DNA of 64,000 nucleotides, taken from the NCBI GenBank assembly GCA_020248985.1, contig JADCGL010000022.1, positions 1 through 64,000 on the forward strand. Direction: 5' to 3'. Source of the stretch: Telmatospirillum sp. (GTDB lineage: Bacteria; Pseudomonadota; Alphaproteobacteria; CACIAM-22H2). The notes beneath the pieces are model-generated. The model ran no database searches. It was not told the origin of the DNA and saw only the letters and a list, made by a program, of their open reading frames with translations. Below are positions 1 through 64,000 of this stretch, piece by piece (the first letter of the stretch is position 1; each line of letters starts with the position of its first letter). Made by a program: the position numbers and the translations under genes.

Positions 1-171
1 CTCCAGCGCCGCCGCCACTTTGAGAACACCAAGGCTCACGAACACGCGCTCGTCCAGCAGGAACGACGACGGCGGGATCACCAGCGTGATCGACCGGTGG
101 AACTGCTCGAGCATCGTCGGCAGGATTTTGGGCGCGAAATCCGGGACGGGTGCCTGAAGTGCTGATGTCAT
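1..171 (-). CDS. B12-binding-domain radical SAM protein (partial, N-terminus only)
   Basis: Only the first 57 codons lie in the window; the gene continues beyond base 1. The peptide reads as a short leader followed by ITLVIPPSSFLLDERVF and SLGVLKVAAALE, which is the opening beta strand and loop typical of cobalamin-binding radical SAM enzymes (the P-P-x-F-L-x-D-E-R-x-F-x-S-L-G-x-L-K-V-A pattern). In that family this segment starts the Rossmann-like B12 domain, ahead of the CxxxCxxC iron-sulphur motif, which is not visible here. The ATG at 171 is the only convincing start. Reaction and substrate cannot be told from this fragment. It precedes the glycan/LPS genes on the same strand only if transcription runs out of the window, so no operon link is claimed. 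Confidence 0.6.
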   Translation of the reverse strand, partial: MTSALQAPVPDFAPKILPTMLEQFHRSITLVIPPSSFLLDERVFVSLGVLKVAAALE

Positions 172-266
172 GGGCGGACTTTGCCGATTCGAGGGTTATA
201 TTTCCACAGATAACTGCGAAATACGTGGCGCGCGGCTTCGCCCAAGAAAAGACCTCCCCCCCGAAA

Positions 267-1385
267 TTACCGCGCCTGTGGCGAAGCAAGCACACGCGCC
301 GGAAAGCCTTTTTCAATCAATGATTTGGCGGCAATTTCATGGCCCGCACCGGACCAATGGCCGTCCGAATCGAGGTCGAATCGTTGGGGCCGCTGGGCGT
401 AGGCCTCGAAGAACGGCACGTCCATGTCGATCGCCGAATAACCGGCCGCCACGGCGCGCGCCATGAAGCTGCTGCGCATCATTGCGAAGTAAGTGTCGGC
501 TTGCGCACGCGCCGCCTGCGGATCGCGGAACCCGTCGACCACAAACATGATGCGGTCGGGGGCAAGCCCGGTTCGGACCGGCAGATCGGCCAGGAAGGCA
601 TCGATCGCGGCGAGCGAGTCTCGAACCACCGATTCCGGCAATCGGACCGGCGTAAAGCCCGCAAATTCCTGCGGCTCGCCGAGGCGACGCAAGGCCGTCA
701 AACGATCCATAACCTGCAAATTGAGCAGCAGATACCGGATCAGCGCCGAGCGTGCGGCCCAGGCGCGCTTGGCAAGCTTGGGTGCATAGTCGGCGCGATC
801 CAACGCAAGCGTCCCGTTCGCGTCCGCCCGGTACTGCGCCATTCCGGGTTTTATACCGAAACTGGTCAGGCTCTCGGCAAAATCGTTGCCGACGACGACG
901 ACGACAAGCCCGTCCGCTTTGTATTTGCGGGCCGCAAACTCGGCCCAAATCAAATACTGCGACAGCGGCGCGCCCGACGCGCCGAACGAGTAGACCCGAC
1001 CGTCGGGATATCTTGCTTGAAGCCGCCCTTGGATCGTTTCGGCGTAGGGCACCATCAGCGCCTCGACGAACGAATCGCCGACGACGGCCAGCAGCCGGCG
1101 CGGATCGTTTTCCGCGTATTCGAGATCGTTGACGAAGCCCGCTTTGTTGACGCGGCCGCGATTGGCGTTAGAGAAATCGCCGCCAAGCGAATAGACATAG
1201 TCGCGGTCGGGCGCAAAACGGAAAATCGGCTGCGCGGCGTCGACCGGCTCGGGCAGCATGTCAGAGCGCACCGGAAGAAAGCGCAGCACGATCTCGGCAG
1301 CACCCGCCATCAGCAGCATGACGAACGACGCGACCGCGAGCCCGAGCGCGATGTCTTTTCCGAATCGCAGAAAGCGATCCTTCAT
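267..1385 (-). CDS. SGNH/GDSL hydrolase-like (AlgX/AlgJ-type) membrane-anchored protein
   Basis: 372 residues. A single hydrophobic segment at about residues 12-34 is a signal anchor, so the catalytic domain should face the periplasm. SGNH hallmarks are visible: GDS at 103-105 (nucleophile block, VVGDSFVEAL), GND at 166-168, and D-G-H-W near 341-344, the D-x-H-W form used by AlgX/AlgJ-like O-acetyl-handling domains. Its ATG overlaps the stop of the upstream membrane gene (ATGA, 1382-1385), so the two are translationally coupled. With an O-antigen-ligase-like partner, a role in acetylating or deacetylating a surface glycan is a reasonable inference, but the sequence does not show the substrate. 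Start choice: the ATG gives a clean signal anchor and the coupling overlap. Confidence 0.7.
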   Translation of the reverse strand: MKDRFLRFGKDIALGLAVASFVMLLMAGAAEIVLRFLPVRSDMLPEPVDAAQPIFRFAPDRDYVYSLGGDFSNANRGRVNKAGFVNDLEYAENDPRRLLAVVGDSFVEALMVPYAETIQGRLQARYPDGRVYSFGASGAPLSQYLIWAEFAARKYKADGLVVVVVGNDFAESLTSFGIKPGMAQYRADANGTLALDRADYAPKLAKRAWAARSALIRYLLLNLQVMDRLTALRRLGEPQEFAGFTPVRLPESVVRDSLAAIDAFLADLPVRTGLAPDRIMFVVDGFRDPQAARAQADTYFAMMRSSFMARAVAAGYSAIDMDVPFFEAYAQRPQRFDLDSDGHWSGAGHEIAAKSLIEKGFPARVLASPQAR

Positions 1386-3550
1386 GGTGCAGGCCTGGAA
1401 GAGGTTTTCAGAACGCCGGCCGCGAGCGCGCCCAGCGCCAGCCACCAGATGCGCTGAAACGCGACGTCGTGCACCATCGAGAACACCGCGAAAAACAGCA
1501 GCAGCAGCTGTATCGCGACATGCTGCGGCAGCGCCAGAGACGCAAGTCGCATGCGGTAGCGCCACAGCAGCCACGCCGGCAGGCTGGCGAAGGCGATCGC
1601 GCCGACCAGACCGAATTCGGCAAGAACCCAGACCGGCGTCGAGTGGGTCACCAACGGGGCGCCGGTCGCGCCCAAATTGAGCCGCACGACCGCCCCGAGG
1701 CCGCCGCCGAACAGCGGATTTTCGCGCCACATCGACAGCCCGCCGACAATGCTGCTCCAGCGCTCGGCGGTCGACGAGCCTGCCAGAATTTCGCTCGGAT
1801 CGAAGACGGCGCTGTTTTCGGAAAGCAGGCGCGCGACCGGCGGCGACAGCCAGTTCGGGATCGCCCACCAGACGAACGCCAATACGAGCGCAACCGCGAT
1901 CGCAGACAAGACGAAGCTGCGGCGTTCGGGCCAGCGCCACAGCGCGAATGCCAACAGCGCCGTCGTCGCGGCAAGCCCCGCGATCGAACCCGCCTGCCAA
2001 ACGCCCAACACGAGCACCCCCATCAGAACGGCCCGGCATGCGCCGGCTTTGGCACGCAGCTGCACACCTGTGTAAGCGAGCGCCAGCGAGATGCAGACGA
2101 GCAGCTGGAACGACAGCGTGTTGCGATTACCCGAATAGCCCTGGAAGTTGGCGGCCATGAAATAGTTGATCACCCCGAAACTCAGCATCGTGCGCTCAAT
2201 CGAGTAAACGACGATCACGACAACGGCCGTGGCGATCAGCGATACGGCCAGCCGCCGCCGCCCCTGCCCGCCGAACGACGCGACGATCAACGCGCCGCAC
2301 GCGGAATAGCCCAGCAGCACGAGCCAGCCGACCAGCCGATTGCCGAACGCCCAGCTCGAAAACCCGAACAGAATATAGCCGCGCGCGAACGCAAACACGA
2401 ACAGCACGCTCAATGCCGCAAGCCACAGCGCAAAGGGCTTGGCCAAAGCGACCGGCGCGCGCCGGGTGAAGGCGAATTGCACCAGCACCAAACACAGCGC
2501 CAACACCGCCAACGGGTCGGCCAAGTTCAGCGAGATCCAGCCGCCCGCAACCGAGGCCTGGATTTGGAAGAACAGAAAAAAGGCGGCCAGATGGGCGAGC
2601 AGCAAGCCCGCCAGTCGGTCGAAATCGGGCAAGCCCGCATCGGTCTCCACCGTGCGCACGATCGCCGTCGCTGCAGGTTCGCGGCGCGCCAGAAGCGGGG
2701 CAGCCGCCAGCACCACGACGGTCGCGCACAAACCGACCAGGACCGACGCCGCAACTGCATCGTGCGAGGAAACGCCGAGCGCTCCGAACGCGTAGATCGC
2801 GGCAAGCTCGCGCACGCCCCAGCCATTGACGCTGATCGGCAGGCTCGCGGCGAAGGTCACGATCGCCGCCGCCCCCATCGCCTGCCAGAAAGGCAGGCTC
2901 ACGCCGACCGCATCGAGGGCCGCCACATAAGCCCCGAACACAAGCAGATTGGCGCCAGCGCTGATGCCGGCAACGGCGGCAAAACGCGCCAGGGCCGGGC
3001 CCGAAAGCAGTGTGCGCAGCAGCACCGCTTCGTGGCGCCCCCCCGCCATGGCGAGGCTCAAGGCGACAGCTAACGGCACCACGATTGCCGCCTGCACCAA
3101 AGGCGTGCGCGCCAATGCTTCGACCACCGTGTGGCTGCCGAACACGGCGACGAACCCGCCGGCAGCTGCCGCCAAACCCACGAGCGCCATCACGAACCGC
3201 TCGTAGCCCGAGGCGACCACAAGGGCCGGGGCCGGCACGTCGTGGCGGCGCAGCACCAATTGACGCCCCAGGATCGAGCCGAACAGATTGAAGACGAACA
3301 GGCTCGACACGAAGCCCGACACGCTCGCCCGCACCGTGACGGCCCAAGGCACGGCGCAGCCGAAATGCGCCAGCACGCGATGCAGACGGAAAATCACGAC
3401 CACGAGATTGACGGCCATCAAGGCCAGCACGGCGGCCGTCCAGCGCCAATCGAGATCGGCATAGCCCGCCACGATCTTGTCGAGCCCGACCCACCACGCG
3501 ATCGCGAAGATCGCCAGCACCGTTCCGAACAGGGACAGAAGACGTTTCAT
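1382..3550 (-). CDS. Fusion membrane protein: YbhN/UPF0104-type half plus O-antigen-ligase (Wzy_C)-like half
   Basis: About 722 residues, almost all membrane. Residues ~1-310 look like the lysylphosphatidylglycerol-synthase transmembrane region (UPF0104/YbhN/AglD family): repeated hydrophobic helices, a conserved SGFVSSLFVFNLFGS-type stretch, and a PISVNGWGVRELAA motif. After a short hydrophilic linker near residues 310-330, residues ~330-722 look like an O-antigen ligase/polymerase: many helices, a GNRNTLSFQLL loop, ENPLFGGGLGAVV, then THSTPVWVLAEFGLVGAIAF, the H-x(n)-E-x-G signature of Wzy_C proteins. No stop or frameshift separates the halves. The start at 3550 (MKRLLSLF) is preferred; an in-frame start 21 codons upstream adds only a hydrophilic stretch. 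It is coupled by ATGA to the SGNH gene. Probable job: moving or ligating lipid-linked glycan; the exact reaction is unknown. Confidence 0.7.
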   Translation of the reverse strand: MKRLLSLFGTVLAIFAIAWWVGLDKIVAGYADLDWRWTAAVLALMAVNLVVVIFRLHRVLAHFGCAVPWAVTVRASVSGFVSSLFVFNLFGSILGRQLVLRRHDVPAPALVVASGYERFVMALVGLAAAAGGFVAVFGSHTVVEALARTPLVQAAIVVPLAVALSLAMAGGRHEAVLLRTLLSGPALARFAAVAGISAGANLLVFGAYVAALDAVGVSLPFWQAMGAAAIVTFAASLPISVNGWGVRELAAIYAFGALGVSSHDAVAASVLVGLCATVVVLAAAPLLARREPAATAIVRTVETDAGLPDFDRLAGLLLAHLAAFFLFFQIQASVAGGWISLNLADPLAVLALCLVLVQFAFTRRAPVALAKPFALWLAALSVLFVFAFARGYILFGFSSWAFGNRLVGWLVLLGYSACGALIVASFGGQGRRRLAVSLIATAVVVIVVYSIERTMLSFGVINYFMAANFQGYSGNRNTLSFQLLVCISLALAYTGVQLRAKAGACRAVLMGVLVLGVWQAGSIAGLAATTALLAFALWRWPERRSFVLSAIAVALVLAFVWWAIPNWLSPPVARLLSENSAVFDPSEILAGSSTAERWSSIVGGLSMWRENPLFGGGLGAVVRLNLGATGAPLVTHSTPVWVLAEFGLVGAIAFASLPAWLLWRYRMRLASLALPQHVAIQLLLLFFAVFSMVHDVAFQRIWWLALGALAAGVLKTSSRPAP

Positions 3551-3683
3551 CGGCGCGACCGGCCGCTCGACAAATAGGATGCAATTGACTGCATGAGCTG
3601 CGCGCCGTTGCACCCTTCAGCGATCTCGACCGCTTCGTCGTGTATCGATGCCGTGCGCAGTGCAAAAAGCACCGAAGGGCGGC

Positions 3684-3758
3684 TGGAGCGGGAAAAGGGA
3701 TTCGAACCCTCGACCCTCACGTTGGCAACGTGATGCTCTACCACTGAGCTATTCCCGC
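3684..3758 (-). tRNA. tRNA-Gly (anticodon GCC)
   Basis: The minus strand folds as a complete cloverleaf: acceptor GCGGGAA/TTCCCGC, D arm GCTC-AGTGGTA-GAGC, anticodon arm TCACG-TTGCCAA-CGTGA with anticodon GCC, a 5-base variable loop, and a T arm GAGGG-TTCGAAT-CCCTT. The discriminator T and the CCA end are encoded (3684-3687). It sits alone between the membrane-glycan genes (minus) and the cnoX block (plus). Confidence 0.96.
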
Positions 3759-3835
3759 CCGCGCGCCCTTAGCGAAAGCGGCGCGATAATAGGCCGGGTC
3801 GCTGCAATTGCAAGACAAAAACGTGACGGGGTCGC

Positions 3836-3859
3836 CCCCCCGGCCAGGGGGGTTGTTTT
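3836..3859 (+). terminator. Possible hairpin terminator upstream of cnoX
   Basis: CCCCCC-GGCCA-GGGGGG followed by TTGTTTT on the plus strand. It lies between the divergent tRNA and the cnoX gene with no annotated plus-strand gene before it, so it could be an attenuator in the cnoX leader or a chance G/C stem. Just upstream is the palindrome TGCAATTGCA. Low certainty. Confidence 0.3.
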
Positions 3860-3919
3860 GGCCGCCGAAACGCGCCATTTTCCCCTCATCTCGCCAAACC
3901 AAGCACGGACAGAACCCCC

Positions 3920-4831
3920 ATGGACCAACTGATCGGGGCCGCCAAGGCCAATGCGGCCGGCGGCGACCTTGTCGTCGACTCGACCGACGAAGCCTTCGAA
4001 AAAGACGTGCTCGCGGCGTCGGCCAAAGTGCCGGTCATCGTCGATTTCTGGGCGCCGTGGTGCGGGCCGTGCAAACAATTGGGCCCGGCCATCGAGAAGG
4101 TCGTGCGCGAGGCAAAAGGGGCCGTCAAGCTCGTCAAAATCAATATCGACGAGCATCCGTATTTTGCCCAGCAGCTGCGCGTGCAGTCGATCCCGGCCGT
4201 GTTCGCCTTCAAGGCGGGCCGCCCGGTCGACGCGTTTTTGGGCGCGCTGCCGGAAGGCGACATCCGCAAATTCGTGAAAAAACTTCTGGGCGACAAGGGC
4301 CCGTCGCCGATCGAACAAGCGCTCGAACAGGCCAAGGAAGCGTTCGATGCGGGCGATGCGCCCACCGCCGCCGCCCTCTATGCGCAGATCCTGCAGCACG
4401 AGCCCGCCAACGCCAAAGCCGTTGCGGGCCTCGTGAAGTGCCAGATTGCCGCGGGCGAACTCGATGCGGCCGCCGCCATGCTCGCCGATCTGCCGCCCGA
4501 GCTTGCCAAAGACGCCGAGATCGCCGCCGCCAAAACCGCCCTCGACGTGGCCCGCCAGGGCGAGAAGGCCGGCGACGTCGCCCCCTTGCGCGCCAAGCTC
4601 GAGGCCAATCCGGCCGACCACGAAACGCGCGTTGCTTTCGCCCTGGCATTGTTTGCGGGCGGGGCGGCCGAAGAGGCGATCGACCAGATGCTCGATCTCT
4701 ACAAGCGCGACCGCAACTGGAACGAAGGGGCCGCGCGCGCCCAGCTCGTCAAATTCTTCGAAGCGCTCGGCAACACGCATCCGGCGACGATCCAGGGGCG
4801 CCGTCGCCTCTCGTCGCTGATGTTCGCTTGA
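3920..4831 (+). CDS. ybbN: Thioredoxin-TPR co-chaperone CnoX/YbbN family
   Basis: 303 residues. An N-terminal thioredoxin fold (~20-125) contains the intact redox motif WCGPC at 47-51 and the cis-proline region QSIPAVFAF. Residues ~130-300 are TPR-like helical repeats rich in alanine (FDAGDAPTAAALYAQILQ and a later NPADHETRVAFALALFAGG). This matches CnoX/YbbN, a chaperedoxin that holds unfolded proteins and passes them to DnaK/GroEL. E. coli YbbN has SxxC at this site; here both cysteines are present, so disulphide reductase activity is likely. It heads a closely spaced block with the LON-domain, Trm112 and DUF971 genes, an arrangement often seen in alphaproteobacteria. The start ATG gives the usual family length. 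Confidence 0.9.
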   Translation: MDQLIGAAKANAAGGDLVVDSTDEAFEKDVLAASAKVPVIVDFWAPWCGPCKQLGPAIEKVVREAKGAVKLVKINIDEHPYFAQQLRVQSIPAVFAFKAGRPVDAFLGALPEGDIRKFVKKLLGDKGPSPIEQALEQAKEAFDAGDAPTAAALYAQILQHEPANAKAVAGLVKCQIAAGELDAAAAMLADLPPELAKDAEIAAAKTALDVARQGEKAGDVAPLRAKLEANPADHETRVAFALALFAGGAAEEAIDQMLDLYKRDRNWNEGAARAQLVKFFEALGNTHPATIQGRRRLSSLMFA

Positions 4832-4844
4832 GCGCCGCGTCGCG

Positions 4845-5519
4845 GTGGCCGTGACCCTCGCCCGCACCGGTCTTGGCGACATGCCGGCGACCTTGCCGAT
4901 CTTCCCGCTGTCGGGCGTGCTGCTGCTGCCGCGCGGCCGGTTGCCGCTGAACATATTCGAGCCGCGCTATTTGGCGATGGTCGAAGACGCGCTCGCAAGC
5001 CACGACAAGCTGATCGGCATCATCCAGCCGACCGAAAAAGAGCCGAGCGGCCGCCCGCAAGCGCTCTATCCGGTCGGTTGCGCGGGCCGCCTCGTGAGCT
5101 GGTCGGAAACCGACGACGGCCGCTACTTGATCCAGCTTGCCGGCATTGCGCGCTTCGAGGTCGGCGACGAGATTTCCACGATGCGCGGCTATCGGCGCAT
5201 CCGTCCGGATTTTTCGCGCTTCGAGGCCGATTTCCGCGAGCCCGAACGCGGCGGCTTCGACCGCAAGCGCCTGCTCGCCGGCCTCAAAGCCTATTTCGCG
5301 GCCGAGGGCCTCGAAGGCGATTGGAATTCGATCAGCCAAGCGCCCGACGAGCGCATCGTCAGTACGCTGGCCATGCTGTGCCCCTTCACGGCCGAAGAAA
5401 AACAGAGCCTGCTCGAATGCACGACGCTCGCCGAACGCGCCAAGGCGATGACGGGCTTCTGCGAAGCGCGTGCCGCCGCCTCGGGTTCGTCCGACCCGTC
5501 GGGCGGCAAGCTGCACTGA
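4845..5519 (+). CDS. LON substrate-binding-domain protein
   Basis: 224 residues starting with GTG at 4845, 14 bases after the cnoX stop. From residue ~17 it matches the N-terminal substrate-binding domain of Lon proteases: LPIFPLSGVLLLPRGRLPLNIFEPRY is represented at the start, followed by the IGIIQP strand and the YPVGCAGRLVSW strand. There is no AAA ATPase or protease domain, so it is a stand-alone LON-domain protein, a family of unknown biochemical role. Its constant neighbour is the CnoX chaperone, which hints at protein quality control, but that is inference. An internal ATG at residue 13 would remove only a poorly conserved leader and cannot be excluded as the start. Confidence 0.87.
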   Translation: MAVTLARTGLGDMPATLPIFPLSGVLLLPRGRLPLNIFEPRYLAMVEDALASHDKLIGIIQPTEKEPSGRPQALYPVGCAGRLVSWSETDDGRYLIQLAGIARFEVGDEISTMRGYRRIRPDFSRFEADFREPERGGFDRKRLLAGLKAYFAAEGLEGDWNSISQAPDERIVSTLAMLCPFTAEEKQSLLECTTLAERAKAMTGFCEARAAASGSSDPSGGKLH

Positions 5520-5531
5520 GGAGAGACGAAC

Positions 5532-5735
5532 ATGCCCGGCACCAATGCGGTCGATCCCAAGCTGCTCGAAATCCTGGTCTGCCCCGTGACCAAAAGCACG
5601 CTGCGCTACGATGCGGCGGCGGGCGAGCTCGTCAGCGAAGCGGCGGGCCTTGCCTACCCGATCCGCGACGGCATTCCGATCATGCTCGTCGACGAAGCGC
5701 GCCGCATCGATTCCGCCCACGGCAGCCCGTTGTGA
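5532..5735 (+). CDS. Trm112/YcaR-family small protein
   Basis: 67 residues; AGGAGAGACGAAC immediately before the ATG is a strong ribosome site. [17 protein letters not shown], then [20 protein letters not shown], is the bacterial Trm112-like (YcaR, UPF0434) pattern. The usual zinc-binding cysteines are reduced to a single one (Cys in LVCP), as in many bacterial members. In eukaryotes and archaea Trm112 activates methyltransferases; the role of the bacterial short form is not settled. It is third in the cnoX block. Confidence 0.88.
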
Positions 5736-5748
5736 CGCGAGACGGCAT

Positions 5749-6135
5749 TTGAGTTTTTCGGTCCAACACCGCCCGCTCGAAATCCGGCTCAAAAAGGCCG
5801 AAAAGCGCCTCGAGATCGACTACGACGACGGCACGACCTTTGCCCTGCCCGCCGAATTGCTGCGCGTGGAAAGCCCGTCTGCCGAAGTGATGGGCCACGG
5901 GCCCGGCCAGAAGCAGATCGTGGCGGGCCGGGCGGAAGTGGGCATTCTCGGCCTCGAGCAGGTCGGCAACTACGCGATCCGCATCAAGTTCGACGATCTG
6001 CACGACACCGGCATTTTCTCGTGGGACTATCTCTACGAACTCGGCGCCAACCAAGAAAAACTCTATGCCGAGTATCTCGCGGCGCTGGCCGCCAAGGGCC
6101 TGAGCCGCGATCCAAGGGCGAAGAAGGCGACATGA
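5749..6135 (+). CDS. DUF971 (GBBH-like N-terminal) domain protein
   Basis: About 128 residues if translation begins at TTG 5749, 13 bases after the Trm112 stop; no ATG in frame fits and upstream extension would overlap Trm112 heavily. Core motifs HRPLEIRLKKAEKRLEIDY, FALPAELLRVESPSAEV and NYAIRIKFDDLHDTGIFSWDYLYELG are those of the DUF971 family, related to the N-terminal zinc-containing domain of gamma-butyrobetaine hydroxylase and also linked to Fe-S assembly proteins. Function unproven. It ends the plus-strand block and converges with the KAP NTPase gene, 48 bases away; GC content falls sharply just after it. Confidence 0.85.
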   Translation: MSFSVQHRPLEIRLKKAEKRLEIDYDDGTTFALPAELLRVESPSAEVMGHGPGQKQIVAGRAEVGILGLEQVGNYAIRIKFDDLHDTGIFSWDYLYELGANQEKLYAEYLAALAAKGLSRDPRAKKAT

Positions 6136-6183
6136 AAGCGACGTGGCGCAAACCTAAGGAGTAGATTTGTTGCCATAGCAGGC

Positions 6184-8469
6184 TCATTCGCGCGTTCGAA
6201 CCGATTCTTCTATCAATCGTACAGCTCGCTCATTCATTGGATTTTTAGTGTCGGATGCTATCGATTGAAGTCGTGATTTTGCCTCTTCAAAATCGAGAAA
6301 CATTCCGATTGTATCTCTTCTCAAGATCCAGCGCACAATCTCGTTGGTCGCACTCCAAGTTCGCATTTTTTCCATGAAGTCGATGAAGCCCGCGTCGCTC
6401 GCGACAAGCCGAGCAGCCCACATGCGCGTCTCCGCTTTACTTTCGACATCGATTTCGTACCAAGCAATCAAAAGACGCGGAAACTCAGGGGCACATAGAA
6501 GCTCTTGCACTGGAGCAGCATTGTACCGCGCCCGCATCACATCCTTTACTGCTTGGCGTAGATCTTCGGCATAGGTCAAAACTGATCCATCAGCCTGCGG
6601 CGTTTTCCTGCTTCCCTCCTCAAGTATCTCGTCCCTCAACAACTGCGACAGCCACCCAATTGCAGCGCCATTCTTGAAGATCGCAATGATTGCTTCGTTG
6701 CGCTCGGGCTCGTGAATACGTCGCAAGATGGTTGGGAGGAGCTTCGCCATTCGCGCGGCAAAGAAATTGATTCCAAAATCTTGAACGCCAGTCAAACGAA
6801 CTGCTTTGTCCATAGAATTGGAAAGACAGATCGCTAGTCCACGTGCTGACTTCGGATTCAGCGTCGAAACGACTTCGCCCGAAAATCGATCCATAAGCGC
6901 TTCAACTTTCAACCCACCTTGCGGTCTTGTTGCTGCAACAAACTGATCGAACATTTCTGCGGCGATTACGTGATTCTCGTTGAGGAGCCGAAGGAATTGG
7001 GTGAATTCGTTGTCGCTAACCGAATTGGCTGGCCTGGAGAATGCAAAATAGATTTTATAATGTTGGGGACTTCCAAGTCGTTTTTCCGAAATGCTGCGAG
7101 AATGGAGATCGCGTTGCTTAACCTCATTGAATAGCTGCCAAGAAGTATTTCCGTCTTCGGAGTCATCGCCGAGCCCTCGGCTGATACCTGGAATGATCGT
7201 ACGCATCTCCGCCAACAGCACATCACGAATCAAAGCATCTTGTTCTAAGGCCTTCTCCAGGTTTTGCATGTGTAAACGCTCCTCACCTGGAGCCAACATA
7301 CCTCCCGAAACAAGAGATGCGACGACGGTCATATAGCTCTCAATCCATGAATAAATTTCTCGATTTTTGAGCGATACAAGTTGAAGCCAAATCATGTCGC
7401 CAAGATCAATATCTCCAATCACTGGAGTTATATTCAACTTGACGAGATTGAGGGCGCGGAATACGTCGCGTGGGGTTTTTAATACTCGGCCTCCAGCCTG
7501 ATCTATTGCCAGCAAAACCCGACTTTGGGCAGCGCGCCTTTCCGCGTTGCTTAGAGATTCAAATTCGGTAGGAAGTGCCTCAACGATCTTCTCTTGAAAC
7601 AATCGTCTCAAATCGAAGTCTTCGGGACGTGGTACCGTGTAGAAAACTTGGAGGATTTTTTCTAAGAATTCTTCACCATCGTCAATTTTCAAGGCTTCTT
7701 TGATTCGGCTGACGAGCAATGGCCGTGCATACGACAAGACATAGACTATGTTCGGAAAGTCGGCGATTGCTCGAATCAATCGCATCACGAGCGCTGCCTC
7801 CGCCGGCTCCAGTCGATCGAGATCATCGATAAAAACGACAATGGGTCGCGAAAGCTTTCTCAAACTCGCCGTCAAAGTTTCTTTTTGTTTGTCGAGTGAC
7901 GGGAGTTGTTTGTTTCCGGAGATTGCCTTCTCGCTCACCTTAAACAGTTTTTCCGCTTGTCTAGTGAGCGGGACGTCTAAAGCAGCGCCGATCTCGGCGA
8001 CTTTCCCGGCAGCGCCCAATGTCAAACGAAACAGTGCGAGACTCTTGCGCAGTTTTGGATTTAGGCCCTTTCGACGCCTATTGTGGATACTCTTTTTTAT
8101 GCGGCCAAAGACTCCGACATATTCAAGTCGCTCAGCATGGGTCAACTCCTTTGGCTCAATCTTTGCGACGGCGTTTTCGATTTCTCGAAATAGCTCGTCA
8201 AGTAAACCGTCGCGCGAGTCGATCATCCAGGGCCTGAAATGCACGATCTCAGGCGGCGACTTTTGGTTCCTTAATGCGCTTGCCACAAGATTTACGAAAC
8301 TCGACTTACCCGTGCCCCAATCGCCTTCCACCCCAAGAACGGATCCATCGGATGAAGCCATTGCTAGTAGCGATTTTGCGAGATGCTTGGCCGGAACTGC
8401 GAAGCCAAACCGATCCTGACTTGCGTCAGAGATTGGCCTATCGTCGAACATGGACTGAGGATCACTCAC
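6184..8469 (-). CDS. KAP-family P-loop NTPase
   Basis: 761 residues. Walker A GDWGTGKSS spans 49-57, with Lys55. Walker B VVFIDDLDRL spans 211-220; the D-D-L-D-R form is diagnostic of KAP NTPases. Between them lies the long insert (~70-200) typical of the family, although here no obvious paired membrane helices are visible in it, so the protein looks soluble. Residues ~400-761 are alpha-helical with no recognised domain. KAP proteins include PifA, which excludes phage T7, and animal membrane proteins; bacterial stand-alone copies are often found in accessory regions. The gene is clearly lower in GC than its neighbours and uses A/T-ending codons freely, which suggests horizontal acquisition. 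No integrase, nuclease or methylase partner is adjacent. A defence role is a guess. Confidence 0.85.
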   Translation of the reverse strand: MSDPQSMFDDRPISDASQDRFGFAVPAKHLAKSLLAMASSDGSVLGVEGDWGTGKSSFVNLVASALRNQKSPPEIVHFRPWMIDSRDGLLDELFREIENAVAKIEPKELTHAERLEYVGVFGRIKKSIHNRRRKGLNPKLRKSLALFRLTLGAAGKVAEIGAALDVPLTRQAEKLFKVSEKAISGNKQLPSLDKQKETLTASLRKLSRPIVVFIDDLDRLEPAEAALVMRLIRAIADFPNIVYVLSYARPLLVSRIKEALKIDDGEEFLEKILQVFYTVPRPEDFDLRRLFQEKIVEALPTEFESLSNAERRAAQSRVLLAIDQAGGRVLKTPRDVFRALNLVKLNITPVIGDIDLGDMIWLQLVSLKNREIYSWIESYMTVVASLVSGGMLAPGEERLHMQNLEKALEQDALIRDVLLAEMRTIIPGISRGLGDDSEDGNTSWQLFNEVKQRDLHSRSISEKRLGSPQHYKIYFAFSRPANSVSDNEFTQFLRLLNENHVIAAEMFDQFVAATRPQGGLKVEALMDRFSGEVVSTLNPKSARGLAICLSNSMDKAVRLTGVQDFGINFFAARMAKLLPTILRRIHEPERNEAIIAIFKNGAAIGWLSQLLRDEILEEGSRKTPQADGSVLTYAEDLRQAVKDVMRARYNAAPVQELLCAPEFPRLLIAWYEIDVESKAETRMWAARLVASDAGFIDFMEKMRTWSATNEIVRWILRRDTIGMFLDFEEAKSRLQSIASDTKNPMNERAVRLIEESVRTRE

Positions 8470-8888
8470 GTGGCATTCTCGCGGTTAAGATTGTATTTTT
8501 ATGTAATCATTTGTGCCGAAAAATCATAGTTGATTCCAAACCTGCTTGAAGCCTCTCGCATCGCCATTGAGATGCGTTCGTCCGCGAATTCGGAAAGGTT
8601 GGAATTTTGCCCTCGTAAATCTCATTTGAATTTTAAGGTTTATATTTTTGATAAAGAAAATTAGCATAGTTCTTGATATAAACTCACCTTTATGCTTGAA
8701 TCAACCATCGTCGTCGGGTTCGCCCCGACGGGGTGCGCTGTTTGAAATGTGAAGAAAGAAGAACCGCAGGCGGCTCGAAAACCGACCGCTGCAACATGTA
8801 ACCGCGAATCGTCGTCGTGGTTACATTTGAGCAAAATCAGCGGCTTAAAACGGTTGCGGTCGCGATTCGTCGCCTTTGGTAACCTATT
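8470..8888. other. AT-rich non-coding interval with inverted repeats
   Basis: 419 bases without a convincing gene, between the KAP gene start and the DUF1194 stop. Bases ~8480-8700 are strikingly AT-rich (runs such as TTTATATTTTTGATAAAG) and probably hold the KAP promoter. A GC hairpin CGTCGGG-TTCGC-CCCGACG lies at 8712-8730. Farther on, ATGTAACC and GGTTACAT form an 8-base perfect inverted repeat with a 15-base spacer around 8795-8825, and a further GGTAACC occurs near 8878. No transposase fragment or target-site duplication was identified. Confidence 0.5.
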
Positions 8889-9626
8889 TCAGGCGATCTC
8901 GGCGGCGAGTTTCTGCACGATCGCGTCGGCAAAACTCGAAAAACTGCGCGCCGGCACCACAAACGCGCCGGGGCCGCCGATCACCTCGCTGCGATAGACT
9001 GCGGCAAGGTTCGTCTCGTCGGTCAGGATCGGCAGGCCGTTGATGCCGACCCCGGCCGCCACCGCGTCGTCGCGGGCAAAGCGCGGGAAGCGGCCCTGGT
9101 TGCTGCGCCCGTCGCCGGACACGTCGATCGTGCGGCGGGGTGCTGCAAACGGGCAGTCGGCCAGCACGCGCACGGCATGGTCGATGGCCGCCCCGATCGC
9201 CGTCGCGTCGTCGTCCACGAGGCGCGACTGGCCTTCGAGGCGGGCGGCAAACGCGTCGATGGCGGCATCGGCGTCGAGCAGCGTCCAGCCCAGCGCTTGG
9301 GTCTGCGCAAATTGGCCGCCCCATTGCGTCATCGCGACCGCAATGCGGCGCGTGGGCCCGCCCAAGATCGCCCGGCGCACACGCGCATGGCGGAAGGCCG
9401 CCGCATAGCCCTCGGCCTGCAGCCGGTACTCCTGCGCGTCGATCGAGCGCGAGCAATCGACCGCCAGCACCAAGGCAAGATCGGCCGCGGGGGCGCCGAA
9501 CGGCCGGATCGGGTCGGTGTTCGCGGTGCGCGGATCGGCGAACGCGGGCGATGCCGCGGCGGCAAGGCCGCCGGCCAGGAAGGTGCGGCGGCTCATGTCG
9601 GGTCGGTTTGGGTCGGGTCGGGCCAT
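8889..9626 (-). CDS. DUF1194 (von Willebrand A-like) exported protein
   Basis: About 245 residues. The N-terminus carries MSRRTFLAGGLAAAASPAFA, a twin-arginine-type signal peptide (S-R-R-T-F-L, hydrophobic core, A-x-A cleavage), so the protein is probably exported folded by Tat. The mature part has LALVLAVDCSRSID, a MIDAS-like D-x-S-x-S variant (D-C-S-R-S), and RRTIDVSGDGRSN, the second strand of the DUF1194/vWA fold. Such domains bind metal and protein partners; the partner is unknown. The ATG at 9626 is chosen because AGGGGGGACCA stands just before it; the ATG at 9596 starts exactly at the signal peptide but lacks a ribosome site. Divergent from the LPS run. Confidence 0.82.
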   Translation of the reverse strand: MARPDPNRPDMSRRTFLAGGLAAAASPAFADPRTANTDPIRPFGAPAADLALVLAVDCSRSIDAQEYRLQAEGYAAAFRHARVRRAILGGPTRRIAVAMTQWGGQFAQTQALGWTLLDADAAIDAFAARLEGQSRLVDDDATAIGAAIDHAVRVLADCPFAAPRRTIDVSGDGRSNQGRFPRFARDDAVAAGVGINGLPILTDETNLAAVYRSEVIGGPGAFVVPARSFSSFADAIVQKLAAEIA

Positions 9627-9732
9627 TGGTCCCCCCTGCGATCTTGCGAATCTTCGCACCGCTGCCGGGATCGCCACAAGCGACATTGCCCAGGGCCGCG
9701 GAATTTGCGAGTTTGCGGCCCGTTTTGTGACA

Positions 9733-10935
9733 ATGCCCGTCCTGCACCGTACACGCCGCCCCGGAGCCACGCCCATTCGCGTCCTGCATGTCATCGCGTC
9801 GATCGCCCAACGCACCGGGGGGCCGGCCAAGGCCGTGGTCGATATGGCGGCGGCGGTCGCGGCCCGCGGCCACGCGGTGTCGATCTACACGACCGACCGC
9901 GAAATGTCGGACGCCGAACGGGCCGCGATCGGCGCGCCGCCCGCCGACGGCGTGGCGCGCCACGTTTTCAAGCAGCACTGGCCGCGCACCTTCGCCGCGA
10001 GCTTCGAACTCGGGGCGGCCCTCGAAGACGCGATCCCGAAGGCCGACATCGTGCATCTGCACTCGCTCTATCTCTACCATGTGTGGAAAGCGGCGTCGGT
10101 GTGCCGCAAGGCGAAGGTGCCGTATCTCCTGCGCCCGCACGGCACGCTCGATCCGTTTTTGTGGCGCCGCCATCGCGCGCGCAAAAAACTCGTCGAGCTC
10201 GCCTTCCAGGATCGCGTGATCCGCGATGCCGCCGCCCTGCACTACACGGCCGAAGAAGAAATGCGGCTTGCCGCGCCCTACGTGCACGGGGCGCAAGGCG
10301 TGGTGGTGCCCAACGGCCTCGACATGCGCGACTATGCAACCGTGCCCGCGCGCGGCGCCTTTTTTGCGGCCCACCCCGAATTGGCCGGCACCAAGCCGAT
10401 CCTGTTTTTGAGCCGCATCAATTTCAAGAAGGGGCTCGACGTGCTGATCCCGGCTTTCGCGAAGGCTTACGCGGCGGATCCGGCATTGCGCCTGGTGGTT
10501 GCAGGCCCCGACGACGGCTATCTCGCCGCCGCCAAGGGTTTTGCCGAAACGGCGGGCGTGGCCGACAAGGTGCTGTGGCTCGGCATGCTGTCGGGCGAAG
10601 CCAAGAAGGCCGCCTTCGCCGACTGCACGGCGTTCGCCTTGCCGTCCTGGAGCGAGAATTTCGGCATCGCGATCGTCGAGGCAATGGCGTGCGAAGCGCC
10701 CGTCATCGTGTCGGACCGGGTGAATATCTGGCGCGAGATCGAAGCGGCGGGGGCCGGCCTCGTCTCGCCGCCCGAAGTGGATGCAGTCGCGGCGCACATT
10801 CTGCTGCTGGCCGGCGATCCCGCACGCGGCCGGCGCATGGGCGAAGCCGGGCGCAAGCTTGCGGCGGCCAAATACGACTGGACCACGATCGCAGTCGAAC
10901 TCGAACGGGTCTATGCCCGACTGGCGGCGCAATGA
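9733..10935 (+). CDS. GT4-family glycosyltransferase
   Basis: 400 residues. N-terminal Rossmann domain begins IRVLHVIASIAQRTGGPAKAV (nucleotide-sugar transferase GT-B opening) and the C-terminal half holds LFLSRINFKKGLDVLI and the E-x7-E region SENFGIAIVEAMACEAPVI, which binds the donor in GT4 enzymes. Retaining transfer of a sugar from a nucleotide donor is expected; donor and acceptor are not readable. It opens a run of overlapped genes ending in gmhA and hldE, pointing to LPS core or O-chain assembly at the cytoplasmic face. The ATG at 9733 is preferred; upstream in-frame starts run into the divergent gene's promoter and lack family similarity. Confidence 0.88.
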   Translation: MPVLHRTRRPGATPIRVLHVIASIAQRTGGPAKAVVDMAAAVAARGHAVSIYTTDREMSDAERAAIGAPPADGVARHVFKQHWPRTFAASFELGAALEDAIPKADIVHLHSLYLYHVWKAASVCRKAKVPYLLRPHGTLDPFLWRRHRARKKLVELAFQDRVIRDAAALHYTAEEEMRLAAPYVHGAQGVVVPNGLDMRDYATVPARGAFFAAHPELAGTKPILFLSRINFKKGLDVLIPAFAKAYAADPALRLVVAGPDDGYLAAAKGFAETAGVADKVLWLGMLSGEAKKAAFADCTAFALPSWSENFGIAIVEAMACEAPVIVSDRVNIWREIEAAGAGLVSPPEVDAVAAHILLLAGDPARGRRMGEAGRKLAAAKYDWTTIAVELERVYARLAAQ

Positions 10936-11771
10936 GTCCGGTTTCTGTCGTCGTGCTGACGTTCAATTCCGAAGCCACGATCGGCGCCACGCTCGATTCG
11001 GTCGCGGGCCTCAGCGACGACGTGCATGTCGTCGATTCAGGCTCGACCGACGGCACGCTTGCGATCATCGCGGCCAAGGGGGCCAAGCTCGCGTCGCACC
11101 CGTTCGAAAACTACGGCGCCCAGCGCAACTGGGCCATCGACAATCTGCCCTTGCAGCACGCGTGGCAGCTCCATCTCGACGCCGACGAGCGCGTCACGCC
11201 GGCGCTCAAAGCCGAGATCGCGATGCTGCTGGCGGGCGATGTGGCCGCCGATATCGGCGGCTTCTACATCCCGCGTCTCGTGCATTTCCATGGGCAAGCG
11301 CTCAAGCACGGCGGCATGTATCCGATCTACCATATGCGCCTGTTCCGCGCGGGGCGCGGGCGCTGCGAGGCGCGCAAATACGACCAGCATTTCCACGCCC
11401 AAGGCCGCAGCGAAAAATTGCAGCATCCGATGATCGACGACATTCGCCTGAGCTTCGGCGAATGGACCGCGCGGCACAATCGCTGGGCCGATGCGGAAGT
11501 CGACGAGATCCTCAATCCCGGCGGGGACGGCGTGATCCAGGCGGGCACGGGCGATCCGGTCGCCGAAAAGCGCCGCGCGCGCGGCTGGTACTACAAAGCC
11601 CCCTTGTTCTGGCGCGCTTTCATGCTGTTTTTCTACCGCTACGTCGTGAAGCTCGGTTTCCTCGACGGCAAGGAAGGGCTTATCTTCTACGTGCTGCAGA
11701 CCCTATGGTTCCGCTTCCTCGTCGATGCCAAGCTCTACGAGCGGCGCAAGCAGCTCGAGGCCCGCAAATGA
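10932..11771 (+). CDS. GT2-family glycosyltransferase (WaaE/KdtX-like)
   Basis: 279 residues; its ATG overlaps the previous stop (ATGA). GT-A features: VSVVVLTFNSEATIGATLDS at the start, DVHVVDSGSTDGTLAI, and the metal-binding LHLDADERVTP (D-A-D). The middle H-G-G-M-Y and FRAGRGRCEARKYDQHF parts and C-terminal FMLFFYRYVVKLGFLDGKEGLIFYVLQ amphipathic/hydrophobic segment are typical of the WaaE/lgtF-like branch that adds glucose to inner-core heptose. That specificity fits the presence of heptose genes downstream but is inference from family resemblance only. Confidence 0.88.
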   Translation: MSPVSVVVLTFNSEATIGATLDSVAGLSDDVHVVDSGSTDGTLAIIAAKGAKLASHPFENYGAQRNWAIDNLPLQHAWQLHLDADERVTPALKAEIAMLLAGDVAADIGGFYIPRLVHFHGQALKHGGMYPIYHMRLFRAGRGRCEARKYDQHFHAQGRSEKLQHPMIDDIRLSFGEWTARHNRWADAEVDEILNPGGDGVIQAGTGDPVAEKRRARGWYYKAPLFWRAFMLFFYRYVVKLGFLDGKEGLIFYVLQTLWFRFLVDAKLYERRKQLEARK

Positions 11772-12700
11772 GCGATCCGTGCCTGTTCTGCGGGGCGGCC
11801 ACGCACATGGCGTTCCCCGACATCGTCGACAATCGTTTCGGCTCGCCGGGCCATTATGCGATCCATGCGTGCACCGCCTGCGGCGGCCGCCAGACCTTCC
11901 CGCGCCCCGACCAGGCAGCGCTCAAGGCGCTCTATGAGCGCTATTACAATTACGGCGGCAAGACCGACGGGGCCTACGCTTCCTTGCGCGAGAAATTCCT
12001 GTTCTCGCCCTTCTATCGGCTGATGCTGGCGGTCGATGGGGATGTATCCTTCCATCTCCAGAAGGGCACAGGCCGCCTTCTCGATATCGGCTGCAACGAA
12101 GGGCGCGGCTTGCGGCTCTACAAGGCCAACGGCTTCGCCGCCGAAGGGCTCGAGCTCAATGCGCATGCGGCGGCCGCCGCGCGCGCGCACGGCTTCGCGG
12201 TGCACGAAAAACTCATCGCAGATTTCGTGCCCGCCCAGCCCTACGACGTCGCCGTGCTGTCGAACGTGCTCGAGCATGCGCCCGATCCGCGCGCGATGCT
12301 GGCGGACGTTTCGCGCATCCTCGCCCCCGGCGGGCAAGTGTGGATCAGCCTGCCCAATGTCGAATCTGCGATGGCCAAAATCTGCGGCCGCGATTGGGTC
12401 AACTGGCATGTGCCTTTCCACATCGTGCATTTCAGCCGCGCGCGCCTCGAAAAACTTCTGGCCGAAGCGGGTTTCGAAATCGTGGCGGCGCGCAATGTCA
12501 CGCCTTCTTTGTGGGTGGCACAGTCGCTGATCGCTTGGACCTGGCGGCGCGATGCGCAAGCCGCCATTCGCCTGCAGCGCAAAGCACCCTTGGTCGCTGG
12601 CCTCATGGCGATCGCGCGCGGCCTGTTCTTCCCGCTGCTGTGGGCCTGGAATGCCGGCGGGCGCGGCGACTGCCTCGTCGTGCGGGCGCGCAAACGCTGA
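11768..12700 (+). CDS. Class I SAM methyltransferase with N-terminal zinc-ribbon-like motif
   Basis: 310 residues; ATGA overlap with the glycosyltransferase before it. The first ~45 residues have C-L-F-C and C-T-A-C pairs, a small zinc ribbon seen in sugar C-methyltransferases and related glycan methylases. The SAM-binding motif is LLDIGCNEGRGLRLYKANGF, with E of motif II in GLELNAHA and motif IV LSNVLEHAPDP. The C-terminal ~60 residues are more hydrophobic (GLFFPLLWAWNAG), suggesting membrane association. Probably methylates a sugar or capping residue in the glycan made by its neighbours. Substrate unknown. Confidence 0.85.
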   Translation: MSDPCLFCGAATHMAFPDIVDNRFGSPGHYAIHACTACGGRQTFPRPDQAALKALYERYYNYGGKTDGAYASLREKFLFSPFYRLMLAVDGDVSFHLQKGTGRLLDIGCNEGRGLRLYKANGFAAEGLELNAHAAAAARAHGFAVHEKLIADFVPAQPYDVAVLSNVLEHAPDPRAMLADVSRILAPGGQVWISLPNVESAMAKICGRDWVNWHVPFHIVHFSRARLEKLLAEAGFEIVAARNVTPSLWVAQSLIAWTWRRDAQAAIRLQRKAPLVAGLMAIARGLFFPLLWAWNAGGRGDCLVVRARKR

Positions 12701-13893
12701 TGCGTATTCTCGTGCACGATTTTCCGGGCCATGCCTTCCCGGTGCAGCTGTCGCGGGCTTTGGCGCATCGCGGACACAATGTGCGCCATCTCTGCTTCCC
12801 GGCCTTCCAAGCGCCCAAAGGGCCGCTCGCGCGCCGCGCCGACGATCCCGCGAATTTCGACGTGGCCTTCCTCGAACTCGACGCCCCCTTCGAGAAGCAC
12901 AGCTTCGTCAAACGCTGGCGCCAGGAGCGCGAACTCGCGAAGCGCACGGAAGTCGCGATCGCAAGCTTCGCGCCGGATGCGGTACTCGCGGGCAATGCCC
13001 CGCTCGATGTGCAAGCCGCCAGCTATCGCGGCGCGCGCGCGGCCGATGCGGCCTTTGTGTATTGGCTGCAGGATCTGGTCGGCTTCGCGATGCGCAAGAT
13101 TTTGGGGCGCAAGCTCGGCCTGCCCGGCACGCTCGTGGGCATGGCCTACGAAGCCAAAGAACGCCGCCTGCTGTGCAGATCCGATGCGGTCGTCGCGATC
13201 ACCGACGATTTCCGCCCGCTGCTCGCCGGCTGGAACGTCGAAGCCGACCGCCTGCATATCGTCGAAAACTGGGCGGCGCGCGAAGAAGTGGCGCCAGCAC
13301 CGCGCGACAATGCGTGGGCGCGCGAGCACGGCCTCGTCGGCCGCACGGTTTTTCTCTATTCGGGCACGCTCGGCCTCAAGCACGATCCGAGCCTGCTGCT
13401 CGATCTCGCGAAATCGCAGCCCGATGCTTCCCTCGTCGTGAATTCCGAAGGGTTGGGCGCGGACTGGCTGCGCGCACGCGGGAGCGAAGCGCCCAACCTG
13501 CGCATCCTGCCGTTCCAGCCCTTCGAGCGTTTGGGCGAAGTGCTGGCATCCGCCGACATCCTGGTCGCGATCCTCGAGCCCGATGCGGGCGTGTTCTCGG
13601 TGCCGTCCAAAGTGCTCACCTATCTGTGCGCCGGCCGGCCGCTGCTCGTCGCGATCCCGCCCGAGAATCTGGCCGCGCGCTTGGTCTTGCGCGAGGGTGC
13701 GGGCTTCGCGGCCGCACCCGGCGATCGCGCGGCGTTTCTGGCAGCGGCCGCAAGGCTCGCGGCCGATCCGGCAATGCGCGCCGCCATGGGTGCCAAGGCG
13801 CTGGACTACGCCGCGAAGACCTTCGATATTGCGGCGATCGCCCGGCGATTCGAGGCGATTCTCGAACAAGCGATGCGGACGCGAAAAAGATGA
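12700..13893 (+). CDS. GT4-like (WcaI-type) glycosyltransferase
   Basis: 397 residues; start and previous stop share one base (TGATG). The start MRILVHDFPGHAFPVQLSRALAHRGH fits a GT-B fold, VVAITDDFRPLLAGW is the middle strand, and FLYSGTLGLKHDPSLLLDLA starts the donor-binding half. The E-x-G-x-x-x-x-x-P-S-K-V-L region (EPDAGVFSVPSKVLTYLCAGRPLL) replaces the canonical E-x7-E and is typical of WcaI/colanic-acid-type enzymes. Expected to add a sugar to the growing LPS or capsule unit. Ends in ATGA with gmhA. Confidence 0.86.
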   Translation: MRILVHDFPGHAFPVQLSRALAHRGHNVRHLCFPAFQAPKGPLARRADDPANFDVAFLELDAPFEKHSFVKRWRQERELAKRTEVAIASFAPDAVLAGNAPLDVQAASYRGARAADAAFVYWLQDLVGFAMRKILGRKLGLPGTLVGMAYEAKERRLLCRSDAVVAITDDFRPLLAGWNVEADRLHIVENWAAREEVAPAPRDNAWAREHGLVGRTVFLYSGTLGLKHDPSLLLDLAKSQPDASLVVNSEGLGADWLRARGSEAPNLRILPFQPFERLGEVLASADILVAILEPDAGVFSVPSKVLTYLCAGRPLLVAIPPENLAARLVLREGAGFAAAPGDRAAFLAAAARLAADPAMRAAMGAKALDYAAKTFDIAAIARRFEAILEQAMRTRKR

Positions 13894-14504
13894 GCGACTC
13901 CTTCGACAGCGACCGTTTCTACGAGGCGGAATTCGTCGAGCATCGCGCGGTCGCGGAAGCCACGCACCGCGCGCTCAAAGCCGCCTTCAAGCAGCTGCTG
14001 GCCCAAGCCGTCGCGACGCTCCAGAACGGCGGCAAGATCCTGCTGTTCGGCAACGGGGGCTCGGCCGCCGATGCCCAGCATTTGGCAACCGAACTCACGG
14101 TTCGCTACATCAAGAATCGCCGCGCTCTCGCCGCGATCGCGCTCACGACCGACAGCTCGGCGCTGACCGCGATCGGCAACGATATCGGCTTCGAGCGGCT
14201 GTTCTCGCGCCAGATCGAAGCGCTGGGCCGGCCGGGCGATCTTGCGATCGGCATCACCACGTCGGGCGCTTCGCCCAACGTGCTCGAAGCGTTTCGCGTG
14301 GCGCGCAAGATGGGCCTCGTCGTCGCCTGCCTCACCGGCAAGGACGGCGGCAAAGCCAAGGACCTCGCCGACATCGCGCTGATCGTGCCGTCCAACACCA
14401 CGTCGCGCATCCAGGAAATGCACATCACGCTGGGCCAGATGATGTGCGGCGGCATCGAGCATGCGCTCGGCATCGCCGACGGCCCCGATCCCTACAGCCC
14501 CTAG
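13890..14504 (+). CDS. gmhA: Phosphoheptose (D-sedoheptulose 7-phosphate) isomerase
   Basis: 204 residues, the normal size for GmhA. The SIS domain shows ILLFGNGGSAADAQHLATEL (phosphosugar-binding loop), LTTDSSALTAIGND, the GITTSGASPNVLEA loop, and the C-terminal RIQEMHITLGQMMCGGIE helix with catalytic Glu/His. It converts sedoheptulose 7-phosphate to D-glycero-D-manno-heptose 7-phosphate, the first step of ADP-heptose synthesis for the LPS inner core. It overlaps the upstream glycosyltransferase by four bases and lies 19 bases before hldE, the next pathway step. The gmhB phosphatase and hldD epimerase are not in the window. Confidence 0.95.
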   Translation: MSDSFDSDRFYEAEFVEHRAVAEATHRALKAAFKQLLAQAVATLQNGGKILLFGNGGSAADAQHLATELTVRYIKNRRALAAIALTTDSSALTAIGNDIGFERLFSRQIEALGRPGDLAIGITTSGASPNVLEAFRVARKMGLVVACLTGKDGGKAKDLADIALIVPSNTTSRIQEMHITLGQMMCGGIEHALGIADGPDPYSP

Positions 14505-14523
14505 AATCCCGGGAACGCCCGCA

Positions 14524-15987
14524 ATGACCGTGAATGCCGATCTCGTGGCTTTGGTTCCCAAGCTCGCAGGCGCGCGCATCGTGTGCATCGGCGATCTGAT
14601 GCTCGACCGTTTCGTCTACGGCCGCGCCGAGCGCATCTCGCCCGAAGCGCCGATCCCGGTCCTGCGCATCGACCGCGAAGAATCGATGCTGGGCGGGGCG
14701 GGCAACGTGGTGCGCAACATCGTCGGTCTCGGCGGCCACGTGGAATTCGTTTCGGTCGTGGGCCAGGACGCGGCGGGCCGCGAAGTGCTGGGCCTCGTGG
14801 CGGGCCTCGAGGGCGTGGAGCCGCATCTGTTGGTCGAGCGCGATCGGCCGACGACGATCAAAACGCGCTTCGTGGCCGGCCACCAGCAGATGCTGCGCGC
14901 GGACAGCGAAACCAGCGCCCCCATCGCCGCCTCGACCGCCGAAGACGCATCGCGCCTCGTGGCCCAAGCCATGAAAGATTGCGGCGTCGTCGTGCTGTCG
15001 GACTACGCCAAAGGCGTGCTGCTGCCCGAGCAGATCGCCGCGATCGTCAAGGCCGCGAAAGCCGCCAAGCGCATCGTGATCGTCGATCCCAAGGGCCGCG
15101 ACTATGCGCGCTACAAGGGGGCCACGATCCTTACGCCCAATCGGCGCGAACTGGCCGAAGCGACCGGCCTGCCGGCCGAAGGGGACAAGGGCGTCGAGCT
15201 TGCCGCCCGCCGCCTTCTCAAAACCACGGGTGCGGAAGCCATCGTCGTCACGCGCGGGGCCGAAGGCATGAGCATCGTGCCCGCCAAAGGCAAGGTCGAA
15301 CATCTGCCCGCCCTTGCGCGCGAAGTGTTCGACGTGTCCGGGGCGGGCGATACGGTCATCGCAACGCTCGCGACCGCACTCGCGGGCGGACTCAAACTGC
15401 TCGATGCCGCACGGCTCGCCTCGGTCGCGGCGAGCGTGGTGGTGGCCAAGCTCGGCACGGCCGTCGCCTACTCGGCCGATCTCGTGCGCGCACTCCGCCA
15501 CGACGACATCGCGGTCAGCGAAAACAAATTCGTCACCGATGCGCAGGCGGTCGATCAGGTCGCCATTTGGCGCCGCCAGGGCTTGCGCGTCGGCTTCACG
15601 AACGGCTGCTTCGACCTCCTGCACCCGGGCCATGTCTCGCTGATCGCACAGGCGCGCAGCGCTTGCGACCGGCTCGTGGTCGGCCTCAATTCGGATGCGT
15701 CGATCAAGCGCCTCAAGGGCGAGAGCCGCCCTGTGCAGGGCGAAGCCGCGCGGGCGGCCGTGCTTGCGTCGCTCGGCCAAGTCGATCTCGTGGTCGTGTT
15801 CGCCGAAGACACGCCGATCAAACTTATCAAGGCGCTGAAGCCCGAGATCCTCGTCAAAGGGGCCGACTACACCAAAGACAAAGTGGTGGGGGCGCGCGAG
15901 GTCGAAGGCTGGGGCGGCAAGGTGGTGCTGGCCAAGCTCGTCGAAGGCCAGAGCACCACCGCCACGATCCGCAAGATCGGGCGCTAA
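14524..15987 (+). CDS. hldE: Bifunctional heptose-7-phosphate kinase / heptose-1-phosphate adenylyltransferase
   Basis: 487 residues. Residues ~1-330 are a ribokinase (PfkB) domain: LGGAGNVVRNIVGLGG near 58, and VFDVSGAGDTVIA near 275 with the catalytic Asp of G-A-G-D. Residues ~350-487 are the nucleotidyltransferase: VGFTNGCFDLLHPGHVSLI with the H-x-G-H motif, and VGLNSDASIKRLKG. Together these phosphorylate heptose 7-phosphate at C1 and add AMP after GmhB acts. Length and order match E. coli HldE. It ends the LPS run; its stop overlaps tail to tail with the stop of the convergent glycosyltransferase (15984-15987). Confidence 0.96.
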   Translation: MTVNADLVALVPKLAGARIVCIGDLMLDRFVYGRAERISPEAPIPVLRIDREESMLGGAGNVVRNIVGLGGHVEFVSVVGQDAAGREVLGLVAGLEGVEPHLLVERDRPTTIKTRFVAGHQQMLRADSETSAPIAASTAEDASRLVAQAMKDCGVVVLSDYAKGVLLPEQIAAIVKAAKAAKRIVIVDPKGRDYARYKGATILTPNRRELAEATGLPAEGDKGVELAARRLLKTTGAEAIVVTRGAEGMSIVPAKGKVEHLPALAREVFDVSGAGDTVIATLATALAGGLKLLDAARLASVAASVVVAKLGTAVAYSADLVRALRHDDIAVSENKFVTDAQAVDQVAIWRRQGLRVGFTNGCFDLLHPGHVSLIAQARSACDRLVVGLNSDASIKRLKGESRPVQGEAARAAVLASLGQVDLVVVFAEDTPIKLIKALKPEILVKGADYTKDKVVGAREVEGWGGKVVLAKLVEGQSTTATIRKIGR

Positions 15988-17258
15988 AACGCCTCGAGTT
16001 TTCCGGCCACCGGCAGCGGTGCGAGCGCGATAGAAGCCCGACGCGGCAGCCAGCGCGCCATCAGCCGCTCGATATTCTCGAGCCCGTCGAGCAGCCCCGG
16101 AATGACGGCCGCCGACGGCGGCGCTTGGTGCGCAAGGGCGCGCAAAGCTTCCACCATCGCGCCGGCATCGCGCACGCCGTCGTCGGGCAGCATGCGCGTG
16201 AGGCCCACGCTCTCGGCCCGCTCGGCGCGGATGAACTGCTCGAGGCGCGGGGCCACGCGCGGCACGATCACGGCCGGTTTGTCGAAGGACAGAATTTCGC
16301 AGAACGTGTTGTAGCCGCCCATCGCGACGATCCCGGCCGCACGCGTGATGAGCTGCTCGAGATGCGCGTCGAACGTGATCGCCTCGACCCGCGAGGACAA
16401 GCGCGCCGCACGATCGAGAAACTCCGACTGTTTTTCGGACTGCATGAACGGGCCCAGCACCAGCAAGGCTCGGTGCGGCAACGAAGCCCCGCTTTCGTAA
16501 GCGCGCAAGACCCAGTCGATCAGCGCATCGCCGTCGCCGCCGCCGCCCGTGGTCACGAGCACATAGGGCTGCTCGCGCGCTTCGGCCATCTCGATGGTCG
16601 AACGCGGGTTGCCCTGCGGCATCATGCGGTGCAGATAGCCCGTGTAGCTGATCTTGCGGCGCACGCTCTGCGGAATCGCAAGGCCCGCAAGCGGATCGCA
16701 GATCTGCGGCAGGCCGTATATCCATATGTCGTCGTAGAGGTCGCGCAAGGCAGGTACGGCCTTCTTGCGCTTCCATTCGGGCCCCAGCAGGGCCGGGTCG
16801 TCCATCACGTCGCGCAAGCCCAGAACCAGCGGCACGCCGCGCCGCTTGAGGAACTGCAGCGTCTCGGAAACTTCGCCGCGCAGGCCCAGCGGCTCCTTGT
16901 CGACGAGAAAAAGATCGGGGTCGAATGCCTCGGCCGTGTGGCGGATGATCGAGCCGCGGATCGACAAGGTTTGCGCGATGTCGATATGCAAGTTCAACGA
17001 AGTGTATTCGCCGTTGCGCAGCTTAATCACGCCGGGGATGCGCACGAAATCGACGCGGGCCTTGAAATCGAACGACCCGATGATCGGCGAGCCCGACAGG
17101 ATCAGAACCGAAAGATCCTTGTCCGCCTGCACCATCGCATGCGCGATGGCACGACAGCGCCGCAGATGGCCGAGGCCCATCGTGTCGTGGCTGTAGATGA
17201 GCACGCGCCGGTCTTTGCGAAACAGCCGGCGCGTCGCATTCTCCGTATCGCTCGCCAT
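15984..17258 (-). CDS. GT28/MurG-like glycosyltransferase (COG4671-type)
   Basis: 424 residues from ATG 17258, which follows a G-rich ribosome site (GCGGGGGGCTGAA). The N-terminus VLIYSHDTMGLGHLRRCRAIAH with G-L-G-H is the MurG/UGT-like acceptor loop. The C-terminal half has YVLVTTGGGGDGDALIDWVL and VAMGGYNTFCEILSFDKPAVIVPR, the donor-binding G-G-x-N-T/S motif of GT28 enzymes. It resembles the predicted glycosyltransferase group COG4671. Convergent with hldE, so it belongs to the same glycan island but to a different transcript. The upstream gap of 262 bases is shared with the divergent ABC gene and shows no further gene. Confidence 0.85.
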   Translation of the reverse strand: MASDTENATRRLFRKDRRVLIYSHDTMGLGHLRRCRAIAHAMVQADKDLSVLILSGSPIIGSFDFKARVDFVRIPGVIKLRNGEYTSLNLHIDIAQTLSIRGSIIRHTAEAFDPDLFLVDKEPLGLRGEVSETLQFLKRRGVPLVLGLRDVMDDPALLGPEWKRKKAVPALRDLYDDIWIYGLPQICDPLAGLAIPQSVRRKISYTGYLHRMMPQGNPRSTIEMAEAREQPYVLVTTGGGGDGDALIDWVLRAYESGASLPHRALLVLGPFMQSEKQSEFLDRAARLSSRVEAITFDAHLEQLITRAAGIVAMGGYNTFCEILSFDKPAVIVPRVAPRLEQFIRAERAESVGLTRMLPDDGVRDAGAMVEALRALAHQAPPSAAVIPGLLDGLENIERLMARWLPRRASIALAPLPVAGKLEAF

Positions 17259-17520
17259 TTCAGCCCCCCGCGCAACAGGCGCGCATAACCGCTTCGGCAT
17301 ACCCAATCGTTGGCACCTTATGCGAGATCGAAGGCCGCTGCCAACATGCATATTGCGGCGCAGTCCTCAGGATAAGGCCCGTAAATACCTTCACATTTCG
17401 GCTTCGTGACACTGTCGGGTCCGCCCGATGGCAATCCCTTGATTTCTTGCCCCCGGCAGCACGCTCCATATAGTCTCGGACGGGCGCAGCACGCGCAGGA
17501 CTGACGAAAAGGCCGAAAGA

Positions 17521-20211
17521 ATGCCGACACGTTCCGGAGATGGGCTCGAGCGTTCGATCTATCGCTTCGTCGTGCGATTTTCGCTGAAGGACACGATCTT
17601 CATCTGCGCACTCGTCGCCCTTGCGCAGGTCTTCTACTACATCTCGCTCGACCTGCCCAAAAACATCATGAACCAGGGCATCCAGGGCAAAGGCGTTGCC
17701 TTCCCGGTCGACATTGCGGGTCTCGGCCTGCTGTCGCTCGACCAAGTCGGCTATCTGATGTGGTTGTGTTTTCTGTTCTTGCTCGCCGTCCTAGTCAATG
17801 GGGGCCTCAAGCAGTTCGTCAACTCGCTCAAAGGCAAACTCGGCGAACGGCTGCTGCGCCGCCTGCGCTATCTTCTGATGGCGCGCATCCTGCGCTTTCC
17901 CGTGGCGCATTTTCGCAAGACTTCGTCGGGCGAGCTGATCCCCATGCTGACGGCCGAGGTCGAGCAGATCGGCGGCTTCATGGGCGATGCGTTCGTGCAG
18001 CCTTTGATGCAGGCGGGCATGCTGCTGACGATCGCGATCTTCCTGTTCGCCCAGAATCCGATCATGGGATTTGCCGCGATCTCGCTGTTTCCGATCCAGG
18101 CCTACATCGTGCCGGTGCTGCAGAAGCGCGTCAAAGAACTCGGCAAGGAGCGCGTCAAGACGGTGCGCAAGATCTCGGAGCGCATCGGAGAAACGGTCGG
18201 CGGCATCCAGGAAGTGCGCACGCTCGGCACGGCCGCATGGGAACGTGCGGACTATACCGAGCGTTTCGGGACCGTCTACCGCATCCGTTTTGCGATCTAC
18301 CAGCGCAAGTCGCTGGTCAAATTCATCAACAACACGCTGAACCAATGCGCGCCGCTGATGTTCTACGCGATCGGCGGCTATCTCGTGATTCACGGCTCGC
18401 TCAGCGTGGGTGCGCTCGTGGCAGCCCTGTCCGCGCACAAAGACATGACGGCTCCGTGGAAAGAGCTGCTCGACTACTACCAGCAGGCGCAGGACGCGCA
18501 GCAGAAATACGAGCAGGTCGTCGAGCAGTTCCAACCCGACAATCTGCTGCCCGCAGGCCTGCATGCACCTGCCGAAGCGCCGGCAAAGCCCTTCGACGGG
18601 CCGATCGTGGCGAACGCCCTTACCGTGCAGGAAGACGCCCAGACCAAGCTCCTCGAGGGGGTGAGTTTCGAGCTCCCGCTCGGCACGCATGTGGCCCTGG
18701 TCGGACCGTCGGGCGGCGGACGCGAAGCTCTGGCGATGACGCTCGCGCGCCTGTACCAACCCACCAGCGGTAGCTTGCGCATCGGCAGTCGCGACATGGC
18801 GCAGATATCGGACGCCGATCTCGGTGCGCGCATGGGCTATGTCGGTCCCAACGCCTACGTGTTCTCGGCAAGCTTGCGCGACAATCTCGCCTACGGGCTG
18901 CGCCAGCGCGTGCTCGCACCGCACGAAGACGCCGCACGCGAGAGGCTGCTCGTCGAAGCTGCTCGGGCGGGCAATCTGCCGCTCGATGTGGAAGCGCAAT
19001 GGATCGACTACGCAGCGGCAGGCGCTGCCGACGCGGCCGACTTCGACCGTGTTGCGACTGAGGTTTTGGCCAAGGTCGATCTTGCCGAAGACGTGTTTCT
19101 GCTGGGCTTGCGCGGACAGATCGATCCTGTGCGCCGCAAGAACGTGGCCGATGCAATCTTGACCGCGCGCGCTGCATTCCGTCAGCGCCTGACGGGTGCG
19201 CAAGCGGACCCTGCCTTGAAAGGTCTCGTCGAAACATTCGATCCCGAGCGCTACAACGACAACGCCACCTTGGGCGAGAATCTGCTGTTCGGCACGGCGC
19301 TGGACGCAAGCCTTGCCGGCGATGCGCTGGCGGCCCAACCCGATTTCCGGCGCATTTTGGACGAAACGGGCCTTGGGGCCGAGTTGCCGATCATGGGCCG
19401 CAAAGTCGCCGAAACCATGGTCGAACTCTTCGCCGATCTGCCGGCGGGACATGAGTTTTTCGACCGTTTCAGCTTCATCGCCGCCGACGATCTGCCGGCT
19501 TTCCAGACGGTGCTCGCGCGCACGGTGCCGCTTGCCGACGGCAGCCTGCCCGCCGACATCAGCACCGAGGACCGCGCACGCCTCGCGAGCCTGCCGCTGA
19601 AGCTCGTCGATGCGCGCCATCGCTTGGGCTTGATCGACAAAGCGTTCAAAGAGCGCGCCCTCGTGGCACGCAAGGCTCTGCGCGAAAAACTGCCCGAAAA
19701 ACTTCGCGCGAAAATCGCGTTTTTCGACCCCGACATCTACAACGCGGCCGCCTCGATCCAGGACAACATCCTGTTCGGGCGCATCGCCTACGGCCAGGCC
19801 AAAGCGCAGGCAAGCGTCGGGGCAGCCATCCGCGAGGTGCTCGAAGCTTTGGGCTTGCGCGAGCGCGTGTTCGAAATCGGCCTCGATTTCCAGGTCGGCG
19901 TGGCGGGCGGGCGCCTTTCGGCGCCGCAGCGCCAGAAGCTCGCGATCGCACGCGCTCTCGCAAAACGGCCGGAATTGCTGGTGCTCAACGACGCGGTCGC
20001 GGTGCTCGACCGCACCGGGCAAGCGCGCCTGCTCGAGAGCTTGGTTGCCGCCGCCGACGGAACCACGCTCGTGTGGGCCACGCAAGATACGGCAAGTGCC
20101 GCGCGCTTCGCTCGCGTGATGGTGTTTGCCGAAGGCCGTCTCGTCCAGGACGGTACTTACGCCGATCTCGTCGCGCGCGACGGCACGCTCAAGGAGTTGG
20201 TGGCCGCCTAG
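17521..20211 (+). CDS. ABC-transporter-like protein with degenerate, expanded nucleotide-binding domain
   Basis: 896 residues versus ~590 for ordinary half-transporters. Residues ~20-330 form an ABC exporter membrane domain with helices near 24-42, 78-95, 160-180 and 275-300. The NBD from ~365 is intact in outline but its catalytic residues are changed. Walker A at 395-402 is GPSGGGRE, with Arg401 where Lys is needed. The signature at 799-803 is LSAPQ, not LSGGQ. Walker B is LLVLNDAVAVLD at 819-830, with Asn and Asp for Asp and Glu. The H-loop histidine is absent (VWATQD, 851-856). About 340 residues are inserted between the Q-loop region and the signature. They contain two related segments, ~547-592 and ~712-754, each ending F-D-P-x-x-Y-N...[ED]-N-[LI]-L-F-G. 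ATP hydrolysis is doubtful. It is followed closely by cNMP-binding and methyltransferase genes. Confidence 0.85.
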   Translation: MPTRSGDGLERSIYRFVVRFSLKDTIFICALVALAQVFYYISLDLPKNIMNQGIQGKGVAFPVDIAGLGLLSLDQVGYLMWLCFLFLLAVLVNGGLKQFVNSLKGKLGERLLRRLRYLLMARILRFPVAHFRKTSSGELIPMLTAEVEQIGGFMGDAFVQPLMQAGMLLTIAIFLFAQNPIMGFAAISLFPIQAYIVPVLQKRVKELGKERVKTVRKISERIGETVGGIQEVRTLGTAAWERADYTERFGTVYRIRFAIYQRKSLVKFINNTLNQCAPLMFYAIGGYLVIHGSLSVGALVAALSAHKDMTAPWKELLDYYQQAQDAQQKYEQVVEQFQPDNLLPAGLHAPAEAPAKPFDGPIVANALTVQEDAQTKLLEGVSFELPLGTHVALVGPSGGGREALAMTLARLYQPTSGSLRIGSRDMAQISDADLGARMGYVGPNAYVFSASLRDNLAYGLRQRVLAPHEDAARERLLVEAARAGNLPLDVEAQWIDYAAAGAADAADFDRVATEVLAKVDLAEDVFLLGLRGQIDPVRRKNVADAILTARAAFRQRLTGAQADPALKGLVETFDPERYNDNATLGENLLFGTALDASLAGDALAAQPDFRRILDETGLGAELPIMGRKVAETMVELFADLPAGHEFFDRFSFIAADDLPAFQTVLARTVPLADGSLPADISTEDRARLASLPLKLVDARHRLGLIDKAFKERALVARKALREKLPEKLRAKIAFFDPDIYNAAASIQDNILFGRIAYGQAKAQASVGAAIREVLEALGLRERVFEIGLDFQVGVAGGRLSAPQRQKLAIARALAKRPELLVLNDAVAVLDRTGQARLLESLVAAADGTTLVWATQDTASAARFARVMVFAEGRLVQDGTYADLVARDGTLKELVAA

Positions 20212-20240
20212 CTCAGGCCGCCCGCACAAGGAACGAAACG

Positions 20241-20699
20241 ATGTCGCTCAAAGAAGAAACCGAGGCCCTGCGGCGCATTCCGCTGTTCCAGAATCTGGAC
20301 CCGGCGAAGCTCAAGCTGCTGGCCTTCATGAGCCAACGCCTGACCTTCGAGCCGGGCCAAGCGGTGTTCGCGCAAGGCGATCCGGGCGACGCCGCCTATA
20401 TCGTACTCGAGGGCGAAGCGGTCGTTTCGATCGACACGCCCAATGCGCGCATCGACATCGCACGGCTTGCGCGCAACGAAATCGTGGGCGAAATCGCGAT
20501 CCTGTGCGACGTGCCGCGCACCGCGCACGTGACGGCGGCCGGCGACAAGCCGCTTATCTGCCTCAAAATCGAAAAGAACGACTTCATCGGCATGCTGACC
20601 GAGTTTCCGAACATGGCGGTCGAAATCATGCGCGAACTGGCACGCCGCATCGTCAATACGAACCAGCAGCTGCGCCAGGCTGTTGCCGCCAAAGGCTGA
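20241..20699 (+). CDS. Cyclic-nucleotide-binding-domain protein
   Basis: 152 residues, essentially one cNMP-binding domain. LFQNLDPAKLKLLAFMSQRL and FEPGQAVFAQGDPGDAAYIVLEGE lead to the phosphate-binding cassette VGEIAILCDVPRTAHV, with the expected G-E, R and T/A residues at about 91-106. A C-terminal amphipathic helix (NMAVEIMRELARRIVNTNQQLRQ) could dimerise. There is no DNA-binding helix-turn-helix, so it is not a CRP-type regulator; it probably acts as a sensor on a protein partner. AAGGAACGAAACG precedes the ATG, 30 bases after the ABC-like gene, and the pairing suggests that it regulates that protein. Confidence 0.87.
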   Translation: MSLKEETEALRRIPLFQNLDPAKLKLLAFMSQRLTFEPGQAVFAQGDPGDAAYIVLEGEAVVSIDTPNARIDIARLARNEIVGEIAILCDVPRTAHVTAAGDKPLICLKIEKNDFIGMLTEFPNMAVEIMRELARRIVNTNQQLRQAVAAKG

Positions 20700-20702
20700 A
20701 CA

Positions 20703-21188
20703 ATGAGCCGTCTCGACAGTTTCATCCGCCGCCTGCAGGCGCAGCGTATCGGCCTCGACTGGGCCTGTGCGGAGCTTGGGCCCGGCTTTGTGCTCGAACT
20801 CGGGCTCGGCAATGGGCGCACCTACGACCATCTGCGCAGCCGGCTGGGGAGTGCACGCGAAATCCATGCCTTCGACCGCGCGGTCGCAGCCCACCCGGAT
20901 TGCGTACCGCCGGCCGACCATCTGCATCTGGGCGACATTCGGAATACGCTGCCGGAATTCGCCGACAGGTATCCGCACCGCACGGCGCTCGTGCATTCCG
21001 ATGCCGGCTCAGGCGTTGCGACCGAAACGGCGGCGCTTGCCGCCTTCATTGCACGCCATCTGCCTGCGATCTTGGCGCCGAACGGGCTCGTGGTCGCCGA
21101 CCAGCCGATGCCGAGCGACGCGCTTGCCGAATTGCCGCCGCCGGCGGGCATCAATCCGGGGCGCTACTTTTTCTATCGTCTGCGCTAG
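20703..21188 (+). CDS. Small class I SAM-dependent methyltransferase (PF12692-like)
   Basis: 161 residues. GFVLELGLGNGRTYDHLRSRL is the SAM-binding motif I (E-L-G-L-G-N-G-R), then IHAFDR holds the acidic residue that binds the ribose. TALVHSDAGSG and LAPNGLVVADQPM are motifs III-IV. Short length and the L-G-N-G-R-T-Y-D-H-L pattern match the small uncharacterised methyltransferase family PF12692. Only three bases separate it from the cNMP-binding gene, so the three genes from 17521 form one transcript. Its stop overlaps tail to tail with the xthA stop. Confidence 0.8.
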   Translation: MSRLDSFIRRLQAQRIGLDWACAELGPGFVLELGLGNGRTYDHLRSRLGSAREIHAFDRAVAAHPDCVPPADHLHLGDIRNTLPEFADRYPHRTALVHSDAGSGVATETAALAAFIARHLPAILAPNGLVVADQPMPSDALAELPPPAGINPGRYFFYRLR

Positions 21189-22036
21189 GGCGCAAAATCG
21201 ATCGCGACGGGAACGTGGTCGGACGGCTGCGTCCAGTCGCGGGCGCCGCGCAGAATGTGGAACGCTTTGATCTTGGGCGCGAGATCCAGCGTGACCCAGA
21301 TATGGTCGAGACGGCGGCCGCGATCAGACTTGCGCCAGTCGCCGTTGCGATAGCTCCACCACGTATAGAGGCGCTGCGGCTCGGGATGGCGTGCGCGCGC
21401 CACATCGACCCAGCCGCCCGCCTCGCGCATGCCGCCGAGCGCTGCGACTTCGACCGGCGTGTGGCTCACCACGTCGAGAAGCTGCTTGTGGCTCCACACA
21501 TCGGTTTCGCACGGGGCGATGTTGAGATCGCCCACGAGGATCGCGGGGCCCTTGCGGCCGCGCTTTTTCCAAACGGCCGTCTGGGCGGCGACGAAATCGA
21601 GCTTGTGCTTGAACTTGTCGTTGGCGGCCGGATCGGGCACGTCGCCGCCGGCCGGCACATAGACATTGTGGAGCGCAATGCCGCCCGGCAGTTCGGCCGA
21701 GGCGTGGCGGCAATCCTCGCGCCCGCAATGGTGCAACGGGGCGGGCTCGGCGATCGGAACGCGCGACAGGATCGCCACCCCGTTGTAGCTCTTCATGCCG
21801 TGCGCGTAGCGATGGGTGAAACCGAGTTCGGCAAGCCCGTCATGCGGGAACTGGTCGTCCGGACACTTGGTTTCCTGCAGGCACAGAATGTCCGGCCGCG
21901 CTTGCGCCACCAGCTTGGCGACGAGGGCCAAGCGCAAACGCACCGAGTTGATGTTCCAGGTGACCAGCCGCAAGGCGCCGCGCGCGGGCTTCGGCAACGG
22001 GTCGGTTTCGACGTACGGGGAAGGTGCTTCGCTCAT
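21185..22036 (-). CDS. xthA: Exodeoxyribonuclease III / AP endonuclease
   Basis: 283 residues from ATG 22036. Endonuclease/exonuclease/phosphatase fold with all ExoIII landmarks: LRLVTWNINSVRLRL (metal-site Asn), ILCLQETKCPD (catalytic Glu), HNVYVPAGGD (Tyr), ILVGDLNIAPCETDVW (D-x-N), RLDHIWVT and the terminal PSDHVPVAIDF (catalytic Asp-His). It incises DNA at abasic sites and trims 3' blocked ends in base-excision repair. A TTG 13 codons upstream is in frame, but the ATG gives the family-typical N-terminus. The stop overlaps that of the methyltransferase. Thirty-eight bases upstream lies the strong minus-strand terminator of the candidate small RNA. Confidence 0.93.
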   Translation of the reverse strand: MSEAPSPYVETDPLPKPARGALRLVTWNINSVRLRLALVAKLVAQARPDILCLQETKCPDDQFPHDGLAELGFTHRYAHGMKSYNGVAILSRVPIAEPAPLHHCGREDCRHASAELPGGIALHNVYVPAGGDVPDPAANDKFKHKLDFVAAQTAVWKKRGRKGPAILVGDLNIAPCETDVWSHKQLLDVVSHTPVEVAALGGMREAGGWVDVARARHPEPQRLYTWWSYRNGDWRKSDRGRRLDHIWVTLDLAPKIKAFHILRGARDWTQPSDHVPVAIDFAP

Positions 22037-22073
22037 CCGCCCCCTATAGCCGAGATTCGAAAAATTCGGGCTC

Positions 22074-22190
22074 AAAAAGGGAGACGCCCGAATGGAGGGG
22101 GTCCATTCGGGCGTCAGGCTCCTAGGGGAAGGAGCGTGTCGGGCCGCCAGGGGAGACGGCCCAGACGACGACCCGGGGGCGGATCGTCAC
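22074..22190 (-). ncRNA. Candidate small RNA: tandem hairpins with C-rich loops ending in a terminator
   Basis: Read on the minus strand, this stretch folds into four hairpins in a row. First is GACGA...TCGTC (22164-22188). Next is GGGCCG-TCTCCCCTGG-CGGCCC (22141-22162), then GCTCCT-TCCCCT-AGGAGC (22118-22135). Last is a 14-base perfect stem, GACGCCCGAATGGA-CCCCC and its complement (22083-22115), followed by TCCCTTTTT, i.e. a rho-independent terminator. The loops are C-rich (TCTCCCCT, TCCCCT, CCCCC), complementary to Shine-Dalgarno sequences. That design is known in alphaproteobacterial trans-acting sRNAs, though I cannot assign a named family. A possible promoter is TTGTTG-17 bases-CATTTG near 22195-22225. 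The plausible alternative is that it is only the terminator of the C26 gene plus xthA leader structure. Confidence 0.5.
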
Positions 22191-22261
22191 TCTTTGCAAA
22201 TGGCCCCGCCCCTTCGATTCAACAAGAGGGCGGTGCTGAAATAATTGTCAAAACACGGTAT

Positions 22262-23005
22262 TCAAACACCGTTTTCGACGATTCGGCCGAATTCGGCGAA
22301 AATAGCGGCCGAAAACGGATCAGTTTTGACATGCCATTCGGGATGCCATTGCAGGCCGAGGGCAAATCCGGGGCCGCCGGTCCAGCGCACGGCCTCGATC
22401 GTTCCGTCTTCGTGCGTGGCTTCGACGGCCAATCCGTCCGCCAGCCGGTCGATCGCCTGGCCGTGCAGCGAGTTCACGAACGCCCGCCCGTCGCCGCCGT
22501 TCAATCGATGCAGGAAGCCGCCGGGTGCGAGATCGACCCAATGGCGGTGCGCATAGCGCGCGTCCATGTCGTCGCTGTCGGGGGCGCGATGGTCGACACG
22601 GCCAGGCAGTTCCTGGACATGCTGGTGCAGGCTGCCGCCCAGCGCGACGTTGAGTTCCTGGTGGCCGCGGCATAGGCCCAGCACGGGCAGCCCGCGCGCC
22701 ACGGCCATACGCAGCAGCGGCAAGGTGGTCGCGTCGCGCGCCGGGTCGTGCAGCGTGCCGGGGCGCGACCGGCCGCCATATTCGCCGGGCTCCACGTTGG
22801 AGGGGCTGCCGGTCATCACCAGCCCGTCGAGGCGCTGCAAGAGGGCCGCGATGTTCTGGGCGGGGCCGATGGCGGGCAACAGCACCGGCACAGCCCCGAT
22901 GCCGGCGACCACCGCCTCGACATACTGCGCGCGCACGATGTGCTGCAGGCCGCGCGGTCCCTGCTGCAGGCAGGCACTGATACCGATGACGGGAGGTTTC
23001 TTCAT
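22262..23005 (-). CDS. Class C26 gamma-glutamyl-amide hydrolase (PuuD-like amidotransferase)
   Basis: 247 residues from ATG 23005 (MKKPPVIGISACL). Class I glutamine-amidotransferase fold: LVMTGSPSNVEPGEYGG (the PuuD-type N-P/S-x-Y loop), the nucleophile elbow VLGLCRGHQELNVALGGSLHQ with catalytic Cys, and FALGLQWHPEWH with the catalytic His-x-Glu. PuuD hydrolyses gamma-glutamyl-gamma-aminobutyrate in putrescine breakdown; other members cleave different gamma-glutamyl amides. No puuA, puuB or puuC genes lie nearby, so the substrate is uncertain. Divergent from the baeRF-like gene. Confidence 0.88.
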   Translation of the reverse strand: MKKPPVIGISACLQQGPRGLQHIVRAQYVEAVVAGIGAVPVLLPAIGPAQNIAALLQRLDGLVMTGSPSNVEPGEYGGRSRPGTLHDPARDATTLPLLRMAVARGLPVLGLCRGHQELNVALGGSLHQHVQELPGRVDHRAPDSDDMDARYAHRHWVDLAPGGFLHRLNGGDGRAFVNSLHGQAIDRLADGLAVEATHEDGTIEAVRWTGGPGFALGLQWHPEWHVKTDPFSAAIFAEFGRIVENGV

Positions 23006-23126
23006 GGTTCCAACCGCTAGCATACCGCCCGGATTCGCGCAAAAACGCCGATTGATCCTGCGCAAAGCATCGGCCTTGGCCGCTCTGGTAGATTGCCCTT
23101 CTCAATCGAACAGGGGGCATCGATCC

Positions 23127-23522
23127 ATGAATCATTTCCACGCGGCCGTCTGGCTCGACCATGCGCACGCCAAGATCTTCCATTTCGATGCGCATGCATT
23201 CGAAGCCAAGAACGTCAAATCCACGCATGCGGACGCACATCTGCATCACAAGTCGGGGGCTGTCGGCGCCGGCCACGCCGCCGAGGATCCCAAATACTAT
23301 GCGAGCGTGGCAACGGCACTTGCCGACGCGCAAGAAATCCTCGTGACCGGCCCCGGCAACGCCAAAACCGTGTTCGGGAAGTACCTCGCCGACCACAATC
23401 CCGCCCTTGCCAAACGCATCGTCGAAACAACGTCGAGCGACCATCCGAGCGACGGCGAAATCGTCGCGATGGCACGCAAGCACTTCAAAATCATCGACCG
23501 CACGACGCCGCAGCGCGCCTGA
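23127..23522 (+). CDS. baeRF-like / eRF1-domain 'translational machinery' protein
   Basis: 131 residues. FHAAVWLDHAHAKIFHF resembles the first strand of bacterial eRF1-domain-like proteins, and AQEILVTGPGNAKTVFGKYLADHNPAL followed by ETTSSDHPSDGEIVAMARKHF matches the small host-attachment/baeRF group annotated as translational machinery proteins. The histidine-rich stretch HADAHLHHKSGAVGAGH (~37-53) is notable. In related families these domains resemble the peptidyl-tRNA-release domain of eRF1/Pelota; a ribosome-rescue role is possible but unproven for this short form. The chosen ATG follows an AGGGGGCATCGATCC spacer. A perfect terminator hairpin follows the stop. Confidence 0.72.
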   Translation: MNHFHAAVWLDHAHAKIFHFDAHAFEAKNVKSTHADAHLHHKSGAVGAGHAAEDPKYYASVATALADAQEILVTGPGNAKTVFGKYLADHNPALAKRIVETTSSDHPSDGEIVAMARKHFKIIDRTTPQRA

Positions 23523-23537
23523 ACGGTCCTAAATAGA

Positions 23538-23572
23538 AAGGGCCGACACGGGGTTTCCCCGTGTCGGCCCTT
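23538..23572. terminator. Bidirectional terminator between baeRF-like gene and terC
   Basis: A 16-base perfect inverted repeat, AAGGGCCGACACGGGG-TTT-CCCCGTGTCGGCCCTT, sits 15 bases after the baeRF-like stop and 17 bases before the convergent terC stop. The A/T ends of the stem give short U tracts in both directions, so it can serve both genes. Confidence 0.85.
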
Positions 23573-23589
23573 GTCGTTTCGCGCCGCCC

Positions 23590-24573
23590 TTACTTGGCGT
23601 GGGCGACTTGGCTTTCGCCGCGCGTCTTGTAGAGCGAGTAGAGGATGCCCGACGTGATCATCGTCACGGTCACCGACAGCGACAACCAGGCCGGGAACTT
23701 GCCGATGATGCCGACCAGGAAGATTTTGCAGCCGATGAACACAAGCACGCCCGCCAGCGCGTATTTGAGATAGCGGAAGCGGTGGATCATCGCGGCGAGG
23801 GCAAAATAAAGCGAACGCAAGCCCAGAATCGCGAAGATGTTGGACGTGTAGACGATGAACGGGTCGGTCGTGATCGCGAAGATCGCGGGCACCGAATCGA
23901 CTGCGAAGATCAGATCGACCGCTTCGACCAGCATCAAGCACAAGAACAGCGGTGTGGCCCAGCGCACCATCTTGCCTGTGACGGGATCGGGCTTCTGCAC
24001 GAAGAAATCCTGGCCATGCAGTTCTTCGGTCACGCGCATGCGCTTCTTGAGGAAGTTCAGTACCGGATTTTCGCCGATATTCTCTTCCTTGTCGGCCATG
24101 ATCAGCATCTTCACGCCCGTGAAGACAAGGAACGCGCCGAAGATGTAGAGCACCCAGCTGAATTCCGATACGAGGGCAGCGCCCAACGCGATCATCGTGC
24201 CGCGCATGAAGATCACGCCGATGATGCCCCAGAACAGCACGCGGTGCTGGTATTTGCGGGGCACCGCGAAGTAGGTGAAGATCATCGAAATGGCGAACAC
24301 GTTGTCGAGCGACAGCGACCATTCGACGAAGAAGCCCGTGTAGTACTCGAGCGCCGACTGCTGGCCCATGTACCACCACACCCAGCCGCCGAACGCCATT
24401 GCGAGGGCGAAATAAAAGCCCGAAAGCTTCAAGCTCTCGGCGACTTCGATTTCTTTGTTTTCTTTGTGCAACACGCCGAGGTCGAAGACCAGCAGGGCGA
24501 CGACAATGGTCAAGAAGCCCGCCCACATCCAGATGGGTTTGCCCAAAAATTCATTTGCGACGAGAAAGTCCAT
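23590..24573 (-). CDS. TerC-family integral membrane protein
   Basis: 327 residues from ATG 24573 (MDFLVANEFLG). About eight to nine transmembrane helices. TerC signature residues are visible: the acidic intramembrane sites VEWSLSLDNVFAISMIFTYF (E-x5-D-N) and the second-half EAVDLIFAVDSVPAIFAI (E-x-x-D...D-S-x-P-A). TerC proteins are linked to tellurite resistance and, in Mn-exporting members (Alx/YceF-type), to metal loading of exported proteins. An ATG three codons upstream abuts its ribosome site too closely; GAGGATGGAGCAA before 24573 fits better. The 253-base leader contains a hairpin (CTTACCTT...AAGGTGAG) and a 15-base palindrome, listed separately. Confidence 0.9.
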   Translation of the reverse strand: MDFLVANEFLGKPIWMWAGFLTIVVALLVFDLGVLHKENKEIEVAESLKLSGFYFALAMAFGGWVWWYMGQQSALEYYTGFFVEWSLSLDNVFAISMIFTYFAVPRKYQHRVLFWGIIGVIFMRGTMIALGAALVSEFSWVLYIFGAFLVFTGVKMLIMADKEENIGENPVLNFLKKRMRVTEELHGQDFFVQKPDPVTGKMVRWATPLFLCLMLVEAVDLIFAVDSVPAIFAITTDPFIVYTSNIFAILGLRSLYFALAAMIHRFRYLKYALAGVLVFIGCKIFLVGIIGKFPAWLSLSVTVTMITSGILYSLYKTRGESQVAHAK

Positions 24574-24736
24574 TTGCTCCATCCTCAAAAGGCGCTGCGG
24601 CCGCCGGATGTCCCGGACGCCGTTTGCGCATTCCACCATGTCCCATGGAAGTCCGACATCACGGCGCCAGCGGACCTCACCTTCCCATCGGGACAAAAGG
24701 TAAGACCGGAAAACGCGCCGCCAGAGGAGCCCGGAC

Positions 24737-24751
24737 TGTTGCAGTGCAACA
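24737..24751. promoter_or_regulatory. Perfect palindrome TGTTGCA-G-TGCAACA, possible operator upstream of terC
   Basis: A 15-base dyad in the gap between the orphan gene's stop and terC. TTGCAnTGCAA-type dyads resemble sites bound by PhaR/AniA regulators of polyhydroxyalkanoate metabolism in alphaproteobacteria, but no phasin or PHA gene is present here, so the assignment is only a resemblance. It could equally be a site for another dimeric repressor acting on terC. Confidence 0.35.
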
Positions 24752-24826
24752 AGTGGGGATGCCAGCCGCCCAATGCAAGAGGGGCGGCGAACGATTCAGA
24801 CGGCCGATAAGGCTTTGTTTTCGGCG

Positions 24827-25126
24827 CTATTGCTGCAGAAACGGGCGCGCGGCCTGGACGGCCTCCGCACAGTTCGGATCAAGATCGGCCAAAACCGCTT
24901 CGATTCGGGTCGTGCCCATCCAGATCCGGGCAACGGTCGTGACAATCCAGCCCGGATCTGCAAGGCCTTTTTCCGCAAGGATCGGCCCGCCGCGCCGCGC
25001 GCAATCGCCGACTTGGCGCACGATTTCCTGCGGTGCGCGGGCCGCTGCGAGCTTTTCGCGCGCAACGGCCTCGAACGGCTCGACAAAGAAAATCGCAAAA
25101 ATCCAGGCAATCAAATCGACAAACAT
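24827..25126 (-). CDS. Small protein of unknown function with N-terminal hydrophobic helix
   Basis: 99 residues from ATG 25126, seven bases after AAAGGG. The start MFVDLIAWIFAIFFVEPF is a hydrophobic helix (membrane anchor or uncleaved signal). It is followed by a helical acidic/basic stretch, VAREKLAAARAPQEIVRQVGDCARRGG, and a C-terminal half with ILAEKGLADPGWIVTTVARIWMGTTRIEAVLADLDPNC. Codon usage and G/C at third positions fit a real gene, and nothing better fits on the other strand. No family is recognised. An alternative start 12 codons upstream would put charged residues before the helix. Divergent from the zeta-like gene. Confidence 0.6.
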   Translation of the reverse strand: MFVDLIAWIFAIFFVEPFEAVAREKLAAARAPQEIVRQVGDCARRGGPILAEKGLADPGWIVTTVARIWMGTTRIEAVLADLDPNCAEAVQAARPFLQQ

Positions 25127-25302
25127 GGCGGCCCTTTCGGCGGCGAACGGTTCGCCAGCCATTTGGGCAACGCCGACCCGTGCTGCAAGGGCAAAAAGGC
25201 ACCAGATTCAACGACTTCCATCTGTTGATTGGGGGCGGCTGTGACTCGGAATTTTCACATTGGCGCCCCAGGAAAGCCGAAATCGCCGGGCATCGTTCGG
25301 CC

Positions 25303-25554
25303 ATGGTCGATCTTCGCGAATTCACCTGCCCGCGCGCCCAAGCCCGCAATCGCCGCCTCGCTCTATGGGCCGGCCGCCAGCTCGGCTTCGTCGAGCCGTG
25401 GCTCGAGGCCTATGTGCAGGAGGTCATCACGGCCGACTATGCGTTGCCGGGCACGGAAGACGTGGTCGCAAAAATCGCGGCCGATTTCGCCGACCATGGT
25501 GTCGCGATCGAAGCCACCGCCATCCGCCAGCAAATCCGCCATCTCGGCGGCTGA
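25303..25554 (+). CDS. DUF1476 / ATPase-inhibitor-zeta-like protein, shortened at the N-terminus
   Basis: 83 residues. RNRRLALWAGRQLGFVEPWLEAYVQEVITADYALPGTEDV and IAADFADHGVAIEATAIRQQIRHL match the four-helix core of the alphaproteobacterial DUF1476 family, whose Paracoccus member (zeta) inhibits F1-ATPase. Normal members are ~100-110 residues and begin with a charged region (F-D-x-R-E-x-x-x-E-x-K-F-A-H-D) that carries the inhibitory function. Here only about 14 residues, MVDLREFTCPRAQA, precede the core. No upstream in-frame sequence resembles the missing part. Whether it still touches F1 (genes at 42.8-47.7 kb) is unknown. Its stop lies 6 bases from the convergent tctA stop. Confidence 0.7.
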   Translation: MVDLREFTCPRAQARNRRLALWAGRQLGFVEPWLEAYVQEVITADYALPGTEDVVAKIAADFADHGVAIEATAIRQQIRHLGG

Positions 25555-25560
25555 GCGTCG

Positions 25561-27060
25561 CTATTCGGCGAAGGCTTTTTCGCGCAAGCGCCGCAGCGAC
25601 GGGGCGAGCACGGCGACAAGCAAGACCACCGCCAGCGCAAGCAAGGCCGCACTGATCGGGCGCTCGATGAAGATCGCCGGATCGCCGCGCGACAGGCGCA
25701 TCGCACGGCGCAGATTTTCTTCCATCATCGGCCCGAGAATGAAACCCAGCAGCAGCGGTGCGGGCTCGCAGCCGAGCTTCACGAACAGATAGCCGAGCAC
25801 GCCGAAGCCGAGCGTGAGATAAACCTCGAAAACCGAGTTGTTCAGCGCATAAACGCCGATGCAGCAGAACACGAGGATCGCCGGATAGAGCAGCCGGTAG
25901 GGCACGCGCAGCAGCCGCACCCAAATGCCGACGAGCGGCAGATTGATCACGACCAGCATCAGATTGCCGACCCACATGCTGGCAACGAGGCCCCAGAACA
26001 GCGCGGGCTCGCGCGTCATCACTTGCGGGCCCGGCACGATGCCGTGGATCGCCATCGCCCCGATCATCAGCGCCATTACGGCGTTGGGCGGAATGCCGAG
26101 TGCCAGCATCGGAATGAACGAGGTCTGCGCACCCGCGTTGTTGGCGGACTCAGGCGCGGCAACGCCGGCCACCGCCCCTTTGCCGAAACGCGACGGATCT
26201 TTGGCAAGGCGCTTTTCGAGCGTGTAGGCGGCAAAGGCCGCGAGCAATGCGCCCCCGCCCGGCAGCACGCCCAGCACGGAACCCACGGCCGTCCCGCGCA
26301 GCACGGCCGGGACGGCTTCGCGGGCTTCGTCGCGCGTCGGCCACAGGCTGCCCATCTTGGCCATCGCGTCTCGCACGAAATGTTTTTCGAGCTGGACGGC
26401 GATTTCGGCGATCGCGAACAGGCCCATCGCCAAAGGCACAAAGCCGATGCCGTCCGAGAGTTCGGGAATGCCGAAGGTGAAACGCTGCGTGCCGGAATTG
26501 ACGTCGGTGCCGCACAGGCCGAGCAGCAGGCCCAGCACCGTCATCGCGATCGCTTTGGCGACCGAGCCGTGGGCGAGCACGATCGCGGCCACAAGCCCGA
26601 AGGCCATCAGCGAGAAATACTCGGCCGCTCCGAACAGCATCGCGAACTTGACCATCGCCGGGCTTGCGACCGCCACGATCAAGGTTGCGACCGTGCCCGC
26701 AAAAAACGACGCCAACGCCGCGATCGCAAGGGCGGCCCCGGCGCGCCCGCGCCGCGCCATCGCGAACCCGTCGAGGCACGTGACGACCGACGAAGATTCG
26801 CCCGGCATGTTGACGAGGATCGCCGTCGTCGAGCCGCCATACTGAGCACCGTAATAGATGCCGGCGAGCATGATGAGGGCGCCGACCGGCTCGAGCTGGA
26901 ACGTGATCGGCAGCAGCATCGCAATCGTGGCAACCGGCCCAATGCCGGGCAGCACACCGATCAACGTGCCGAGCAACGCGCCGAGCAGGCACCAAAACAG
27001 ATTGGCGGGCGTAAGCGCCACCGAGAAACCCAGCAGCAGCGGATCGAACAGTTCGCTCAT
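25561..27060 (-). CDS. tctA: Tripartite tricarboxylate transporter large permease TctA
   Basis: 499 residues, typical TctA size, with about ten to twelve membrane helices. Family motifs: GTLIGVLPGIGPVATIAMLLP near 33-53, IYYGAQYGGSTTAILVNMPGE, and the duplicated GSVLGVLPGGGALLAAFAAY in the second half. It is the channel subunit of a TTT uptake system driven by an ion gradient and fed by a periplasmic binding protein. ATGA overlap with tctB (27057-27060). Substrate likely a carboxylate, not readable from sequence. Confidence 0.94.
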   Translation of the reverse strand: MSELFDPLLLGFSVALTPANLFWCLLGALLGTLIGVLPGIGPVATIAMLLPITFQLEPVGALIMLAGIYYGAQYGGSTTAILVNMPGESSSVVTCLDGFAMARRGRAGAALAIAALASFFAGTVATLIVAVASPAMVKFAMLFGAAEYFSLMAFGLVAAIVLAHGSVAKAIAMTVLGLLLGLCGTDVNSGTQRFTFGIPELSDGIGFVPLAMGLFAIAEIAVQLEKHFVRDAMAKMGSLWPTRDEAREAVPAVLRGTAVGSVLGVLPGGGALLAAFAAYTLEKRLAKDPSRFGKGAVAGVAAPESANNAGAQTSFIPMLALGIPPNAVMALMIGAMAIHGIVPGPQVMTREPALFWGLVASMWVGNLMLVVINLPLVGIWVRLLRVPYRLLYPAILVFCCIGVYALNNSVFEVYLTLGFGVLGYLFVKLGCEPAPLLLGFILGPMMEENLRRAMRLSRGDPAIFIERPISAALLALAVVLLVAVLAPSLRRLREKAFAE

Positions 27061-27506
27061 CGCGGAACCAGCGGGATCGGCAATCCCAGCCCAAGCACGA
27101 AGATGCAGGCCCCCGCCGCCGCCAACCCGCCGCCGAGCAAGATCACCTCGCGCCAGCGATAGGGCCGCTCGGCCAGGCGTGCAACCGCAACGCATGCCGC
27201 AATCGCGACCACAAGCCCGCCGCGCTCGAGCAGCAGCGCAAATGCCGCAACGCCGAGCAGTAGGAACAGCAGCGGGCGCGCGTCGCTTTGCGGCAGGGCG
27301 TCGGCGTCGCGCGCAAAAAAGCCCGCCACTGCGATCGCAGCGCCCAACGCGACAAGGCCCCAGCCCAAGCCTGTCGGCACGAAGCCGGCACCCATGCGCG
27401 TCGGCGTGCCGTAGGGATAGTCGGCCGCCAGCCAAATCGCGGCCGCACCGAACGCGGCGAACAGCAGTCCGGCCAGCGTTTCGGCGCGGTTCAGGCGGTC
27501 AAACAC
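27057..27506 (-). CDS. tctB: Tripartite tricarboxylate transporter small permease TctB
   Basis: 149 residues with four predicted helices: ~13-30, ~45-65, ~78-105 split by a short loop, and ~120-145. ETLAGLLFAAFGAAAIWLA and YPYGTPTRMGAGFVPTGLGWGLVALG (the Y-x-x-G-T...R-M-G-x-G-F-x-P motif) are diagnostic of TctB. It pairs with TctA in the membrane. The gene follows tctC directly and overlaps tctA by four bases, giving the order tctC-tctB-tctA. Confidence 0.93.
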   Translation of the reverse strand: MFDRLNRAETLAGLLFAAFGAAAIWLAADYPYGTPTRMGAGFVPTGLGWGLVALGAAIAVAGFFARDADALPQSDARPLLFLLLGVAAFALLLERGGLVVAIAACVAVARLAERPYRWREVILLGGGLAAAGACIFVLGLGLPIPLVPR

Positions 27507-28481
27507 TCAATCGATCCGCGCACCCGACAAGCGGACAATTTCACGATATTTGGCGTGCTCGGCCGCAACGAAGCGGCCGAACTCGGCGGGCGTGTTGCCG
27601 ACCGGCACGACCGCAAGGCGTGCGAGCCGCTCGACTGTGGCTGGATCTTTGAGCGCGGCGATGGCGGCGTCCGCAAGACGGGTTACGATTTCGGCCGGCA
27701 CGCCCGCCGGCACGAAAATGCCGAACCACGTGCTGATGTCGAAGCCAGGAATGCCGGCCTCGGCCATCGTCGGCACGTTGGGGACTTGGGAATTTCGCTG
27801 CGGCGTGGTGACGGCAAGGGCGCGCACGCGGCCCGCCTCGATCTGCGGAAAGGCGTTGGCGAGATTGTCGAACGTGAATTGCGTCTCGCCCGACAGCAGC
27901 GCGTTCAATTGCGGGGCACCGCCCTGATACGGGATGTGCTCGATCGGCACGCCGATGCGGTCTGCGAACAAAGCGCCGGCGAGATGCCCGCCACTGCCGT
28001 TGCCGCCCGAGCCGTAATTGAAGGCTTTTGGATTGGCGCGAATGTCGCGCGCGAGTTCCTGCACGTTTGTCGCCTTCACCGACGGGCCGACGATCAGAAT
28101 GTTCGGCACGTCGCCGATCTGCGTAATCGGCGCCAGGTCTTTAAGCGGGTCGAACGGCATGCGCGCATAGAGATGCGGATTGACCGCGTGCGTCGAGAGC
28201 GCTCCCATCACCATGGTGTAGCCGTCAGGTGCTGACTTGGCCACGAGATCGGCGCCGACATTGCCGCCGGCGCCGGGGCGGTTCTCGACCACAACCGGCT
28301 GGCTCAGCAACACGGTCATGCGATCGGCAACCGCGCGCGCCGAAACGTCGAGCGAACCGCCCGGCGGGAACGGCACGACAAAGCGGATCGGCCGGTTGGG
28401 GAAGCTCTGCGCAAAAGCGGCAGACGGCAGCAACGCAGCAGCCGCAACGGCGGCCAGAACATGACGACGCGACATTTCCAT
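27507..28481 (-). CDS. tctC: TTT-family (Bug-type) periplasmic solute-binding protein TctC
   Basis: 324 residues. MEMSRRHVLAAVAAAALLPSAAFAQ is a signal peptide with a twin-Arg just before the hydrophobic core, so Tat export is possible. The mature part begins SFPNRPIRFVVPFPPGGSLDVSAR and contains VVENRPGAGGNVGADLVAK, HIPYQGGAPQLNALLSGE, and PTMAEAGIPGFDISTWFGIFVPAG: all conserved Bug/TctC blocks that clamp a dicarboxylate through two water-bridged loops. It delivers a carboxylate to TctAB. TTCGAGGAGAACGCC gives the ribosome site. The 99-base gap before ftsK shows only a weak long-loop stem (TTCGCCT...AGGCGAA). Confidence 0.93.
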   Translation of the reverse strand: MEMSRRHVLAAVAAAALLPSAAFAQSFPNRPIRFVVPFPPGGSLDVSARAVADRMTVLLSQPVVVENRPGAGGNVGADLVAKSAPDGYTMVMGALSTHAVNPHLYARMPFDPLKDLAPITQIGDVPNILIVGPSVKATNVQELARDIRANPKAFNYGSGGNGSGGHLAGALFADRIGVPIEHIPYQGGAPQLNALLSGETQFTFDNLANAFPQIEAGRVRALAVTTPQRNSQVPNVPTMAEAGIPGFDISTWFGIFVPAGVPAEIVTRLADAAIAALKDPATVERLARLAVVPVGNTPAEFGRFVAAEHAKYREIVRLSGARID

Positions 28482-28580
28482 GGGGGGCGTTCTCCTCGAA
28501 AAGACAGACAGGTCCGCAAAGGCGTTGGTTCGCCTGCTGGACCTAGATGGGATTAGTTTAGGCGAAACGGCGCCGAGCCG

Positions 28581-31007
28581 TCACCCGGCATATTCGCCCT
28601 TTGGCGCGAGCACTTCGCGCTTGCCGACATGGTTGGCGGCACTGACCACGCCGTCCGCCTCCATGCGTTCGACGATGCGGGCGGCCCGGTTGTAGCCGAT
28701 CTGCAGATGGCGCTGGATGAAGCTCGTCGAGCATTTGCGCTCGCGTGCGACAAGGGCGATGGCCTGGTCGTAGAGCGCGTCGCCGCTGCCCTCCCCGCCT
28801 TCGCCGCCGCTGGCCCCGCCTTCGCCCAAGGCCGCCGCCATGTCGCCTTCGGCGTCTTCGGTCACTTCTTCGATATAGGCGGGTTCGCCTTGCGCCTTCA
28901 GATGCTGCACCACGTGCTCGACCTCGCGGTCCGACACGAACGGCCCGTGCACGCGCGTGATGCGCCCGCCGCCGGCCATATAGAGCATGTCGCCCTGGCC
29001 CAGCAGTTGCTCGGCCCCCTGCTCGCCCAGGATCGTGCGGCTGTCGATCTTGCTCGTAACCTGGAACGAGATGCGCGTCGGGAAGTTCGCTTTGATGGTG
29101 CCGGTAATGACATCGACTGACGGGCGCTGCGTCGCCATCAGGATATGGATGCCGGCTGCGCGCGCCATCTGGGCCAAGCGCTGCACGGCCCATTCGACCT
29201 CTTTGCCCGCGACGAGCATGAGGTCCGCCATTTCGTCGACGACCACGACGATGAACGGCAACGGAGTCGTATCAAGCGGCTGGTCTTCGAACACGGGCTT
29301 GCCCGCCTCGTCGAAGCCGGTCTGCACTTTGCGCGTGAGCGACTCGCCGTTTTTCTTGGCATCTGCGAGGCGCTGGTTGTAGCCGGCAATATTGCGCACG
29401 CCGAGCTTCGACATGGCGCGGTAGCGCGTTTCCATCTCGCGCACGGTCCATTTGAGCGCGACGACCGCCTTTTTGGGATCGGTCACGACCGGCGACAGAA
29501 GATGCGGGATGCCGTCATAGACCGAAAGTTCGATCATCTTGGGATCGATCATGATGAAGCGGCATTCGGCGGGCGACATTTTGTAGAGCAGCGACAGGAT
29601 CATCGTGTTGATCGCGACCGACTTGCCCGAGCCCGTCGTGCCCGCGATCAAGAGATGCGGCATGCGCGCGAGATCGACGATGATCGGCCCGCCGCCGATG
29701 TCGCGACCCAGCACGAGGCTCAAGCCCGGCTGCTTGTCCTCAAAGGTCTGTTCCAGAAGGTCGCGCAGGAACACGGTCTGGCGCTCGGCATTGGGGAGTT
29801 CGATGCCGATCACGTTGCGCCCAGGCACCACCGCCACGCGCACGGCAAGCGCCGACATCGAGCGCGCAATGTCGTCGGCCAAGCCCACCACGCGCGCGGC
29901 CTTGGTGCCGGGGGCAGGTTCGAGTTCGTAGAGGGTGACGACCGGCCCCGGACGCACCTTCACAATTTGTCCTTTGACGCCGTAATCGTCGAGCACGCCT
30001 TCGAGCAGGCGCGCATTCTGCGCCAAAGCGCTTTCGTCGATCGCGATCAGCTTCATCGCTTTGGGCTTGGCCAAGAGTTCGATCGACGGCGCTTGGTATT
30101 CGCCCTGCACGGCCAGATCGAGATTGGCTTGTTTGGGCTTTTTCTTGGCTTCGGGCTTCGCTTTTTCGGGCAGCACTGCGCGCTCGACGAGTTCGGCGGG
30201 CGTGGGGCGCGGCTTCTCAGGCACGACCGGCGCCAATTCGGGTTCGGGATCCGGGCTGCCGTCGAGCGAGGGCTCGAACCGGTCGCGTTTGAGCTCTTCT
30301 TTTTCGCGCGCGCGCGCCTTGGCGGGATCGCCACGACGCAGCTTGGCGACCAAAGCCGCCGTCGCAATGTAGAAGGCGGCCGTCGTTTTGGCGGCCATGC
30401 GCGCAACCCACGCACTGGCGATCGCGGCCGTGCGATACTCGCCCCAGGTGATGGCGAGCACGAAAACGAAAGCGAGCATCGCAACGCCGGCGACCATCAT
30501 GGCCAACATGTCGGCGCCGCGGCCGAAATCCGCACCCAGATCGAGCATCGCCGCCAGGAACAGGCGCCCGACCACACCGCCCAACCCCAGATCGAGCGGA
30601 TGCTGCCAGCCCGCCGGCGCTGTCCAGGTCGACAGGGCCATGGCAGCCAACAGCACGCATGCGGGCAGCAGCGCGATGCGCAGCCACCAGAGCGGCAGAT
30701 TGCGCGCGCGCATCAAGCGCCAGCCCCACGCGGCCAGCGACACAGGCAGCAGCGCTGCCGCAATGCCCAAGGTTTGCAGCATCAGGTCGGCGGCGATGGC
30801 GCCCGGCATCCCGAGCAGATTGGCCGGGCGCAGATCGTTGGCATTGCTCAGGCTCGGATCGCCTGGCGCATAGGTCACCATCGCGGCAGCCAGCAAAACG
30901 CCGACAGCGACGAGGGCAAACCCGGCGATTTCAGCAAGGCGCTTGCGCACGAATGCGCCCGCACCGTCGGGGAAAAGGCCTGTGGAAATGCGCGACGCGA
31001 TCGCCAT
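28581..31007 (-). CDS. ftsK: DNA translocase FtsK
   Basis: 808 residues. Four N-terminal helices (~25-45, ~80-97, ~108-128, ~165-188) anchor it at the septum; residues ~220-320 are a charged linker. The motor has Walker [14 protein letters not shown] at 456-468 and Walker [14 protein letters not shown], with the RecA-like core ending in [13 protein letters not shown]. The C-terminal gamma winged helix ([26 protein letters not shown] and so on) reads KOPS and contacts XerD. It pumps chromosome dimers during division; xerC is elsewhere in the window (50.8 kb). The linker is short compared with E. coli FtsK (1329 residues) but normal for alphaproteobacteria. Confidence 0.95.
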
Positions 31008-31019
31008 GGCAGGATTCCT

Positions 31020-32228
31020 CTAGAGCAAAGTCGCAATGCGGCTCAATGCGCGCTCGACCGTGTCGAGATCGTGCACGAGCGCAATTCGAATGAAGGGGGC
31101 GCCGATATTGCGCCCGTCGGGTTCGTTTTTGGCGATGTAGCGGCCGGGCAGCACTTTAATCGCCGCCTCGCTCCACAAACGGCGCGTGGCGGCTTCGCCG
31201 TCGCCGACCTCGATCCACAAGAACATGCCGGCCTGCGGCGCGTAGAAGCCTTTATGGCCGCCGAGCAAGCGGGCGGCCGCATCGAACTTGGCTTTGTAGC
31301 GCGCGCGGTTTTCGACCACGTGCGCTTCATCGCGCCACAGAGCGGCGGACGCCAGCTGCATGGGTACGGGCGTTGCGGCACACGAATAGCTGCGCAGGCG
31401 ATTGAGCGTTGCGATGTCGCCAGGCGTACCGACGGCAAAGCCCGAGCGCATGCCGGCCGCCGAGCTGCGCTTCGACAGCGTGTGGAAGCACATGACATTG
31501 TCGAGCGCATGGCCCTTGGGCCCGCGCCCCAGCGCGTAGGCGACTTCGACGCCGCCCGGCGGAGCTGCATCGCCGTAATAGAGCTCGCTGTAGCACTCGT
31601 CCATAACGAGCAGGAAGTCGTGCTCGCGCGCAAGGCCGATGGCTTTTTCGATATAGGCCGTCGACGCAACCGCCCCTTCGGGATTGCTCGGCGAGCACAG
31701 ATAGAAGATCGCCGTGCGCGCCAGCGTGTCGGCCGGAATCGCGTCGAGATCCGGCAGGAAGCCCGTTTCGCGCGTGGCCGGCAGATAGACGGGTTCGGCC
31801 CCGGCCATCACGGCAGCGCCGTAATAGACCTGATAAAGCGGATTGGGCATCAAGGCGACGGGCGTCTTTCCGCTTTTGTGGCGGCCGACGGCCATAAGCG
31901 CAACCACGAACAGGCCTTCGCGCGCACCGGCGATCGAGGTCACTTGCGACGCACGATCGATGGTCTGGGGGGCAAGCTTGTAGCGTCGTTCGAGCCAGGC
32001 AGCGAGCGCCTCGCGCAGCTCCGGGATGCCGGGCTGCGAGGGATAGGCATTCCACCTGTCGGCATGCTGGGCGACGATTTCGGCGGCAAAGGCCGGCGGC
32101 TGGTGCTGCGGATCGCCGATCGACATCGCCAAAGGTGCTTCATTGGCGCGCGGGTTCACATCAGCAATCAGGCCCGCCAGGCGCGTAAAGGGGTAGTCGT
32201 TGAGTTGGGCCAGCCGTTCGTTCAGCAT
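31020..32228 (-). CDS. PLP-dependent class I/II aminotransferase (DapC-like)
   Basis: 402 residues. Fold-type I aminotransferase: NAYPSQPGIPELREALAAWLERR (substrate loop), TSIAGAREGLFVVALM (PLP phosphate site), YLCSPSNPEGAVAS (Asn-Pro), LLVMDECYSELYYGD (Asp), and HTLSKRSSAAGMRSGF with the Schiff-base Lys. The C-terminal APFIRIALVHD carries the Arg that binds the substrate carboxylate. It resembles the N-succinyl-diaminopimelate aminotransferase (DapC) branch more than AspC, which would place it in lysine/peptidoglycan synthesis. That assignment is from overall similarity and is not certain. Its stop is 12 bases from the ftsK start, so they may share a transcript. Confidence 0.85.
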   Translation of the reverse strand: MLNERLAQLNDYPFTRLAGLIADVNPRANEAPLAMSIGDPQHQPPAFAAEIVAQHADRWNAYPSQPGIPELREALAAWLERRYKLAPQTIDRASQVTSIAGAREGLFVVALMAVGRHKSGKTPVALMPNPLYQVYYGAAVMAGAEPVYLPATRETGFLPDLDAIPADTLARTAIFYLCSPSNPEGAVASTAYIEKAIGLAREHDFLLVMDECYSELYYGDAAPPGGVEVAYALGRGPKGHALDNVMCFHTLSKRSSAAGMRSGFAVGTPGDIATLNRLRSYSCAATPVPMQLASAALWRDEAHVVENRARYKAKFDAAARLLGGHKGFYAPQAGMFLWIEVGDGEAATRRLWSEAAIKVLPGRYIAKNEPDGRNIGAPFIRIALVHDLDTVERALSRIATLL

Positions 32229-32576
32229 TGCAAACCAGTTATTTGAGGGAACCTACAAGATTTTGCGCAACAGGCCGTACATAAGCACCCGCAAAGATGC
32301 AGGTACAAAGATGAAACAACAATAACCCGGCGACTCTTAAAGCACAAGATTAAGAGACTGCGACCTACTCGTCCTAGCGGCTCGTTTCGATGTTCCCCAC
32401 GAAATACCCGAGTCGCCTCGATTCGTTAGGCAAGCTGAAAACGTAGACAGAACAAATCGTGGCAACGGATTGAAATTGGCCATCTTTGCCAATTTTTTGT
32501 GCAGTGCCGCAGAGCACTAATTCTAGGGGGTCAGGATTGTCGAGAAATTGGCGGCAATTTGTGGGAAAAGACCGGC
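32229..32576. other. 348-base intergenic region with structured RNA candidate
   Basis: No protein gene is supported. The left part must hold the promoter of the minus-strand aminotransferase and the right end the ribosome site (GTGGGAAAAGACC) of the plus-strand glycosyltransferase. Between them lies strongly structured sequence ending in a plus-strand terminator, listed separately. Confidence 0.6.
32334..32498 (+). ncRNA. Candidate structured RNA with rho-independent terminator
   Basis: Three structured elements lie in order on the plus strand. CTCTTAA-AGCACAAGA-TTAAGAG (32334-32356) is a perfect 7-base dyad. Next comes a nested fold in about 32373-32440 in which CCTA, GCGGCTCG and TTTCG pair with CGAAA, CGAGTCGC and TTAGG. 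Last is the terminator AAATTGGC-CATCTTT-GCCAATTT plus TTT (32473-32498). No plus-strand protein gene ends before this terminator, so it fits either a small RNA or an attenuating leader of the glycosyltransferase gene 79 bases downstream. No match to 6S, SRP RNA, tmRNA or a riboswitch was recognised. Confidence 0.45.
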
Positions 32577-33719
32577 ATGAAAATTCTGTTCGTATTGCAT
32601 GACGGCGACCTCGGCGGGGCGACGACGCCTGTGCTTGAAACGATCGATGCGCTGGCGGGCAAAGATTTTTCGTTTGCCGCCCTCGTGCCGCAGCCGGGAA
32701 GCGTGTCGGCCGCCCTGACCCAGCGCGGCGTGCCGTGGAAAGCGCTGCCCTTGCCGCTCTGGACGTCGACCAAAGGGCGGCGGCGCTTTCGCAATATCTG
32801 GGACAGCTGGAAGGCAATCCCCGCCGTCGTCAATGCTGTGCGCGCGATCGCCCCTGATCTCGTGCTGTCCAATTCCGCGACGATCGGGCTCGGCAGCATG
32901 GCCGCCGCCCATCTCGGCATCCGGCATGTCTGGTGGCTGCAGGAATTCGTGTGGGAGGACCACCAGCTCGCCTTCGATTTCGGATGGAAGCTGACGGGCT
33001 GGCTGATGGACCAGCGCAGCGTGCTGGCCTTGGTCCCGTCCAAAGCGATCGCGGACAAATGGGCGCCCTATATCGGGCCGCACAAACAAGTGCGGATCGA
33101 CTACCACATCAAAGACCAGCCGCGTTTCGCCGAAGCACCGGCCTTCAATCCGGCGGGCGCCTTCCATCTGGTGCTGGCGGGCTCGCTCAACCCGCAAAAA
33201 GGCCAGATGGACGCGATCGACGCAATGGGGCGGCTGCATACGCGCAATGTGCATCTGCATCTTTTCGGCACCGGCGGGCGCGGCTATGCCGCGCGGCTGC
33301 GCGCGCGCGCCGAAACGCTGGGCCTCAACGAACAAGTGCATTTCCACGGCCATGTCGAGGGTGTTGCCGCACGCTTGCGAAAGGCCAATGCGATCCTGAT
33401 TACCTCCCGCTGCGAAGGGCTCGGTCGCATCACGATCGAAGCGATGCGCTCGGGCGTGCCGATCGTGGCGACCGATGCGGGGGGCATCCCCGAGCTCATC
33501 GAGAATGGACGCAAGGGCATCCTCTATCCGCCCGGCGATGCGGCGGCGCTCGCCGAAGCGATCGAACATCTGATCGCAAGTCCGCAATATGCGGCAGGCC
33601 TCGGCGCCGCCGCACGGCAATGGGCGAGCCAGCACTACGGTGCCGAGCAATTCGCCCAGGCGATCGAAGCGGCCCTGCGGCGGGCCGAAGCCACCGATAC
33701 AGCGCCCCGCACGAGGTAA
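32577..33719 (+). CDS. GT4-family glycosyltransferase
   Basis: 380 residues from ATG 32577. MKILFVLHDGDLGGATTPVLETIDAL is a GT-B opening with the G-G loop. FHLVLAGSLNPQKGQMDAIDAM begins the donor half, and SRCEGLGRITIEAMRSGVPIVATDAGGIPE carries the E-x7-E motif. It differs from the other glycosyltransferases here in sequence and lies one base before the MsbA-like gene, so the pair is co-transcribed; it may build the glycolipid that the exporter moves. Acceptor unknown. Confidence 0.88.
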   Translation: MKILFVLHDGDLGGATTPVLETIDALAGKDFSFAALVPQPGSVSAALTQRGVPWKALPLPLWTSTKGRRRFRNIWDSWKAIPAVVNAVRAIAPDLVLSNSATIGLGSMAAAHLGIRHVWWLQEFVWEDHQLAFDFGWKLTGWLMDQRSVLALVPSKAIADKWAPYIGPHKQVRIDYHIKDQPRFAEAPAFNPAGAFHLVLAGSLNPQKGQMDAIDAMGRLHTRNVHLHLFGTGGRGYAARLRARAETLGLNEQVHFHGHVEGVAARLRKANAILITSRCEGLGRITIEAMRSGVPIVATDAGGIPELIENGRKGILYPPGDAAALAEAIEHLIASPQYAAGLGAAARQWASQHYGAEQFAQAIEAALRRAEATDTAPRTR

Positions 33720-33720
33720 C

Positions 33721-35505
33721 ATGGCTTTCCCGCTGCTCGCCGACCAGTCGACCAAAGCGCTTGTCGGGCGCCTGCTGCAGCGCCATGTGCGCCAACATTG
33801 GCGGCGGCTGGCGTTGGCCGCGACCTGCATGGCGCTGACGGCAGCGGCCACTGCTTTCAACGCCTGGATGATGGAACCGGTGCTCGACAAGGTGTTCGTC
33901 GAGCGCAACACGGGCATGCTCTATCTCATTCCGGCCGCCGTCGTGCTGGCGGCGTTGGTCAAGGGCCTGTCGAGCTACGGACAGGGCGTGCTGCTCAACC
34001 AGGTCGGCCAGCGCATCATTGCCGACCTGCAGCTCAAGCTGTTCGCCCAGACAGTGCGCGCGGATCTTGCGTTCTTCAACGAAAACTCGGCCTCGAAGCT
34101 CGCCATGCGCCTGTCGCACGATGTGGGCCTCATGCGCCAAGCGATCACGCAAGCGATCACCGGCATCACCAAAGACACGCTTACCGTCGTGTTTCTCGTG
34201 GCGCTGATGTTCTACCAGGATTGGCAGATGGCGCTGGTCGCGTTCGTGGTGTTCCCGATCGCGATCCTGCCGATCGTGCGCCTAGGCAAGCGCATGCGCA
34301 AAGTCTCGACCTCGATGCAGGGCGAACTCGGCGGCTTCGTATCGCTGATCGACGAAGCCTTCCAGGGCATTCGCCACGTCAAAGCCTACGGCATGGAGGC
34401 CGCCGAAACGGCCAAGGCGCGACTGGCGACCGAGCGCATTTTCGAACTCACGCACAAGGGGGCGCGCACGCGCTCCGCCGCCTCGCCGATCATGGAAACG
34501 CTGGGCTCGGTGGCGATCGCCCTCGTGATCTTCTACGGCGGCTTTCGCGTGATCGAAGGGGCGACCACGCCGGGCACGTTTTTTTCGTTCATCACGGCGC
34601 TGCTCTTGGCCTACCAACCGGTCAAGAGTCTCGCCAACCTCAACACCGCCCTGCAGGAGGGGCTTGCGGCGGCCGCGCGCGTCTTCGCACTCGAAGACAT
34701 GCAGCCGCAGATCGTCGACCGGCCGGGGGCAGTGGCGCTGCCGAGCGTGCGCGGCGAACTGCGCTTCCAGAATGTCGGCTTCGGCTATCGACCGGAGCGG
34801 CGCACGCTCGACGGCATCGATTTGTTCGTGCCCGCCGGCAAGACCGTGGCGCTTGTCGGCCCCTCGGGCGGCGGCAAGACGACCATCCTCAATCTGCTGC
34901 CGCGCTTCTACGACATCGACAGCGGCAGCATCCGCATCGACGGCTACGACATTCGCGACATCCGCATCGATTCGCTGCGCAGCCACATCGCCCTAGTGAC
35001 GCAGGAAACCAACCTGTTCCACGACACGATCCGGGCCAACATCGCCTACGGCAAGCCCGAGGCCGACGACGCCCAACTGCGCAGTGCAGCACGCGCTGCT
35101 GGCGCACTCGACTTCATCGAAGCCCTGCCCGAGGGGTTCGACACGGTCGTCGGCGACCGCGGTGTCAAGCTCTCGGGCGGCCAGCGACAGCGCATAGCGA
35201 TCGCGCGCGCCTTTTTAAAAGACGCACCCATTCTGCTGCTCGACGAAGCCACAAGTGCGCTCGACAACGAGTCCGAGCGCGTCGTGCAAGCCTCGCTCGG
35301 CCTGCTGATGCGTGGGCGCACGACAGTCGTCGTCGCGCATCGCCTGTCGACGATCGTCGATGCCGACATCATCTACGTGATCGAAGGCGGGCGGGTGGTG
35401 GAGAGCGGCTCGCACGCCGAGCTCGCGGCCGCGGGCGGCGTCTATGCGCGCCTGCATGCGCTGCAGATCGAAGCCCCGGAAAGCGGCGCTTCCGAGAGCT
35501 CATAA
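33721..35505 (+). CDS. MsbA-like ABC exporter (lipid/LPS flippase type)
   Basis: 594 residues, the size of a complete half-transporter. Six membrane helices fall in ~28-320. The NBD is canonical: Walker A GPSGGGKTT, Q-loop LVTQETNLFHDTIRANIAYG, signature KLSGGQRQRIAIARA, Walker B ILLLDEATSALD, H-loop VVVAHRLST. Homodimeric export of lipid A-core or a related glycolipid is the likely job, given the directly coupled glycosyltransferase. This normal NBD is a useful contrast with the degenerate protein at 17.5 kb. A strong hairpin follows the stop. Confidence 0.92.
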   Translation: MAFPLLADQSTKALVGRLLQRHVRQHWRRLALAATCMALTAAATAFNAWMMEPVLDKVFVERNTGMLYLIPAAVVLAALVKGLSSYGQGVLLNQVGQRIIADLQLKLFAQTVRADLAFFNENSASKLAMRLSHDVGLMRQAITQAITGITKDTLTVVFLVALMFYQDWQMALVAFVVFPIAILPIVRLGKRMRKVSTSMQGELGGFVSLIDEAFQGIRHVKAYGMEAAETAKARLATERIFELTHKGARTRSAASPIMETLGSVAIALVIFYGGFRVIEGATTPGTFFSFITALLLAYQPVKSLANLNTALQEGLAAAARVFALEDMQPQIVDRPGAVALPSVRGELRFQNVGFGYRPERRTLDGIDLFVPAGKTVALVGPSGGGKTTILNLLPRFYDIDSGSIRIDGYDIRDIRIDSLRSHIALVTQETNLFHDTIRANIAYGKPEADDAQLRSAARAAGALDFIEALPEGFDTVVGDRGVKLSGGQRQRIAIARAFLKDAPILLLDEATSALDNESERVVQASLGLLMRGRTTVVVAHRLSTIVDADIIYVIEGGRVVESGSHAELAAAGGVYARLHALQIEAPESGASESS

Positions 35506-35513
35506 AAACGAAA

Positions 35514-35539
35514 CGGGCCGGGTTCGAAAACCCGGCCCG
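35514..35539. terminator. Bidirectional terminator between msbA-like gene and amtB
   Basis: Perfect 11-base stem CGGGCCGGGTT-CGAA-AACCCGGCCCG with a stable CGAA tetraloop, 9 bases after the MsbA-like stop and 34 bases before the convergent amtB stop. The flanking AAAACGAAA and GCGTTTG give short U tracts on both strands. Confidence 0.8.
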
Positions 35540-35572
35540 CGCGTTTGCCGTACCCTTGAAAGGGCAGAGGCG

Positions 35573-36922
35573 TTACTGGACGCTTTCGCCGTGCAGCGAC
35601 AGGTCGAGACCGTCGCGTTCGGCTTCTTCCGAGACTCGCAGGCCGACGATCAGATCGACGACCTTGAGCAGGATGAACGAGCCGATGCCCGAGTAGAGCA
35701 GCGTGACGATCACGGCGTAGAACTGCAGCATCAGCTGTTCGGCGTTGCCGTCGAGCAGGCCGCTATAGCCGTCCGGCGTCGAGGCCGAAGCCGAGAGCAC
35801 GCCCACCGCGAAGATGCCCGTCAGCAGCGCGCCGACGATGCCGCCCACGCAGTGCACGCCGAACACGTCGAGCGAGTCGTCGTAGCCGAGCATGCGCTTG
35901 AGGCTCGTCGAGGCCCAGAAGCACACGATGCCGGCCACGAGGCCGATCGCAAGCGCGCCGCCCGGGAACACGAAGCCCGAAGCCGGCGTGATCGCAACGA
36001 GACCCGCAACCGCACCCGAGATGATCCCGAGAACCGACGGCTTGCCGCGCGTCGCCCACTCGGCGAACATCCACGCGAGTGCAGCCGCTGCCGTGGCGAT
36101 CTGCGTGACCGCCATCGCCATGCCCGCGCGCGCACCGGCGGCACCCGCCGAGCCCGCGTTGAAGCCGAACCAGCCCACCCACAGCAGGGAGGCGCCGATC
36201 ACGGCCAGCACGAGGTTATACGGCGAGAAATTCTCGGTGCCGTAGCCCTTGCGCTTGCCGAGCACCAGGGCCGCAACGAGACCCGCAATGCCGGCGTTGA
36301 TGTGCACGACCGTGCCGCCCGCGAAGTCGAGCGCGCCCATCACGAAGATGAAACCGTTCGGATGCCAGACCCAGTGCGCGATCGGCGAGTAAATCAGCAC
36401 CGACCACAGACCCACGAACCACAGCATCGCAGAGAACTTCATGCGGTCAGCGAACGCGCCGCAGATGAGGGCGGGCGTGATGATCGCGAAGGTCATCTGG
36501 AACATCATGAAGATGGGTTCCGGAATCGTGAAGGCGATGGCGCTGTCGCCCGAGCCCAGCGTGAAGGGCGTATCCCACGCCATGTTGGCGAGGAAGAAGC
36601 GCGAGAAGTCGCCGACATAGGCGTTGCCTTCGCCGAAGGCGAGCGAGTAGCCGACGATCATCCACAGCACCGTAACGAGGGCCGTGATCGCGAAGGACTG
36701 CATCATGGTCGCAAGCACGTTCTTCTTGCGCACCATGCCGGCATAGAACAGGGCGAGGCCCGGAATGGTCATCATCAGCACGAGAGCGGTGGATGTGAGC
36801 ATCCACGCGGCATCGCCGGTATCGACCTTCGGCGTGTCTTCTGCGAAGGCGGGGGACAGAGCGCCCAGCATCGCGACCGTTGCAAGCGCCCCGATGCGCG
36901 CCAGCTTATCGATTTTGCTCAT
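35573..36922 (-). CDS. amtB: Ammonium transporter AmtB
   Basis: 449 residues. The first 27 residues look like a cleaved signal (IGALATVAMLGALSPAFA), followed by the 11 helices of Amt proteins. ALDFAGGTVVHINAGIAGLVAALVLG contains the first pore His (H168 equivalent) and VFGVHCVGGIVGALLTGIFA the second (H318 equivalent). GLALFYAGMVRKKNVL is the conserved helix-1 end. It imports ammonium and is blocked by GlnK when nitrogen is plentiful. It follows glnK on the same strand but has its own sigma-54-like promoter. Confidence 0.96.
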   Translation of the reverse strand: MSKIDKLARIGALATVAMLGALSPAFAEDTPKVDTGDAAWMLTSTALVLMMTIPGLALFYAGMVRKKNVLATMMQSFAITALVTVLWMIVGYSLAFGEGNAYVGDFSRFFLANMAWDTPFTLGSGDSAIAFTIPEPIFMMFQMTFAIITPALICGAFADRMKFSAMLWFVGLWSVLIYSPIAHWVWHPNGFIFVMGALDFAGGTVVHINAGIAGLVAALVLGKRKGYGTENFSPYNLVLAVIGASLLWVGWFGFNAGSAGAAGARAGMAMAVTQIATAAAALAWMFAEWATRGKPSVLGIISGAVAGLVAITPASGFVFPGGALAIGLVAGIVCFWASTSLKRMLGYDDSLDVFGVHCVGGIVGALLTGIFAVGVLSASASTPDGYSGLLDGNAEQLMLQFYAVIVTLLYSGIGSFILLKVVDLIVGLRVSEEAERDGLDLSLHGESVQ

Positions 36923-37006
36923 TTTTCGTCGTCTCCTGGCTGCCCCAGCACGATGCCGGGATGTTTACGCCGACGGACCGGGGGCCCGCTGGATCGTCTT
37001 GTAATA

Positions 37007-37022
37007 GTCAAAAATCGTGCCA
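37007..37022 (-). promoter_or_regulatory. Sigma-54 (-24/-12) promoter of amtB
   Basis: Minus strand TGGCACG-ATTT-TTGA matches the consensus TGGCACG-N4-TTGC in 10 of 11 fixed positions with exact spacing; only the last C is A. It lies 85 bases before the amtB ATG. Sigma-54 and NtrC control of amtB is the norm in proteobacteria. Confidence 0.65.
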
Positions 37023-37118
37023 CACGGCCAGCCTTATGCTGCGGTGCAAAATACATTGATTCGATTATGAATTTCGTGAATTCCAGACTCTAATTGGAAC
37101 CACAATGCCTAGCTCGAA

Positions 37119-37149
37119 CGGCGGCCCCCAAGGAGGCCGCCGCTTTTTT
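37119..37149 (+). terminator. Plus-strand terminator between amtB and glnK, no plus-strand gene before it
   Basis: CGGCGGCC-CCCAAGGA-GGCCGCCG followed by CTTTTTT on the plus strand is a textbook rho-independent terminator. Both flanking genes are on the minus strand, where the stem is followed by TTCGAGC and not a U tract. Either it weakly ends glnK messages, or a short plus-strand RNA ends here. Confidence 0.65.
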
Positions 37150-37184
37150 AGGCCAAATCAGTGATCAAAATTTAGGCGGCCGGC

Positions 37185-37688
<504 letters not shown>

Positions 37689-37701
37689 CTAGGTTTGAAT
37701 C

Positions 37702-38937
37702 ATGGTGTCTAATTCCCAGACAGACTGCGACGTTGCCATTGTCGGCGGTGGCCTTGTTGGCCTCACGCTTGCCGTTGGCCTCGACCGTGCGGGCTTGCGC
37801 GTGGTCCTGGTCGATGCAGATGCGCCGAGCCTGCTGGCGCGCGACGAATTCGACGGTCGGGCCGCGGCGATCGCGACCGGCTCGGCGCGCGTGCTGCAGG
37901 GCTTGGGTGTATGGCCGCTGATCGCCCCGCATGCCGAGCCGATCCGCGACATCCGCGTTTCGGACGGCGATTCGTCGCTGTTTTTGCACTACGACCATCG
38001 CGAGCTCGGCGCCGACCCGTTCGGCTACATCGTCGAAAACCGCTTCACGCGCCGCGCCCTCTATGCCGCCTTGCGCGGCACCGCAGTCGATTTGCGGGCA
38101 CCTGCCCGCGCAACCGCGACGACAACCGACGCAGCACAAGCAACCTTGACGCTTGACGACGGCGCCCAGATCGCTGCCCGCCTTGTCGTGGCGTGCGACG
38201 GACGCCCGTCGCCTTTGCGCAAAGGCGCCGGCATTCGGGCCCTGCGCTGGGACTATGCGCAAGCCGCCATTGTCTGCGCTATCCGCCACGAGCGCCCGCA
38301 CGACGGCATCGCGCATGAGCGGTTTTTGCCGAGCGGGCCGTTTGCAATGCTGCCGCTGCCCGACGGGCCGGACGGCAGCCATCGCAGCTCGATCGTGTGG
38401 ACGGAGCGCGCCGAACTTGCCGACCATCTGATCGGCCTGCCGGACGACGAATTCGCCGACGAAATCCACGAACGTTTCGGCTGGGGCTTGGGCGCGATCG
38501 CTCCCGTTGCCCAGCGCTGGCGTTATCCTTTGACCTTCGTGCAGGCCGAGCGCGCCACTGCACCGCGCCTTGCTTTGGCTGGCGACGCGCTGCACGGTAT
38601 CCACCCGATCGCCGGCCAGGGCCTCAATCTCGGTTTGCGCGACGTGGCCGCCCTTGCCGAAATTCTGGCCGATGCAAATCGACTCGGCCTCGATTTCGGC
38701 GCGGCGGACACGCTCGACCGCTATGCGCGCTGGCGCGGCGTGGACACGGTCGGCCTCTCGGTCGTGACCGACGGGCTGTTGCGGCTGTTCTCCAACGACA
38801 TAGCACCACTGAAGCTTGCGCGCGGGCTCGGTCTTGCTCTGGTCGATCGCATCGGGCCGCTCAAACGCGTTTTCATGCGCGACGCAATGGGCATTCTCGG
38901 CAAATTGCCGCGGCTGATGCGCGGCGAAACGCTTTGA
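37702..38937 (+). CDS. UbiH/UbiF/COQ6-family FAD monooxygenase
   Basis: 411 residues. N-terminal FAD-binding CDVAIVGGGLVGLTLAVGLDRAG (G-x-G-x-x-G) at ~9-31; the middle D-G motif LVVACDGRPSPLRKGAGI; and the second FAD motif PRLALAGDALHGIHPIAGQGLNLGLRDVAAL near 290-320 (G-D-A-x-H-x-x-H-P-x-x-G-Q-G). These are the hallmarks of ubiquinone-biosynthesis hydroxylases, which add hydroxyls at C1, C5 or C6 of the ring. Alphaproteobacteria may use one broad (UbiL) or several enzymes, so the position is not assigned. Divergent from glnK. Confidence 0.9.
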   Translation: MVSNSQTDCDVAIVGGGLVGLTLAVGLDRAGLRVVLVDADAPSLLARDEFDGRAAAIATGSARVLQGLGVWPLIAPHAEPIRDIRVSDGDSSLFLHYDHRELGADPFGYIVENRFTRRALYAALRGTAVDLRAPARATATTTDAAQATLTLDDGAQIAARLVVACDGRPSPLRKGAGIRALRWDYAQAAIVCAIRHERPHDGIAHERFLPSGPFAMLPLPDGPDGSHRSSIVWTERAELADHLIGLPDDEFADEIHERFGWGLGAIAPVAQRWRYPLTFVQAERATAPRLALAGDALHGIHPIAGQGLNLGLRDVAALAEILADANRLGLDFGAADTLDRYARWRGVDTVGLSVVTDGLLRLFSNDIAPLKLARGLGLALVDRIGPLKRVFMRDAMGILGKLPRLMRGETL

Positions 38938-38949
38938 AGGCTTGACGCA

Positions 38950-39483
38950 TTAAATTGCGGCCAGCGCTGCGGCCCATAGACGCTGCTTTTCAGCGCGCGT
39001 CATCCGCGCATGCGCCGGGCTCGTCGAGGGCAGACGGATCTGCGCCAAGCCGGCCCATTCGGGCGGCAGTTTCGGCGCGACGAGGCTGCGATAAAGCGCC
39101 CCTGCCGTAGCCCCGTTGAAGGCCACGCGAGCGATGCCACCATAGTCCGCAAAAAATGCGGAAAAGTCATTCGGCCGAATCGATGGACGCACGAGCGCGC
39201 TGTCGAGGCTGCCGGCGCGTTCTGCGGCATCGCACACGTCCCAGACGGCGATGCGCGCTGCCAGCAGCGCCGCAACGCGCGCCGCGTAAGGGGCGTCCGC
39301 GTCGAACCCCAGACACGCCGCAAGAATAGGCCAGAACGCATTGTGCGGATGCGCGTAGTAGCGCTGGGCAACAAGCGATGCCCGGCCGGGCAATGTGCCC
39401 AAGATCAGCAGCCGCGCATCCGCTCGCGCGAGCGGCGCAAAGCCGGTCGAAAGCGCAACCTGCGATCCCGCCTTTTGCCCCAT
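38950..39483 (-). CDS. Family-6 uracil-DNA-glycosylase superfamily enzyme (hypoxanthine-DNA glycosylase type)
   Basis: 177 residues from ATG 39483, eight bases after GGAGGG. LLILGTLPGRASLVAQRYYAHPHNAFWPIL holds the uracil-DNA-glycosylase superfamily motif I (G-T-x-P-G) and the aromatic/Asn base-recognition loop. IAVWDVCDAAERAGSLDSAL and the C-terminal IRLPSTSPAHA (motif II, S-T-S-P-A-H) fit the family-6 HDG branch, which removes hypoxanthine from deaminated DNA. Tail to tail with the UbiH-like gene; divergent from the histidine kinase. Confidence 0.85.
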   Translation of the reverse strand: MGQKAGSQVALSTGFAPLARADARLLILGTLPGRASLVAQRYYAHPHNAFWPILAACLGFDADAPYAARVAALLAARIAVWDVCDAAERAGSLDSALVRPSIRPNDFSAFFADYGGIARVAFNGATAGALYRSLVAPKLPPEWAGLAQIRLPSTSPAHARMTRAEKQRLWAAALAAI

Positions 39484-39548
39484 CGCATTTCCCTCCAGAT
39501 CGGCGGCATTTTGCCTGTGTATCGATTTGAAGACAAAGCCATAGGCGT

Positions 39549-41576
39549 ATGCGTCAAAAACCGCTAAAAAAAGGAGTTTCCGCTCCACTGCGAAAACAGG
39601 TTGGTTCAATGGTTCGGCGCTTCGCGGCTATAGCATTTGTCTTGATTGCACTGGCGCTCGGCGCGATCGTCCTAGCGGCCAATCGTTTTGCCGAATCGGC
39701 AGTCGTGCGCGCCGGCACACATTCAGCCGAAGTCGTGGCACAAGCATTCACCAATTCCGTATGGCCGCAGATCCGCGACGACGTCCTGGGCCAAGTTGAT
39801 TTGAGTGCCGAAACGCTCCGCACACGGCCGCAGACGCGCAGGATCGACGGTTTCCTGCGCGGATTTCTGGCAGGGACGGATCTGATCAAAGTCAAACTCT
39901 ACGATCTGCGCGGGCGTGCGATCTACTCGTCGGAGTTCGCCGACATTGGCCAGGACAAAACAGCCCAGCCACCCTACGAGAACGCGCGCCTCGGCATAGT
40001 CGGCAGCGCGCTTACCTATCGCGACGAGATGAACGGCTATGACGGGCCGCGCCGGAACGTCTACATTCTCGGCACCTACGTGCCGATCAAGGCCGTCGAC
40101 GGCACGATCGATGGCGTGCTCGAATTCTACTCCGACCAAACCGGGGTCGTCGCGGAATCGCGCGAGCGGCTGCTGCTGCTGGCCGCAGCATTGACGCCGA
40201 TCCTGCTCGTGCTCTACGGGGCCTTGTGCATCCTCGTCTGGCGCGCCGACCGCGTGCAACGCCGCCACACGGCCGAACTGGCCGCGCTGGCCGAACAGCG
40301 CCGCGCCATCGCCGAGCGGCTGAGCCAGGAGCAGCACGAACTTGTCGCCGCGAACCGCAGCAAGGAAGCGCTGCTGGCTGAACTTGGCCATGCCAAGTCC
40401 CAGGCCGAAGCGGCGAGCCAGGCGAAATCCTCGTTCTTGGCGACGATGAGCCACGAGATCCGCACGCCGATGAACGGCGTCGTCGCGATGATCGATCTGC
40501 TTGCCAAAACCCAACTCGACGCCGTCCAGAAGCGGTATGTCGAAATCGTGAGCCGGTCGGCCGACATTCTGCTCGCCGTCGTCAACGACGTGCTCGACTA
40601 CTCCAAGCTCGAGGCCGGCGCCATGCGCGTCGAATCAGTCGCTTGCGACCTGCGGCAGATCGTCGAACAGCTCGTGGCGCTAATGAGCGGGGCAGCGGCT
40701 GGAAAGAATATCGGCGTTGCCGCGACCTTCGCGCCCGACCTGCCGCAGACGGTGCGCAGCGATCCCGCCCGCATGCGCCAGATCCTGCTGAACCTGCTCG
40801 GCAACGCGGTGAAATTCACCGACCACGGCGCCATCACGATCGCGGTCGATGCAAAACCCATCGAGAACGGGCGCTTTGAGCTTACGATCGCGGTCGCCGA
40901 TACCGGGATCGGCATTCCGACCGAACTTCTGCCGTCGCTGTTCAACCGCTTCAGCCAGGCCGACGGCTCGATCACGCGCCGCTACGGCGGCTCGGGGCTC
41001 GGCCTCGCGATCGCACGCCAGCTCGCGCGCACGATGGGCGGCGACATCGAGGTCGTCTCGACGCAAGGCGTTGGCTCGACCTTCACGCTGCGCCTCCCCG
41101 TCGATCCGATACGCCAGCCGGCGGCAGAAGGGCAGTTCGACGTGCCGGCTGCGACGACCGATCTGCTGGCGGGCCCGGCGCCGGGACCGAAACTCGACGT
41201 GTTGGCGGCCGAAGACAACGAAGTGAACCGCACGGTCATAAAGTATCTGCTCTCTAGTCTCGGCCATACGGTGACATTCGCGGCCAACGGCGCGGAGGCC
41301 CTGGTGCTTTGGCGCCAGCACGATTTCGACCTGATCTTGATGGACATCCAGATGCCGGAAGTGGACGGGGTCACTGCCACCCGCCATATCCGCGCTGCGG
41401 CCGGCGCCAAAGCGCGCATCCCAATCGTGGCGCTAACCGCCCACGCGATGGACAGCGAGCGCGCCGAATATTTGGCTGCCGGCATGGACGCGGTCGTCAC
41501 CAAACCGATCAAAATGGGCGCATTGCGCGCCGCCCTCGAACTGGGCAGCCGCCACGCCGAGAATGCAGCGGACTGA
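39549..41576 (+). CDS. Hybrid sensor histidine kinase with C-terminal receiver domain
   Basis: 675 residues. Helices at ~24-44 and ~208-232 flank a periplasmic sensor of about 160 residues. A coiled coil (~235-290) leads to the H-box [15 protein letters not shown] with His302, N-box [13 protein letters not shown]1 DTGIGIP, F-box [11 protein letters not shown] and G2 [11 protein letters not shown] linker precedes the receiver (~548-665) with acidic pocket EDN and phosphoacceptor Asp599 in [13 protein letters not shown], then T-A and K-P-I. There is no output domain and no adjacent response regulator, so it must signal through a phosphotransfer protein elsewhere. The convergent chemoreceptor-like gene is its nearest neighbour. 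An internal ATG at residue 21 would also preserve the first helix. Confidence 0.92.
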
Positions 41577-41608
41577 ACGGGGAGCAGCCGCTTCGTTCGG
41601 CGCCGGAT

Positions 41609-42640
41609 CTATTCGGCGAGCGGGGCCTGCAGAATGACGCCGTACCAGCCGAGGCCCTTGTACGTCTCGTAGCCCGGCGTCAGTGCGAACCCGACCATCG
41701 TGCCGTCCGGCATTTGATAGGCACCGCTGGGTTTGCCTTCGGTCTTCAGTTCGAACGTTTCTTCCAGAACGCCGCGCCCTTCCGACGCCGCAATGATGCG
41801 ACCGCGCGAATCGACAAGCAGGCAGCGCGTGCGCGCGCGTTCTTCCGGCGCCACGCGCACGCCGTCGACGACGGCTTTGGCCTGTGGCTCCCAATCGAAG
41901 AAAATCCCGATGGCACCCAGAGTCTTGCCGTCGGCTTGGCCATTCGCGCGGATGGCCGTGGCATAAGTCGCAATGGCGCGACGGTCGAGCATCGCGTTGC
42001 GCGCCACGTCGAGAGCCACATAATCGTTGCCGCTGTGCGTGGCCATCGCCTGGCGGAACCAGCTCTCGCCTGCCACATTTGCGCCCATTGCGCGGAAACG
42101 ACCTGGGCGGCCCGAGGCCACGACGTTGCCGTTGGCATCCGCCACCCACAGATCGAGATAGACCGTGTAGGCGTCGAGAATGACGCCCAGGCGCCGGCTT
42201 GCGAACGCGGTTGCCTCGGGCGTCGCCGTTTCGAGGGCGGCCACGAGCGCCGGATCGGTTGCCCACCAGCGCACGTCGCACGACCGTTCGTAGAGATTCC
42301 TGTCGATGACGTCGATCATTGCGAGCGACAGATCGGCCAGACGCTGGCCGCGCATATTGGCGACCATGCGCGAGCCCAGCGTGACCAACTCGTCGGTCGC
42401 AGCGGCTAAATCGTGCGACAGTGCCTGGGAAATTCGGGAAACCGCCGCTGAAACTTCTTTGACCTCGTTTGCGACGACGGCAAAGCCGCGTCCGGCTTCG
42501 CCGGCGCGCGCCGCCTCGATCATTGCGTTCAGCGCGAGAATCTTGACGCTCGCCGTGATTTTGTTGATCTCGCCGATTTTTGCGGCGGCGATCTTTCCCA
42601 CATTCTGCGACAGCGTAACAATACGTTCCGGTTCGGCCAT
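41609..42640 (-). CDS. Soluble chemoreceptor-like protein: N-terminal MCP hairpin tip, C-terminal Cache-like domain
   Basis: 343 residues from ATG 42640 (ribosome site AGGAAGGGTT). Residues ~15-75 are the conserved tip of an MCP signalling hairpin: IGEINKITASVKILALNAMIEAARAGEAGRGFAVVANEVKEV. Only about 75 residues of signalling coil exist, whereas full receptors have 200-300. Residues ~105-340 look like a Cache/PDC ligand-binding fold (DLWVADANGNVVASG, GESWFRQAMA, GIFFDWEPQAKAVVD, DSRGRIIAASEG, LGWYGVILQ). There is no transmembrane helix, so it should be cytoplasmic. Normal receptors have the sensor first. It may bind CheA/CheW or cap other receptors; that is inference. Confidence 0.8.
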   Translation of the reverse strand: MAEPERIVTLSQNVGKIAAAKIGEINKITASVKILALNAMIEAARAGEAGRGFAVVANEVKEVSAAVSRISQALSHDLAAATDELVTLGSRMVANMRGQRLADLSLAMIDVIDRNLYERSCDVRWWATDPALVAALETATPEATAFASRRLGVILDAYTVYLDLWVADANGNVVASGRPGRFRAMGANVAGESWFRQAMATHSGNDYVALDVARNAMLDRRAIATYATAIRANGQADGKTLGAIGIFFDWEPQAKAVVDGVRVAPEERARTRCLLVDSRGRIIAASEGRGVLEETFELKTEGKPSGAYQMPDGTMVGFALTPGYETYKGLGWYGVILQAPLAE

Positions 42641-42708
42641 AACCCTTCCTCGCAAGAGCCCGCGTGTAGCGAAAATCGAAACACTCACACGTATCGGCAA
42701 GCAAATCA

Positions 42709-42724
42709 CGCGCCAAACGGCGCG
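42709..42724 (-). terminator. Possible terminator of the atp operon
   Basis: Minus strand CGCGCC-GTTT-GGCGCG followed by TGATTTGCTTG, 56 bases after the atpC stop. The U tract is broken, so termination may be partial. A larger imperfect stem (CCCC-CTCG...CGAG-GGGG) precedes it. Confidence 0.4.
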
Positions 42725-42779
42725 GGAATGGAATGCCACCGACGATGCGGCAGCCCCTCGAGAAACGCGAGACGGGGTG

Positions 42780-43178
42780 TTAGGCGGCCGCGAGCTTCGC
42801 GGATGCGATCTCGATGCGCGCGGCGATCGAACGGCGCTCGCCGTCCTCGGTGGCAGCACCGAGCTTCCCGCGCAAGCCTTCGATTTCCTTGGTTACCGCC
42901 GTCTTGTCGATATCGGCGATGCGCGTGGCCTCGTCGGCCAGCACCGTCACGCGCTCGGCCGAGGCTTCGGCAAAGCCGCCGGCCACGAAGATGCGGTCAG
43001 TAATGGCGCCGCCGTTCCACACGTCGATCGTGCCGATGCGCAAGGTCGAGATGACTGGCGCATGGCCTGCCATCACACCGAAATCGCCTTCCGTGCCCGG
43101 AACTACGACCATGTCCACGTCCAGCGACGCGAGCAGGCGTTCGGGTGCGACCAGTTCGAACTTCGTCTTGTCGGCCAT
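42780..43178 (-). CDS. atpC: ATP synthase F1 subunit epsilon
   Basis: 132 residues. N-terminal beta sandwich KFELVAPERLLASLDVDMVVVPGTEGDFGVMAGHAPVISTLRIG carries the conserved G-x-E-G-x-x-G-V-L/M-x-G-H-A-P motif; the C-terminal two-helix part is VTKEIEGLRGKLGAATEDGERRSIAARIEIASAKL. It links gamma to the c-ring and modulates ATPase activity. Last gene of the atpHAGDC operon, 20 bases after atpD. Confidence 0.95.
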   Translation of the reverse strand: MADKTKFELVAPERLLASLDVDMVVVPGTEGDFGVMAGHAPVISTLRIGTIDVWNGGAITDRIFVAGGFAEASAERVTVLADEATRIADIDKTAVTKEIEGLRGKLGAATEDGERRSIAARIEIASAKLAAA

Positions 43179-43198
43179 AGCGGCGACGCCTCTTCCGG

Positions 43199-45518
<2,320 letters not shown>

Positions 45519-45543
45519 TGCTTGCTCTTCTAGCCCAGTCGGA

Positions 45544-47076
45544 TCAGGCGGCGAACGTCTTGGCGAAGGCTTCGAGCACGCCGCGGAGCTTCTTGTCCGT
45601 ATCGGGCTTGATCTCGCGGTCGGTGCGCACGGCGTCGAGAATGTCGGCGTGCTTGGCCTTGATCGCGGACATGAACTGGGCTTCGAACTTGCCCACGTTC
45701 TTGACTTCGATCCCGTCGAGATAGCCGTTCACGCCCGCGAAGATCGACACAACCTGCTCTTCGACCGGCATCGGCGAATATTGCGGCTGCTTCAGAAGCT
45801 CGGTGAGGCGCGCACCGCGCGCCAGCAGCTTCTGCGTCGACGCGTCGAGGTCGGAGGCGAACTGCGCGAACGCCGCCATTTCGCGGTACTGGGCGAGCTC
45901 GAGCTTGATCTTGCCGGCGACCTGCTTCATCGCCTTGATCTGCGCGGCGGAACCGACGCGGCTCACCGACAGACCGACGTTGATGGCGGGGCGAATGCCC
46001 TTATAGAACAGGTCGGTTTCGAGGAAGATCTGGCCGTCGGTGATCGAGATCACGTTGGTCGGAATGTAGGCCGACACGTCGCCGGCCTGCGTTTCGATGA
46101 TCGGCAGTGCCGTCAGCGAGCCCGCCTTCATGTCGTCCGACATCTTGGCCGCACGCTCGAGCAGGCGCGAGTGCAGATAGAACACGTCGCCGGGATACGC
46201 TTCGCGGCCCGGCGGGCGGCGCAGCAGCAGCGACATCTGGCGGTACGACACGGCTTGCTTGGACAAGTCGTCGTACACGATGACGGCATGCATGCCGTTG
46301 TCGCGGAAATATTCGCCCATCGCACAGCCCGTGTAGGGGGCGAGGAACTGCAAGGGGGCCGGATCCGACGCGGTCGCGGCGACGACGATCGTGTAGTCGA
46401 GCGCGCCGTAGTCTTCGAGCGTCTTCACGATGCGCGCGACGGTCGAACGCTTCTGCCCGATGCACACATAGATGCAGTAGAGCTTTTTCGATTCGTCGTT
46501 GCCGGCGTTGATCGTCTTCTGGTTGAGGAACGTGTCGATCGCCACGGCGGTCTTGCCGGTTTGGCGGTCGCCGATGATGAGTTCGCGCTGGCCGCGGCCG
46601 ACCGGCACCAGGGCGTCGATCGCCTTCAGGCCCGTCTGCATCGGCTCGTGCACCGACTTGCGCGCGATGATGCCCGGCGCCTTCACTTCGACGCGCGTCA
46701 TCTTCGCACCCGTGAGCGGGCCCTTGCCGTCGATCGGATTGCCGAGACCGTCCACGACGCGGCCGAGCAGCGCCTTGCCGATCGGCACTTCGACGATCGC
46801 ACCCGTGCGCTTGACGACGTCGCCTTCCTTGATGTCGCGGTCGTCGCCGAAGATCACGATGCCGACATTGTCGGTTTCGAGGTTCAGCGCCATGCCCTTG
46901 ATGCCGCCCGGGAATTCGACCATTTCGCCGGCCTGGACGTTGTCGAGCCCGTAGACGCGCGCAATGCCGTCGCCGACGGAGATGACCTGGCCCACTTCGG
47001 CCATTTCGGCCGACACATCGAACTTGGCGATCTGGTCCTTGAGGATCGCGGAAATTTCGGCCGCACTAATGCCCAT
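45544..47076 (-). CDS. atpA: ATP synthase F1 subunit alpha
   Basis: 510 residues. Regulatory nucleotide-binding subunit: Walker [20 protein letters not shown] (~169-187), the [21 protein letters not shown] beta barrel near the start, the [34 protein letters not shown] block and the [19 protein letters not shown] region with the arginine finger. All expected residues are present. Second gene of the operon. Confidence 0.97.
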
Positions 47077-47097
47077 CGTTCTGTTCTCCGATCGAGT

Positions 47098-47655
47098 TCA
47101 GGCCCGGCCCGCCAGGGCCAGGTGAAGACGCTTGAGTTGGCCTTGCAGCGAGGCGTCGATCAGGCGGGAACCCACCTTGATCTTGAGGCCGCCCAGCAGG
47201 GCTGGATCGATTTTGAGGTCGAGCGTGACTTTGCGGCCCGCGGCCGCGCGCAGCTTGGCTTCGAGCTCGGCCAGGCGCGGCGCCGACAGCGTCGAAGCCG
47301 ACGTCACTTCGGCGACCGTTTCGCCGCGCGCTTCGGCGAGCTGGGCGCGATACTGTGCTGCGATTTCGGCGAAGTTGGCGAGGCGGCGATTGCGCGCGAG
47401 CGTACCCACGAAGCGGCGCACGAGATCGCCCACGCCGAGCTTGGCGCATACGGCGAGTACGGCTTTTTCCTGGGCGGCGCGCGCGAGCAACGGGCTGCGC
47501 ATCACGCGCTTCAGATCCGCACTCGACGCCAGCGCTGCTTCGACGGTTTTGAGGTCGGCTGCCACCGCGTCGAGAAATTGCGGGTTGGCGAGTTCGTACA
47601 ATGCGCCCGCATAGCGTTGGGCGATTCCGGCGGAAGAGGCGTTCTTGGCGGCCAC
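47098..47655 (-). CDS. atpH: ATP synthase F1 subunit delta
   Basis: 185 residues with a GTG start (47655) after AGGAACC. SSAGIAQRYAGALYELA is the N-terminal signature, followed by six-helix bundle sequence (FVGTLARNRRLANFAEIAAQYRAQLAEARGE) and the C-terminal DLKIDPALLGGLKIKVGSRLIDASLQGQLKRLHLAL, the G-x-x-x-x-x-x-x-x-x-D-x-S motif. It is the stator link between F1 and the b subunits. First gene of the operon; the promoter must lie in 47656-47730, after the priA terminator. Confidence 0.96.
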   Translation of the reverse strand: MAAKNASSAGIAQRYAGALYELANPQFLDAVAADLKTVEAALASSADLKRVMRSPLLARAAQEKAVLAVCAKLGVGDLVRRFVGTLARNRRLANFAEIAAQYRAQLAEARGETVAEVTSASTLSAPRLAELEAKLRAAAGRKVTLDLKIDPALLGGLKIKVGSRLIDASLQGQLKRLHLALAGRA

Positions 47656-47729
47656 GCGCGGTTCCTATGATCAGCGGTCTGTTTTTCGGCGACCCCGGCA
47701 GCGGCACGAATCCGTGCCAAAGCCGCGAA

Positions 47730-47778
47730 AAACAACAAAAAAGCCCACACGAAAGAGACGTCTCTTGCGCGTGCGGGC
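47730..47778 (-). terminator. Rho-independent terminator downstream of priA
   Basis: Minus strand stem from GCCCGCACG...AAGAGAC to GTCTCTT...CGTGTGGGC (47743-47778), with one G-U pair and a small internal bulge, followed by TTTTTTGTTGTTTT. It insulates the atp operon from priA transcription. Confidence 0.88.
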
Positions 47779-47843
47779 GAGTAGCTACCACAGGCTTTTG
47801 CGCGATGCAATATCCCCTCGGGGTGCGAGGCTGGGGAAAATCG

Positions 47844-50033
47844 CTAAAGGAAACTATAGGGGTCGATATCGAGCTGCAGGCGCACGTTATTGGGCAGTTT
47901 CGTCTGCGCGAGCCAATCGGCGACGATTGCTTGCAAATTGGCGTCGCGCCGCGTTTTGACGAGCAAACGGCGGCGATGGCGGCCGCGCAGAATCGCCATG
48001 GCGGCGGGTGCCGGCCCTAAAACTTTTACATTCGGCCCCTGTGGTGCCGTCGCCCCCAAGCGGCGCGCCACACGATCGACCAAAGCCTCGTCTTCGCCCG
48101 ACAAAACGATCGCTGCCAAGCGCCCAAAAGGCGGCCAGCCATGGCGCTCGCGATCGGCGCGCTCGGCTGCGAGGAACTTGTCGCGATCGCCCGCCGCCAG
48201 CGCCTTCATGACCGCATGGTCGGGCATATGCGTTTGCAAGAGCACGCGGCCCGCATGTGCCGCCCGCCCTGCCCGGCCCGCAACCTGATGCAAGAGCTGC
48301 CAGCTGCGCTCGCCCGCGCGCAGATCGCCGCCCGCGAGCCCCAAATCCGCATCGACGATGCCAACCAAGGTCAGCAGCGGAAAATGGTGGCCCTTGGCCA
48401 CGATTTGCGTGCCGATCAGAATATCGATCTCGCGCGCGGTCATGCGGCGTACGAATTCTTCGGCCGCCGCCGGGCCCGTGACCGTGTCCGACGTCATCAA
48501 TTCGATGCGCGCATCGGGAAAGAGTGCGCGCGCCTCTTCGGCCACGCGCTCCACACCGGGACCGCAGGCGACAAAACTGTCCTCGGCCAAACACGCCGGG
48601 CAGGTTTTCGGCAACGGGGCGGCGTAGCCGCAATGGTGGCATTGCAAGCGCCCATAAAGCCGATGCTCGACCAGCCAGGCCGTACAGCGCGGGCATTGCA
48701 GCCGATGGCCGCAAGCCCGGCACAAGGTGAGCGGCGCATAACCGCGCCGGTTCAAGAACAGCATCGCCTGCTCGCCGGCCGCCAAAGTCTGCGTCAAAGC
48801 TTCGCGCAAGGGCGGGCTCAAAAACGATTGGCGCGGCGGCGGATGGCGGCGCAGATCGACGAGCGACACGTCCGGCAAGGCCGCCCCGCCATGGCGGGCC
48901 GGCAAAGCGACGCACGCATAACGGCCGCGCGCGACATTCTCGAGCGTCTCGAGCGACGGTGTCGCCGAGGCCAGCACGATCGGGCAGGCTTCGAGCCGTG
49001 CGCGCACCACGGCCATGTCGCGCGCATGGTAGATCGCCCCGTCTTCCTGTTTGAAGGCCTGCTCGTGCTCTTCGTCGACGACGATGAGGCCGAGTTCGCA
49101 GAACGGCAAAAACAGCGCCGAGCGCGCCCCCACCAGCACGCGCACGCGGCCCACGGCCACATCGCGCCACACGCGCGCGCGCGCCGTGCGGCCCAATTCC
49201 GAATGCCACGCGGCAGGGGCGACGCCGAAGCGGGACGCAAAGCGGGCGAGCCACTGCGCACTCATCGCGATTTCGGGCAGCAGCACGAGCACTTGCCGTC
49301 CGGCGGCAAGGGCGGCAGCAACGGCTTCGAAATAGACTTCCGTTTTGCCCGAACCCGTCACGCCGTCGAGCAATGTCACGCTGAAACCGTTGCCGACGGC
49401 TGCCGCCAGAACGCGCGCCGCGTCGTCTTGCGCCTCCGAAAGCACAGCGCGCGGGCGGCTTGCGTCGGGGGCGGGATCGGCGTCGGGTTCGGCTTCGAAC
49501 CGTGCAAGCCAGCCTTTGTCGGCTACACCCTTGGCGACGGCGGGCGAGACTTGGGCCGCGCGCGCCAACTCGGCCAACGGCCGCGCGCCCGCACTTGCCT
49601 CGAGCAGCAAGCGGCGGCGTGCGGCCGTGAGAATGCCGGGTTCGGGCGAATGCGGATCGGGCGCATCGGAAGCCAAGCGATAGAATGCGATCAGGCGCGG
49701 TGGGGCAAGTGCCTCGGGCACGCTCATCGCCATGCGCAACACATTGCCGAGTGGGGCAAGCGTATAGGCCGCAACCCAGGCGACGAGCTTGCGCAACGGC
49801 GCTGCCATTGGCGGGGCTTCCAAACGCGCTTCGATGTCTTTGAGTTTGGCTTCCGGCAGCTCTGCGTCGGCAGCTTCGTCCCACACGACGCCGACCACGT
49901 AGTTGCGCCCGAGCGGCACACGCACGAAATCGCCCGGTGCGACGGACAGATGCGCCGGCACGCGATAATCGTACGGCCCGAGCGGCAGCGGCAGGGCCAC
50001 GCGCACGCGCATGCTGGCAGACGACTCGACCAT
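47844..50033 (-). CDS. priA: Primosomal protein N' (replication restart helicase PriA)
   Basis: 729 residues. N-terminal DNA-binding part VRVALPLPLGPYDYRVPAHLSVAPGDFVRVPLG; helicase motif I GVTGSGKTEVYFEAVAA; motif II VVDEEHEQAF; then the zinc module CRACGHRLQCPRCTAW...CHHCGY...CPAC with eight cysteines; motif V-VI GTQIVAKGHHFPLLTLV and HQVAGRAGRA. It reloads the replisome at stalled forks. Divergent from DUF484 with 81 bases between, and separated from the atp operon by a strong terminator. Confidence 0.96.
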   Translation of the reverse strand: MVESSASMRVRVALPLPLGPYDYRVPAHLSVAPGDFVRVPLGRNYVVGVVWDEAADAELPEAKLKDIEARLEAPPMAAPLRKLVAWVAAYTLAPLGNVLRMAMSVPEALAPPRLIAFYRLASDAPDPHSPEPGILTAARRRLLLEASAGARPLAELARAAQVSPAVAKGVADKGWLARFEAEPDADPAPDASRPRAVLSEAQDDAARVLAAAVGNGFSVTLLDGVTGSGKTEVYFEAVAAALAAGRQVLVLLPEIAMSAQWLARFASRFGVAPAAWHSELGRTARARVWRDVAVGRVRVLVGARSALFLPFCELGLIVVDEEHEQAFKQEDGAIYHARDMAVVRARLEACPIVLASATPSLETLENVARGRYACVALPARHGGAALPDVSLVDLRRHPPPRQSFLSPPLREALTQTLAAGEQAMLFLNRRGYAPLTLCRACGHRLQCPRCTAWLVEHRLYGRLQCHHCGYAAPLPKTCPACLAEDSFVACGPGVERVAEEARALFPDARIELMTSDTVTGPAAAEEFVRRMTAREIDILIGTQIVAKGHHFPLLTLVGIVDADLGLAGGDLRAGERSWQLLHQVAGRAGRAAHAGRVLLQTHMPDHAVMKALAAGDRDKFLAAERADRERHGWPPFGRLAAIVLSGEDEALVDRVARRLGATAPQGPNVKVLGPAPAAMAILRGRHRRRLLVKTRRDANLQAIVADWLAQTKLPNNVRLQLDIDPYSFL

Positions 50034-50114
50034 CGGCTAGACTCTGGCCGTTCGAGTCGCACTTGCCTAGAGCCGTCCTCGCAAACGCGCCGCAACAGGG
50101 AAAGCCCGCACGAC

Positions 50115-50834
50115 ATGGCCGACAGCGACACAGCAAACGCCCTCGCGGGTGCCGCACCGGTTACCAGTGCCGCCGTTGCCGACTATCTGCGCAAGCACCC
50201 CGATTTCCTGATCGAGCATCCGGATCTCGTGTGGGTGCTGACGCCGCCCGCCCAGCGCAGCCAGGACGGCGTGGTCGACATGCAGCGCTACTTGGTCGAG
50301 CGCATGCGCACCGACCTTGCCAAGATCACTGCCGCACAGGCCGAACTCATCGCGACAAGCCGAGGCAATCTCGCCACGCAAGGGCGCATCCATGCTGCCG
50401 TGCTGGCAGTGCTGACGGCAAAGTCGCTGCCGCACTGCATCGACACGATCGCGGTCGATCTGCCGATGCATCTCGAGGTGGACGCGATCGGCCTCGGCTT
50501 CGAATCGCTCGAGCATGTGCCGGCCGGCGAGACTGCGCAGAATCTGCGCATCCTGCCGCGCGGAACGGTCGATCGCCTGATGGGCGAACGGCGCGACATT
50601 CTGCTGCTGGCCGACGAGCCCGGCGATTCGACCATCTATGGCGGGGCGGCCACGCTCGTGCACAGCCAAGCGCTGCTGCGCCTGCAGCTCAAACGCGACA
50701 TGCCGCCCGGCATCCTTGCCTTCGGTGCGCGCGTGCCCTCGAAATTCCATTCGGGTCAAGGCACCGAGCTGCTCAATTTCCTCGGCCGCGCGGTCGAAGC
50801 CGCTTTGTGCGGATGGTTGACGCGCCAGCGCTGA
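50115..50834 (+). CDS. DUF484 (GAF-like) protein
   Basis: 239 residues. SAAVADYLRKHPDFLIEHPDLV (the Y-L-x-x-x-P-x-F motif) and VVDMQRYLVERMRTDLAKI begin it, followed by a GAF-like domain with CIDTIAVDLPMHLEVDAIGLGFE and LLRLQLKRDMPPGILAFGARVPSKFHSGQGTELLNFL. DUF484 genes lie beside xerC across proteobacteria, as here, but their function is unknown. The xerC start lies inside its last 22 bases, so the two are translationally coupled. Confidence 0.9.
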   Translation: MADSDTANALAGAAPVTSAAVADYLRKHPDFLIEHPDLVWVLTPPAQRSQDGVVDMQRYLVERMRTDLAKITAAQAELIATSRGNLATQGRIHAAVLAVLTAKSLPHCIDTIAVDLPMHLEVDAIGLGFESLEHVPAGETAQNLRILPRGTVDRLMGERRDILLLADEPGDSTIYGGAATLVHSQALLRLQLKRDMPPGILAFGARVPSKFHSGQGTELLNFLGRAVEAALCGWLTRQR

Positions 50835-51760
50835 GTTTTGCGGCCGCTGCCGACGTCCAGGCCGCAATCGCCGCATGGAGGGCGCGTCTCCAGAACGAGC
50901 GGCGGGCGGCAGCCAACACGCTTTCGAACTACGCGCGCGATCTAGCCGCATTTCTCGCTTATCTGCAGGACCATCTCGGCGGCCCGCCCAGCTTGGCCGA
51001 TCTCGCCGCTTTGCGTCCCGCCGATTTTCGCGGCTTTTTGGCCAAGCGCGCAGCCGCGGGCTTGAAGCCCGCCTCCAATGCGCGTACGCTTTCCACCTTG
51101 CGCGGCTTTTTCCGCCATCTCGCGCGCAGCGGCCTGTGCGACAACCCGCACGTGGCAGCCCTGCGCGGTCCCAAATTGTCGCGCAATCTTCCGAAGGCCC
51201 TCAACGCCGTCGATGCGGACGCCGTCCTCGAATCGGTCGATGCGATCGAAGACCGGCCGTGGGTTGCGGCGCGCGACCGCGCCATCTTCACGCTGCTCTA
51301 CGGAGCAGGCTTGCGAATCGGCGAAGCGCTCGACCTGCCGCGCAAAGCGGCCCCCTTGGGCGACATGCTGCGCGTGGTCGGCAAGGGCCGCAAAGCGCGC
51401 GATGTGCCGATGCTGCCCGCCTGCCGCGCGGCGGTCGATGCGTATCTTGCATTGTGCCCGCATCGCTTGAGCCCCGCCGATCCGCTGTTCGTGGGCGTGC
51501 GCGGCAGAAGGCTCAAAGCGGGCATGGTGCAGTTGCGCCTGCGCAATCTGCGCAACACGCTGGGCCTGCCCGAGAAGACCACGCCGCATGCGCTGCGCCA
51601 TTCATTTGCAACGCATCTGCTCGGCGAAGGGGCGGATCTGCGCGCGATCCAGGAACTGCTCGGCCATGCGTCGCTGTCGACCACGCAGCGCTATACGGCG
51701 GTCGACGCCAAGCGCCTGATCGAAGTCTATTCGGCCGCCCATCCCAGGGCCGGCAAATGA
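50813..51760 (+). CDS. xerC: Site-specific tyrosine recombinase XerC
   Basis: 315 residues from ATG 50813. N-terminal core-binding helices (NTLSNYARDLAAFLAYLQDH) and a catalytic domain with all six residues: R in YGAGLRIGEAL, K in GKGRKARDVP, H-x-x-R in HALRHSFATHLL, H in LGHASLSTTQ and the nucleophile Y in TQRYT. With XerD it resolves chromosome dimers at dif, activated by FtsK (28.6 kb). The position after DUF484 and the chromosomal context argue against a phage integrase. Confidence 0.93.
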   Translation: MVDAPALSFAAAADVQAAIAAWRARLQNERRAAANTLSNYARDLAAFLAYLQDHLGGPPSLADLAALRPADFRGFLAKRAAAGLKPASNARTLSTLRGFFRHLARSGLCDNPHVAALRGPKLSRNLPKALNAVDADAVLESVDAIEDRPWVAARDRAIFTLLYGAGLRIGEALDLPRKAAPLGDMLRVVGKGRKARDVPMLPACRAAVDAYLALCPHRLSPADPLFVGVRGRRLKAGMVQLRLRNLRNTLGLPEKTTPHALRHSFATHLLGEGADLRAIQELLGHASLSTTQRYTAVDAKRLIEVYSAAHPRAGK

Positions 51761-52377
51761 ACGACGACACGCGCAAGGTTTCGGAGATTCTGGCCGCGAT
51801 GCGCGCGTCCGCAAACGAGCGCGTGAAGCTGGCCGACATCGTGGCCGAACTCGGCGAGCGCGCCTTCGGTGTCGCGATGCTGCTGTTCTCGCTGCCCAAC
51901 GCCGTCGGCATCGGCGTGATCCCGGGCATTTCGACCTTGTTCGGCGTGCCGCAGATCATCCTGGCGCTCCAGATGCTCGCAGGATTCGAGCGGCCGTGGC
52001 TTCCTGCGTGGCTGCTCGAAAAATCGATCGCGCGCGCGGATTTCGAACGCATGATCGACAAGGGCTTGCCGATCCTGATCCGCGTCGAGCGCTATCTGAA
52101 GCCGCGTGCGGCCGCCCTAACCGGGCCGCTCGTCGAACGTCTGATGGGTTTGGTTTTCCTCGTGCTCGCGGCCGTCGTGTCGTTGCCGATCCCGCTCGGC
52201 AACCAACCGCCGGCCGTGGCGATGGCGGTGGTCGCCTTGGGGCTCACCGCGCGCGACGGCGTGTTCGTGGCCGTAGGCTGCGTGATGGGCGTCGGCGCCG
52301 TCGCGATCGCAAGCCTCGTGGTGCTCGGCGGGGCGGCCGTGATCTGGTTTGCCGTCACGAATTTCGTTTTGGGGTGA
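51757..52377 (+). CDS. ExoD-family exopolysaccharide synthesis protein
   Basis: 206 residues with about four to five hydrophobic helices. VKLADIVAELGERAFGVAMLLFSLPNAVGIGVIPGISTLFGVPQIILALQM is the conserved ExoD opening with P-x-P/G-G-x-S; later LMGLVFLVLAAVVSLPIPLGNQPPAVAMAVVALGL. ExoD is needed for exopolysaccharide and alkaline tolerance in Sinorhizobium, biochemistry unknown. ATGA overlap with xerC (51757-51760). Confidence 0.88.
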   Translation: MNDDTRKVSEILAAMRASANERVKLADIVAELGERAFGVAMLLFSLPNAVGIGVIPGISTLFGVPQIILALQMLAGFERPWLPAWLLEKSIARADFERMIDKGLPILIRVERYLKPRAAALTGPLVERLMGLVFLVLAAVVSLPIPLGNQPPAVAMAVVALGLTARDGVFVAVGCVMGVGAVAIASLVVLGGAAVIWFAVTNFVLG

Positions 52378-52382
52378 ATGCC

Positions 52383-53015
52383 ATGAAACTCTACGGATCG
52401 CCTGGCAGTGCGGCGATGGCGCCGATGGCCGTGCTCGAACATGTGGGTGCTGCTTACGACTGGGTGCGCGTCGATCTCGATGCGGGCGAGCATCTGCAAC
52501 CCGAATTTCTCGCCCTCAACCCCAAGGGCCGCGTGCCGGTGCTGATCGACGGCACGATGACACTGACCGAGTCGGCCGCGATCTGCCTGCATCTGGCCGA
52601 GCGGTTTCCGCAGGCGGGCCTGCTGCCCGCCCCGGGCACGCTCGAGCGCACGCGGACCTACGAATGGCTTTTTTATCTCTCGAACACGCTGCAGGTGGCG
52701 TTGATCGATTGGTGGCACCCGGTGTGGCTCACGCGCGATGCCGATGCGCAAGACGCCGTCAAAGCCGGGGCCGAAAAACGCATCGGCATCTGCTTCGAAC
52801 TCATCGACGCGAAACTTGCCGCCGCATCGAACCCCTATTGCCTGGGCGCCCACCTCACGATCGTCGACTATTTCCTGCACATGACCGCGCGCTGGAGCCG
52901 CTATCTGGTAACTCCCGCCTACGCGTACCCGGCAATAAAGCGCACGACAGACGCCGTGCGTGTTTCGCCCGCCACGCGCCGCATGATGGAAAAACAGGCG
53001 ATCGCGGAGGCGTAA
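52383..53015 (+). CDS. Glutathione S-transferase family protein
   Basis: 210 residues. N-terminal thioredoxin-like half: KLYGSPGSAAMAPMAVLEHVGAAYDWVRVDL, PKGRVPVLI with cis-Pro and LTESAAICLHLAERFP (G-site E-S). The C-terminal helical half has PYCLGAHLTIVDYFLHMTARW, the N-capping box with Asp. The catalytic residue at the first helix is Ser (GSPGSAA), as in beta/theta/zeta classes. Likely detoxification; substrate unknown. Closely follows exoD (6 bases). Confidence 0.88.
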   Translation: MKLYGSPGSAAMAPMAVLEHVGAAYDWVRVDLDAGEHLQPEFLALNPKGRVPVLIDGTMTLTESAAICLHLAERFPQAGLLPAPGTLERTRTYEWLFYLSNTLQVALIDWWHPVWLTRDADAQDAVKAGAEKRIGICFELIDAKLAAASNPYCLGAHLTIVDYFLHMTARWSRYLVTPAYAYPAIKRTTDAVRVSPATRRMMEKQAIAEA

Positions 53016-53018
53016 GAG

Positions 53019-53831
53019 CTAGGTCGGTTTGCGGCCCGAATCGGCGTTGGTGTATTCGATCGAACAGAAGCTGCCGCCCTGAAAGCGATCCCCGATCGGG
53101 TCCGGCGCCAGCTTCGCCTGCTCCCGCATCGCAATTTCCAGCATCGGTTCCGAGCCGTGTTTCGGCTTGTAGCCGAAAGCATGCGCGCGCGAATTGTCCC
53201 ACCAGCCGCGCGCATTGTCCGACGCTCCGTAGAATATCTCGAAGACGATGTCGGGGTGATCGAGGCCGATGGCGATGAGTTGCACAAGGTCCTCGGGGTG
53301 CAGCAATATCGACATGCGGCGCATGTCGAGCGGCGTCTCGCCGACATTTCCGATGCGCAGACACGCAACGCCGATTCCGTGCTTTATGGCGTACATAGCG
53401 CCCAGCGCCTCGCCGAAGGCTTTGGACACGCCGTAGCGCGTGTCGGGCAGCACCGTCACGTCGTGCGCGATCTTTTCGGAACGCGGATAGAAGCCGACCA
53501 CGTGGTTCGACGACGCAAAAACGATCCGCCTGACGCCGGCAAGGCGCGCGGCTTCGAACATGTTCCGGCAGCCCACGATGTTCGCCGACAGAATTGTCTC
53601 CCACGGGCCTTCGATCGAGTACCCGCCGAGATGGATGATGCCGTCGGCACCCGCAATGGCGGCTTGAATTGCCGCCATGTCGGCAAGATCGGCGCGAACG
53701 AACGGCAGGCCGTGCTTATTCTCGGGCGGATTCAGATCCGACAGGACAAGCCCTGGATAGAGCGACTTCAGCAGCGGCGTGATCGCGCGGCCGACACCGC
53801 CGGCGGCTCCGGTAAGCAAAATTCGGCGCAC
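53019..53831 (-). CDS. udh: Uronate dehydrogenase (NAD-dependent epimerase/dehydratase family)
   Basis: 270 residues. RRILLTGAAGGVGRAI (NAD motif), HLGGYSIEGPWETILSANIVGCRNMFEAAR, IVFASSNHVVGFYPRSE and RYGVSKAFGEAL (catalytic Y-x-x-x-K), ending RGWWDNSRAHAFGYKPKHGSEPM. These blocks match Agrobacterium uronate dehydrogenase, which oxidises D-galacturonate or D-glucuronate to the aldaro-lactone. The GTG at 53831 is preferred: AAGGAG lies eight bases before it, while the TTG at 53837 is too close. It starts two bases after the regulator stop, so the two are co-transcribed. Confidence 0.85.
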   Translation of the reverse strand: MRRILLTGAAGGVGRAITPLLKSLYPGLVLSDLNPPENKHGLPFVRADLADMAAIQAAIAGADGIIHLGGYSIEGPWETILSANIVGCRNMFEAARLAGVRRIVFASSNHVVGFYPRSEKIAHDVTVLPDTRYGVSKAFGEALGAMYAIKHGIGVACLRIGNVGETPLDMRRMSILLHPEDLVQLIAIGLDHPDIVFEIFYGASDNARGWWDNSRAHAFGYKPKHGSEPMLEIAMREQAKLAPDPIGDRFQGGSFCSIEYTNADSGRKPT

Positions 53832-53833
53832 TC

Positions 53834-54655
53834 TCAATTCTCCTTGGATTGCGGATCGACTGCGCCGCGCGCGGCGGCATTGGCGAAGCTGCGATAGCGG
53901 GCGGCAGCCAGCACGAGATGCTCGCGCATCGCATGCCGCGCGCCGTCCGCATTGCCGGCCGAGATCGCATCGACGATGGCGCCGTGTTCGGCTTCGATCC
54001 GCGCGAGATAGGCCGCCTTGTGGTCGCTCGTCATGCTCCAGACCCGTCGATTGTGCCGGGGGATCACGATCGTGCCGAGAAAGTTGAGAAATGCCGGAAA
54101 CTGAGGGTTTCCGGTCGCGGCCGCGATCGCTTGATGCGTGGCAAAATCCTCGTCGGCGCCCGATTCGTCCCGCGAGACGGCGGCGAGCATTGCCCTGTGC
54201 GCGGATTGGATCGCGGCCAGCATTTGCGGCGTGGCGCGCGCGGCCGCGAGCCCCGCAGCTTCCGTTTCGACGGCCTGCCGCAGTTCCAGCACGTCGATGA
54301 CCGAATCGAGCGAACGCAACAATTCAGGGTCGATCCGAAAATCCTGTCGCCGCGGCCGGTCGGCGACAAATGCACCGGAGCCTTGGCGCGTGGTAACGAG
54401 GCCTTGCGCTTTCAGCACGCTGATCGCCTCGCGAACGACCGTCCGACTGACTTTGCCGGACAAGGCCATCGCTTGCTCGGTCGGCAGTCGTTGGCCCGCA
54501 GCATAGCGCCCGCTCGCGATTTCCGCCGAAAGCCGTTCGGCGATTTCGCCGACGAGCGAGCGGCTTTTGCGAATGTTCCCGAACACATCCGTCATGTCGG
54601 CGGGCGCTCGCTCGGCGAGCTCTAAATCCGATCTGGACTTTTGTTGTCTGGTCAT
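53834..54655 (-). CDS. FadR/GntR-family transcriptional regulator (FCD domain)
   Basis: 273 residues. After an unusual 30-residue polar leader, the GntR winged helix covers ~35-100: EIASGRYAAGQRLPTEQAMALSGKVSRTVVREAISVLKAQGLVTTRQGSGAFVA. The FCD ligand domain follows (VLELRQAVETEAAGLAA, ADEDFATHQAIAAATGNPQF, ISAGNADGARHAMREHL) with the Asp/His residues that bind metal. It sits between udh and the divergent TRAP operon and probably represses both until a uronate or its product binds. GTTGT...ACAAC half-sites at 54643-54663 overlap its start codon and might be an operator. Confidence 0.9.
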   Translation of the reverse strand: MTRQQKSRSDLELAERAPADMTDVFGNIRKSRSLVGEIAERLSAEIASGRYAAGQRLPTEQAMALSGKVSRTVVREAISVLKAQGLVTTRQGSGAFVADRPRRQDFRIDPELLRSLDSVIDVLELRQAVETEAAGLAAARATPQMLAAIQSAHRAMLAAVSRDESGADEDFATHQAIAAATGNPQFPAFLNFLGTIVIPRHNRRVWSMTSDHKAAYLARIEAEHGAIVDAISAGNADGARHAMREHLVLAAARYRSFANAAARGAVDPQSKEN

Positions 54656-54763
54656 CGTACAACTTTCTACACTGATCCTTGGACGTCGCGCAATAATACA
54701 AACCGGCGCCGGATTTCAGGAATAAATCTAAGAAAAACCGTCGGACAAGGGAGGAAACACAAA

Positions 54764-55759
54764 ATGAAACGCCGCAATTTCTTGGCTGCTACGGCAGCCG
54801 CAACGCTCGTGCCTGCCGCAACCGTCGCCCCGGTCGCCGCGCAAGCCAAAATGATCCTCAAAGCGACCGACGTGCACCCGCTTGGCTACCCGACCGTCGA
54901 GGCCGTGGTGCGCATGGGGACCAAACTCGAACAAGCGACCGGCGGCCGCATCTCCATTCAGATGTTCCCGTCCATGCAGCTGGGCGGCGAGAAGGAGATG
55001 ATCGAGCAGGCGCAACTCGGCGCCGTGCAGATCGCGCGCATCTCCGTCGGACCGATGGGGCCGCTGGTGCCCGAGATGAACGTCTTCAACCTGCCCTTCA
55101 TGTTCCGCGACTCCGCGCATATGGAGAAGGTCGTCGACGGCGAAGTCGGCGACGAGATCCTGAAGAAGCTGTCGGACCATCCGACGGCCAATCTGATCGG
55201 CCTATGCTGGATGAGCGGCGGCACGCGCCACGTCTACAATGCGCGGCGGCCGATCACGTCGGTCGCCGATCTGAGGGGCCTCAAGATCCGCATGATGGGC
55301 AATCCGCTTTTCGTCGATACGATGAATACGCTGGGCGGCAACGGCGTAGCGATGGGCTTCGACCAGCTCATCAGCGCGATGCAAACCGGCGTCGTCGACG
55401 GCGCCGAGAACAACGAACCCAGCTACGCCGGCGGCCAGCACTATCGCTACGCGAAATACTACTCGCGGACGGGACATCTGATCATCCCCGAGATCCTCGT
55501 CTTCTCGAAACGCAGCTGGAACGCGCTTTCGGCGAGCGACCGGACGCTGATCGCGAATATGGCCAAGGAAGCGCAGAAAGAGCAGCGCCAACTCTGGCAG
55601 GCCGAGGAGGCGGAAGCCCTCAGAAAGATGATTGCGGCCGGCGCCATCGTGAACGAAGTCGGAAACAAGCGGGAGTTCCAGGACGCTGTCAGGCCGGTCT
55701 GGGACAAATACGGCGCCCAGCATCAGGCGCTGATCGCGCGCATCCAAGCCATCAACTGA
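54764..55759 (+). CDS. TRAP transporter solute-binding protein (DctP family)
   Basis: 331 residues; GGGAGGAAACACAAA precedes the ATG. MKRRNFLAATAAATLVPAATVAPVAAQA is a Tat-like signal (K-R-R-N-F-L). Mature sequence has GGRISIQMFPSMQLGGEKEMIEQAQLGAVQ, FNLPFMFRDSAHMEKVVDGE, ADLRGLKIRMMGNPLFVDTMNTLGGN (the Arg that clamps the carboxylate) and TGVVDGAENNEPSYAGGQHYRYAKYY. Adjacent udh makes galacturonate or glucuronate the likely ligand. First gene of a three-gene TRAP operon, divergent from the regulator. Confidence 0.92.
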   Translation: MKRRNFLAATAAATLVPAATVAPVAAQAKMILKATDVHPLGYPTVEAVVRMGTKLEQATGGRISIQMFPSMQLGGEKEMIEQAQLGAVQIARISVGPMGPLVPEMNVFNLPFMFRDSAHMEKVVDGEVGDEILKKLSDHPTANLIGLCWMSGGTRHVYNARRPITSVADLRGLKIRMMGNPLFVDTMNTLGGNGVAMGFDQLISAMQTGVVDGAENNEPSYAGGQHYRYAKYYSRTGHLIIPEILVFSKRSWNALSASDRTLIANMAKEAQKEQRQLWQAEEAEALRKMIAAGAIVNEVGNKREFQDAVRPVWDKYGAQHQALIARIQAIN

Positions 55760-55767
55760 ACACGATC

Positions 55768-55806
55768 CGCCGCAGGTTGCTGCGCATCAAGCGGCGACCT
55801 GCGGCG
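55768..55806 (+). promoter_or_regulatory. Intercistronic stem-loop after the TRAP binding-protein gene
   Basis: A 16-base stem (with a few G-U pairs) runs from CGCCGCAGGTTGCTGC to GCGGCGACCTGCGGCG around loop GCATCAA. There is no U tract, so it is not a terminator. Hairpins placed after binding-protein genes often protect the upstream message and give the binding protein in excess over the permeases. Confidence 0.6.
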
Positions 55807-55831
55807 TATTCGAGAAACCAACGGCAGAACC

Positions 55832-56353
55832 ATGCTTGAAGCATACGCCCGCGCTATGGATGCGCTGCATAATGCGTGCGTTTTTGCGGCATCCGCAGCC
55901 CTCGCGGTGATCACGCTGATCATTCCGTGGGGCGTGTTCACGCGCTACGTGCTCGAAAGCGCCTCTTCGTGGCCGGAACCGCTCGCAGTCCTGCTCATGA
56001 TCTGGCTGTCGTTCCTTTCTGCGGTTGTCTGCTATCGCGAGCGTCTGCACATCGCGGTCGAGATGCTGCCCAACGCATTGGCGCCGCGCGCGCGCAAGGT
56101 TTTGGGCTTTGCGGTCGAACTGTGCATGCTTTCGGCGAACCTATTTCTGCTTTGGTTCGGCACGAACCTCGTTCAAGTCACCTGGCACCAAAGCATCGCC
56201 GAGTTTCCGGCCTTCTCGGTCGGCATGTCGTACTTGCCGGTGCCGATCGGCGGCGCGCTGACCGCCTTGTTCGTGATCGAGCGCCTGCTCAAGGGCGACC
56301 TTCTGCCGCCGCCCGCCGAACTCGATCCGCACGCAACCATCTCGAGCGAATAG
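55832..56353 (+). CDS. TRAP transporter small permease (DctQ family)
   Basis: 173 residues with four helices: ~15-38, ~48-64, ~88-108, ~128-150. PWGVFTRYVLESASSWPEPLAVLLMIWLSFLSAVVCYRERLHIAVEML contains the family motif R-Y-V/x...W-x-E-E/P...W-x-x-x-x-x-A...R...H-I. It pairs with the large permease and docks the binding protein. It lies between the binding protein and dctM-like gene, 72 and 21 bases from each. Confidence 0.9.
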   Translation: MLEAYARAMDALHNACVFAASAALAVITLIIPWGVFTRYVLESASSWPEPLAVLLMIWLSFLSAVVCYRERLHIAVEMLPNALAPRARKVLGFAVELCMLSANLFLLWFGTNLVQVTWHQSIAEFPAFSVGMSYLPVPIGGALTALFVIERLLKGDLLPPPAELDPHATISSE

Positions 56354-56374
56354 CGGAAACGGGATCACAGAATC

Positions 56375-57658
56375 ATGGACGCACTGGTTTTGCTTGGCGG
56401 CTTTTTCGCCTTCTGCGCGATGGGCGTGCCCGTCGCCTATGCGCTGGGCCTTGCCGCCATCTGCGCGGCGCTCTGGCTGGACATACCGCTCGAGGCGATC
56501 GCGCTGAAAACGTCCGACGGGATGGACGACTTCCCGCTGCTCGCAATTCCCTATTTCATCCTTGCCGGCGCCATCATGGCCGAAGGCGGGATGGCGACGC
56601 GGATCATCAACCTTGCCAAGCTGTTCGTCGGCTTCATCCGCGGCGGGCTGGCGCTGGTCAACATCCTCGCCTCGACCATGTTCGGCTGCATCTCGGGTTC
56701 GTCGGTCGCCGATACGGCTTCGATCGGCAGCGTGATGATTCCCCAGATGATCAAAAGCGGCTATCCGCGGCTGTTCGCCGTCAACGTGACGATATCGGGG
56801 TCGCTGCAGCCGCTGCTGATCCCGCCCTCGCACAACATGGTGATCTATTCGCTCGCGGCCGGGGGCACCGTCTCGGTGGCGCACCTGTTCGTGGCCGGCA
56901 TCCTGCCGGGATTGCTGCTTGGTGCGGCCTTGATGCTGCTTTGCGTGTACATCGCGTATCGCGACAAACTCCCGAAAGGCGAAGCGATTTCGCTGCGCCA
57001 GGCCGGACGCATCGCCTACGAGGCGGTGTGGGGTCTGGTGACCGTGTTCATCATCCTGGGCGGCATTCTGTCCGGCGTTTTTACGCCGACCGAAAGTGCG
57101 GCGGTCGCAAGCGTCTGGGCATTGCTGGTGACCGTGTTCGTCTACCGCGACTACAGTCTGCGCGATCTCCCGAAGCTGCTCGCGCGCGTCGTGCGCACGG
57201 TCGGCATGGTGATGATCATGATCGGCTTCTCCGTTGCGTTCGCCTACATGATGACGCTGATGCGGATACCGGCAAAAGTCACGGAGATGTTCCTTGCGAT
57301 CGCCACCGACAAATACATGTTCCTGCTCTACACCAACATCCTGCTGCTGCTGCTCGGCACGTTCATGGACCTGGCGCCAATGCTGCTGATATGCACGCCG
57401 ATTTTCATGCCGATCATCGGCCAATTCGGCATCGATCCGGTCCACTTCGGAATCGTGATGATTTTCAATCTCGGCATCGGCCTGCTGACGCCGCCGGTCG
57501 GGCCCACGCTTGCCGTCGGCTGTGCCATCGGCAAAGTCACCATGGAACAGGTGTCGCGCTCGATCATGGTGTTCTACGTGCCGATGCTCATCGTGCTCGG
57601 CCTCGTCACGTACATTCCGGCGCTGACGCTGTGGCTGCCGCGCCTCGTCCTCGGCTGA
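56375..57658 (+). CDS. TRAP transporter large permease (DctM family)
   Basis: 427 residues, about 12 helices. Conserved DctM blocks: FPLLAIPYFILAGAIMAEGGMATRIINLAKLFVG, FGCISGSSVADTASIGSVMIPQMIKSGYPR, LIPPSHNMVIYS, GVFTPTESAAVASVWAL and FNLGIGLLTPPVGPTLAVGCAIG. It is the sodium-coupled transport subunit. Last gene of the uronate TRAP operon; ends 10 bases from the convergent lpd stop. Confidence 0.93.
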   Translation: MDALVLLGGFFAFCAMGVPVAYALGLAAICAALWLDIPLEAIALKTSDGMDDFPLLAIPYFILAGAIMAEGGMATRIINLAKLFVGFIRGGLALVNILASTMFGCISGSSVADTASIGSVMIPQMIKSGYPRLFAVNVTISGSLQPLLIPPSHNMVIYSLAAGGTVSVAHLFVAGILPGLLLGAALMLLCVYIAYRDKLPKGEAISLRQAGRIAYEAVWGLVTVFIILGGILSGVFTPTESAAVASVWALLVTVFVYRDYSLRDLPKLLARVVRTVGMVMIMIGFSVAFAYMMTLMRIPAKVTEMFLAIATDKYMFLLYTNILLLLLGTFMDLAPMLLICTPIFMPIIGQFGIDPVHFGIVMIFNLGIGLLTPPVGPTLAVGCAIGKVTMEQVSRSIMVFYVPMLIVLGLVTYIPALTLWLPRLVLG

Positions 57659-57668
57659 GCAGCAGAAT

Positions 57669-59078
57669 TCACATGTGGATCGGGCGGCCGTCCACGGCAA
57701 GGGCGGCTTCACGCACGGCTTCGGTCAAAGTCGGGTGCGCATGGCAGGTGCGCGCGATGTCTTCGGACGAGGCGCCGAATTCGATCGCGAGCGCCATTTC
57801 GCCGACGAGTTCGCCGACCGACGGGCCGATCATGTGCACGCCCAGCACGCGGTCGGTCGCGGCATCGGCCAGGATCTTCACGAAGCCGTCGGTGTTGTTC
57901 TGCGCGCGCGCGCGGCCGTTGGCCGTGAACGGGAATTTGCCGATGCGGATCGCGACACCCTCGGCCTTCAGCTGCTCCTCGGTTTTGCCGACGGAAGCCA
58001 CTTCCGGCCACGTATAGACGACGGACGGTATCGCGTCGTAATTCACGTGGCCGTGCTGGCCTGCGAGAATTTCGGCGACCGCCATGCCTTCGTCTTCGGC
58101 CTTGTGCGCGAGCATCGGACCCGCGATCGCGTCGCCGATCGCGTAGATGCCGGGCACGTTCGTCTGGAAGTGCGCATCGATGGCGACGCGGCCTTTTTCG
58201 TCGAGGGCAACGCCCGCTTCTTTGAGGCCGAGCCCGTCCGTGTAGGGGCGGCGGCCGACCGCGACGAGCACGATATCGGCTTCGAGCGTTTCGGCCGCAC
58301 CGCCGGCGGCGGGCTCCACCGTCAAGGCCACGCTCTTGGCGCCGACCTTCGCACCCGTGACCTTCGTCGAGAGCTTGAACGCCATGCCTTGCTTGGCAAG
58401 GATGCGCTGCATGCTCTTGGAAATTTCGCCGTCCATGCCGGGCATGATGCGGTCGAGGAATTCGACGACCGTGACTTTGGCACCCAGACGCTGCCAGACC
58501 GAGCCCATCTCGAGCCCGATCACGCCGCCGCCGACGAGCACCATGGTCTTCGGCACTTCCGCGAGCGTCAATGCGCCCGTCGAAGACACGATCTTCTTTT
58601 CGTCGATCGGCAGGCTGGGCAGCGACACGACTTCCGAGCCCGTGGCGATCACGATTGCTTTGGCGGCGAGCGTTTGCGTGCCGCCGGCGTTGAGGGCGAC
58701 TTCGACCTTGCCTGCGGCCGCGATTCTGCCGGCACCCTTGATCCAGTCGATCTTGTTCTTCTTGAACAGGAACGCCACACCGTCGACGTTCGACTTAACC
58801 GTCTTGTCCTTGTGCGCCATCATGGCTTTGAGGTCGAGCTCGACCTTGCCGGTCTTGACGCCGAAGGCCGCGAGGCCGTGCGATGCCTCCTCGAATTTCT
58901 CGGACGCCTGCAACAACGCCTTCGACGGAATGCAGCCGACATTGAGGCAGGTGCCGCCGAGCGTGTCGCGCTTCTCCACGCACGCCACCTTCATGCCCAA
59001 TTGCGCCGCCCGAATGGCGCACACATAGCCGCCCGGGCCGGAGCCAATGACGACGAGATCATAGCTGGCTTCGCTCAT
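57669..59078 (-). CDS. lpd: Dihydrolipoyl dehydrogenase (E3)
   Basis: 469 residues. FAD motif YDLVVIGSGPGGYVCAIRAAQLG, redox disulphide GGTCLNVGCIPSKALL (C-x4-C), NAD motif MVLVGGGVIGLEMGSVWQRLGAKVTVVE, second FAD motif GIYAIGDAIAGPMLAHKAEDEG, and the C-terminal dimer motif HAHPTLTE with catalytic His-Glu. It re-oxidises lipoamide on OdhB for the 2-oxoglutarate dehydrogenase complex and may serve other complexes. Starts five bases after odhB. Confidence 0.95.
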   Translation of the reverse strand: MSEASYDLVVIGSGPGGYVCAIRAAQLGMKVACVEKRDTLGGTCLNVGCIPSKALLQASEKFEEASHGLAAFGVKTGKVELDLKAMMAHKDKTVKSNVDGVAFLFKKNKIDWIKGAGRIAAAGKVEVALNAGGTQTLAAKAIVIATGSEVVSLPSLPIDEKKIVSSTGALTLAEVPKTMVLVGGGVIGLEMGSVWQRLGAKVTVVEFLDRIMPGMDGEISKSMQRILAKQGMAFKLSTKVTGAKVGAKSVALTVEPAAGGAAETLEADIVLVAVGRRPYTDGLGLKEAGVALDEKGRVAIDAHFQTNVPGIYAIGDAIAGPMLAHKAEDEGMAVAEILAGQHGHVNYDAIPSVVYTWPEVASVGKTEEQLKAEGVAIRIGKFPFTANGRARAQNNTDGFVKILADAATDRVLGVHMIGPSVGELVGEMALAIEFGASSEDIARTCHAHPTLTEAVREAALAVDGRPIHM

Positions 59079-59083
59079 ATCGT

Positions 59084-60268
59084 TCACATGTCCAGGATGA
59101 GGCGGGCGGGATCTTCGATGCATTCCTTGACGCGCACGAGGAACGTCACGGCTTCGCGCCCGTCGATAATGCGGTGGTCGTAGCTGAGCGCCAGATACAT
59201 CATCGGGCGGATTTCGATCTTGTCGCCGACCGCGATCGGGCGCGGCTGGATCTTGTGCATGCCGAGAATGCCCGATTGCGGCGGGTTCAAGATCGGCGTG
59301 GACATCAGCGACCCGTAGATGCCGCCATTGGTGATCGTGAAGGTGCCGCCCGACATTTCGTCGACGGTGAGCTTGCCGTCGCGCGCACGCCGGCCGAAAT
59401 CGCCGATCTTCTTTTCGATGTCGGCGAACGACAGAACGTCGCAGTCGCGCACGACCGGTACCACGAGGCCCTGCGGCGTGCCCACCGCAATGCCGATGTC
59501 GTAGTGGTTCTTGTAGACGATGTCGCCCGCGTCGATCTCGGCATTGACGGCCGGCAGTTCCTTCAAGGCCACGACACACGCCTTGGCGAAGATCGACATG
59601 AAGCCGAGCTTGATGCCGTGGCGCTTCTCGAAGGTCTCGTTGTATTTGCTGCGCATCGCCATCGCCGCCGTCATGTCGACCTCGTTGAAGGTCGTCAGCA
59701 TCGCGGCCGTGTTCTGCGCATGCTTGAGGCGCTCGGCGATGCGGCTGCGCAGGCGCGTCATCTTCACGCGCTCCTCGCGCGGCGCAAGCGCGCGCGGGGC
59801 GGCCGGCGCTGCGGGTGCAGCCGGCTTGGGCGCTGCTGCGGCGGCGGCCACGTCGGGCTTCGTCACGCGCCCGTCTTTGCCGGAGCCTGCGACGGCCGAA
59901 GCGTCGAGCCCCGCTTCGGACAGCGCCTTGCGCGCGGCAGGGCCGGGCTGCTTGTCGCTGGCAACGGCGGGTGCCGGTGCGGCAGCGGGTGCTGCCTTCG
60001 CGGGGGCGGGTGCGGCGGCTTTGCCGGCGGCCCCTGCTTCAAGTTCGCCCAGTTTGGCGCCGACCGCGACGGTCGTACCCGCCGGGGCCGTGATCGCCGA
60101 GAGCATGCCGGCCGCGGGTGCAGGCACTTCGACCGTGACCTTGTCGGTTTCGAGTTCGCACAGCGGCTCGTCCGCCTTCACGGCGTCGCCCACATTCTTG
60201 AACCATTTGGCGATGGTCGCTTCGGTGACGGATTCGCCCAAAGTCGGCACTTTGATTTCGACGGCCAT
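59084..60268 (-). CDS. odhB: 2-oxoglutarate dehydrogenase E2 (dihydrolipoyl succinyltransferase)
   Basis: 394 residues. One lipoyl domain ([18 protein letters not shown], lipoyl Lys near 43), an alanine/proline linker, the E1/E3-binding domain [32 protein letters not shown] (~107-140), a second linker and a catalytic domain ending [20 protein letters not shown] with the H-x-x-x-D-G motif. One lipoyl domain and the [14 protein letters not shown]-like helix are usual for succinyl-specific E2. 39 bases after odhA. Confidence 0.96.
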
Positions 60269-60307
60269 TGCGTTTTCCGTTTCTTGTTTGGCGGGTAAAA
60301 GGACGCG

Positions 60308-63187
60308 TCAGCCGCTCAACGCGGCGTTGACGAGGTCGGCCTGCTCTTTGTTGTGGCGCTTGTAGAGGCCCGTAGCGGTCGCGGCCATCTCCGAGCGGCC
60401 GACATAGCGCGGACGCTTGGCCGGATGCTTGAGATTGGTCAGCAGCGCTTCGAGCCGGTGGTCGACAAACGTCCAAGCGCCCATGTTCTGCGGCTCTTCC
60501 TGGCACCAGACGATCTCGGCATTTTTGTAGCGTCCGAGTTCGCGCTCCGTCGTGGCGAGCGGGAACGGATAGAGCTGCTCGATGCGGATCAGCGCCACGT
60601 CCTTGAGCCCGCGCTTGGTGCGCTCCTCCAGAAGATCGTAATAGACCTTGCCCGAGCACAGCACGACGCGCTTGATCTTGTCGTCGGCGACGAGCTTTTC
60701 GGCCTCGGGCAGGATGCGGTGGAAGCTCGTACCCGGACCAAAGTCGGCCAAGTTCGAAACCGCGAGCTTGTGCCGCAGCAGCGATTTGGGCGTCATGATC
60801 AGCAGCGGTTTGCGGATCGTGCGGCGCACCTGGCGACGCAATGCGTGGAAATAGTTGGCGGGCGTCGTGAGATTGCAGACCTGCCAATTGTCTTCCGCGC
60901 ACATCTGCAGATAGCGCTCGAGCCGCGCCGAAGAGTGCTCGGGCCCCTGCCCTTCGTAGCCGTGCGGCAGCAGGATCGTAAGGCCCGACATGCGCAGCCA
61001 CTTGGCCTCGCCCGACGAAATGAACTGGTCGAACATGGTCTGCGCACCGTTGGCGAAGTCGCCGAACTGCGCTTCCCACAGCACGAGCGCATTGGGCTCG
61101 GCCAGCGAATAGCCGTACTCGAAGCCGAGCACGCCGAATTCCGACAAGGGGCTGTCGTGCACTTCGAACGTCGCCTGGCCTTTTCGGATATTGTTGAGCG
61201 GCACGTAGCGCTTTTCGGTTTCTTGGTCGACCAGCACCGAATGGCGCTGCGAGAAAGTGCCGCGGCCGCAATCCTGGCCCGACAGGCGCACGGGCGTGCC
61301 CTCGGCCGCGAGCGTGCCGAAGGCAAGCGCTTCGGCGGTCGCCCAGTCGATGCCGGCTCCGACATCGAGGATCTTGGCCTTGTTGTCGAGCTGGCGGCGG
61401 ATCGTGCGATGGATATTGTGCCCGTCCGGCACGGTGCAGATCGCCTTGCCGACCTCGCGCAGCAACTCGGTCGGAACGGCCGTGTTGCCGCGATTGTCCT
61501 CTTTCTTGGCAAGCTCGATGCCCGCCCACTTGCCCTCGAGCCAGTCGGCCTTGTTGGGCTTGTAGTTCTTGGAAGCCTCGAACTGCGATTCGAGATGAGC
61601 CGCGAAATCGTCGTAGATCTTCTGCGCCTCGTCGGCCGTCATCGACTTCTCGCGCACCAGCTGCTCGGCATAGAGCGTGCGCGTGGTCATCTGCGCCGCG
61701 ATCTTGCGGTACATGATGGGCTGCGTGAAGGACGGCTCGTCCGCCTCGTTGTGGCCGTGGCGGCGATAGCAGATCATGTCGATCACGACGTCGCGATGGA
61801 AACGCTGGCGGAATTCCACCGCGATGCGCGCCACGTGCACGACCGCTTCGGGATCGTCGCCATTGACGTGGAACACCGGGAAGCCGAGGCCCTTGGCGAT
61901 GTCGGTGCAGTACGCACCCGAGCGCGAATAGGCCGGCGCGGTCGTGAAGCCGATCTGGTTGTTGACGACGAAATGGATCGTGCCGCCGGTGCGGTAGCCC
62001 AGAATGTCCACGAAGCTCATCGTCTCGGGCACGATACCCTGGCCCGCGAACGCGGCGTCGCCGTGCAGCAGCAGCGGCATCACCTGCGTGCGGTCGTTGT
62101 CGCCGAGTTGCACGCTCTTGGCGCGCGCCTTGCCGAGCACCACGGGATTGACCGCCTCGAGATGCGACGGGTTGGCGGTCAGCGACAGATGCACCCTGTT
62201 GCCGTCGAACTCGCGGTCGGACGAGGTGCCGAGATGGTATTTGACGTCGCCCGAGCCTTGCACGTCGTCGGGCTGTGAGGACACGCCCTGGAATTCCGAG
62301 AAGATCGCCACGTACGGCTTGCCCATTACGTTGGCGAGCACGTTGAGGCGGCCGCGATGCGGCATGCCGACCACGATTTCGCGCACGCCCAACTGGCCGC
62401 CGCGTTTGATGATCTGCTCAAGGGCCGGAACCATCGATTCTGCGCCGTCGAGACCGAAGCGCTTGGTGCCGACGAATTTCTTGTCGAGATAGCGCTCGAA
62501 GCCTTCGGCCGCCGTCAGGCGCTCGAGGATCGCGCGCTTGCCGCGTTCGGTAAAATCGGTGTGGTTGCGCGGGCCCTCGATGCGCTGCTGGATCCAGCTT
62601 TTCTGCTCGGGATCCGTGATGTGCATGAACTCGACGCCGATCGAGCCGCAATAGGTGGTCTTGAGTGCGGCAATGATCTCGCGCAGGCTTGCCGAATGCA
62701 TGCCGAGCACGTTGTCGATGAAGATCTTGCGGTCCATGTCGGCTTCGGTGAAGCCGTAGCTCGCCGGATCGAGCTCGGGATGCTGCTCGCGGTTCGTGAG
62801 CCCCAAGGGATCGAGATGGGCGGCAAGATGCCCGCGCACGCGATAGGCGCGCACCATCATGATGGCGCGGATCGAATCGAGCGTTGCGGCGCGCGCCTGT
62901 TCGGCCGTAACCGAACCCGGCGCCGGCGCTGCGACAGCGGCAGGGGCGGCGGCCCCCTTGCCCTTGGGCGGCGCTGCGGGCGCTTCGGCGACGCCGATCA
63001 CGCGGGTTTTTTCGCGGCCCCATTTGGGCTGGTAAGTACCCACCCCGTCGGATTCCATCTCGCGCAGAATGCCGTGCCAGCTTGGATCCACGCTGGCCGG
63101 ATCGGCGCGATACTGGTCCAACAGTTCGGCCAGATAGACCGCGTTGGCGCCATTGAACATCGAATCGAGATCGGGATGCGTCGCCAT
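60308..63187 (-). CDS. odhA: 2-oxoglutarate dehydrogenase E1
   Basis: 959 residues. N-terminal SMFNGANAVYLAELLDQYRADPASVDPSW is the E2-docking segment, followed by an alanine-rich linker. ThDP-binding domain: VVGMPHRGRLNVLANVMGKP, FHVNGDDPEAVVHVARIAVEFRQRFHRDVVIDMICYRRHGHNEADEPSFTQP (G-D...N motif and HGHNE). The transketolase-like second half has RGTFSQRHSVLVDQ, YGYSLAEPNALVLWEAQFGDFANGAQ and TILLPHGYEGQGPEHSSARLER. It decarboxylates 2-oxoglutarate in the TCA cycle. Third from last in the sucD-odhA-odhB-lpd run. Confidence 0.97.
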   Translation of the reverse strand: MATHPDLDSMFNGANAVYLAELLDQYRADPASVDPSWHGILREMESDGVGTYQPKWGREKTRVIGVAEAPAAPPKGKGAAAPAAVAAPAPGSVTAEQARAATLDSIRAIMMVRAYRVRGHLAAHLDPLGLTNREQHPELDPASYGFTEADMDRKIFIDNVLGMHSASLREIIAALKTTYCGSIGVEFMHITDPEQKSWIQQRIEGPRNHTDFTERGKRAILERLTAAEGFERYLDKKFVGTKRFGLDGAESMVPALEQIIKRGGQLGVREIVVGMPHRGRLNVLANVMGKPYVAIFSEFQGVSSQPDDVQGSGDVKYHLGTSSDREFDGNRVHLSLTANPSHLEAVNPVVLGKARAKSVQLGDNDRTQVMPLLLHGDAAFAGQGIVPETMSFVDILGYRTGGTIHFVVNNQIGFTTAPAYSRSGAYCTDIAKGLGFPVFHVNGDDPEAVVHVARIAVEFRQRFHRDVVIDMICYRRHGHNEADEPSFTQPIMYRKIAAQMTTRTLYAEQLVREKSMTADEAQKIYDDFAAHLESQFEASKNYKPNKADWLEGKWAGIELAKKEDNRGNTAVPTELLREVGKAICTVPDGHNIHRTIRRQLDNKAKILDVGAGIDWATAEALAFGTLAAEGTPVRLSGQDCGRGTFSQRHSVLVDQETEKRYVPLNNIRKGQATFEVHDSPLSEFGVLGFEYGYSLAEPNALVLWEAQFGDFANGAQTMFDQFISSGEAKWLRMSGLTILLPHGYEGQGPEHSSARLERYLQMCAEDNWQVCNLTTPANYFHALRRQVRRTIRKPLLIMTPKSLLRHKLAVSNLADFGPGTSFHRILPEAEKLVADDKIKRVVLCSGKVYYDLLEERTKRGLKDVALIRIEQLYPFPLATTERELGRYKNAEIVWCQEEPQNMGAWTFVDHRLEALLTNLKHPAKRPRYVGRSEMAATATGLYKRHNKEQADLVNAALSG

Positions 63188-63227
63188 TTTTATGCCTTTT
63201 GGGACGTGGTCGTTTCGCTCGCCGCCC

Positions 63228-64000
63228 TCAGCTCATCGCCTTGAGCATGGTCGAGCCCAGCGAAGCGGGCGAATCGGCGATGTGGAAGCCGGCCGATTTC
63301 ATCGCTTCGAACTTGTCGCCGGCCGTGCCCTTGCCGCCGGAGATGATCGCACCGGCATGGCCCATGCGACGGCCCGGCGGGGCGGTCACGCCCGCGATGA
63401 AGCCGACGATCGGCTTCTTGCAGCCGGTCGAGCGGTAGAATTCAGCCGCGTCCTCTTCGGCCGAGCCGCCGATTTCGCCGATCATGATGATGCCTTGCGT
63501 TTCGGGATCGGCCACGAACAGCTCGAGCGCGTCGATGAAGTTGGTGCCGTTGACCGGATCGCCGCCAATGCCGATGCAGGTCGTCTGGCCGAGCCCGGCG
63601 GCGGTGGTCTGCGCCACCGCCTCGTAGGTGAGCGTTCCCGATCGCGAGACGATGCCGATCTTGCCGCGCGTATGGATGTGGCCCGGCATGATGCCGATCT
63701 TGCATTCGCCCGGCGTGATGACGCCGGGGCAGTTCGGCCCGATGAGCCGCGTCTTGCTGCCCGACATCGCGCGCTTCACACGCACCATGTCGAGAACCGG
63801 AATGCCTTCGGTGATGCACACGACGAGGCGCAGCTTGGCATCGACCGCCTCGAGGATCGCGTCGGCCGCAAACGGCGGCGGCACGTAGATGACGGAAGCG
63901 TCGGCACCGGTCGCATGCACGGCTTCGTCGACCGTGTTGAAGACCGGCAGGTCGAGATGGCGGGACCCGCCTTTGCCCGGCGTGACGCCGCCAACCATCT
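63228..64000 (-). CDS. sucD: Succinyl-CoA synthetase alpha subunit (partial, 5' end outside window)
   Basis: At least 257 residues of about 290; the first ~35, including the CoA-binding start, lie beyond base 64000. Visible: [85 protein letters not shown], and [17 protein letters not shown] with the phosphorylated His. It makes succinate plus ATP/GTP from succinyl-CoA, the step after OdhAB. It leads into odhA (40 bases), and sucC would be expected just outside. Confidence 0.96.

Follow-up and report, generated by a model that had tools for sequence, protein, structure and literature searches.

The window, a stretch of 64,000 nucleotides from Telmatospirillum sp. (contig JADCGL010000022.1), encoded an ABC exporter half whose ATPase motifs were degenerate and whose nucleotide-binding domain (NBD) harbored a long insert; it is called the insert protein below. 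In our best reading, it would be a flippase, scramblase or channel for glycolipids that is regulated by cyclic nucleotides and has lost normal ATP hydrolysis, its mechanism being set out conditionally below.

The ORF displayed a PF00664 (ABC_membrane) match at residues 61-304 (E=7e-28) and a PF00005 (ABC_tran) match broken into two pieces (Pfam), and it represented a type IV ABC exporter half with its NBD motifs in the usual order (Table 1). The canonical motifs were not matched at any of three places: (i) Walker A GxxGxGK[ST] was replaced by G395-PSGGG-R401-E402; (ii) the Walker B Asp and catalytic Glu by LLVL-N823-D824; and (iii) LSGGQ and the H-loop His by L799SAPQ803 and Gln855. All these motif changes (Arg401, Glu402, LSAPQ, Asn823, Asp824, and the absent H-loop His) had been listed in the preliminary description, and they were reproduced on the sequence together with the intact reading frame and its coordinates. 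Moreover, Q-loop position 443 was Pro, and the A-loop aromatic was missing. A frame or assembly artefact was ruled out by the existence of 86 homologues (see below), and pseudogene decay was ruled out by intact frames and by dN/dS values of 0.02-0.36 in every segment (close pairs), which indicated that the NBD is maintained.

Table 1. Features of the insert protein and its neighbors in the window
Feature	Residues	Position	Strand
GT28-like glycosyltransferase, divergently transcribed, conserved neighbor		15984..17351	-
Non-canonical ABC exporter half, 896 aa		17521..20211	+
Transmembrane domain (TMD), best-conserved part of the family	10-342	17548..18546	+
Degenerate Walker A GPSGGGRE	395-402	18703..18726	+
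Copy A of post-Q-loop/helical element, canonical place	437-532	18829..19116	+
Copy B of the element, inserted	546-628	19156..19404	+
Copy C of the element, leading into the signature	701-789	19621..19887	+
Degenerate signature LSAPQ	799-803	19915..19929	+
Degenerate Walker B LLVLND	819-824	19975..19992	+
H-loop position, Gln	855	20083..20085	+
Stand-alone cyclic-nucleotide-binding (cNMP) protein, no DNA-binding domain, phosphate-binding cassette GEIAIL..PRTA intact		20241..20699	+
SAM methyltransferase PF12692 (Methyltransf_17), module member in many genomes		20703..21188	+

The Q-loop-to-signature region spanned 356 residues in the insert protein, versus 56 in a canonical half-exporter (33589-35505) of the same window, giving a net insertion of about 300 residues; the insertion noticed earlier was therefore present, but its size had been put too high at about 340. 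In family profile comparison, copies B and C matched each other with E=5e-16 (30% identity, 77 columns), so that the two repeats previously located at about 547-592 and 712-754 were beyond chance, and copy A matched B with E=4e-6 and C with E=2e-5. The Q-loop-to-signature elements of 18 ordinary exporters were made into a canonical profile, which matched A with E=1e-10, B with E=2e-5, and C with E=7e-17, while the control stretch 601-705 between B and C gave no match (E=0.32); the match of A confirmed that a third copy sits in the normal place. AlphaFold gave a low-quality model of the entire protein (pLDDT 65) but a usable one of the NBD alone (mean pLDDT 78), in which helices and short strands came in the same order in B and C. 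The profile matches and this shared order together identified the insert as two further copies of the element, bearing out the repeated duplication of an NBD piece that had been proposed. The NBD core was predicted to close around the insert in a manner matching solved ABC NBDs, with a TM-score of about 0.7 (normalised by target) between the modelled core and the TAP1 NBD. A known separate domain as the source of the insert was excluded, since the insert had no sequence relative in PDB and its region matched no other Pfam family.

The insert protein was not confined to the window. Matches were found in all 22 other sampled genomes of the same GTDB family (one match being limited to residues 8-487 on its contig) and in 131 of 385 sampled Alphaproteobacteria genomes (E<=1e-60); an insert-only profile searched across Pseudomonadota matched 31 of 399 sampled genomes, every one of them alphaproteobacterial. 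The nearest named genomes with orthologues were uncultured Rhodospirillales and Tagaea sp., and 262 plasmid records matched as well, mainly from Rhizobium and Sinorhizobium and including pSymB of S. meliloti, where the orthologue lies at 459940-462651 of CP130053.1. SMb20813 of S. meliloti has been named an msbA homologue (PMC10945364), and it may be the orthologue of the insert protein in that species. Literature searches found no study of the insert family, which is widespread in Alphaproteobacteria yet unstudied.

The sequence comparison was applied to a family set of 86 distinct alphaproteobacterial homologues. The insert was always present (86/86), with a length of 304-328 aa and a single case of 391 aa (L083). 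A 1340-aa ORF (L088:4685-8707) carried about 450 additional N-terminal residues ahead of the TMD, with no Pfam match there. The full canonical ATPase set was found in 0/86 homologues and the signature SGG likewise in 0/86, LSGGQ being lost throughout, and 23 homologues, the window protein among them, had none of the seven scored canonical states; these motif columns are uncertain in the most divergent rows (L070-L074). The Walker A Lys was kept in half of the family, the residue after it was S/T in 4 homologues and Asp/Glu in 70, the Walker B Asp was changed to Asn/Ser in 67, and the usual A-loop aromatic was absent from most. The P-loop glycines (78/86), the D-loop Asp (80/86), and QRQ after the signature were kept, and their persistence together with that of the Walker A Lys would be expected if some nucleotide still binds. 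The earlier claim of a dead ATPase thus held insofar as the site is non-canonical family-wide, but not in full, because 16 insert-bearing homologues had the Lys of Walker A, the catalytic Glu, and the His of the H-loop together, a set that the preliminary description had itself named as refuting its claim. L047 and L031 were among those retaining the most residues, L047 having these three plus the Walker B Asp, and L083 had GKS with DE. Complete dismantling is accordingly lineage-specific, and the family forms a series of decay stages. The information content was 2.61 for the TMD versus about 1.8-2.3 across NBD segments, and TM6 contained a charged pair specific to the insert family (K307 in 84/86 and D/E308 in 86/86). 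The family kept its membrane part while its ATPase part decayed and gained repeated pieces.

The alternative that survived best, although we consider it unlikely, is a still ATP-driven exporter with a rebuilt metal site, in which an acidic residue would have shifted from Walker B to Walker A and the duplicated elements and the cNMP sensor would regulate transport. In 58/86 homologues, the residue following the Walker A Lys/Arg was acidic and Asn/Ser stood in place of the Walker B Asp, and the acidic residue 402 with Asn/Ser at 823 is a possible displaced metal ligand; the persisting P-loop glycines, D-loop Asp and QRQ, the 16 homologues retaining Lys/Glu/His, the GKS and DE of L083, and the predicted closure of the core all fit such an exporter. 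The loss of LSGGQ in all homologues and of the A-loop aromatic in most argues against it, the swap between Walker A and Walker B is not strict because the acidic 402 was also found with Asp823, and canonical hydrolysis cannot be the shared function because 23 homologues have the insert yet no canonical state.

The genes for the cNMP sensor and the methyltransferase were located directly behind the ABC gene, as previously described, and the link to the sensor extended across the family, being adjacent or fused in 84/86 homologues: (i) a cNMP protein lay downstream on the same strand within 105 bp (median gap 29 bp) in 73; and (ii) a cNMP domain was fused to the C-terminus of the insert protein in 11. 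The two others were L018 (contig end) and L081. The phosphate-binding cassette of the cNMP proteins (Arg in 85/85 and Glu in 80/85) was better conserved than the ABC ATPase site, and a sensor with an intact cassette is tied to the membrane protein. Such near-constant pairing or fusion would fit a transporter under the control of a small signal molecule, not one driven by ATP in the usual manner. Orthologous cNMP proteins are annotated in the records as Crp/Fnr transcriptional regulators; Pfam found no DNA-binding domain in the cNMP protein of the window. S. meliloti and Phyllobacterium, along with a few others, had a class III cyclase near the insert gene; the one near the Phyllobacterium orthologue (L130:16181-17923) was of the adenylate/guanylate type and had a 2Fe-2S domain at its N-terminus.

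The GT28-like neighbor was found, usually divergent, at no fewer than 62/86 loci, and the PF12692 methyltransferase followed in at least 38 homologues, both counts being minima since the flanks at many loci were short. In many loci, the insert protein was also accompanied by a GT4 gene and a further GT28-like gene. These glycosyltransferase neighbors suggest that the cargo is a glycan or glycolipid.

Shorter relatives, about 320 aa long and with an ABC exporter TMD but no NBD, were also found, one in this genome (L109:6726-7679) and others in L113, L114, and L131-L160. In the TMD tree, these NBD-less proteins formed the sister clade (support 85/93) of the insert family (support 95/90), and the two together were split with 100/100 from 18 canonical exporters. 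Both clades shared non-canonical TMD residues, including Q25, K97, E146, E148, P161, G166, P198, R216, and K263. Across the 385 genomes, all 33 genomes with a TMD-only protein also had the insert protein (log10 probability -16.8, phylogeny ignored), as counted with a TMD-only profile of five sequences from one family, which makes its coverage of the clade incomplete. This co-occurrence, and the fact that many heterodimeric exporters have degenerate sites, would fit a heterodimer in which the insert protein is the degenerate half and pairs with a canonical exporter or with the NBD-less paralogue, encoded at another place. We regard this arrangement as improbable: no canonical half-exporter partner was linked to the loci read with wide flanks except L071, the TMD-only gene was unlinked to the insert gene in this genome, and the NBD-less clade was undetected in most genomes with the insert protein. 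A non-transporting scaffold or sensor that holds glycosyltransferases and the methyltransferase to the membrane in a cNMP-controlled way would agree with the conserved enzyme neighborhood but is very improbable: the best-conserved part is the TMD, whose TM5/TM6 have polar residues specific to the family, which suggests that something passes or binds there.

The reading that we prefer, to which we assign a probability of about 0.45 as a whole, is a homodimeric membrane protein derived from an ABC exporter that is switched by a cyclic nucleotide and either moves or acts as a gate for a glycan or lipid-linked glycan. The neighboring glycosyltransferases would make the glycan or lipid-linked glycan cargo; the NBD, lacking a canonical ATP hydrolysis cycle, would have become an enlarged, mostly helical regulatory platform through duplicating its post-Q-loop element twice; the adjacent or fused sensor would act on this platform; and the TMD would be switched once the sensor had bound cAMP or cGMP, the NBD relaying the signal between them. 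Transport would then be downhill, as in a scramblase or channel, or powered by another gradient. With the TMD and the cyclic-nucleotide site of the partner guarded and the ATPase site let go, the NBD as a signal relay is the most economical reading. We infer the absence of hydrolysis, the homodimer, the ligand, the cargo, and the gating, as well as the channel, scaffold or scramblase role suggested in the preliminary description; the cargo is guessed from the neighboring genes, and a coupling to cAMP would follow from gene association.

The insert protein occurs in about a third of the sampled alphaproteobacterial genomes, where records describe it as a plain 'ABC transporter ATP-binding protein'. 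If its ATPase is obsolete, the family would provide living intermediates in the turning of ABC transporters into nucleotide-signal-regulated or non-ATP-driven machines, and if the preferred reading is true, it would represent a cyclic-nucleotide output on the cell envelope instead of on transcription. A more far-reaching version, which we hold to be rather doubtful, is a clade in which cyclic-nucleotide binding replaced ATP hydrolysis as the switch, namely a cNMP-gated scramblase or channel for glycolipids, with its NBD repurposed, its post-Q-loop element triplicated, and an NBD-less lineage as its sister.

Compared to known systems, the insert family resembled the MsbA/PglK-type flippases of lipids and lipid-linked oligosaccharides in TMD homology and glycosyltransferase neighborhood, and the best NCBIfam match of the window protein was TIGR02203 (MsbA) with 222 bits, under its cut-off of 602 bits; however, it differed from them in its degenerate ATPase motifs, repeat insert of about 300 residues, and cNMP partner, and its TMD formed a clade apart from the 18 canonical exporters tested. 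HetC of Nostoc is likewise an ABC exporter bearing a cyclic-nucleotide-binding-type domain, being a peptidase-containing exporter with an N-terminal cNMP domain that bound ppGpp, not cAMP (PMC10986499); it is a precedent for the sensor on an exporter, but its ligand speaks against taking a coupling to cAMP for granted. HetC contains a C39 peptidase and depends on its ATPase residue (PMC10986499), whereas the insert family has no peptidase, a separate or C-terminal sensor, and a degenerate ATPase; a peptidase-containing exporter (HetC-type PCAT) was excluded because Pfam gave no C39 peptidase match.

SbmA descends from an ABC exporter that lost its NBD, and it runs on protons (PMC13316013); SbmA/BacA (SLiPT) thus offers a precedent for the preferred reading, its ABC exporter TMD having become independent of ATP hydrolysis, which is relevant to the NBD-less sister clade. 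SLiPTs have no NBD, whereas the window protein retains one, though degenerate. Proton-driven transport in SLiPTs goes through a glutamate ladder, and conserved Glu/Lys residues were seen in the TMD of the insert family at the sequence level. Among PDB entries, the profile of the NBD-less clade matched Sav1866, TmrA, and MsbA but none for SbmA, so that SLiPT membership was unsupported by sequence. The degenerate-site heterodimers TmrAB and TM287/288 resemble the insert family in that their ABC exporter NBDs have catalytic residues departing from the canonical ones; they keep one consensus site via a partner, whereas the insert family has no linked partner, and a homodimer of the insert protein would have all of its sites degenerate.
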